This document shows positions 1 through 45,016 of a stretch of DNA of 45,016 bases, one piece after another (position 1 is the first letter of the stretch; the number at the start of each line of letters is the position of its first letter). The notes under the pieces are model-generated. The model was given only the letters and a program-made list of their open reading frames with translations, made no database searches and was not told the DNA's origin. This stretch comes from an uncultured bacterium. GTDB lineage: Bacteria; Patescibacteriota; Gracilibacteria; Absconditabacterales; Absconditicoccaceae. The position numbers were made by a program, and so were the translations under genes. The stretch lies in the NCBI GenBank assembly GCA_903904875.1, contig CAIVEC010000026.1, positions 1 to 45,016 of the forward strand, read 5' to 3'.

Positions 1-552
1 TGGATATTATTAATTCTGGCTGTTTTCCTGGTAGCTGTCGGAATAATCTTGTCAATTACCAGCTTACTAGTGGTAGCAGGTATATTGTTTGTTATAAACC
101 TCTCTTTGTTCCTGTGGATACGTACGATTACAAAATTCAAGCTACAAAAGAATTCACAAGTAAAAGAACAACAAGTAGTATCAGAAAAAATCTCACCCCA
201 TGAAGAGGTATACAAATTTGATAAAGAATTACCTGGAACGGGGAATATCTTAAAATTTGATAACGAACTCATTCACATTAGCTTTAAATCAAAAAGCGAA
301 AACTACGTGTATAGTTGTCAAATAAGAGATATATCTGACTGGTCGTTTATTGAAGAAGGAAATGTAATTCTTCAAATAGATATATCACAAATGCCAGTCA
401 GCGAAAACATTATCAGTAATATGCGATGGTTAAAAAAAATTCCATTCAAAACGAATTTTGAAGATGTTACTTGGGATAAAAAATATCAAGATAAAAGATT
501 TCGAGTGAAAATTTTTGAAAAAAAAATATCTCAGGAAAAGAAAACAGCATAA
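1..552 (+). CDS. Membrane protein with N-terminal hydrophobic segments, 5' truncated by window edge
   Basis: Frame open from base 1 (WILLILAVFLVAVGIILSITSLLVVAGILFVINLSLFLWIRTI...), stop TAA 550-552, intrinsic terminator directly after. Confidence 0.7.
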   Translation, partial: WILLILAVFLVAVGIILSITSLLVVAGILFVINLSLFLWIRTITKFKLQKNSQVKEQQVVSEKISPHEEVYKFDKELPGTGNILKFDNELIHISFKSKSENYVYSCQIRDISDWSFIEEGNVILQIDISQMPVSENIISNMRWLKKIPFKTNFEDVTWDKKYQDKRFRVKIFEKKISQEKKTA

Positions 553-554
553 GC

Positions 555-587
555 AAGGTCTCTCGATATTCGAGGACCTTTTTTTAT
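555..587 (+). terminator. Intrinsic terminator
   Basis: AAGGTC-T-CTCGA-TAT-TCGAG-GACCTT stem followed by a T run. Confidence 0.85.
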
Positions 588-1117
588 TTCTCTAGAAATT
601 CTCATATTTGTTTTTCTATCTCATCCATCTTATCATCAATGAGATTTTTTTCTTCTTTTTTGAAAGGGTGGAGGACATAATCAGCGACATCCTCTTGATG
701 AGCAGGTCTATCAATACCGATTCTGAGTCTCCAAAAGTCTTTGGTTCATATCTTTTCTATGATATTTTTTAATCAGTTATGACCTGCACTACTTCATCAT
801 AATTTCAACTGAACTTTACCGACGAGTAAATCAATATCGTCATGGATGACGAGAATATCTTTCTGCTCTATCTTATAAAAATTTGCTACCATGCTCAATG
901 CTCATCACGAACGATTCATAAATTCCATAGGCTTCAAAAAGATTATTTTCTGACCATCAATATTCGATTCAAACATTTCTCATTTCCGTGTATTCTTATA
1001 TTCCCGTTTGCCTAATTTTTCACGATCGACAAAATCATCCACAACCATGAATCAGATATTGTGTCTCGTTTTTTCGTATTCTTTACCTGGATTACCAAGT
1101 CAGACAATAAGTTTCAT
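584..1117 (-). CDS. pth: Peptidyl-tRNA hydrolase (code 25)
   Basis: Reverse strand with TGA=Gly: [37 protein letters not shown]...; 178 codons in frame to TAA. Conserved glycines of GLGNPG and HNIGF are encoded by TGA. Confidence 0.9.
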
Positions 1118-1135
1118 AGCTATATAAGAAAATAA

Positions 1136-3535
1136 TTAATCGATAATATCCTGCATTTCAAAGAATTCTATGATATCTCAGATTTCTATTCTTTTTCCTG
1201 TCGTCACTTTGATCCCGCATTCATCTCATTCACCGACCTCTTTGACTTCATCCTTGTTCTTGTGAAGAGAAACTACATGACCGGTACAGAGGATATCTTC
1301 GCCTCTCATGACCGTAAATTTCGGTTTGCCATGAAGTTTTCCGAAAATGACTCTTCCTCAGATAGTCATATCCTTGTTTTTGGTAAAGAAGACTCCAAGT
1401 ACTTCAACCTTTGCAAACATTACTTCATGTTGTTCTATTTCCACCATTCCGAGAAGCAATTTATTTAAGTAATCAGTAAGTTCGTAGATGATATCAAAAT
1501 TTTTCATCTCTATCTTCATCGCATCAGCCTTCTTTTTGAGCATGGCGTTCATGGAAATGTTGAATCCCAAAAGCAATGCGCCCGATGCCTGAGCCAATGA
1601 AAGATCAGAATCAGAGAAATATCCTACATTCGCTTGGATGATTTTTATCGTCACATTTTTCGGTAACTGGATTCCGTTGACTGCTTGCTGGAGCGCTTCT
1701 AAACTACTTGAACCATCAGATTTCAAAATAAGCTTAAGTTCTGCTCCGAAAGTACCAGATTGTAATTGTGAGATGAATTGTTTAACCACTGACTCGCCAG
1801 AATTATTGCTGACTTGTTCTTGGATAAGCGATATTTTTTCTTGCGCTTCTTTTTCGTTCTTCACTACTTCAACGATACGTCCCGGTTCCGGCAAATGCGT
1901 GATACCAAGGACCTGCACAGGTTCTCATCACGTAGCGGAAGTTATGCTTTGTCATTTTCGGTTCTGCATTCTTCTGATTTTTCCTGTAGTATTGTAGGCA
2001 ACGATGATATCTCAGATTTTAAGCGTTCATGTCATGACGATGATAGTGGAAACTACTCCTTGTTTAGGATCGGTGTGTGCATCAACAACGACTCCCACGG
2101 CAGATCTCTTAGGATTATATTTCAAATCAAGCATTTCCGCTTGGAGAAGAACAGCTTCGAGAAGCTCCGGTATTCATTGTCCTGTCTTGGACGAGATACC
2201 TATCATAGGGACGTCACCTCACCGATCTTCTGGAGTGAGTCCATGTTTAGCGAGATCTTGTTTGATCTGCTCGATATTTTTTCCTGGTTTATCGATCTTG
2301 GTGATGGCGACGATAATAGGCACACCGGATTCTTTAGCATGTCAGATAGATTCTATCGTCTGTGGCATCACGCTATCGTCAGCGGCCACAACGATGATAG
2401 CTATATTCGTAAGTTTCGCTCATCTGGCTCTCAGACTGGTAAACAATTCATGTCCTGGTGTATCTATGAAACATATCTTTTTGCCATTATAGTCTACGAC
2501 AGAAGCTCAGATGGATTGAGTAATCCCTCCTGCTTCGCCTTCAGCGACAGAGGTCTTTCTGAGGTAATCAAGCAATGACGTCTTTCCATGATCCACGTGT
2601 CCCATAACGGTGACAATAGGTGACCTAGGAAGTAAGTGTTCAGCATCTTTATCCATATCAAGTATCGCTTGCAAATCTCCGCTCATGAATGTCTGAACAT
2701 CGACTTTATTATCATGTTTTTTGACGATAACACCAAATTCTGACGCAATCAATGCTGCAGTATCGAAATCCAGTGAAGCAGTGACAGAAGTCATGATCTT
2801 ATTTTGGATCAATTTTTTCATAAGTTCCGGCAATGGCACTCCCATCTTTTCAGAAAACTCCTTTACGGTAATTTTGTCATTGATATATATCTCGATTTTT
2901 TTGACTAAATTCGCTGAAGTAGTAGCTGCCTTATGTATTCTTGGTGCAACCTTAACTGGCTGTACAGCCGGTTTAGCTTGCTGGAATGGCGGTTTATTAT
3001 GCTGGAATCACGGCTTATTGAAGGGTCTATGCTGCTGATCGCCTCTTTGTGGCGGCCTCGTTGCAGGTCAGGCAGGTCTGAATGGTTTAGATCATTGATA
3101 TCCGGTCCTTGCAGGGAATTGTTTGTCACCGCGTTGAGGAGCAGCATTTCTCGGTCTGCTTGGCCTACTGACAAAAGAATCATCTCTTCTTCCGACTATA
3201 TGAGGTGCTGTACGTTCAACTTTATCAAACGAGAATGTCGCACGTCTAGGTTTTTCAAGGACAATACTTTCTTGCTGTTCTTCTTCCATACGTTTTTCTT
3301 CCTCTTTTTGCTTAGTTGCCTTATCTTCTTTTTTGAATCCCAATCATGACAAAAACCCGCCTCATCACCCTAAAAGCTCATCAGCTTTGAGTACTTTGGC
3401 GCTTGTGTCTTTTTCCTTAACTGGAGAAATCTTATCTTCTTTTATTTTGGAAGAAGTTTTAGCCTTTGGAGCTGTTTTTACGGAAGTCTTTTTAGCTGCT
3501 GGTTTCGCTGCTGACTTAACTGGTGTCTTTGGCAT
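1136..3535 (-). CDS. infB: Translation initiation factor IF-2 (code 25)
   Basis: Reverse strand with TGA=Gly gives 799 aa: [18 protein letters not shown]... N-terminal extension, then [37 protein letters not shown] (G1 motif); ends ...[12 protein letters not shown]. Confidence 0.95.
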
Positions 3536-3638
3536 ATATGAAAAATAACATAAAAATGTGCGAATATACTACATTTATAGACTGCAATATCAAGACTAAA
3601 CAACTTAATAACAACCTTTTTTATTTTAATTTTTTTAA

Positions 3639-3712
3639 CAAATCCACCCTAACCCTCCTTTATCAAGGAGGGGATGTTTCTCCCTTGATAAAGGGAGATG
3701 AAGAGGGATTTG
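3639..3712. repeat. Palindromic repeat element, REP/MITE-like
   Basis: CAAATCC...GGATTTG ends; internal CCTTTATCAAGG...CCTTGATAAAGG inverted repeat. Confidence 0.6.
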
Positions 3713-3839
3713 TTTGTATTTGTAAAATTTGCTTTTTTTCACATTTCTGGATATACTTATATAAGGACTAAACGCCTAAGCGAATAAACGACAAATGATC
3801 GCTTGAGCGTTTGAGCGTTTTATCATTCATTGTTCGGAA

Positions 3840-5276
3840 ATGTTCAGAGTTCATAGAGTTTGATCTAATAGTCTATCAGTAAGGAACCTTGTTCTCTTGT
3901 TTTTTACGATAGTCCTAGGATTCGCATCAGTGATTACTTTGGCACAGATAACTATCCCTTCAGTCATAGATAACGCACAGCAAATTATAGGCAGAGTGAC
4001 TATTACCCAAGACGGAACAGAAAACACACCAACATATCGAGATTTTAATAACGATGGTAATGGAGCTACATTCATCAGCGGTTTACAGAACGCATGAACA
4101 TTTTCATGAAAGGTTCTTTGAATAGATGATAATGGATATCTCGTTTATACATACAGCAGCAACCTAGTAACTTCATGAGGCGGAGGAATGGGATGAAGTT
4201 GAGATACCTATCGGACAGGAAATGGAAGTGATATCTGGAACACTAATACAAGTAACGTCGGCATCGGAACTTCTATAATGAGCGGTAAATTACACATCAC
4301 AAGTTCAGCTCAGACAGAATTATATCTGGAAGAGACTAACGCAGGAAATGCTGCGAACATCAATCTGAAAAATACAGTGAATACATGGATGCTCGGATGA
4401 TTTTCAGACAGATTTTATATTGGTAATAATAGTTTTGCTTTTCTCAATATCATGACATGAGGTAATGTCGGTATCGGAACTACAGGTCCCAAAGCCACAT
4501 TGCAAGTCGTAGGAAATTTTATAGCAGGGGAGTATAGTAACACAATAACTGGTACTGACTCTAGTATCTGATGATGAGATAGTAATCATTTATATGGTAG
4601 TTGATCATTTATCTGATGAGGACAAACTAATTCATTACAATGAGATAATTCAGTTATTGTGTGATGAGGAATAAAAAATCAGATAATAAACGGAAATAAT
4701 TCATTTATAGGTGGTGGATGATGATGATCAGCTACAACAAATGGAAATGTCATTAATTGAGCTGATTATTCTAGCATAGTATGAGGATATTCGAACAAAA
4801 TTTACAATACTCAGTATGGATTTATTTGAGGGGGAGAATCTAATAGTATAACATGACTATCAAACGATTCAGTCATTCCAGGATGAGAGAATAATAAAAT
4901 ACAAGATGCAACCAATAGTTTTGCAGCATGAATAAAAGCAAAAATCATTGGATATACATATACTTTTGTTCGAAATTCTGATGAAAACAATGATTTTCTT
5001 GCATGAAGGAATAATAGCTTTCTTATTAGTGTACCATTTGTATGAGGAGGTCAATCACCACAAGGATGAGTCGGTATCAATACAAATAATCCACAAGCAG
5101 CATTGGATGTCAGTGGAGATATTTTGTGACAGAGTATTTTGTGACAGAGTATAAGATTAACAAAAGATAACGCATGAACTTGATGTAATGCAGGAAATTT
5201 AGGACAAATTATTTTATCAGGAACAAGTTTTTATGGTTGTGCATGAGGAAGCGGTCGAAAACAATTAGATAACTAA
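3840..5276 (+). CDS. Secreted YadA-head-like beta-roll repeat protein (code 25)
   Basis: ATG 3840, 478 codons to TAA with TGA=Gly; N-terminal signal MFRVHRVGSNSLSVRNLVLLFFTIVLGFASVITLAQ; repeats SSIGGGDSNHLYG / SFIGGGQTNSLQG / SVIVGGGIKNQIING / SFIGGGGGG / FIGGGESNSITG; later VGINTNNPQAALDVSGDI. Confidence 0.8.
5121..5150 (+). repeat. Perfect 15-bp tandem duplication inside CDS (ILGQS x2)
   Basis: attttgtgacagagt repeated twice, in frame. Confidence 0.9.
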
Positions 5277-5359
5277 ATCATATAAAAAAAATCTAAAAAA
5301 AAATCTGAAAAATATAGAAAATATTCTACCTTTCACTTTCTACTTTCTACCAATTGAGA

Positions 5360-5387
5360 TTGACTTTTAATAGCAAATCTATATACT
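5360..5387 (+). promoter_or_regulatory. Putative sigma-70-type promoter
   Basis: TTGACT-16 nt-TATACT; same layout as at 36074 and 40453. Confidence 0.5.
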
Positions 5388-5434
5388 ATTTTTACTAAAA
5401 AAACAAAAATATAAATCTAAAAAAAATAAAAACC

Positions 5435-6982
5435 ATGAAAACAAAAATTCTTTTCTTTTTTTTGCTGATCTTTAGCATAAGTAGCTGGATATCAATAAGT
5501 TACGCAAGTGTACAACATGTATACTTAAATAACACAGGTACTACAGAATGGCATTATTTTTGTAGTGTGGATACAGTAATTGTTCATAAACCAAGTATTG
5601 CTATGAATTCTATTTATTGGGATCCACCAATTGGTCCTAATATATCTGGACAAGATTCAGTTATTGTAACTAGTACAAATACAGGAATATGGCATTTTTA
5701 TTCGGATGAAGTGGATAAATATATATATATATTCATTATTTCATCTCCACCTGTTGAACCTGCCTGTATGGCTAACGACACCAGTTTCTGTACATCTACG
5801 TTCAACCTTCCGTTGAACGCTCAGAACAATCTGCCTGGCGGACACGCTTCTACTTACTTATGGTCAACCGGTGCAACAACACAAACGATTACCGTAACCA
5901 CACCTGGAACCTACACCGTAACCATCACCAATGCTTGTGGAGTCGGTGTCTATGACATCAACGTGACCCAAGCGAATCCTAATGCTCCTCATCTTGGAGC
6001 AGATCAGGTATTTTGCTGGGGGAGCGGTTCAGTTCTGGATCCATTAAGTACAAATGTAGCATCGTATCAGTGGTCGACAGGAGCTACAACTCCTACGATT
6101 ACCGTGGATACTACCGGTACCTATTGGGTCTATCTGGTTGATAACAACGGCTGCAGTGGCAGAGACACAGTTCAGGTGACTACATTGGTTCCTATTGATG
6201 CACCAATCTGTTATGTTGAATTCGATACGCTGACCTGGAAGAATAATATTAACTGGACCATCAACTTGCCAGGCAACGCTGACTCGGTACGGATCTACAA
6301 AGAATACGGATTGAATTTTCTGCCCATAGGGACAGTTTCAAAAACAATCAATCATTTCTTGGACATTGCTTCTACGCCACAATCGCAAAGTTACAGATAC
6401 AAAATAGCTGTAATTGATACCTGCGGTAATGAATCTGAATTGTCATCGCCTCACAAAACCATCACATTGCTGAGCGTATATGATCAACCAAGCAATATCT
6501 ACACATTCAACTGGTCTTTTTATGAAGGGCTTGTTGTATCATATTATTACCTCAATGGTATTGATATATCCAACAATGTAACACAGATTGCTCAGGTAAA
6601 TTGGAACATTGATATGTACAATTACATCAGTCCTAATCCTGCCTTTGTAAAATATTACATCGGGTTTGAAACTCCCGATTGCAATGCAAAGACCAATGTG
6701 ATAGTCAAAAGTAATTGGGTGATTAAAGATTCATTGCTTACCAGTGTTCATGAAGTGGGAATCATTCCGTTCAGTATCTTTCCCAATCCAGCCAGTGACC
6801 AAGTAACATTACAAATTGATGCTACCGACTTTCAGGTGCAATTGCTTACCACGCTCGGACAGGTAGTCTTGTCTGAATACAATGTGAAAACATTGGACGT
6901 AAGTAGTTTATCCAAAGGTCTGTATATCATCCAAGTTACCGTTGCTGGTACGGTCAGTAAACAAAAGATTATTATCAATTAA
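5435..6982 (+). CDS. Secreted protein with Ig-like/PKD-like repeats and T9SS type A C-terminal sorting domain
   Basis: 515 aa; signal peptide; repeated YLWSTGATTQTITVTTPGTYTV / YQWSTGATTPTITVDTTGTYWV; C-terminus SIFPNPASDQVTLQI...LLTTLGQVVLSEYNVKTLDVSSLSKGLYIIQVTVAGTVSKQKIIIN. No TGA codons despite 28 Gly. Confidence 0.85.
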   Translation: MKTKILFFFLLIFSISSWISISYASVQHVYLNNTGTTEWHYFCSVDTVIVHKPSIAMNSIYWDPPIGPNISGQDSVIVTSTNTGIWHFYSDEVDKYIYIFIISSPPVEPACMANDTSFCTSTFNLPLNAQNNLPGGHASTYLWSTGATTQTITVTTPGTYTVTITNACGVGVYDINVTQANPNAPHLGADQVFCWGSGSVLDPLSTNVASYQWSTGATTPTITVDTTGTYWVYLVDNNGCSGRDTVQVTTLVPIDAPICYVEFDTLTWKNNINWTINLPGNADSVRIYKEYGLNFLPIGTVSKTINHFLDIASTPQSQSYRYKIAVIDTCGNESELSSPHKTITLLSVYDQPSNIYTFNWSFYEGLVVSYYYLNGIDISNNVTQIAQVNWNIDMYNYISPNPAFVKYYIGFETPDCNAKTNVIVKSNWVIKDSLLTSVHEVGIIPFSIFPNPASDQVTLQIDATDFQVQLLTTLGQVVLSEYNVKTLDVSSLSKGLYIIQVTVAGTVSKQKIIIN

Positions 6983-6986
6983 TATG

Positions 6987-7016
6987 AATCCGGGAGTTTT
7001 TCTTCCGGATTTTTTT
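6987..7016 (+). terminator. Intrinsic terminator
   Basis: AATCCGG...CCGGATT followed by TTTTTT. Confidence 0.8.
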
Positions 7017-7119
7017 CGTTGCATTTTTTTTTATTTTCCATATTATATTGAGACGCATTGAAAATTTGAAATTTTTTTTTGAAAATTTTCAAACGTCGAA
7101 ATTATACCGACGACTTTAG

Positions 7120-8454
7120 ATGCTTAAATCTTCGAACAAAGTGAAGAAGTTTAAGATTTCTAAAGCAGTTCGGTGCACCTATACATCCAAGTTTTTTATA
7201 CTTTCACATTACAATGGAAAAAAAGTAAAAAAATGAGCGCATGCGAACTATGACATCCAGCTCACAATAACGCCTAAAGAATATGAAGACACCAAGCTTA
7301 TCATGCTTCAGGAGTTCCAGAAAGATTATGAAGCGCCAGGATTCAGGAAATGATCTGCACCGCTTGATATGGTTGAAAAGAACGTCAAACCGGAATATAT
7401 ATCTATCGGAGCATACGAAAAGTTGATTAATATCTGATTGCAGGAAATTTTGAAAGAGCAGCCGGATCTCAAATTGATAGGGGAGCCGTACGATCTCAAA
7501 CAGGAAAAGAAATGAGAAAATACCATCATCGATTTTAAATTGGATATCTTTCCGGAAGTGGAAGTGGTGAACAACGACCGAGAGAAACAGTCGGTGACTC
7601 CTATCGACAATACGGCTACCAAAGAAGAGATCGAAGGGACATTGATGAACATCAAAAAACAATATGCTGATTATCAAGACGCGGATAGCATCCAACTCGA
7701 TACCATTTCCAAGATCGCCCTCGAATATCTCGATAAGGAAGGGAAGGTGATCCATACAGGCCATACCTATATAGGCGAACAGGAATTCGCGGAGGATCCA
7801 TTTTTCCCTGCAACATTCATCAACAAGAAAAAAGACGAAGTGATAGAGCTTGCTCATGATGAAAAGAAACTTCCTGCAATCCTTCACAACAAAAAAAGCG
7901 ATGCTCAAGCAGAGAAGATCAAGCTCACTATCAAAGACATCAAAAAGATAGTGTTACCGGAGATGACGCCTGAGATGCTCAAAAAACTCTTCTGAGACGA
8001 TACGAAATTACAGAACCAAGAAGATCTAGTCGCCTATATCAAGGATTCTATCGAACATCAGAAATACGATCAGGAACTTATCAAAAAGATAGAAGGCGTA
8101 TTGCAGAATCTAAGAAACAAAGCTATGAAAGTAATAATCCCGCAGACATTGATCAACGAAGAACTCAAGTCAAGAATTCAGAATCTCGAACAAAGATTGG
8201 GCTGAAAAGAAAAGATGGATGCATATTTCAAGAACATGGGAGACGAGAAAGCGAAAGCGTTCTTTGAAGATATCACCAAAGCGGCTGAAGAAAGCTTGGA
8301 AAAATTCTTCATCCTGCAGAAATTCACGCAATTGCTCAATCTGGAAGTCGATCGGAACCAATCAGCGCACATGGCCGTAGAACAGAAACTCTACGATAAG
8401 CTGCTCAAAAGCGACGGTACGGAAAAGAAAACAAAGAAACCGCATGATCACTAA
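7120..8454 (+). CDS. tig: Trigger factor (code 25); start codon uncertain
   Basis: With TGA=Gly: ...NYDIQLTITPKEYEDTKLIMLQEFQKDYEAPGFRKGSAPLDMVEKNV...KKPHDH-TAA. ATG 7120 is the only upstream in-frame ATG I found; a more natural start at 7214 is out of frame by one A. Confidence 0.8.
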
Positions 8455-8458
8455 ACTC

Positions 8459-8491
8459 AAGTGCTAAGTTTTAAGTTCTAAGTGCTAAATA
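8459..8491. repeat. Short-word repeat, left flank of IVS-type gene
   Basis: AAGTGCTAAGTTTTAAGTTCTAAGTGCTAAATA; complementary to the right flank. Confidence 0.6.
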
Positions 8492-8492
8492 T

Positions 8493-8846
8493 ATGATGAT
8501 AAAAGAAAAAAGTTTTGAATTTGCTTTGGATATGATAAAACTTTATAAAACATTAGTAAAAAATAATGAGTTTATTATTTCTAAACAACTATTAAAAAGC
8601 GCTACGAGCATATGAGCAAACGTAGAAGAAGCTTCAGCTGGTCAAACTAAAAAAGATTTTCATACTAAAATGACCATAGCATAAAAAGAAGCAAGAGAAA
8701 CTAGATATCGACTTCGTCTTTTGGACAAGAGTTCACTTGTTGATATATCTCTGAAAAAGTATTTGATTGAAATAGAAGAAATTATTAAGATTCTTACAAA
8801 AATAGTCAAAACCACTAACGAAAACATTAAAAAGAAAGATACTTAA
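8493..8846 (+). pseudogene. Four-helix bundle protein (23S rRNA IVS/S23 family), interrupted by in-frame TAA
   Basis: MMIKEKSFEFALDMIKLYKTLVKNNEFIISKQLLKSATSIGANVEEASAGQTKKDFHTKMTIA-TAA(8682-8684)-KEARETRYRLRLLDKSSLVDISLKKYLIEIEEIIKILTKIVKTTN; frame continues to TAA 8844. Confidence 0.7.
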
Positions 8847-8873
8847 TACTTAGCATTTAGCACTTAGCATTTG
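8845..8873. repeat. Short-word repeat, right flank of IVS-type gene (inverted copy)
   Basis: AATACTTAGCATTTAGCACTTAGCATTT. Confidence 0.55.
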
Positions 8874-8877
8874 TTTT

Positions 8878-9075
8878 ATGTTCAGATTCCTTCAAGATCT
8901 TATAATCTATCCTTTCGATCCTCACAAGGAAACGAATAAGTTTGCTGGTTTTCTCAAAATGTCATTTAAAGACTATCCGGCTTTTCTCCGGATCAAACCG
9001 AATATCAGAAAGATCATAGCATTCCCGTTCATGATGCTCTATTATATTTTCAGAAGTAAAGAAAAGAAGAGCTAA
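8878..9075 (+). CDS. Small conserved-looking hypothetical protein
   Basis: 65 aa MFRFLQDLIIYPFDPHKETNKFAGFLKMSFKDYPAFLRIKPNIRKIIAFPFMMLYYIFRSKEKKS, followed by terminator. Confidence 0.5.
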   Translation: MFRFLQDLIIYPFDPHKETNKFAGFLKMSFKDYPAFLRIKPNIRKIIAFPFMMLYYIFRSKEKKS

Positions 9076-9097
9076 AACGCTCTTCCTTTAGTATATA

Positions 9098-9120
9098 AAT
9101 CCCCGAATGGGGATTTTTTT
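9098..9120 (+). terminator. Intrinsic terminator
   Basis: AATCCCC-GAAT-GGGGATT then T run. Confidence 0.85.
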
Positions 9121-9988
9121 AGTCTAATTTCACTTCTTCATAATTTTCTTGAAGATATTTTCTGGATTTTTGGAGGATAATTTTCACCTTATCAGAATCG
9201 GAAAGATCTGATTTTGAAATCTTTATCTTGGTGCTTACATAACGATTGTATCCATATTCCTTAAGCTTTTTGAGAAAGGTAGGCAACTTCAAGACTCCAT
9301 CACCAGGCAAGATATGTCATTCGCCGATTTTGCTTTTATCGGAGAAATAGATGACCGCAAGATACGGAAGGAAGTCTTTCATCTTTCTCAAGAAATCACT
9401 TTCAAAAGCGTCAGAATCAAGGTTTGAAATATCTAGTCCTATGTAGCAGAGATATTTTTTTACGATTTCCACCATATTGCTGAAACGGTATTTCGGGATA
9501 GGCAAAGCGAAAAGACTTGAATCTTCAGGATTGATGATAGCAAAATGGATGCCCTTATGCTCTTTCCTTCGCTTCAATACATTGTCAGTGATAAAGCTGA
9601 ATGTCTTGAAATTAAAGAATTTTGGAGCGTTGATAGCGATAGTATCAGCACCAAGTTCGTAACACAAATCTATAGCCCTGTTGATTTCTTTATCATTGAG
9701 ATTGTCGGATGTCTGGATGACTTTGATAGGAAGTTGGTAGTTCTCAGAAAGTTTCTTTACGTAATCGATTTTTCGGGAATCGAAATTTTTCCGGATAGCG
9801 AGATCTATGCCATCAAATCATGCCTCTTTAGCAAGTTCAAATACAAGATCCAATCAATATCCAGAAAGTGAATCTGTACTGAACAGACACATTGATTTTT
9901 TAATATCCTTCGGATCATCTGTCGATTTTCCGTCTTCCATATCAAAAAAGAAATCTTTTTTGATTGATCATAATTGTGTGTCTTCCAT
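9119..9988 (-). CDS. Xylose-isomerase-like TIM barrel protein (sugar phosphate isomerase/epimerase family)
   Basis: Code-25 reading, 289 aa: MEDTQLGSIKKDFFFDME...SMCLFSTDSLSGYGLDLVFELAKEAGFDGIDLAIRKNFDSRKIDYV...INRAIDLCYELGADTIAINAPKF. Alternative in-frame ATG at 10012. Confidence 0.7.
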
Positions 9989-10136
9989 TGGTTTTTCTTT
10001 TTTGTTTATCATTGTTTGTAATATAAACAAACTAAATCATACGCTAATTATACTGTTTTTGAGTATTTTTGCAAATTTTTCTATTGGTAGAAAATCTTAT
10101 CAAAAATTTATACAACAAATTTTAGTAGCTAAGTTT

Positions 10137-10203
10137 GCACCCGGGTGGAAAATGTAGCTATTTGGCTTAATGGGCTATTTTATTGACTATCGCACCCGGG
10201 TGC
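10137..10203. repeat. Pair of GCACCCGGGTG(C) palindromes
   Basis: GCACCCGGGTG at 10137-10147 and GCACCCGGGTGC at 10192-10203, the second overlapping the 3' end of the reverse-strand CDS. Confidence 0.7.
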
Positions 10204-11189
10204 TACTTGAGGTCGATAGTGAACAAGAAAGCTCTGTGGTCAGATCCTGGCAGAGTAATAGTTTTAAGGCTTTGTACAGCAAGCGACGGAGTAGTCCATA
10301 CATGATCGATATGTGCTTGAAAAAGCGGAAATTCCTTGAATCTTCGGGTAAAGAGAAATGGGATACGTTTAGTTTGATTTTCCAATTCACCGGAAAAAGC
10401 TGTAGTCAAGATATCATAATACGGTGATCGAGGTGTCACATTAAAATCTCCGACTACCACAATATTATCAAGCTTTCTATCAGATTCATGGTTCTGGAAA
10501 TCCTGGACAAAACTTCTGAGTTGATTATTCCTCATCACAAAATGATCATAGCTATCAGGCGAACTGGTATGTACAAGATAAAAATAGAGTTGTTGACCGG
10601 AATATACCAAAGAAAAATAACCGTATCTCCGCATTCATTGAGGGAAATCCTCAGCTTTGTTAGTGAGCGGATATTTGCTGAATACCATGCTTCCTACAAA
10701 CGTTTTGGATCGAGTGGTATTGTTGGTGTAAGGATATTTAGCTTTCAGCAAGTCCTTGAGATGTTCATAATGGTGGTCGGCAAATTCTACGAACATGAGC
10801 ATATCGGGATCATTGTCAGAGATAGTCTTTTTTATTCCTTCATAGTTGATATTGTCCTTATGGATGTTTGCAAATAAGATTTTAAGACTTCATGTCTGTA
10901 CTTCTTGAGTAAACGGTTCGGTGACATAGAAATGATTGAATTGCTTGCTATACCAAAAAAACAGGAAACAGAACGCCAGAAACGATACGCCTCGGAAATA
11001 ACGATGAGCAGGATGCTGATATCCCGCTTTCATCTTCTTTTTGAGATATACAAAGCTTATGATAGCAAACACACAGCTGATTGCAGCGATATACGGCAAA
11101 AAACTTATAAGCAATTCGCTTGCATAGTATCCAGGAAAAAAGAGCGGAAAGAGAAATATTAAAACCGTAACAAATATCGTAGTAATCAT
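10203..11189 (-). CDS. Membrane-anchored endonuclease/exonuclease/phosphatase family protein (code 25)
   Basis: N-terminal TM segments, then LKILFANIHKDNINYEGIKKTISDNDPDMLMFVEF...NIVVVGDFNVTPRSPYYDIL...AHIDHVWTTPSL...LPGSDHRAFLFTIDLK-TAG; EEP motifs GDFN and GSDHR. Confidence 0.85.
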
Positions 11190-11246
11190 AATATACACCA
11201 AAAAATAAACACATAATAGGATACAAAAAAGAGGCGATTATGCAAA

Positions 11247-11275
11247 CAAAAAAAGCTGTGTGAAAAACACACAGC
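11247..11275 (-). terminator. Intrinsic terminator for the reverse-strand gene
   Basis: GCTGTGTG-AAAAA-CACACAGC with an adjacent A run on + (T run on -). Confidence 0.85.
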
Positions 11276-11293
11276 AATACATAATTAATTCAG

Positions 11294-11656
11294 TTAGTTA
11301 TCTGGAAATAATAAACTTTTTCTCTTATTTCCATTTTTGTAATGAAAGGTGATGACATGCATCGTACGATCTTCTTCATTTATATGCAGAAGAGATTCAA
11401 TGACCTTGCCCCTTTTTTTTGTTTCTCCAATGAAAAATTTGGTACCTGGTTTAAGGTTGAGAGTGTCTTTACGGACACCATGCAAACATCCCGCAGGATT
11501 TCCGTATTCTTCACTAATTCTTTTCTGAGAAATTTTGCGAACGTTTACATACTTCTGAGAAACTAATTCAGGAATTTCAGGTTTAGATTCTTTGGCTTCT
11601 TTCATCATTAGAAATAATTTTTTAGAGTTAGTTTTTTTGTTTTTGAGGTAAAACAT
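11294..11656 (-). CDS. Hypothetical protein, 120 aa
   Basis: MFYLKNKKTNSKKLFLMMKEAKESKPEIPELVSQKYVNVRKISQKRISEEYGNP...; terminator immediately downstream. Confidence 0.55.
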   Translation of the reverse strand: MFYLKNKKTNSKKLFLMMKEAKESKPEIPELVSQKYVNVRKISQKRISEEYGNPAGCLHGVRKDTLNLKPGTKFFIGETKKRGKVIESLLHINEEDRTMHVITFHYKNGNKRKSLLFPDN

Positions 11657-11759
11657 ATACTCTTTTATGTAAAAAATGCAACACTTTTTTTAATTTTCAT
11701 TGACTAAAAATACCAAATCGCTACGCTAAAGTCCATTTAGTCGGAAAACGGACGGAAAT

Positions 11760-13202
11760 ATGAAATTCCACATCCTCATCTTCGGATGCCAGATGAACTA
11801 CGCAGATAGTGCAAGGATCAGAGCAGTGCTCACCAACTGCTGATTTTCGTATACGGAACACATCAAGGATGCAGACATCGTGATCTTCGATACCTGTTCC
11901 GTCAGACAGAAATCCGAAGACAAGATCACCGGAAAATTAAAGACAATCAGACCGGATCAAAAGGTACGGATCACCTGATGCATGATACAACACGTATTAA
12001 GACAATGAAAAATGAATAATGAAAAATGAATAATGAAAGTAGGAAATTTCTTATGAACTATAGTAAACAAAAACCCGAAAATATTGTGATTGACAACAGA
12101 AGAAATCAATAATCTTTCACCTTGATCCTCATCCCTTGTTCCTATAAATAACTTTTTCAACCCTGTCTTTCATAATCTCACCAAGAAACGGAAAAACATA
12201 GAGCTGATGCGAAGAATTGATGATACAGGATTTCTGCCATTGATATTGAAGAAGATATGCTATAAAATTTCATACGACCAGGAATTGGTCAATGAATACG
12301 AAAAAATCATTCCTACCTGAATTGCTACTTCTATGAATTTACATCAAACAACCGCATATATACCAATTTCCACCTGATGTAATCAATTTTGCTCATACTG
12401 CATCGTTCCGTATGCCAGAGGGCTGGAAAAATATTTTTCCGTAGAACAGATTGTAAACGAAGCGAAAATATATCTGAAGAATGGAGCGAAAGAAATCGTT
12501 CTCTTATGACAGATCGTGAATAAGCATCCTGAATTCGTTACTATCGTCAAAGAGGTTTTGAAGCTGAAATGACTGAAACGATTGAGATATACGTCGCCGT
12601 ATCCTACCTATTATTCTAAAGAATTGTTAGCCTTGCATCAAAAGGAAGAGAAGCTATGTCCGCATATCCATATGCCGTTGCAGTCAGGATCTGATTCTGT
12701 TTTGAAAAAAATGTTCAGAGGATATACCGTCAAGCAAGCGAAAGCATTCATCGACAATATCAGAAAACTCAAAAGAAACATTAGTATCACGACAGATATC
12801 ATAGTAGGATTCCCCGAAGAGACGGAAGAGGATTTCCAACAGACATTAGACCTCGTGAAATACGGAAACTTCGATATGATCTACATCTGAATCTATTCTC
12901 CGAGACCAGGAACTTTGGCAGAAAAAAATTATCCTGATACTATCTCACGTTCGGTGAAACGGGACAGACGAAGGAGACTCAATGATCTTTTGAAAGACAT
13001 TTCATGCAAAAACAATGAAAAAGAGATTGGAAATACGAAAGAGGTACTAATTAACAAAATTAGTAAATGAATTATTGAAGGATATACAGATAATATGAAA
13101 CAGGTTCTCATTGAATGAAAAAACTCCGCCAAAGTAGGGGAGTTCGTTCGTGTAAAAATAATGAAAGCAGTACCGTTCAAACTGTATGGGAAAATTATCT
13201 AG
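11760..13202 (+). CDS. miaB: tRNA-2-methylthio-N6-dimethylallyladenosine synthase-like radical SAM methylthiotransferase (code 25)
   Basis: 480 aa: MKFHILIFGCQMNYADSARIRAVLTNCGFSYTEHIKDADIVIFDTCSVRQKSEDKITG...PISTGCNQFCSYCIVPYARGLE (CxxxCxxC)...HIHMPLQSGSDSVLKKMFRGYT...ITTDIIVGFPEETEEDF. Confidence 0.92.
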
Positions 13203-14277
13203 TTACTCATTTATTAAAATCAATGCCTCTATTGGTAAATACGGCTTCTATTATTTCTGCATAATTTGGTGCAGCATCAAAAACCGTAACAAAATCAGGA
13301 TAATAATTTCTGTATACAGCATTGGTTATAAAGATAGTGCCTATCAATTTTTCATCGTGGAGCTTGATTAGCTTTTCATTTGCAGAACCATTAAAAAGCC
13401 CTGCAGTTATTACCGCATTCACGCTATTCGGTGTTCCTATTTTCCACATTTCTCTAACTAATTTATCAAAACTCCCTCCTGTATCTAGGATATCATCATG
13501 AATTAATATATCTCTTCCTGTTGGGTCTCAAACAATGATAATTTTTTCAACTGTATTATTTTCTTTTTTAGATCTTTTTTTGATGACATTGAGATAATCT
13601 AGTCATAAATCCTCAGCAATTGCGTCAGTCTTTTTATCTCATCATTGATCCATACCAGAGAGAAGAATATCAGACTTACCTAAAATTTGTACAGCTCTTT
13701 GAACAGCTCGTCAAGTATGGAGGTTTACACATTTGGTAATTTTATTTCCTTTAAAAATAGCCGAATTATGGACATCCATAGTCACATAGTAATCAGGGGA
13801 GAGTTGTTCTTTTATAACATCAAGAAAAAAATGTGCAGAGGTAGATGTTCTTTTAGTTGTTTCTTTGAGTCAACCATCAGGAAATTTATCTTCTCTACCA
13901 TAAGGCATTCACGTATATATAAAATTTAATGTTTTACATCAATGAACTATAGCCGCATTCCCCAAGAAAAGAGATTGAACAAATCTATCATTATATTTTA
14001 CATGCATAGGATTTCTTTTTTTATCGAGTATAATCTTATTACCATTAACATCAGCTACAATCCAAACATGTTGTCCACGGACAGAATGTTTCAATTCTCA
14101 GATAGTGCTTTCTTCATCAGTAAATTCATCGTAGGTATTGATTTCATACGAAAGCACCTTTGCTATATCATACTCCAAAGATTTAAGATTTTTTTTAAGG
14201 ATATCTACCATACCCATAACTAATCATTCTGTGTCTTGAGTTCAGACAATATGAATTTTTTCTTTAGTTTCAATCAT
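13195..14277 (-). CDS. prs: Ribose-phosphate pyrophosphokinase (code 25)
   Basis: Code-25 reading, 360 aa: MIETKEKIHIVGTQDTEWLVMGM...IYTGMPYGREDKFPDGGLKETTKRTSTSAHFFLDVIKEQ...ILLSGMDQGGDKKTDAIAED...DPTGRDILIHDDILDTGGSFDKLV (PRPP loop); ends ...GIDFNKGVTR-TAA. Confidence 0.85.
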
Positions 14278-14471
14278 ATGGAAATATAAAATTATATAAA
14301 ATCATAGAGATTTGTATATAAATATTATAATATATATGTCAAGAGATAATTAAAAAAAACAGTATAAGAGGGAGCTTTTTATTTCTCTTGAATATCCAGG
14401 ACAAATACATATCAATTTAGTCACATTCTATGAATATTTTTTTTTGTTATTCTTAATTCTTAACTTTTATT

Positions 14472-15173
14472 ATGAACTATCCGAAACACGTAGCCATTGT
14501 ACCCGACGGAAATAGGACACGAGCGAAAGCAAATGATAAAACAGTCGCTGAAGCATATATGATATCATACGAAAAAGCAGTTGAATTGATTATACATACC
14601 TTTACTCATACCGACATTAAAGTATTTACCCTTCGAGGGTTGAGTACGGAAAACGCACAAAAAAGGCCGAAAGAGGAGTTTGATTTCCTGATGACTATGT
14701 ATAAGATTGTAGAAGAAGATCTCGATGAATTCCTGAAAGAACATAAGGTCAACTTCAAGGTTATAGGTGATCTGAATTGAATTACTGATGATTTTAGGAA
14801 CTATTTAGTGGCTAAACAGAAAAGGAATACCTATGATACGGACAGACATTTCGTCTTCGCTATCAACTACGGAGGAAGAGATGAAATCGTCAGAGGGATA
14901 AGAAAATTAGCACAAGAAAAGAAGGATCTGACTATTGTTACCGAAGAAGATATCACCAAATCATTGGATCTTGGAAACGTTCCTCCTATCGAGCTTGTTA
15001 TCAGGACGAAATGAGATCAAGCACAGAGAACATCAGGATTTATGTCATGGTGGATAGGATACGCAGAATTGTATTTTACCGCAAAAAAATGTCCGGAATT
15101 TGATATTCCTGAATATGAGGAAGCATTGAAATGGTTTGATCATATTGCCGATCTACGCAACTACGGAAAATAA
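14472..15173 (+). CDS. uppS: Undecaprenyl diphosphate synthase / isoprenyl transferase (code 25)
   Basis: MNYPKHVAIVPDGNRTRAKANDKT...VFTLRGLSTENAQKRPKEE...FAINYGGRDEIVRGIRKLA...PPIELVIRTKGDQAQRTSGFMSWWIGYAELYFTAKKCPEF. Confidence 0.92.
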
Positions 15174-15323
15174 CTAACAAAATAGCTTCAGGTCGTTTCA
15201 GATAGATTCAGATAGCTCCAGGTTGTTGTAATATAGCTGCAATCTGCGACAATCTGTAGCGTTCGCCTTAGCGAACATGAGGCGATATGCGACAATTCCT
15301 TTTAGTCATTTAGTTAAAAAGAG

Positions 15324-16457
15324 ATGAAAATCACTATTGAAACAGCTAAACTTTTGGAGATCATCGATCTCGGATTAAGATTCGTTTCCAAAAACGCAAC
15401 TTTGCCAATCCTGCAGAATTTCTATTTCAAAGCTTCTATCGATTCGTTACTGCTCAGAGCTACGGATATGGAAAAATATATCGAGATAGAGATGCCATGC
15501 AAAGTGACTATGGAAGGCGCTATCACGGTAAACGCAAGAATGTTTTCCGATATCATAAAAACCATAGAAGAGAAAGATTTGGAAATCAGCGTGGATCAGA
15601 AATCACAGGTAATGACATTGAAATCAGCAAAAGATAATTTCGACATCAACGGTATCGCAGCGAGCGAATATGTCGCATTGCCGGAAGTGCCTAATGAAAA
15701 CACGCTTACGGTAGAGACGCAATTATTCGCTGAAGGAGTTTCTAAAGTGGAATACGCAGTTACGGAGAAAAATTTCAGCCCGGTATTGACAGGAGTATTA
15801 TTGAAAGCAAAAAACGATAATTTGATTTTCGTAGGTACGGACTCATTCAGACTATCAGAATTCAAAGCAAAATCTAATCTGAAGGATGCAGACTTTGCAT
15901 TAATCGTACCAAAAGTGACTATGACCGATATCCAAAAAATATCTGAATACGCGATGAGCAATGAATGTGAGAATCTTACGGTCCAATATTCAGAGAATCT
16001 TATCGCATTCCAAGTACAGGTGAAAGATATGAAGATATTAGCTACGTCATTACTTATCCAAGGAAATTTCCCTGAATATGAAAGAGAAGAAATCATGCCA
16101 ACAAACTTCAACACGAAAATATTGGTGGACAAAAATCTCTGTGAAAAGGCCATCAGGAAAATAGGAATCCTTACGAGAGATATCAATAATTATATCCAGA
16201 TAGAAACTACGAAAGATAGCATTGTCATCTCATCAGGAAAGACAGATAAAGGAGCTGGTACGACAACTATCCCTGCTATCATCGAAGGGACATCACTCAG
16301 CTTTGGGATCAACGGAAAATATATCACGGACTTCATCAAAATCATCAAAGGTGAAGAATTGGTATTCAATGTCATCGATAATCAGAAACCGCTTATCTTG
16401 ATGGATAAGGACGAAACAGCATACAGATATGTTGTCAGACCACTCATAAACTCATAG
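15324..16457 (+). CDS. dnaN: DNA polymerase III subunit beta (sliding clamp)
   Basis: 377 aa uninterrupted: MKITIETAKLLEIIDLGLRFVSKNATLPILQNFYFKAS...FVGTDSFRLSEFKAK...YVVRPLINS. Confidence 0.93.
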   Translation: MKITIETAKLLEIIDLGLRFVSKNATLPILQNFYFKASIDSLLLRATDMEKYIEIEMPCKVTMEGAITVNARMFSDIIKTIEEKDLEISVDQKSQVMTLKSAKDNFDINGIAASEYVALPEVPNENTLTVETQLFAEGVSKVEYAVTEKNFSPVLTGVLLKAKNDNLIFVGTDSFRLSEFKAKSNLKDADFALIVPKVTMTDIQKISEYAMSNECENLTVQYSENLIAFQVQVKDMKILATSLLIQGNFPEYEREEIMPTNFNTKILVDKNLCEKAIRKIGILTRDINNYIQIETTKDSIVISSGKTDKGAGTTTIPAIIEGTSLSFGINGKYITDFIKIIKGEELVFNVIDNQKPLILMDKDETAYRYVVRPLINS

Positions 16458-16600
16458 ACAATTAATGAATAATGAATAGTGAAGAATGAATAATGTATGA
16501 TTTGTCTAATAATGGACTATTGTATTATACAGTAGTTAATAAGTATACAATTTCATCATTTTTCATTATTAATTTTTAATTTTTCATTATTTTTTTATCT
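16458..16600. repeat. Intergenic short-word repeat/palindromic module
   Basis: AATGAATAATGAATAGTGAAGAATGAATAATG ... TTTTTCATTATTAATTTTTAATTTTTCATTATT. Confidence 0.6.
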
Positions 16601-17215
16601 ATGGATAAAAAAAGTTGATTTAGTTTTCTCGAAATACTCATCGTGATGATGATTGTTGGTATTTTGTTTGTAGCATTCAGATCTTCTTTCCAAGTGAAAA
16701 ATAAGGACGTATTATATGGTCAAGCCTGCATAGAGACACTGTACGGACAAGTGAATAATTTTCTGCATGCAGGACTAAGCAGCAAATCAATAAATTCATG
16801 AGGTACTCAAATTTTTCCTGACCAATATATCATCAGTTTCAATCCTTGAAGTTGAACAATAGTGTTAAGCTATGAAACACAGGGGAGCGGGTATATATAT
16901 AGTAGTATAGAAATTACCTGAAACACCAATATCAGTTATTGCAGCAGCAATAGTTATATGATACTTCTAAGTTGAGAAACATACGAACTTCATATAAACA
17001 AATGACTCCAGGAGAATGCAGCTCTGCAATTCTTCTACATCACAGGAACAAGTTCAGTGAGTACATGATGAAATATATTTTTGCAGTGCGATCTCCAGTG
17101 AACATGATGCAAGACTATGGGTCGCTTTGAAAGCGATACTAGAACAGTCAGTATCAAAAAACAAATGTGTTTAAGTTTTACCGGGGCTGGTGATTGCCTT
17201 GAATGGGATAATTAA
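16601..17215 (+). CDS. Type IV pilin / type II secretion pseudopilin-like protein (code 25)
   Basis: MDKKSGFSFLEILIVMMIVGILFVAFRSSF...; prepilin cleavage-site Gly encoded by TGA 16616-16618; 204 codons then TAA. Confidence 0.85.
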
Positions 17216-17235
17216 TTTATTTTTAAAATTATTTT

Positions 17236-17625
17236 ATGAAAATTTATATTACAGCACCATTTAAAGGTGAAGATAATAAAAATGAAATTGAAAAAATGTG
17301 TTCAATAATAAGAGAGTCTTGATTTGAAGATTATTGTTTTGTTCGCGACGAAAAAGCTTTTGACGATTATCATAAAATGATGCAAAGAGCAAAAGAAGAA
17401 GTAATAAAATGCGATGTTTTGTTGATCGATTATGATGGTCCAACACATGGCCGTATGATAGAACTTGGAATAGCTTATACTATGGACAAAAAGATAATAT
17501 TAATAACAAAAGAAGGAACATCTATCAAGCAAACTGTAAGAGGAGTAGTAGATAGTATTATTGAATATAAAGAGCTTGAAGATATTATTGAACCAATGAA
17601 GATATTATTATCAAAATGGAAATAA
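17236..17625 (+). CDS. Nucleoside 2-deoxyribosyltransferase-like protein
   Basis: MKIYITAPFKGEDNKNEIEKMCSIIRESGFEDYCFVRDE...CDVLLIDYDGPTHGRMIELGIAYTMDKKIILITKEG. Confidence 0.75.
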
Positions 17626-17692
17626 CTAAAAAATAATGGAAATTTATACTACATTCTCTATACTATCGTCACTTTACACTACTATATAGTAT

Positions 17693-18589
17693 ATGGCCGA
17701 TACTTACGATTTTCCCATAGCGAATACCCTGGATGACAATCAGCATCTAATATTTTATAAAATCATGAATTATGACGTCCCTCGCCATTACAGCTATTTC
17801 CTTTTCGAGAAAAAGTGATGGAAGAAGCAAGAAGACATCCTAAGAGGCCAAGAATTTCCTCCGGATGAGGAAAAGTACAGCTGGGACAAAAAAAACGAGT
17901 ATATGGACGATTTTTTGAAATATATCAACAGATTCAAACGATTATACAGATCCATACCCTTTATCCAGTCCATCTATCTCTGCAATTCCATCACGTTCAA
18001 CGCGTTGCATAAAGATTCTGACATAGATATCTTCATCGTAACGAAGAAATGAGCGCTTTGGCGTGCAAGATTACGGAGTGCATTGCTATTTTTCCTTTTT
18101 GGACTCAAAAGAGGAGTGCTGCGAGGCAAGAAGAAGAAATTCTGTCTGAGCTTCTATGTCACCAATACGCACCAAAACTTGTATAATATCATGTTACCGC
18201 AAAATGACATCTATTTCATCTATCGGCTGGCGCATCTGGTACCTTTATACCAGGAAACCCCGGAAAACATCTATAAACACAATAAATGGCTAGAAAGTGC
18301 GTTACCGAACTTCCCAGGCAGGCATTGTATCGATATTTGACTCAAACCAACGTGAGGTAAGAACACATTCAAAAAAATAACTGAATTTATCTGTTGAGGC
18401 ATCGTCGGAAAAGGTGTAGAATACCTCATACAATTAGTCCGATTACCTATAGTTATCTACAAAACAAGACGCTTAAAAGACAAAGGTCGGGGTATTGTAG
18501 TAAATAAGAATATGCTGAAGTTTCATATGGATATAAGGAAAAAGATACATCTGCTCTATATGATGTACAAAAAGAAAATGGAGAAATAG
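17693..18589 (+). CDS. Nucleotidyltransferase-domain protein (code 25)
   Basis: 298 aa: ...SIPFIQSIYLCNSITFNALHKDSDIDIFIVTKKGALWRARLRSALLFFLFGLKRG...; NTase-like N-S...DSDIDIF pattern. Confidence 0.7.
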
Positions 18590-18773
18590 TAGATACAAAG
18601 CGATATTTTCATTGATAACCATATACTAGCAAGACGGTTTTCTGAAAAATTTCTATTGATAACCATTATATATCACAATCGATTCAAATCGGTTTGTTTT
18701 TTGTAATTGTATAAATACATCCTTGTTAAACAATTTGTAAAAGTTTTTTTATTTGCCTAACACAAAAACGAGT

Positions 18774-19952
18774 ATGAAAGACATCAAGGCAGTTTTCGAT
18801 ATCGGAAATGATGTCATTAAATGAGTGGTTTTTGCTAATGATGACGGTAAAGAGATCATCTTGGCCAAACAAATGGAGCCTACTCAGGGAATGCGCAAGG
18901 GTAAAATCCTCGATTCGGAAAGTTTTGTAAACACCATAAACAAAATTACAGAATCATTCATCAAAAAGCTCGGAGGAGACTTCATAGAAGAAGTATTTGT
19001 TGGAATCTCACATCCAGAGATGATCGTAAATAGGGTAATAGAGCAGAAAAGAATCATGACCGAAGAAATAGGTCCAGATGATATAGATCATCTTTCAAGG
19101 GTTATCGCAGAAATTTCAAACAAAAGTAATTTTGAAACCATCAAAATCGTACCTGTTCATTTCCTTATCGATGAGACCAAAAGAGAAAAAGATCCTATCG
19201 GAATGAAAGGGAAAAAACTCGAACTCGTTGCTGATGTTTTCATGATTCCAAAGAACATCTATAATGGCGTTATCGATGCTTTCGAAAAAGTAGGATTGAA
19301 TATTGTCGATATCGTACCGAATATCATCGCTGCAAGCGAAGTGGCGCTGGATTATGATCACAAAGATCTAGGGACTATCCTAGTCGACATAGGCAAGAAT
19401 CAGACAAGTTATGTCATCTACGAAGATGGATATCCGCTTGGATATGGAACACTTCCGATAGGAAGTGAGGATGTCACCAAAGACATCTCTATCGGTATGC
19501 AAGTCGACATCAAAGAAGCTGAAGAGATCAAAAGGACTCATGGATCAGCTATTGTTCAGAAAGAAAGGATTTCTGATGACAGTTCAATAGACAGTTTATT
19601 CCTTTCAGACGTCATCAACGCAAGATACGAAGAGATATTCATGAAGATAAATGATCATCTCAAAGAGCTCGAAAGAGACGGCAGATTGGCTTGATGAGTA
19701 TTGCTTATCGGCGGATGAGCAAGGATGCCGAATCTTGATCTCTTGTCCAAAGATGTCTTCAAATTGGCTACCTTCTATGGTAAGGATAATATTCTCAATC
19801 TCGGCGACATTTCATCAAACATACAATTTATCAACGTATTGGGAACCTATGTATGGTCCAATAAATACACCGAAGGAAGAAAAGGGTCAGGATTAAATTT
19901 CAATCTCGACTTCGTCGGAAAAATATGAACCTTCTTCAAGGATTTATTCTAA
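18774..19952 (+). CDS. ftsA: Cell division protein FtsA (code 25)
   Basis: MKDIKAVFDIGNDVIKGVVFANDDGKEI...GTILVDIGKNQTSYVIYEDGYPLGYGTLPIGSEDVTKDISIGMQVDIKEAEEIKRTHG...LAGGVLLIGGGARMPNL; directly upstream of ftsZ. Confidence 0.9.
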
Positions 19953-20073
19953 TTCAGAGTTCAAAATTCAGAATTCAGAATTTTAAAGACAATACATTGA
20001 TTCTGAACTCTACATTCTACATTCTGAATTCAATTCATCATTATACATTTTACATTCTAAATTCATTTCAAAA
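19953..20073. repeat. Intergenic short-word repeat/palindromic module
   Basis: TTCAGAGTTCAAAATTCAGAATTCAGAATT ... ATTCTGAACTCTACATTCTACATTCTGAATTC. Confidence 0.65.
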
Positions 20074-21240
20074 ATGGTAATTCACGAAATCAATCCAGAA
20101 TTTATCCCAGGAGCTAAGATCAAAGTATTGGGAATAGGTGGTTGTGGAAACAAGGCCCTCAATAGAATGATCTCTGAAGGATTAGACGGAGTAGGATTTG
20201 TCGCTATCAATACTGATGCACAGGATCTTGCGACTAATTTAGCTGAAAAGAAAATAAACATAGGGCTCAATCTCACCAAAGGACTTTGAGTGGGAGCAAA
20301 TCCTGAATTATGAAGAAAAGCTGCTGAAGAAAGCGAATCAGAAATCAAGGCTATGCTTCAGGATACGGACATGGTATTCATCACGTGTGGAATGGGAGGT
20401 GGAACCGGAACCGGTGCTGCTCCTGTCATTGCAAACATCGCAAGAGGGATGGGAATCCTTACTGTCGGTATCATCACGAAACCATTCAGTTTCGAAGGAA
20501 ACAAGAGAGGAATGAACGCTGAAGAAGGAATTAAAAAAATCAAGGAAGCAGTAGATACGCTTATTGTAATTCCAAATGACAAAATTTTCACCGTAATAGA
20601 CAAAAAAACTACCTTCAAACAGGCTTTTACTATGATCGATAAGATTCTTTACCTTGGAGTACAAGGCATCTCTGATTTGATCGTAAAACCTGGAGATATC
20701 AATATCGATTTTGCAGATGTCAAAGCAGTCATGGCTGATTCTGGAAATGCATTGCTTGGAATCGGATATGGAGCAGGAGAAAAGAGAGCAGTGGAAGCTG
20801 CAAGAAAAGCTATAGAAAATCCATTGTTAGAGGAAAATCTAGATGGAGCAAAGAGCATCATCTTCGCGGTATCAGGCGGACACGATTTGACTCCTGCAGA
20901 AGTGAGAGAAGCTGCTGCCGTAGTGGAAGAAATCATCGATCCAGATGTAAACTTCTTCTGGTGAATGACCTTGGATGATAGCATGGATGATGAAGTAAAG
21001 GTTACTATCATCGCTACAGGATTCGAAGAACAAAGCAAAGAAGAAATATTGAAGAAACCACAGAGAGATATTCTCGGAAGGCCTATGTGAGTACCTGTAA
21101 GAAGGGAATCAGAGAGTTTCATCACGAGAGGAATCAAGAAAAATATCATTCAAGAAGCAAAAATTGAAGACGAGAATCCAGCAGAAGACCTAGAGACTCC
21201 AGCTTTCATCAGAAGATCGCTCAATAAGGAGAAAAAATAG
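20074..21240 (+). CDS. ftsZ: Cell division protein FtsZ (code 25)
   Basis: KIKVLGIGGCGNKALNRMI...VFITCGMGGGTGTGAAPVIANIARGMGILTVGIITKPFSFEG...; tubulin signature GGGTGTG; 388 codons then TAG. Confidence 0.96.
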
Positions 21241-21350
21241 ACATCAAAAGGTATATTTGTCAAGTCAAATAACTACTCAAGAAACAAGAAATTTGCATAG
21301 AAAGAGATCCGGAATATAATTATTGTATATTTACCATCTAACAAAAACCT

Positions 21351-21779
21351 ATGAAGTTGAAAATCTCAACACCAGCCAAAATGATCTATCAAGGAGAAAT
21401 CGAGAAAATATCAATCCCTACAGAGACAGGAAATCTCAAAGTCATGGATGGTCATCCACCTATGGTAACCTCAGTCAAACCTGGTATCATCAAGGTATGG
21501 CCTATGGAAAATCACATCAAAGTAGGAGATGAAATGTATGTTAGTTCATCCAAAGGCATGGTGTTTATCGACGGAAAAATAGTCCGTATCGTAAGTGCTG
21601 AAGCTACACTTGCTCCTGAAGAATCAGAAAGCACATTACTCCAGAACAAGAAAAATTTTGAAGAGAAAATCAAAAGACTCAAAACTGAATGAAGTATAGA
21701 AGAGATAGAAAAAGCATTAATCAAATTAGAGAAAATCAATGCTGATATCGAACTCAAAAGAATGCTTCAGACAGCTTAA
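21351..21779 (+). CDS. atpC: F-type ATP synthase epsilon subunit (code 25)
   Basis: MKLKISTPAKMIYQGEIEKISIPTETGNLKVMDGHPPMVTSVKPGIIKVWPME...FIDGKIVRIVSAEATLAPE... Confidence 0.8.
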
Positions 21780-21835
21780 ATTGCCGAGTATGATAAGAGA
21801 TATAATGCCGGTTAGAAATGACTGGTGTAAAGGGG

Positions 21836-21868
21836 GAAAAAATCTAGCTGAGTTTGCTAGATTTTTTC
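21836..21868 (+). terminator. Intrinsic (possibly bidirectional) terminator
   Basis: AATCTAGC-TGAGTTT-GCTAGATT flanked by A and T runs. Confidence 0.85.
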
Positions 21869-22069
21869 TTTATGACATAAATACACCGCTAGTAACAATG
21901 CAGCGTGAAAAGTAGGTCGAGCAATGTATCCTACAAGAAGAAAAGGTAATTCATCCAATCTCGATACATTCATGGAAACAATAAAACCAAACCAAGAGTG
22001 ATAGGAAAAAATATGGGATGTTGCCTTACTAGCGGGGAAAAAGGATTTTTTTGTCCAGTATTTTTGCAT
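21857..22069 (-). CDS. Possible small membrane protein (70 aa), or a structured RNA locus instead
   Basis: MQKYWTKKSFFPASKATSHIFSYHSWFGFIVSMNVSRLDELPFLLVGYIARPTFHAALLLAVYLCHKEKI; stop lies inside the terminator. Confidence 0.35.
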   Translation of the reverse strand: MQKYWTKKSFFPASKATSHIFSYHSWFGFIVSMNVSRLDELPFLLVGYIARPTFHAALLLAVYLCHKEKI

Positions 22070-22198
22070 CCTAGTAAAAATATTGGTCGTGGGGTTTGGG
22101 GGCACGAAAAGCCCCCATATATAGAAAAATAAAAGTTGTATTTTTTATTGGTTTCAATATACAATTTTCAGACATTAATTTTAATTATTCAGTAAGAA

Positions 22199-23230
22199 AT
22201 GTATTTCGCGGTCCTAGGAAAGAATCCAGAAATAAGCATGGCAGAACTCCAATTGGTTCAGGCCAAAGAGATAAGCTATCCGAAAAAGGGGATAGTGATT
22301 TTTGATACGAAGTATTCAGAATTACTGCCACAGCTCTGAGGAATTATCAAAGCAGGGATAGTCGTCAAAGAGAAGGAATTGCAGGAATTATTGGCTGACG
22401 TAAAGATTATCGGTATCCAGAACGAAGCGAACGGGAAACATCTCAAGAGGACGGTCTGAATTAGGAGATACAAACTGGTTGATATCTTTCATACCGACAG
22501 GGAAATCAAGACCAAAGGAAAGGAAATCATCAACCTGGAAAACGGTCTCTACGGCATAGTAGAGCAGTATCAGAATATAGAGCTCTATGAAGCGATAGAT
22601 TTCGGCAAACCAGGACGCAGTATGGAAATGTGAATGATGCCAGCGAAATTAGCGCATATGATGATAAACATCTGACTGGCACATTTCATTCACGACTCGA
22701 AACTCGACATCGAAAAGCTCTGCATCTACGATCCCTTCGCTTGATCATGAACGACGTGAATGCTGGCTAATTACCTAGGATATGACTCCTTAGGTTCAGA
22801 TATCAAAATCGATTACGCTCAACAGAATTTCGAACGACGGAAAACCACGAAATTCTATACGCCGGACAAAGAATTTTCCATATTCACTCACGACATCAAG
22901 GAACCATTGGAAGATCAGTTCAAAGATAAGGACGTGTTGGTCATTACTGAGTGACGGCTTGGTCCTATTGTAACCAAATCAACTTCAGAACAGGATATCC
23001 AGAAATTCCAGGAATGGGTGTTTGAGCTCTACAAAAGCTTTTTGGACAGGATCAAGGAACTTTGAGCAATAGCCGTCTTCACGATTCCGCGGTATCTTGG
23101 ACAGGATAACGGCATAGAACAGGTATTGACGAAATACGGAACAAAAATCTGATTAAAAATACAGAGCATATCTGAGCTTTATAGCAGGGAAGGCCAGCAA
23201 GTAGCAAGAAAGATAATGATTACAAAATAA
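22199..23230 (+). CDS. Trm11-like SAM-dependent RNA methyltransferase (code 25)
   Basis: MYFAVLGKNPEISMAELQLV...DFGKPGRSMEMGMMPAKLAHMMINIGLA...YDPFAGSGTTGMLANYLGYDSLGSDI...VLVITEGRLGP. Confidence 0.8.
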
Positions 23231-23254
23231 ATTGGAAATATGTCAATCTTTATA

Positions 23255-23277
23255 CTCCACAATAGTGGGGTTTTTTT
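23255..23277 (+). terminator. Intrinsic terminator
   Basis: CTCCAC-AATA-GTGGGG then TTTTTTT. Confidence 0.85.
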
Positions 23278-23338
23278 GTATTTCCAAGCGATTTTGGATA
23301 CAATTATCATGATATCATTTTATAGCTTATCATTACCT

Positions 23339-23629
23339 ATGACCAAGAAAGAATACATCCTCAAAATCCTAGACGCATTGACAGGATACCGGTCGCTCGC
23401 AAGAGGGCTTAAGATTCTTGTAGATGGGAACGTATTGGATGATAAGACTATCGATAGTTTGGTGGATATTTTCGCTAAAACGATAGATGAAATCAATGAC
23501 AGTGAAGTAAAATCCAAGCTTCAAAAATCAAAAGACGTTCTTGAACAACTCAAAAAGATAGAGTGAGAACAGCATCTTCGTGATCAAAAGTCATTGGATG
23601 AGCTTGATAAAATGATCAAGGAAATCTAA
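23339..23629 (+). CDS. Small hypothetical protein, 96 aa (code 25)
   Basis: MTKKEYILKILDALTGYRSLARGLKILVDGNVLDDKTIDSLVDIFAKTIDEINDSEVKSKLQKSKDVLEQLKKIEGEQHLRDQKSLDELDKMIKEI. Confidence 0.65.
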
Positions 23630-23653
23630 TTTTATTTGTTTAATATAATAAAA

Positions 23654-26600
23654 ATGTTAAATGAAACACCAACTCAAGAAATTGATCTGAAAGTAGATAA
23701 ATGAACCTCCAAAGGATTGGATACGGATATTCAAAACAAAGGAGTAGATTTTGTACAAGGGGTAAAAGACGCAGAAAAAAAAGCAGAAAAATGAAAGATA
23801 GAAGAAAAAGCAGAAGCATTTGAAAAAAAATCAACAGAAGTTTTAACGGCTATGCAAAATGATATTGCAACAAATTTTTTATCAATTGACGCAAAAAAAC
23901 TTCAAAGATATATCAATGCAAAAACAGCTTTTGAAACAGATAAAAAAACACGTAATATAACTGATCCAACAATAAAAGGACTATTATCAGACATACAAGA
24001 TTATATTGATCTTAAACAAATCAAAACAAATAATTTTGATAAAAACCGTTTGGATTATCTTGAGTGAGTTGCAAAGAAAATGGACGAACAAATACCAATG
24101 ATTATTAATTGAAAAACAGAAAAAATAGATTGACCAAACACATGAAAAATGGGTGATATAATCACAGAAATAGGTAATAAAAAAGAATCTTTGACTGAAG
24201 CAAACAAAAACAGTGCTATAAATATTCTTGCTAATACATCAGCAGACAAACTATTTGAAAAATGACCAGAATCGGATTTTAAAGCGGTTATGCTATTGTT
24301 ATGTCCAGATGGTAAGCCGAAAAAAATAGAATCAACCACTACAAACATTGACGAGCAAAATTTCTTTACAAAAGTCAAAACAGCACTGCCAAAAGAAACA
24401 ATCACATCAATAACAATAGGCCAAGCAAGTACAGATTTCTGAGATAAATTTATAGGAAATACATGGCTTATTAGATATGGCATTGATAAAAACGGGAAAG
24501 AACAATATATGAGCCGATGAACTGATGCACATCTCCAGGAACTTATCGCTCAAAAAGCAATCCCTGAGGTTGATGGTAAATATGAAATTTCTAAGTTTAA
24601 TGATCTTGATCGAAGTAGTACTGACAAAGGGATTTATATGTTCAAAGATGATAATGGAAACTTCTGAGCGTTTGAGAGATTCATCACGCAAAAAGGGAAA
24701 GACGATCCAAACTATATGAAGCAATACTTACCGAAAATCGTAGAACAGATCAAAGTATATGAAAAAATTACGTACAAGTATACGGAAGATATAAAAGGCG
24801 ATTATATAAAAGATTCGAAAACTAGCACATATAGAAAAATAAAAGCATGAGAAATAGTACCAGATAGTACAACAAGATATGCACAAGCAATAGATAAAGA
24901 AAATACTTCTCTCGATGGAAACTTCATCAAAAACGGATATGCTGATGTACTCAATGATTATATGGTCGCTCATCCTGCGCTTATGGAAGCATATATCCCG
25001 TTCCTCACAAAAGAAAATCTTAATATCCTCTGAATGGACCAAAAAACGAGAAATACTAATTATATCAAACTTATAAACTCTCGAAATTCTACTGGATTTC
25101 GAAAAGAATTATGAAAAACTCCAGAAGGAAGAGCTACACAAAAAAGATTGATAGATCTTCAAGCAACTATTTTGAATCAAGAACAAATATCTATAGCAGA
25201 AATAGCAAGTAAATGATTAGATTCACTTATCAAAATGTTTTGATCAACATTTTTTAACGCGATTAGTTGGCTTTTTTGAGGTAAAAAATGATTACTCGCA
25301 GCATTTCCTATGTTAGCAGGTCAAATCAATGAAATCTATAAAAAAGAATATGGTCTATCAAAAGATCAGGTCACAGCAATAGGTAATATTAGTGGTAAAT
25401 TTTCACTAATTCAACTACCAACCATCCCAAAAACATGAAAGGAAATAGAAGAATTATTTGATAAAACCAAATATACAGCACTTATGATGGATGAGTGAAC
25501 CGGATACTACAAAGATATCAACGTAAATGTATTCCAAAAATGATTAGACCTCTACGACAAAGATAAAAAGATCAATATCAACGATATAGTGACTATAACA
25601 ACAGATGAGAAGACACAACAACAATCAATTACAGCAATCAAAGATCCAACTAAATTTGAATGAGTAATGCAAAGCATTGTAGATAGTGATGTTATGCGGA
25701 CAAAAATTGCTGCAGCTAATGATGAAGTGCAAAAACAAGGAAAAGTGAAAGATTATAACGAACAAGGAATAGATATAACAAAAAATAGTTATGGCATCAA
25801 TACCCAACAAGACATCGCAAGATATCTTACGGCTTCATTATTTTCCAATAAAGATCTTTCATATGTGATGACAGAAAACGAATTAAAATGAAAAGAAATA
25901 ATACAAACACCAAAAATATATACTGTTAGTTACGAAGAATGAGCTAATTTGAGAAATATAGAAACACCAACAACCAAAGATGAAAAATGATTAAAATCAG
26001 GAGATACAATAACTGCAGTACTTAATAAAAACGGTGAAGAAATAAGACAATCAGCTAATAATCTTAAATTAAAAGTTACTGATATTGATGCTGTTAAGTT
26101 AGATGAAGCAGGTCTTGCTGAATATTATTATAAACAAGTAAAAACAAATGATTGAAAAAAACGGTGGATAGCAGAAAATGCAATAACGGAAAAATCTGAA
26201 ACAGTAGTAGAAACACCAGAACAGAAATTTACCAAAAATCGAGATTTGATCACAGGAGATAAAAAATTCAATAACGATAAAAAACTTTATGGTACTTTTG
26301 ATTATGCAAATAAATTTATCTATGATAAAGATGCAAAATGAGAAAAACAAGAATATCAAACAAATATATTAACAAATTTTGAAAAAATTTTTACCGATAA
26401 AGATCAATATCCTGTATTAACAGCCAATCTTAATGATACTAATAAAAAAGCTACCTACGAACCATTATTTACTAGTCCAACAAATCTAGCAAATATGTTA
26501 GGTATGATAGATACCAGAGACAATAGTACTAAAGAAAATTATAAAGATGCTATAACCAATTTAACAAAAGCATGAGATACATATACAGTACTAACAGACA

Positions 26601-26731
26601 AGGCGACAAACACTATAACTATAAAAGATTGGACATGAAAAAAAGAAAATTGAAATATCACTATAAAAAATATTGATGGAAAATTAACTGCTGATCGAAA
26701 ATCGACAGATGCAATAGCATCATCTAAATAG
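23654..26731 (+). CDS. Large Lys/Asn-rich hypothetical protein with possible SH3b-like segment, 1025 aa (code 25)
   Basis: A single 1025-codon frame with many in-frame TGAs and no TAA/TAG before 26729; segment YTVSYEEGANLRNIETPTTKDEKGLKSGDTITAVL resembles SH3b. The track splits it into unrelated fragments. Confidence 0.8.
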
Positions 26732-27341
26732 CCTTCGCTATCTTCTCAGCTATTCACGTACCGAATCTATAGATAGGTCTTCGCATGATGAGCAATGGTA
26801 CAACAATTCCTACGATGCTTCCAGCGATGATATCAGTCGGCCGATGTACTCCGGAAGCTACTCTGGCAAATGAAGTTATCAATGAGAATATGATCAGAAT
26901 TCCTCCAAACCGGAGGAATTTTTTGTCTTTATTTTTTATTCACCGAAACAACGACATCATAGCGATGCCCATGGTAACTGCAGCATGATCAGAAGGGAAA
27001 CTACTGGTTGGCAGAAATTTATTCAGAACGGTTTCATGTTTGAGATTAGGCAATCACAAGACAACATTCGGTCTCACCTTATCAACGAAAAACTGGATGC
27101 CTAAATTTACGATTGCACTGAAACACAAACCAGCAAAAATATATAACGCGGATATTTTGTAGTAGATTTTTTTCTTGGCTATACCGTAGATATAAAGTGC
27201 TAATAGGTAAAATGGATAGGTGAATACGAATACATCAGCCAAGATAGGAATCCGATATGACCGAAAAATACTGGCTTGCATCCAAGCGAATAATGACTTC
27301 AACAGATTGACTCACCATTGCGGTTCTACGAGTTTAAGCAT
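26724..27341 (-). CDS. PAP2-family phosphatase membrane protein (code 25)
   Basis: MLKLVEPQWGVNLLKSLFAWMQASIFRSYRIPILADVF...FFVDKVRPNVVLG...LPTSSFPSDHAAVTMGIAMM...ASGVHRPTDIIAGSIVG: KxxxxxxRP, PSDH and SGVHxxxD motifs. Confidence 0.9.
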
Positions 27342-27960
27342 TGTTTTTTTTATAGAATAAACAGATTGATTGTAATTTACACGTTTCGCATTTAGGCTTT
27401 TTAGCGGTGCAATAATAACGTCCGAAGAGTACTAAAGCGTGATGTGCCAGGTCTTTGTATCTATCTGGAATGCGTTTTTCAAGCAGTTCTGATGTCTTTT
27501 CCGGATTTGTGGTTTTGACCAATCCAAGCCTATTGCTGACTCTATGGATATGGGTATCTACAGCGATATATGGTTTATCATACAGTACATGAGCGATAAG
27601 TTTTCCTGTTTTGACACCTACTCATGGGAGTTGTAACAACATATCCAAATCACTCGGAATCTTTTTCCATTGTTTCAGAAGTTTTGCCGTTTCCCAAATA
27701 TGTTTTGCCTTCGAATGATAATAATTGATAGAATTGATACTGTGTTCAAAGGTAGCGAATCCCATCGTCAAAAGGTCTTCAGGTATCTTTATTTTTTTGA
27801 AAAGTTTATCCGTCACTTTATTCACTTGTACATCCGTCGCTTGTGCAGACAGCATCACTGCCACGACAAACTGAAAAGGAGTAGAGGAATGAAGCTCTGT
27901 TTTCGGGCTTGGAAAAAGCTCTTTGAGATAGGCGAATATGATAGGTAATTTTTTATCCAT
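27334..27960 (-). CDS. nth: Endonuclease III
   Basis: [41 protein letters not shown] (HhH and catalytic D) and CTAKKPKCETCKLQSIC (C-X6-C-X2-C-X5-C Fe-S motif). Confidence 0.93.
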
Positions 27961-27979
27961 AGTATGTTTAATATAAATT

Positions 27980-28050
27980 CAGGGCCAGCAGGGATCGAAC
28001 CTACGACATCAGATTCGGAGTCTGACATTATACCACTTAACTATGGCCCT
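27980..28050 (-). tRNA. tRNA-Arg(CCG)
   Basis: AGGGCCA TA GTTA AGTGGTA TAAT G TCAGA CTCCGAA TCTGA TGTC GTAGG TTCGATC CCTGC TGGCCCT folds as a cloverleaf; loop CTCCGAA gives anticodon CCG. Confidence 0.85.
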
Positions 28051-28057
28051 ATATGAT

Positions 28058-28141
28058 TGGCAGAGTTTACCCTGCTTTAGCAGGGGAGACCGATGTGATA
28101 TCCAGCTGAGCTGGACTAACGCCATTTCACCACGATCCTAT
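28058..28141 (-). other. tRNA-like remnant (nested tRNA 5'-half fragments)
   Basis: AGGATCGTGGTGAAATGG[CGTTAGTCCAGCTCAGCTGG]ATATCACATCGGTCTCC then CCCTGC-TAAA-GCAGGG; D-arm GTGA/TCAC and anticodon 5' half TCGGTCTCC recognisable, 3' half missing. Confidence 0.4.
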
Positions 28142-28144
28142 GAT

Positions 28145-28528
28145 TTATTCATTTTTCCGAATTTCATAACTTACACGCTTCTGAGCTATACAATCTCTGA
28201 CCATCTGTTCGTTCCTATTGAGCGTAGATGTTCAGCTTTTTATTTCAAGGAAAACTATTTTACTCAGATTACCTCTTGAGAGCCCATCGAGGACAAGATA
28301 ATCGACTCCTTTTCCCAGAAACACCAAATCCTTGTACGAATACGGGAAATTAGGCAACAGAGGAGCTATCTTTTCATGGACATGTCCGAGCACGACATTA
28401 CGGGATCTGGTCACTGCATCGCTTCTTTGTTTCTTGATCTTGATCATAAAATACAATTTCGCAACCAAATATCAAACAAGAATTCAGATAATCACTCAAA
28501 CGACAATCAGTCAAAGATCAGGGTTCAT
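28145..28528 (-). CDS. Holliday junction resolvase-related endonuclease with N-terminal TM (code 25)
   Basis: MNPDLGLIVVGVIIGILVGYLVAKLYFMIKIKKQRSDAVTRSRNVVLGHVHEKIAPLLPNFPYSYKDLVFLGKGVDYLVLDGLSRGNLSKIVFLEIKSGTSTLNRNEQMVRDCIAQKRVSYEIRKNE. Confidence 0.8.
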
Positions 28529-28768
28529 AGAAAGAAATAACGAGTAAAATCGACTCAAGTGTAGAAAAAATCAGACAAAAAACAACTCAGTTATACAAGA
28601 CTATGGACCATTAAAATAACAAGTCAATAAATTTATTATATAATATATATAAATTGAATTTTAGCCGCTTTTAAAGGCATGAATTTCTTCTCAAGAATTT
28701 GCATTTTTTACAGTTTCCGAGTATAATTGTTGTGTATCAATATTTAGCACGATAACATTCAAAAACAC

Positions 28769-30091
28769 ATGGTTGAAGTAGATTACAAAGCGAAACTAGA
28801 CGAGGCGGTTCTCCAATCGGATGTGGTGAAGATTTTTGCTGATCTATTGACGGTTGCCGTGGAAGCAGGAGCATCAGATATTCATATCGAACCTTTGGAA
28901 AACTATTGCAGGATAAGAATCAGGATTGATGGAATTTTGCAGGAACTTGTACAGTATCCGAAGAATCTCCATGAAAGCATCATCTCAAAATTCAAGATAG
29001 AATCAGGACAGATGAGACCAGATGAAAAAAGGGTTCCACAGGATGCAAGAGTATCAAGCGTCACATTGACGAACAAAGAGATCGATCTCCGTGCCAATAC
29101 ATTTCCAAGCGTCTGGTGAGAATGCTTATCTATGCGTATCGTAGATAAATCCATCAAGGTTCCGCCGTTGGAAGAACTTGGTATCGAAGGAAGCAACAAG
29201 GGAATCATTTACAGACATCTCAAATATCCGAACGGTATCATTCTCTGTACAGGACCTACAGGATCAGGTAAGACAACAACACTGTACGCATGTCTTGATT
29301 ATGTGAATACAACAGAAGTGAATATCATCACCTACGAAGATCCGGTGGAAAACAAAATGGCCGGACTCAATCAAGCGCAGATCAGAGCAGATATCGGATT
29401 TTCATTCGCTAACGGACTCAGATGAGGATTGAGACAGGATCCTGATATTATGATGGTGTGAGAAATCCGTGATAGGGAGACATTGGATATGGCGATGGAA
29501 TCAGCCATGACCGGACATCTTATGTTTTCTACCGTACATACAAATTCTTCAGCAGAAACGATTACGAGAGTATACAATCTCTGAGCAAAACCGTATATGA
29601 TCGTAGGTACGTTCAATCTGGTAATGGCAGAAAGATTAGCAAGAAGGGTCTGCGAACATTGTAAGATCCAAACATCAGCAAAAGACAACCCGAAATATAA
29701 ATTTGCAAGAGAGAGTTTCAGGAATTTTGACAAGGAAGCGCTCAAAAAAGAGATTATCAGCAGAGGAATCAACCAACAGCAACGGAATGATTTCATCAAC
29801 AATGGAATGGTATATGTAGGAAGCGGAAAAGATCCGAAAACAGGGGATAAATGTCCTTTCTGTGAAGGAAGCGGATACAAAGGCAGAGTAGGTATCTTTG
29901 AGATGATGGATTATACTGATGAAATAAAAAATATGCTCTTGGATGGAAAATCAGCATTTGAAGTGGAAAATGTAGCGCTTCAGAGAGGAATGATCAACTT
30001 GGAAAGAGATGGAGTCTTCAAAATCATCAAATGAATGACAACGCTTGATGAAGTCTACAGATACGTCAAAGCAAGATTCGACAAAGATTAA
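28769..30091 (+). CDS. pilB: Type II/IV secretion / type IV pilus assembly ATPase, GspE/PilB family (code 25)
   Basis: [22 protein letters not shown]...[20 protein letters not shown] (Walker A)...[48 protein letters not shown] zinc motif CEHC/CPFC. Confidence 0.93.
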
Positions 30092-30111
30092 TTTTACATT
30101 GCACATCGGTC

Positions 30112-31200
30112 ATGGAAGTGAGTAAGTTATGATTCTTTGAGAAATTTATCATCAAAAAGTTTTTTGCTCCCAAGCTCAAACAAAAAACCAATTTTTTCAG
30201 ATTATTAGCTGTAGCGCAAAGAGCATGATTGGGACTCAGAGATGCACTCTATTCTATCAGAAATTCCGAAACAAATAAAGGACTGATTATGATCATCCAG
30301 GATTTGATTGATCAACTTACGCAATGATATATGCTTTCACAAGCGATGGAAAATCACGACTATTTCTTCCATGAAGAAGAGATCGCATTAGTGAGATCAG
30401 CAGAAACTATGGGTAACCTTCCAGAGATTCTGGATGAAATCGCTATCGAATTAGAAAACTCCCAAAAGATAAACGCGAAAATCAAGAAAGCGATGACCTA
30501 TCCGATTGTACTCGTCGTCTTTGCTGTCGTGGCAGTAACTATCCTGCTCATCTATGTCATCCCTACTATTGTGACGATGTTCCCGAATCAAGAATCATTG
30601 CCAAGTATAACGAAGTTCATGATGGGAGCATCAGGATTTCTCCAGAGGACACGATATCTCATCGTATTGATTATCATAGGAGCTGTTCTGCTCTATAAAT
30701 TTTTGTACAAATATGTCTTAGCATTCAAAGTCTCTATCGACAAGCTCATGATAACCATACCCGCCGTGGCAGGCGTTGTCAAAACGTATTATATGTACAG
30801 ATTCTCTAAATTATTAGGACAATTATACAGTGCATGAGTGAGTCCGATTCTTTCGTTGAAACTCATGGGAAATACTTTTACCAATTTTTTCTATAGAAAA
30901 AAAGTCATAGAAATCAAGGAAAATCTCAATGCTGGATTTTCATTCGCCGAATCGATGGAATGATCGTCATTGTTTGATCCGATATTGGTTCAGATTATCC
31001 ATGTTGGGGAAGATACGGGAAATATCACGGAAGTGCTTAAGAAAATGGCGGATTTCTATCGCGATATGCTGCAGACCAAAATAGATATCCTTACAGATTT
31101 GGTTCAGCCTATCCTTCTTGCATTGATAGCCGTGGTGGTAGGACTCATCGTAGCGTCAATCTTTTTGCCTATGGCAGATCTTGTCAATGTCATCAAATAG
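30112..31200 (+). CDS. pilC: Type II secretion F / PilC family inner membrane protein (code 25)
   Basis: FFRLLAVAQRAGLGLRDALYSIRN...EEEIALVRSAETMGNLPEILDEIAIELENSQKINAKIKKAMTYPIVLVV...VGEDTGNITEVLKKMADFYRDML. Confidence 0.9.
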
Positions 31201-31229
31201 CATAGCCTTTAGTCTTTATTCTTTAGCAG

Positions 31230-31973
31230 ATGAAAAAAATCATTCTCGCAGGTCTTATGTTCATGATCATCATAACATTCCAAAATACTTCTCTCGTATC
31301 AAAAGTGCAAGCGCAGCAAGAAGTCGGAGTAGGGGATGTGATTTTTGAACCAAACACTACGACAGCAGTAACGCATGGATTTTCCATGAACGAACTGAGT
31401 TACACTATCATCCAATTACATCTTTTCATAGCAGGAAAAGACATCGAAACGGCCAATTACGAAGGTGAATCGCTTGCAACCATCAAAAGATTGGAAGAAC
31501 TTACTAAGACAGACGTCATCGAAGTATTGAATCTCTCGACAAACAAGGAAGAAGCATTAGCGAAATATCTTAACGAGTGTTATCAAGAGCTTCAAAAATG
31601 AGATGCAATCTCGGCATACATGAACCAGGAAATGGAAGTTCTTAAATCAGATATGGAATCATGTTTGATAGAAAAAAATACAAGCGATCAAGCATATTTT
31701 GACGCGATAGCAAGATATGACCAAAATATTATGGAAACATCGCTTGCCGAATCCATTACCTATGAAAATTGTGCTACCGAAAACAGGATCCAATACAATG
31801 CCAAAGTGAGCATTGCAGACAAACTGGTATTTTATTTATGAGTATTGCAGAAAAAATATGATGTCCTTTCCGCTAAACAAGATATTGTAGCAAAGAATTT
31901 CCAGATATTCAGAGACAATATCTTACCTGACCTCAACGAGATTGACCAGCTTCTCCAGCAATATAAATTTTAA
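31230..31973 (+). CDS. Hypothetical secreted protein (code 25)
   Basis: Signal peptide MKKIILAGLMFMIIITFQNTSLVSKVQAQQ; 247 codons then TAA; co-oriented with pilB/pilC. Confidence 0.7.
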
Positions 31974-32044
31974 AGTATTTATTGAACTTTCTCAGCAAAT
32001 ACATAAGCTAAAATCAGGACTCTTATCCTGGAATATTTTTGTAT

Positions 32045-33238
32045 ATGGAAACCGAACATATCAGCAAAAAAAATAATCACCTCTTCGGTATCATTGCCTG
32101 CGTATGATTGATTTTTTCCTGTATTTCCATCATAAGGGCATTCAATGAATGAAAACTCTATGACACATTATCAGGAAATACACCGATAAATACTCAGAGT
32201 ATCTTAGGACAAAAAATAACCAGGATAAAAAATACCCTGCAAGCCAATCAATCAATGCAGAAGCAAGAATACGAAGAAGCGTTGCAGCTCATCAGCTGAA
32301 CAAGCAGCGAAGACTATTATAACCGCGGGACTATCCAGACGCTACTGGCATACAAGAACGCTTTACAAAGCAGTATCTCATGATTACAAAACGCACAAGT
32401 CTTTGTAGCTCAAGCACAGCAGAATTTCAATATAGCCAAGAAACTATCCACTTCCAAAACGATAACCGACGCTATCGTAGACAACGAAAACACCATCAAT
32501 TCATTATCTGCTGTCGTGGATATCAAAACCTGTTACGGTATGTGACAAGCTATCATCAGTCATATCAACGATATTACCACGACCATAAAAAATATCAAAG
32601 ACACATTAGATCAAGAAGAAGCATATATCACCAAAAGGGCATCCAGTTTAGACGCTACCTGTTATGATAAATTACAGTATATTGTAGATACAAGCAAAGA
32701 ACAAGTAGGATTGATTCAATTACAGATGGAAAAGAATAAAACAAACTATACATCTGATTTTTCCGACAAGATAGATGATCCTATAATCTGTATCCAGACT
32801 CCTTACGAGAATATTCTCCCTTCTATGATCAAAGGAAAACAAGGATTGGATGAATATCAGCAACAGCATACAAATACCGTAGAAGTGCTCAAAAGCAACA
32901 ACAGCCAAAGCATCAAAGAGCTCTGCAATCAGACCAAAAATGATGCACAGATTAACCAACAGATAGAAAGTTCTGTTCAGGAATTGCTCCAGAAACTGGA
33001 AGACAATAAGTTGGAGACACAGATACAAAAAAGATCATCAAACGAAGTGCATTATAAGGATTTTTTCAACGAAGACGAAAAAAAGGCATTGCAGGAAATC
33101 CAAAAGACTAATCAGTGACGAATCAATACTATCCTTGATATCAGAGGCAAAGGGAATTATAATGCGGAAAATTATATCAATGATATGTTCAATCAATTCT
33201 ATGGCAACTCATGAGACTTTATCGATTTACATAAATAA
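32045..33238 (+). CDS. Hypothetical membrane-anchored coiled-coil-rich protein (code 25)
   Basis: METEHISKKNNHLFGIIACVGLIFSCISIIRAFNEGKLYD...; 397 codons then TAA. Confidence 0.7.
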
Positions 33239-33250
33239 AAATAACCGAAT

Positions 33251-33268
33251 AGTCCGGCAAGCCGGACT
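33251..33268. repeat. Perfect GC-rich palindrome
   Basis: AGTCCGGC-AA-GCCGGACT. Confidence 0.8.
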
Positions 33269-33365
33269 GACGAACAATAGACAAAAAATTGCTACGACAC
33301 AACCATCATTCGTCAATTATTTGTCGCGAAGTATTAGTCTATCATTTAGCTCATTAATATACATC

Positions 33366-34094
33366 ATGTTAAAAATAGAAAATCTTACCGTCAAAGTTGA
33401 CAGCAAAACAATATTAGAGAGGGTCTCTATGAATTTTGAGCTTGGGAAAAATTATTGCATCATCGGCAAAAACGGTTCAGGAAAATCATCATTAGCATTG
33501 GCCATCATGGGACATCCTAAATACAGAATAAGCGATGGAGATATTTTAGTAGACAAGAAATCCATCACAAAATTGAATCCTCACGAAAGAGCTAAATTAG
33601 GTGTTTTCGTAGCGTTCCAGCATATACCGGAGATCAAGGGAATCAAGCTTTTCGAATTTCTGAGATCAGTTCATGACGCAAAAAACGGATGAATCACTTC
33701 ATTCCTCAGCTTCAAAAAAATTGTGGAACCGCTTATGAAAGAGCTAGGGATCAATACTGAATTTCTTCGAAGGGATCTCAATGTAGGATTCAGCGGAGGA
33801 GAGAGGAGAAAGATAGAGATACTGCAATTAAGATTATTAGAACCGAAATACATTTTCCTCGACGAAATAGACAGCGGTCTAGATGTAGATGCATTCAAAT
33901 CGGTTGTTAGGATGATATCCAAACTCAATCACGGGAAAAACACTTTCATCATCATTACCCATATCTTCGATATTTTAACACACATTCCGGTTGACCAAGT
34001 CTATGTCATGGAAAATGGAAAAATTATCAAAGAAGGAAGCCAAGACTTGATCAAAAAAATAAAGAAGGAATGATTTACCGATATAGCAAAATAA
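33366..34094 (+). CDS. sufC: Fe-S cluster assembly ATPase SufC (code 25)
   Basis: MLKIENLTVKVDSKTILERVSMNFELGKNYCIIGKNGSGKSSLALAIMGHPKYRISDGDILVDKKSITKLNPHERAKLGVFVAFQHIPEIKGI...NVGFSGGERRKIEILQLRLLEPKYIFLDEIDSGLDVDAFK. Confidence 0.93.
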
Positions 34095-34096
34095 GC

Positions 34097-35482
34097 ATGT
34101 CACTGAAGTCGACGCTTGAATCGTCAGACAAGATACATTACGAACTTTACCTCACCGGTCTCACCGAAGATACGGTCAAGAAGATTTCCGCTGAACAAAA
34201 AGAACCCGAACGGATGTTACAGCATCGTTTGGAATGCCTGAAGATTTTCAAGAAAATGAAATTACCAGTACGATGACCGGATCTTTCTAAGCTTAATCTG
34301 AACAATATCGTCTACTATGCAAAACCGCATCAAGACCATACATGATATACCAACAATCGGGAAGACGTACCAACAGAAATCAAAGAGAAATTCAAAAGAT
34401 TAGGAATCCCCGAAGCAGAACAAAAATATTTAGCTTGAGCAGGAGGGCAATATGACTCATTGAATATCTATCATCAAATCAAGGAAAAACGATCAAAGCA
34501 AGGAATTATTTTCGAAGATATGCCACAGGCCGTGATCAAATATCCGGAATTAGTTAAAAAATATTTTATGAAATTAGTGCCAGCAAATGATCATATGTTT
34601 GCAGCATTACACGGCGCTGTTCGGAGCTGAGGGACATTCATCTACGTTCCTAAGTGAGTGAAACTGACTGATCCATTACAAGCATATTTCCGTATGAATA
34701 CCTATGCATGAGGACAGTTTGAACATACCATGATCATCATAGAAGACGACGCAGAAGGAAGTTATATCGAGGGATGTTCAGCACCGAAGTTCGATAAAGC
34801 ATCATTGCATGCAGGATTAGTTGAAATATTCATTTGAAAAAATGCGAAGATGAAATATTCGTCCGTAGAGAATCGATCGACGAATACATATAATCTGAAT
34901 ACCAAAAGAGCGTTGATAGAGGAGCATGGCTATATGGAACGGGTCAATGGAAACCTTGGTTCTTGCACGACAATGCTTTATCCGTGTTCAATTTTAAAAG
35001 GCGATTACAGCAAGACTGACATGCTTGGAATAGCCGTAGCAGGGCAGTGACAACATCAAGATACGGGGTCCAAAGCTATCCATATAGGCAAACACACCTC
35101 GTCGAATATCGTAGCCAAATCCATTTCCAAGAAATGATGAATCAATACCTATCGCTGAACTGTTATCATCACGCCATGAGCAGACTATGCAACGAATCAT
35201 ACGCAATGCGATGCCTTACTCTTCGACGATGATTCTGTATCAAACACTATCCCGAAAATCCAATCAGACAACGATACCGCAATCGTAGCGCATGAAGCCA
35301 GCGCATGAAAAATAGATGAATCTGAATTATTCTACCTCATGGCCCGCTGACTGACAAAGGACAAAGCGACCACCATGATCGTCAATGGATTCTTCTCTTC
35401 CGTCATAAAAAAACTTCCACTAGAATACGCAGGAGAATTGAATAAATTAGTAGAACTTGAAATGGAAGGAAGTATTGGCTAG
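34097..35482 (+). CDS. sufB: Fe-S cluster assembly scaffold SufB (code 25)
   Basis: 2 nt after sufC; ...YDSLNIYHQIKEKRSKQGIIFEDMPQAVIKYPELVKKYFMKLVPANDHMFAALHGAVRSGGTFIYVPKGVKL...SYIEGCSAPKF...SVENRSTNTYNLNTKRALIEEHGYMERVNGNLGSCTTMLYPCSILKGDYSKTDMLGIAVAGQGQHQDTGSKAIHIGKHTSSNIVAKSISKKGGINTYRG. Confidence 0.93.
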
Positions 35483-35513
35483 TATCAAATATTTATATTA
35501 TAACATCCCATCC

Positions 35514-36053
35514 ATGAAAAAGAAACCACTTGCTAAATTCGTGAATAAAGAAAACCGGAAAATCAGGAAGTTAAATAAACTCGTGGCAGACGCAATCAAA
35601 AACAATGAAAGTATTACACAGACTTTATGAGAAGCAAATACAGATAATCTAACAATAGGACAAAAAATGGCCGATGGTGTCGCTGCATTTGGAGGAAGTT
35701 GGACATTTATAACAATTTTCGGAATCATCCTTTTATTATGGATAATAACTAATGTTTTTTTCCTTATGGATAAATGATTTGATCCTTATCCATTTATTTT
35801 ACTGAACCTCGTATTATCATGTTTAGCAGCGATTCAAGCTCCTATCATCATGATGAGCCAAAATAGGAAAGAAGAGATAGATCGCAAAAGAGCAGAAAAT
35901 GATTATATCATCAATCTCAAAGCTGAAACGCAAATTAGAAATATAGATGAAAAAATAAATATCCTCGTCATAGAACAGATGAAAAAAATGTTTAAGTTAC
36001 AAGAAGGACAGTTAACATTACTCAATGAAATTAAGAAAGCTGTAAAGAAATAA
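35514..36053 (+). CDS. DUF1003-family membrane protein (code 25)
   Basis: TIGQKMADGVAAFGGSWTFITIFGIILLLWIITNVFFLMDKGFDPYPFILLNLVLSCLAAIQAPIIMMSQNRKEEIDRKRAENDYIINLKAE. Confidence 0.88.
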
Positions 36054-36073
36054 AAGAACTCTCGATATAAAGA

Positions 36074-36101
36074 TTGACTTTTTATAGAAAATATCTATAA
36101 A
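36074..36101 (+). promoter_or_regulatory. Putative sigma-70-type promoter
   Basis: TTGACT-16 nt-TATAAA about 33 nt upstream of ATG 36135. Confidence 0.55.
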
Positions 36102-36134
36102 ACAGGTATATTTATCGTTTATGAATTTTATACC

Positions 36135-37067
36135 ATGGCTATAGAACTTCTGGAAATCAAAGGATGAGCGAAATTACTAAAAGGGAAAACGACACCTAAA
36201 GTGAGCGAAGAACTTTTGCAATCCTTATGAATCAGTCATAATTTTACCTGATTACCATTGGATTACTATAGTTCAGATAACTCATCAGTTGTTGTCTGTC
36301 CCCAAAGGTGAGCTACTATACCATCACTTATTTTAGACGGTGTAGAAATATTTTATAATGATCCAAAAAGAAGAAACGATAGTAGTAAAAAGATAAGAGA
36401 ATGATTCCGAATGTGACCACAATCGTGAAACTTTAGTGCAGCACAGATGAAAGAATATTGATACAACCTGGATCAACACTGATTTCTGAGAGATGCAACA
36501 CGGGAGAGATGGGAACGATTACTCGAGCGATGACTCAAAACAGTCAGAGATGAAATAGTATATCTATTTGTAAGTAATCAAGATACGTTTACAAAGTTTC
36601 CACATGTATTTACTGCCTCTGAAAAAATAAAACTAGGAACTAACAGTGCGAATATATCGCTGCATATAAGAAATAATGGGAATGATTCGATGCGTTTTTC
36701 TCCAGGACATCATACATATTATAAAGTCGCTCCAGATCAAAAAAAGAATATAGAGTTAGACAAAAACATTTGAGTAAATGACAAAATGAAATCCAAATGG
36801 ATATCAGGAGAGGAGACCATTATCGTACCTAATCCATGATCCTGTAAAATAGTTATCCCAGGAACTGGTGAACTCCAAACGGATTTTGATCCTCAATTCT
36901 GACTTTTACAACTGCGAAGTGAAAAAGACCAATGATTTGTATGTATTGAACCAGTAATCAATAGAGCAGAAAAATGGCTCCAATCAGCCATTATTACTAA
37001 ACCTGCAGAGATTATGAAAGTATGATTTTCTGTTACTCTGTTATCCAAAGATAATTATATGAAATAG
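36135..37067 (+). CDS. Aldose 1-epimerase-like (galactose mutarotase-like) protein (code 25)
   Basis: 310 aa with very dense TGA: MAIELLEIKGGAKLLKG...VVVCPQRGATIPSLILDGVEIFYNDP...SLHIRNNGNDSMRFSPGHHTYYKV...QLRSEKDQGFVCIEPVINRAEKWLQ. Confidence 0.8.
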
Positions 37068-37825
37068 CCATATTTCTTGATAAGATTTTTGAGCTTATCA
37101 GTTAAGTCAGGATGGATGGTTCTGGCAAGCATATACAGCCTATTGATGCTGGTATTGTGCTTGTTTTTTCTCAAAATCGACTCCCGGACTTTCACATCAA
37201 GGGTTTTATGATATTTTCTTAGCACTTTTTTGACCAATTCATTGATATATCACTGCGAGATCATGCCAGGATTATAGAGGCTTTCCAGAATAGCGAGCTC
37301 CAAACCGGCGATAGGAAAGGTCTGTTTGCCTATCTTTATGGGTTTAGTTAGCTTCCGGAAGAATCTGAAGAGATTGTCGGTCTTGTTCTTGGCATAGGTC
37401 TTGAAAACTATCTGCTTATCGAACATAACCACTTCCGTAGCTTGTTTATATTGATTGACGATAGATAATTCATCAGGGATGTCATACGAAGCGAGATTAA
37501 GCTCAAGTGCCTTGAGTCATCAGATATATCGATTGCCCTTGAGAAAGTCTGTACAATGCTTTTTGACGATAGTCCGATAGAAAAGGTCCATGATTTCTTC
37601 CTTAGTATATATATGGTCAGGATCTTTGACAAAAAAAATGTTCTTTTTGAGATTTTCCAGATAACCCCTGATTTTGAGGTAGTAGATCATCTTGTACATT
37701 TTCTGTATGGAAAAATCTTCAGCAAGAGAGGATTTGAGCAATACTCAGACTTTTTCCCCGTCTATGAGCTTTCCTTTGTATTTCATCAACTTTTTGACAA
37801 GATTGTCAAAAGCTCTATTCGACAT
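37055..37825 (-). CDS. AbiEi-like (type IV TA antitoxin/transcriptional regulator-like) protein (code 25)
   Basis: 256 aa: MSNRAFDNLVKKLMKYKGKLIDGEKVGVLLKSSLAEDFSIQKMYKMIYYLKIRGYLENLKKNIFFVKD...GNRYIGGLKALELNLASYDIPDELSIVNQYKQATEVVMFDKQIVFKTY...; wHTH-like N-terminus plus YIGGLKALEL-type core. Confidence 0.5.
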
Positions 37826-37985
37826 ATACAAGTACTTACCTGTAAAATAATTACAAAAAAATATAATGTTTCTTACAAAAAAATCAAGACGATTTTTCCA
37901 GATAAATTCAAAGAGTTTTTCTATTGCATTTATTTTTTAAAACCATAAAAACGCGCGGACCCACATTTTTACATAGTATGAAGAT

Positions 37986-38258
37986 ATGAATCAAATGAGC
38001 CTCATCACTCCGATAGATGTATGCCAAAGAAAGATATGCCTGGACAATGTCCGTGCAGTCTTCACGGAAAACAGTGATGGATCATATGATGTCATATTAG
38101 AAATCAATTCAAATAAGTTTTTGATAGCAATACAGAATGTTGCAAATCATATAGAAAGTCTTGAAATCATAGCAACCAAAGGATTTGTGGAGATAAGCAA
38201 CAAGATCATCCTTATGATAAAGAAACTTATCGAACATCTTCGATATAGATTAGATTAA
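37986..38258 (+). CDS. Small hypothetical protein, 90 aa
   Basis: MNQMSLITPIDVCQRKICLDNVRAVFTENSDGSYDVILEINSNKFLIAIQNVANHIESLEIIATKGFVEISNKIILMIKKLIEHLRYRLD. Confidence 0.55.
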   Translation: MNQMSLITPIDVCQRKICLDNVRAVFTENSDGSYDVILEINSNKFLIAIQNVANHIESLEIIATKGFVEISNKIILMIKKLIEHLRYRLD

Positions 38259-38355
38259 AATACAGTCGAAAGTCGCAAAGTCGAAAGTCTATAAAGTCGG
38301 ACTTTTCACTGACTTTACGGACCTTACGGACTTTAGAGACCTTATAGACTAAGTA
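38259..38355. repeat. Intergenic short-word repeat/palindromic module
   Basis: AGTCGAAAGTCGCAAAGTCGAAAGTC ... GACTTTACGGACCTTACGGACTTTAGAGACC. Confidence 0.65.
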
Positions 38356-38763
38356 ATGAATGAAGAACAAAGCCTTATGATACAAGAATATTCCAAAAAC
38401 CCTCTCCAGAACTTTGCTATGAAGGACTATACGGTCAAGCAACATGAGGGAAATTTTATCTGTTGAGACGATATTGTCGTATATATAGTAATCAAAAAGA
38501 ATACTATAGAAAATTACAGCTTTGACGGCAATTGTTCAAACATTACTACCGCTGCAGCCAGCTTCTTATCTGAATTTATCATAGGAACACCTATAGAAGA
38601 TATCTTACATCGAAACTATCAGACAATGATAGACCATGGGTTTGAGGTATCGCCAAGGAGAAAGAGAGCAGCTGTTATAGCCATCTTAGCGACAAGAAAT
38701 GCAATCCATCAATATCTGAAAGACGGTAAGAACGATACATTCGACGATTTGATAGAGGACTAG
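38356..38763 (+). CDS. SufU/IscU-like Fe-S scaffold lacking the third cysteine (code 25)
   Basis: NPLQNFAMKDYTVKQHEGNFICGDDIVVYIVIKKNTIENYSFDGNCSNITTAAASFLSEFIIGTPIEDILHR...VSPRRKRAAVIAILATRNAIHQYL. Confidence 0.82.
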
Positions 38764-38837
38764 TCCAGACATAGAGTGTACATGAATTGACAAGTTTTTA
38801 ACAAAAATGACAGATACCTGTCAAAAACTACTTAGTG

Positions 38838-38884
38838 TACTACCCATAATTCTGAAATGTAAATAAAGAATTATGCTGGTAGTA
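38838..38884. other. Long stable intergenic hairpin
   Basis: TACTACC-CATAATTCT-GAAATGTAAATAA-AGAATTATG-CT-GGTAGTA; 16 bp of stem. Confidence 0.75.
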
Positions 38885-39023
38885 ACTATATATTCTTCAA
38901 TCAAAAACAAGAAAAATGTTTTTGAAGGAGAATATATGATTTGATATTGAAAACAGTAGACAAATAAGTATCAGTTCCATTATCAACAAACAAAAATATC
39001 AGCTTTAAATCATTTATATAGGT

Positions 39024-39407
39024 ATGAAGCCACTTAGAAACCTTCTAGTCAACATTATCGTCAATGGGGCAGTATTATACGCTATAGTGAATTATGTACC
39101 GGAATTAGGATTTAAGATTCAGACCATTTATAAAGATACCTACATCATCTTCGGGATCCTCGGAATAGTATTCCGACTTATTAATTCTGTTCTCAAAAGC
39201 GTACTAAAAATCCTTACTTTACCGGTCAGAATTATAACATTATGACTATCATCAATACTCTTAAATATTATCGTTCTCTATATCTTCGAACAGACAGTCA
39301 ATTATTTGAATCTTGGTATCACCGTACAACTTGGAACTTTAGTGCAAACGCTCGTATTATCAGTTATCCTTAGTGCAATCTACTTCTTAATCAAAAAAAT
39401 AATATAG
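39024..39407 (+). CDS. Phage holin family IV (4TMS)-like membrane protein (code 25)
   Basis: MKPLRNLLVNIIVNGAVLYAIVNYVPELGFKI...IIFGILGIVFRLINSVLKSVLKILTLPVRIITLGLSSILLNIIVLYIFEQTV. Confidence 0.75.
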
Positions 39408-39449
39408 TCTAAAAAGATAATCTTTATTTAATAAATAGCGTATATAAAA

Positions 39450-39716
39450 ATGAAAAAAAGAACAGTTTTACTTATGTGGATTGTCATTATTCTCTTTATA
39501 ATGATTTTGATTCCATATATTCAAAACGCATCAGCAGGACCATCAACAGCTGGAATATCATTTTTCATGTGATATTACGTACAAGACTTTCCTCCTGTCT
39601 ATCTCTATGTCATTACTATGTGAATGATAGAATGAGTGTTCATAACGTTATTCGTTCAATCACTATTAAATGATATCAAAGAAAAAGAGCCTACAAAATT
39701 TGATCTTAACCAATAA
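39450..39716 (+). CDS. Small membrane protein, 88 aa (code 25)
   Basis: MKKRTVLLMWIVIILFIMILIPYIQNASAGPSTAGISFFMGYYVQDFPPVYLYVITMGMIEGVFITLFVQSLLNDIKEKEPTKFDLNQ. Confidence 0.65.
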
Positions 39717-39803
39717 ACAAAAATAGAGCATAGAAAAAGAAAGCCTTATCTCGTGCAGGTAGGTAATTGCATACGTATTTTAAATTATTAATGACAGGTA
39801 ATT

Positions 39804-40370
39804 ATGAGCAAAACGTACAATGTAACCAGAGAAGTTGCAGCAAAATCTTTAAATATATCTACAAGGACTATCGATAGATATATAAAAAGCGGGAAATTGT
39901 CCTACAAAAAAATCGCCAACAAAGTGTTATTGGCCAAAGAAGAAGTGATTTCGCTCAAACAAGAATTTGCAACGCTTCATCAAGAACTCAATACGGAAAT
40001 CATCAATCAGTGAAGTACAACAAGCACAAACTTAGCGAATAAAGGTGATTTGGAAAGCGCAATTGATCAAAAAATAGAGAAATTTTTCCTTATCTTCAAG
40101 GAAAAAGAAAAAATGCTTGAAGAAAAAAATAAGATGATTTTTGTCCTTCAGCAAAGGGTATCCGAACTTGAGACCAAGATTCAACATATGGTCGCCTTAC
40201 CTGATTACAACAAGGAAAAACAAGAAGCTATCATAGAAAAACAGAAGCTAGAAGAAAAGATAGGACAGCTCAAAAACATGATCAAAAGTGAAAAACTCAA
40301 AAATCTGATTTTTATCTGACTTTCGCTCATCTTTATCATCGTCGCAGGATTCTTCATTTTCAAAGGATAA
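39804..40370 (+). CDS. Helix-turn-helix (excisionase/MerR-type) protein with coiled coil and C-terminal TM anchor (code 25)
   Basis: MSKTYNVTREVAAKSLNISTRTIDRYIKSGKLSYKKIANKVLLAKEEV (HTH_17-like), coiled coil IEKFFLIFKEKEKMLEEKNKMIFVLQQRVSELETKIQ, C-terminal LIFIGLSLIFIIVAGFFIFKG reached by reading one TGA. Confidence 0.75.
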
Positions 40371-40409
40371 TTGAGACGCTAAGCCAAAATCCACAGATAT
40401 TTTCAATGA

Positions 40410-40438
40410 AACTCTGTCAAAAAGTACAGAGTTTTTTT
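40410..40438 (+). terminator. Intrinsic terminator
   Basis: AACTCTGT-CAAAAAGT-ACAGAGTT then T run. Confidence 0.85.
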
Positions 40439-40452
40439 ATCGCCAATTTGTA

Positions 40453-40480
40453 TTGACTTTTACTATAATATAATTATAGT
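40453..40480 (+). promoter_or_regulatory. Putative sigma-70-type promoter with overlapping AT palindrome
   Basis: TTGACT-16 nt-TATAGT; ACTATAATATAATTATAGT overlaps the spacer and -10. Confidence 0.55.
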
Positions 40481-40516
40481 ATAAAAGCATTTAACTCTCA
40501 TACTAATAGATAGAGC

Positions 40517-41611
40517 ATGTTAAAAACACTCATTCACTATCAAATGTATATTATCATAGGAATACTTGTATTCCCGATTTTTGCATTTATCATTTATTTC
40601 ACCAAAAACCTTATTGATAGGGCAAAGTTTGTCAGAACGCTCCATAATATGAAAAAACCGTTGATGGAAAGGATAAATAACATTGATGTTATCTATGAGA
40701 TAAAAGAAAAGAAGGAAGAGATGAATATGATCATTCATGATATCAAGGACAATATCGATGCGCTCAAACAAGAAATAAATGCATCACAAGAAGGTTTGGA
40801 ATTGGAAAAAATCGATCAGATAGAAAAAGAGATCACTATGTTTTATGAAAAAATGAAAACTCCTGAAAGAGAACAAATAAGGGAGCAAACACCAGTACCT
40901 GAAGAAACGGTAGTGGTACAAGAGACGCCGCAACAGGTATACCAGAAAGCGGTAATACAACAACAGGCATATCAATTACAGGCAAATCAGCAACAAACAT
41001 GACTCCATAAAGAACAGGTCAAAATCATGAACGAGAATATCAGCAAGTTTCTCGTGGTATATAGAGAAAAGGACAAAACCATCGAGGAAAAAAACAGATC
41101 AATAGACGAAAAAAACAAATCCATCTATATACTACAGCAAAAACTCAATGAAGCTGAACAGAGACTCAAGAAATTTATATCTGAACATCAGAACGATAAG
41201 AACAAAGACAGTATCATAGAAGAAAAAACAAAGGCTGTTACTATACTTCAGCAAAGACTACAGGAAGTAGAAAACAAATTTAGAAAGATAGCATTGCTTC
41301 ATAAGAGCATTACGGAAAAAGAGCAAATCAAGGATCAAATCATCGATGAGAAAAACAAATTTATCATAAGTCTCCAAAGCAAACTCAGTGATATAGAAGC
41401 AAAACTCCAGAACATGGTAACCATCAACGAAGACAATAAAGAGAAATTTTTGAATAGAAAACTTTTTGATATCGACAAACAGATCCAAGCAGAAAAAAGA
41501 AAAAACCGGATTTTCATCATCCTGTTCATTCTTTTCTTATTGGTAGGTATATGAGGATTTATCTTCGTCTACATGTACTATATACAAAATACTGGAGCAT
41601 ACATTATTTAA
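40517..41611 (+). CDS. Bitopic coiled-coil membrane protein, N- and C-terminal TM (code 25)
   Basis: N-TM YQMYIIIGILVFPIFAFIIYF; coiled coil ISKFLVVYREKDKTIEEKNRSIDEKNKSIYILQQKLNEAEQRLKKF related to that of 39804..40370; C-TM NRIFIILFILFLLVGIGGFIFVYMYYIQ. Confidence 0.75.
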
Positions 41612-43538
41612 AATTATTAGGTGTAAATAGAGCAGTAAAAATTTCTCCAAATTCCTGCCTGCAGGTATCAAAGTTTTTGTTTCCCAATCGTTGCTTGAAA
41701 TTATAATGACAGAATCTTACCGTATTTTCTAGTCATTTTTCTGGCATACCCAGATAGGTTTCTATATCTCATTTTTTGAGGATAAAAACATTTTGTTTAT
41801 AAAGATTATCTATATTGGCAATCAGATATCTATATTTTTGTGGAAACATATTTCTAATCGTATCGACTAATTTATTATAATGACGATGTGTTTTTCCGCT
41901 TTTTTTGAGACCAGTATAATGAGATCTCGCTTGTTTATAATAATATCACAAATCATTTTGGGTCATAAATCCATAGTCTACGATATTATCCCAGTCACCG
42001 ATAAAATATGATTGCAAGCCGAACCTTGAAAGGAATTTATTTCGAACATTATAACTTCATTTACCATTGATATTGATGATCTCATAATCAGTAAGCTTAT
42101 CTTTTCGTTCTGGGAGCGTGTGGAGATATCTCAGATAATATTCAAAGAAATATTCATCGGTTTCACCTTCCACCATGATGATTTTATTGACGAAAAATAT
42201 CTTGGATAGGTTTTCAAACTTGAGTAAATGCACCAAGGTTGCCTCATCAGCAGATAAGGTAAGAAAAGGATTCTTTATTTTGGTTTCTCCGTTGATTTTT
42301 GAAAATCTATAGACGTTTCCGATATTCGATTCATTGATCAAGAGAGGAGAATAGGTAGAAACGATAAATTGCGTTCCTATATTCTGATTGATTTTTTCTA
42401 TCATCCTGGAAAAACTTCTTTGCATCTGCGGATGAAAATGTATTTCAGGTTCATCAATAAATATCATTCCATGATTGAGATCATAGCCATACATAGTGAA
42501 AATCATGGACAATAGTGATTGTTCTCCATCACTCAGTTCAGCAAACGTAGAAGATTGACCAAAAGTATCTACAAGAGTAAACGTAAGCAAATTATCAGCA
42601 TATTCGACCGTTAATGTTCTATCGAAATACTTTTTGATAATAAATACCAGACTCTTGTACAATTCTGCTTGTTCTAATATTTCCTTATAATTTTCTTTCA
42701 ATGGAGAACTTTGGGAAATAATATTCCAGATCTTTTTGGCACAAAGATAGAATCCGATATATGAATGATATTCAGAGGAATTTTTATTTCAGATAAAACT
42801 ATCCCAGGCATGAGGATCTATCGTATTGGAAACTTTTCTTAGGCTTCTGTTGGTTCCTATGAATCCAATACCGTTTTTGAGAGGGATCAACGGCTGTTCT
42901 TTATCCTTTTTTTCAAATTCATTGTAAATATCGATACAGATTTGCACAAGTTCTACGGTTTTTACATATAATAGTACAAATTGTTGCTGAGCAGATAGCA
43001 TTTTTTCATTGATGATGATTTTTTTAGCTTCTCCATCAAAAGAGCATTCCAAAACGAAAGAACTAGGAATGATGTGGATCTGTTCATCGGAAAATACAGG
43101 ATACTGAATATCTAGAATGCTGTATTTTTTGATAAGTTTATTCAGAAGATCAGCATATTTAGCGATATATTGCATATTATCATAATCATGTTCCGTGAGA
43201 GCAAACTGTACAATTGCTTTGGATTCCTTATCCTGGTATCTAAAATGTTTATGAAGTCATTCAGTGAATTGTTGATTTTGCTGGATGACGGTAGAAAGAT
43301 CAGCTTTTTTGGCAACCAAAATGAGCTTCTTGTCGTAGACATAATCATTTGTAAGACCAACCTTGAGTATTTGCTTAAGAACATACAAAAATCAACTCTT
43401 ACCTGCGCCATTTGGTCAGATAAGCACATTCACATTATTATTTTCCCTATTATAAAATTTAGTGCCTTCGACCTTGGAAAGATCGGGAAGATACGGAAAA
43501 CTTAAAAGGTTTGAAATTTTGATGTTGGTTAGTTGCAT
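41604..43538 (-). CDS. OLD-family AAA ATPase with C-terminal TOPRIM domain (code 25)
   Basis: 644 aa: MQLTNIKISNLLSFPYLPDLS...NNNVNVLIGPNGAGKSGFLYVLKQ (Walker A)...ELSDGEQSLLSMIFTMYGYDLNHGMIFIDEPEIHFHPQMQR (signature and Walker B)...KIIMVEGETDEYFFEYYL...YFIGDWDNI (TOPRIM). Confidence 0.88.
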
Positions 43539-43660
43539 AGAGCAAATAAGGAGTATAAATACTTGTATATTTGCACCAAATAAGTATATTCAAAATTGAT
43601 TTTTTTGCAAATTTGTAGGCTTGTCCGCCTCTGGCGGGTATTTACTTTTTACAAAAAACC

Positions 43661-43786
43661 ATGCAAGAATCCAAAGAAATAGGTCCGCATATCACTACGA
43701 AAGAAGAGCTTGACGCACTCTACAGAAATATCATCAATCAAAAAAATAGTGAACAGACAGAAATTCAGGAGCCAGAAAACCAATAG
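43661..43786 (+). CDS. Very small hypothetical protein, 41 aa
   Basis: MQESKEIGPHITTKEELDALYRNIINQKNSEQTEIQEPENQ-TAG; preceded by CCGCC-TCT-GGCGG palindrome (43625-43637). Confidence 0.4.
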   Translation: MQESKEIGPHITTKEELDALYRNIINQKNSEQTEIQEPENQ

Positions 43787-43892
43787 GGTAGAGGATTTAT
43801 CTACCCTAGATAGAGAGGAAAAATATATTGTGATTGTACAAAAAATAAACAAAAAAAAGGACAAAGCGTTCTTTTTATTTTTTATTTTAAAA

Positions 43893-44756
43893 ATGGAATT
43901 AGAAAAAGCACAGATAGATAAAAGTTCCAAACAGAATACTTCTAAGATGCATTTTGAAAAAGTTCGTAAAGTATTAGAATTACATCAAACGTTTTCCAAA
44001 GAAAAAATAATTAATGATTCAGATGATAGGTATAGAGTAGATAGATATAATGCAAGTGAATATTTTGATATACATGAAAAACGGATACATAAGATTCACG
44101 AGTATTTTGATGAAATCAAAAAAAAGAAAGAGAAAATTATTTATGTGGATATCTGCGGTCGTGCAAGCGGTGAATGGATTTGAGCAGATAAAAGCTATTG
44201 CTTTTCATTTAAGACACCGGCAAGTAGAGAATTAATTGGAGAGATTAACTGCAAAATGCAAGGGAAAAAGAAACACGATGCTGTTTTTATAGATGGAGAT
44301 ATTTTCAATAGCAAGGATTTTGCAGATTTTATAGAAAAGATAAAAAGCGATGATAATAAGCCGGCTTTGGTGACATTTAATCCTATGGCCTGACTACAGG
44401 ATTATCGTCCATGGAGCCAAATCGAAGAAACCACGCCTATGTATAAGGAAGTCACGTTTCATCAATTAGAAAAAAGATTACAAGATATCGTTGAAATCCT
44501 GAAACCATGATGATATGTATATATAGAAAAGCCTTTCCAGTGAGAATGAATGGGAGAATTCTTAAGATGAATTCCACAAAATGAGCGAGAAATCTCACAA
44601 CAAGTAAAAAAAATGGCAAGAAAACTTAAATGTACCGTAGAAATTAGATCAGAGATAACTGGTCCTTATTATCTGCTTCGCAAGCCAGACAGAGGAGAGG
44701 ATTCATCCAGAAATAGATCACAAAATCAAAAAAAGACATCACTCTCAGAAAAATAA
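43893..44756 (+). CDS. SAM-dependent methyltransferase-like protein (code 25)
   Basis: ...KIIYVDICGRASGEWIGADKSYCFSFKTP...HDAVFIDGDIFNSKDF...LVTFNPMAGLQDYRPWSQIEETTPMYKEVTFHQLEKRLQDIVEILKPGGYVYIEKPFQGEGMGEFL. Confidence 0.6.
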
Positions 44757-44947
44757 AATATATTCTTTCTGGAAATAGATCTACGAATCGATACAAATTC
44801 AACGTAAAGAACACAAATATCAGCTCAAAGTGAATTTCCCTTATTTTAGACCTTCTCATACTTCGCACAATATATCTTGTGCAAGGTAAAATATATTTCC
44901 AGCAATATTTATAAAATTCTTTTTCGTAAGAAAATATATAAGTTTAG

Positions 44948-44980
44948 AACTATATTTACTCAGAATATAGTTTTTTATTT
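44948..44980 (+). terminator. Intrinsic terminator
   Basis: AACTATATT-TACTCAG-AATATAGTT then TTTTATTTTT. Confidence 0.75.
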
Positions 44981-45016
44981 TTCCGAAAACATCAAGATCA
45001 AAAAAACGTCCAAAAA

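Follow-up and report, generated by a model that had tools for sequence, protein, structure and literature searches.

The 45,016-nucleotide stretch of DNA analyzed here (“the window”) is contig C26 of G000, a genome of 965,715 bases in 49 contigs. Its positions 5435-6982 on the forward strand carry an open reading frame that begins with ATG, ends with TAA and encodes 515 amino acids without an in-frame TGA; a count over the frame confirms the statement of a first-pass annotation that its glycines are written GGN in 28 cases out of 28. Going by its sequence, the gene is best described as encoding a T9SS-type surface protein, resembling “type A” cargo of the type IX secretion system, and as belonging to a UGA-free cohort which is characterized below. 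The last 68 residues (448-515, positions 6776-6979) match the T9SS C-terminal sorting domain in profile searches (PF18962 at 3.8e-12 and 46.8 bits, against a cut-off of 27; TIGR04183 at 1e-10), in agreement with the type A tail that had been reported, and the WSTGATT..TITV repeats that had also been reported are visible in the translation. The hydrophobic N-terminus (5435-5509) is probably a Sec signal peptide, with no glutamine (Q) seen at position +1. The repeat region at residues 100-254 (5732-6196) is, apart from a few weak matches to the tail, the main part of the protein that has relatives in Bacteroidota, mostly at 30-50% identity.

The gene is framed by recognizable signals on the same strand. 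A sigma70-like promoter, TTGACT-N16-TATACT, lies at 5360-5387 and is conserved before the same gene in the genomes G005 and G002, as well as before a paralogue on contig C1 of G000. It is followed by an A-rich leader (5405-5434, 73% A) with no Shine-Dalgarno motif, and the stop codon is followed at 6987-7016 by a terminator-like hairpin, AATCCGG/CCGGATT, and a run of T. The GC content of the gene is slightly higher than that of its neighbours.

Those neighbours use TGA as a sense codon on both sides, as the earlier reading had it. A YadA-like gene (3795-5276, forward strand) has TGA in 36 of its 87 glycine codons, the other 51 being GGN; this copy has no Pfam match, and its relatives beside the sites designated C and D match YadA_head. 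The downstream flank, tig (trigger factor; 7120-8454, forward strand), has TGA in 6 of 18 and GGN in 12. On the reverse strand, the upstream flank of the conserved site, infB (1136-3535), has 19 TGA and 47 GGN, and the TGA-using pth (584-1117) lies within the same conserved neighbourhood. The reading of UGA as glycine is directly visible in this lineage, since in infB, tig, pth and other genes a conserved glycine column can have TGA in one congener and GGN in another; the related genome G004 has one tRNA with a UCA anticodon, labelled SeC by the program. TGA accounts for about 0.28 of glycine codons genome-wide in G000 and 0.32 in G004, and at the former share the chance of finding none among the 28 glycines of the window gene alone is about 1e-4.

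The gene does not stand alone. The order pth-infB-YadA-[gene]-tig is identical in G005, G001 and G002, so that the YadA-like gene adjoins the window gene or its orthologue in all four species; the orthologues are 54-66% identical over their full length, or about 35% in G001. At a second conserved site, beside rpsL-rpsG, one to three such genes are found in seven genomes. A third site is flanked by YadA-like genes on one side and by a gene for polyprenyl synthase on the other in G000 and G005; in G002 it adjoins the latter gene. Within G000 there are 4 matches to PF18962; C1:53245 is a paralogue of the window gene (68% identical), C1:32539 is a relative at 37%, and contig C11 has three UGA-free genes in tandem. 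PF18962 genes are present in 8 of the 9 genomes of the genus and in about half of the family's sampled genomes, and further families of the class have them too (f7, f10, f12 and f15, for example in G014, G077, G084 and G122). PF18962-like tails in UGA-rich genes are exceptions (L154 in G154:C2, with 22 TGA and 44 GGN; L155 in G202:C3, with 10 TGA and 7 GGN).

This recurrence bears on whether Bacteroidota DNA has simply been joined to the wrong contigs during assembly or binning. The genomes are metagenome bins, and two of the three PF18962 matches in G008 lie on contigs, C55 (L053) and C44 (L055), which are nearly free of in-frame TGA throughout, carry standard-code-looking genes and are probably contaminants. 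The same junctions nevertheless recur in independent genomes, and G040, a single-contig genome, has cohort genes at a site that it shares with G206, so an artefact is the least probable of the explanations considered; contamination and chimerism are rejected for the sites named here. The window gene is not located at a contig end, and the earlier view of it as internal and not a contig-end chimera holds.

The syntenic families are also old. Their protein identity between species is about 0.25-0.72, four-fold codons agree in only about 0.2-0.5 of conserved residues (the neighbouring genes being similar) and synonymous sites are near saturation. Over this divergence the pooled syntenic relatives have TGA in 0 of 1159 glycine codons. 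The conserved glycine columns of the cohort families vary in codon in 177 of 195 cases and show TGA in none, against TGA in 157 of the 260 columns of neighbouring genes. Some cohort members have kept their place across related species while their synonymous sites changed almost to saturation, and not one sense UGA has arisen in them. Vertically related orthologues with TGA codons had been named as what would refute the earlier reading; the outcome is one that it did not foresee, in that vertical orthologues exist and none has TGA.

The proposal of a recent horizontal acquisition does not survive these observations. The lack of UGA, the T9SS tail and the slightly elevated GC could be explained by the recent transfer of just one standard-code gene, but this is very improbable given the same-locus orthologues in three congeners with nearly saturated synonymous sites, the paralogue, the relatives at other sites and the presence of such genes across the genus. 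Nor has a donor been found: the 395 Bacteroidota genomes compared contain no full-length relative of the window protein, only matches to the repeat region or the tail, and a scan of 84,980 species returned no full-length donor and one partial match at 28%. A phage origin was rejected, the window protein having no match in annotated phages or viral contigs. The GC3 of the T9SS genes tracks that of the resident genome (rho 0.60 per gene, r 0.70 per genome, with related genomes as non-independent points). Trees of the site B genes and of ribosomal markers are weakly resolved, with G003 on the longest branch in both.

The existence of a standing cohort of UGA-free genes with a signature of their own, to which the window gene belongs, is very well supported. 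The cohort comprises about 4-5% of genes, scattered over the genome, and its signature is clearest in G004, which is 99% complete in 8 contigs and was read nearly in full. When the genes of G004 are sorted by the fraction of A in the 30 bases before the ATG, 37 have a fraction of at least 0.6 and no TGA, 15 have such a leader together with TGA, 26 are other UGA-free genes and 843 make up the rest; the association between an A-rich leader and the absence of UGA has an odds ratio of 80 (p 6e-37) in G004 and 36 (p 2e-17) in G000, for leader thresholds set after the data had been seen and with the start taken as the first ATG. Selection by promoter and leader, made blind to TGA, gives a consistent result: the 33 genes of G004 with TTGAC and an A-rich leader have 3 TGA in 345 glycine codons, a share of 0.009 compared to 0.323 elsewhere, and the corresponding shares in G000 are 0.045 and 0.287. 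Off-frame TGA is normal (0.0273 vs 0.0286), which rules out a general avoidance of the trinucleotide and implies that the ban falls on codons and not on letters.

The leaders of the cohort are Bacteroidota-like, and its promoter is the lineage's own. The leaders of UGA-free genes lack a Shine-Dalgarno motif and have peaks of A at -3, -5/-6 and -11 to -13, while those of UGA-using genes are T-rich; this profile matches the positions in Flavobacterium johnsoniae (-3, -6, -12 and -13) at which an A is associated with stronger initiation (PMC6847099). The promoter is TTGAC[AT]T-N8-AAATA-N2-TATAA or a close variant, often 20-35 bases before the ATG. The exact pattern is found in 34 of the family's 49 genomes (25 copies in G000 and 19 in G004, with 0 for the reversed control), compared to 2 of 395 Bacteroidota genomes, in which the reversed control gave 5 matches. 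The RNA polymerase of Bacteroidota uses TTTG/TANNTTTG, and its promoters are not exchangeable with those of the E. coli sigma70 type (PMC6847099). This -33/-7 promoter, TTTG/TANNTTTG, is not enriched in the cohort, where TANNTTTG occurs at 0.11 compared to 0.12 elsewhere and a sigma70-type element is found instead. The idea that the promoter was imported along with the genes is rejected, because the pattern is the lineage's own and is essentially missing from the 395 Bacteroidota genomes.

The signature is not equally sharp everywhere. In other genera the leaders are less A-rich and the promoter is less regular, and some UGA-using genes bear the cohort promoter too. The window itself has an exact copy, TTGACTTTTTATAGAAAATATCTATAA, at 36074-36100 on the forward strand, which precedes a UGA-rich gene at 36135-37067 (15 TGA, 9 GGN) and shows that the cohort promoter also serves ordinary genes. 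A crude count of terminators did not separate the gene classes. TGA is rare as a stop codon (5 of 71 genes with TTGAC and an A-rich leader), so the cohort genes are nearly clean under code 25 as well, which is compatible with their translation in the organism that carries them. The few TGAs in otherwise UGA-free genes with A-rich leaders lie mostly at 0.90-0.97 of the frame, where they would act as stops under the standard code, and a TGA near the 3' end is likewise found in the T9SS gene on contig C8 of G004, the SprF gene on contig C22 of G000 and that of G206. A Bacteroidota-like exported protein (..QSNAQ) encoded on contig C1 of G000 (L007:458-1246, reverse strand) has the exact cohort promoter, 2 TGA and a less A-rich leader, and its gene may be a member of the cohort on its way to code 25.

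The products of the cohort include T9SS cargo, lipoprotein-like and small exported or membrane proteins, a response-regulator-like protein, PhoH, an Acyltransf_2 protein (1e-64), GNAT acyltransferases, the product of a UGA-free KASIII-like gene, IMPDH and PurA. The last two types are seen side by side on contig C18 of G000 (L185:7688-10557), where adjacent, UGA-free genes for IMP dehydrogenase and adenylosuccinate synthetase (TGA in 0/47 and 0/44) have A-rich leaders and UGA-using flanks. At C2:95619-103480 and C8:61194-62922 of G004, small UGA-free genes preceded by the cohort promoter are clustered; they are candidate small effectors. By a simple motif rule, Q follows the signal-peptide cleavage site in 30 of 48 cohort proteins, compared to 35 of 216 elsewhere (p 4e-10), and the Q-rule is specific to Bacteroidota (PMC5837995). 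G004 and G000 have seven cohort genes in common, located at corresponding positions and free of TGA once the correct start is taken. Many others are species-specific, the slot in a congener being empty or filled by other cohort genes; in one such slot, two species have cohort genes that differ and appear unrelated to each other (C3:142046-143164 of G004 and L170:7188-7934).

Turnover of this kind would be expected if Bacteroidota genes were repeatedly acquired, expressed by the recipient from its own promoters, and replaced or lost before UGA could accumulate. Continuous import of this sort would also explain the Bacteroidota-like export signals and protein types, and the TGA stop codons of some cohort genes, which donor genes would have too. 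It does account for the members confined to one species, but the syntenic families and the lineage promoter are beyond it: several species have the same genes at unchanged loci although synonymous sites are almost saturated, neither the 395 Bacteroidota genomes nor the wider species scan supplies a full-length donor, the GC3 of the T9SS genes follows the resident genome, and the promoter is that of this lineage and not of the donor phylum, even though the leader has remained Bacteroidota-like. As an account of the whole cohort continuous import is unlikely, though it is the strongest of the alternatives, and the many lineage-specific members indicate that import is also going on.

The presence of T9SS cargo raises the question of the machinery that would handle it, for which T9SS genes had been suggested as a check; the T9SS translocon that would serve it is missing. 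A search for SprA (SprA_N, PF14349) gave no match in the 9 genomes of the genus, with a positive control in Spirosoma at 3e-148, and Peptidase_C25 had no match in 6 genomes, its positive control also giving none. Contig C22 of G000, by contrast, has a group of three genes with no sense UGA. One product has SprB repeats (2.5e-94) and ends in a CHU_C type B tail, another belongs to PorP/SprF (TIGR03519, 4e-28), and the third is PorE-like. In another genus, G040 and G206 have an SprB-SprF-PorE-like operon between the same flanks, a tilS-like side and dnaJ (PorP/SprF being a family match there, and the names of tilS, dnaJ, SprB and PorE being read from sequence). The glycines of the two operons are written GGN in 126 and 123 cases with no sense TGA, next to a dnaJ which in G206 has 31 TGA and 26 GGN. 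The SprF proteins of G040 and G206 are 78% identical and their genes share 16 of 42 four-fold codons. It is not evident what use a cell of this lineage, which is expected to be monoderm, would have for an outer-membrane SprF that purifying selection maintains.

The absence of UGA could in principle be a consequence of expression within the cell that carries the genes. High expression is rejected as the reason in the T9SS genes, since their codon usage (GGC 13-21%, GC3 0.30-0.36) differs from that of highly expressed resident genes (GC3 0.18-0.23), GGC being near 0, AGA dominant and GC3 low in the EF-Tu, EF-G, ribosomal and S-layer-like genes, and since EF-Tu, EF-G and the S-layer-like gene have no A-rich leader. 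Avoidance of UGA does extend to the S-layer-like gene (0/90) and EF-Tu (2/35). The former (L081:12506-15931, reverse strand, on contig C5 of G004) encodes an SLH-domain protein with 0 TGA in 90 glycine codons, a normal leader and strongly biased codons, and is probably a separate, expression-driven case.

A subtler form of the same idea is that the cohort is a regulon which the cell translates itself when its UCA-anticodon tRNA decodes poorly or when release factor 2 from a partner could enter, so that selection would remove UGA and favour a strong A-rich leader. The shared promoter and leader fit such a regulon, as do the rarity of TGA as a stop codon, which lets the genes read well under code 25, and the avoidance of UGA by the S-layer-like and EF-Tu genes. 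It is nonetheless doubtful, and more so than continuous import, because the T9SS genes have codon usage opposite to that of the highly expressed resident genes, because EF-Tu, EF-G and the S-layer-like gene do without the A-rich leader, and because it would leave unexplained why a genome that lacks SprA has SprF, T9SS tails and export signals of the Bacteroidota type.

The leader, the codon ban and the export signals together point to translation in a Bacteroidota cell, and transcription most likely takes place in the symbiont, as the carrier of these genes may be called, because the promoter is the lineage's own and is nearly absent from Bacteroidota. Among the explanations considered, translation in a host is the best, although it is unproven. 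The reading preferred here, to which a probability of roughly 50% is assigned from sequence evidence, is that the cohort is transcribed in the symbiont and translated and exported in a standard-code Bacteroidota partner. The symbiont would make the transcripts from its own TTGACWT..TATAA promoter, and these would reach the cytoplasm of the partner by RNA transfer or through a shared cytoplasm. There the partner's ribosomes would translate them, the A-rich leader without a Shine-Dalgarno motif and the lack of in-frame UGA suiting them to this. The export signals, which comprise Q after the signal peptide, a lipobox, the T9SS tail and even an outer-membrane SprF, would be addressed to the partner, whose Sec and T9SS machinery would secrete the window protein or display it on the partner's surface, where it may act as a binding site that pairs with the YadA-like adhesin encoded alongside. 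Slightly less probable is the broader reading in which the cohort is a regulon transcribed by the symbiont but written for the ribosomes of a Bacteroidota host, delivered as nucleic acid and adding proteins to the host's envelope and metabolism.

If host translation is correct, then the cohort represents gene expression across cells between bacteria, exposed by chance through the differing genetic codes of the partners. It would also name Bacteroidota as the partner phylum of code-25 candidate-phyla bacteria, and it would supply dozens of candidate effector genes per genome together with a testable mechanism for the action of small cells on their hosts. Should translation take place in the symbiont after all, one would still have to explain a class of scattered genes which has its own leader and in which in-frame UGA stays banned through near-saturating divergence. 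No description of such a cohort was found in the literature searched.

Several known systems share features with the cohort. The window protein resembles the T9SS type A cargo of Bacteroidota (PF18962/TIGR04183) in having a sorting domain above the curated cut-offs, a putative N-terminal export signal and beta repeats, but its gene lies in a genome that reads UGA as glycine and lacks SprA, and it is most likely transcribed from a promoter of the lineage's own type. The group on C22, like the SprB-SprF gliding adhesin pair of Flavobacterium and Cytophaga, combines SprB repeats, a CHU_C type B tail, PorP/SprF and a PorE-like protein in one operon (SprF and its partners being found also in G040 and G206); unlike that pair, it belongs to a candidate-phyla genome without SprA whose cell is expected to be monoderm. 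Phages of Gracilibacteria and Absconditabacteria avoid TGA so that both codes can read them (PMC10746230). The cohort genes are similarly TGA-free and give the same product under two codes, but they are not phage genes: they are dispersed over the cell's own chromosome and have a promoter in common, as well as host-type leaders and export signals. The T-DNA of Agrobacterium consists of genes which are borne by a bacterium and written in the expression language of its host, with host-type promoters, and which are delivered as DNA. The cohort may be analogous to T-DNA in that it too would be written in the expression language of a host, differing in that its promoter is of the symbiont's type where that of T-DNA is of the host's.
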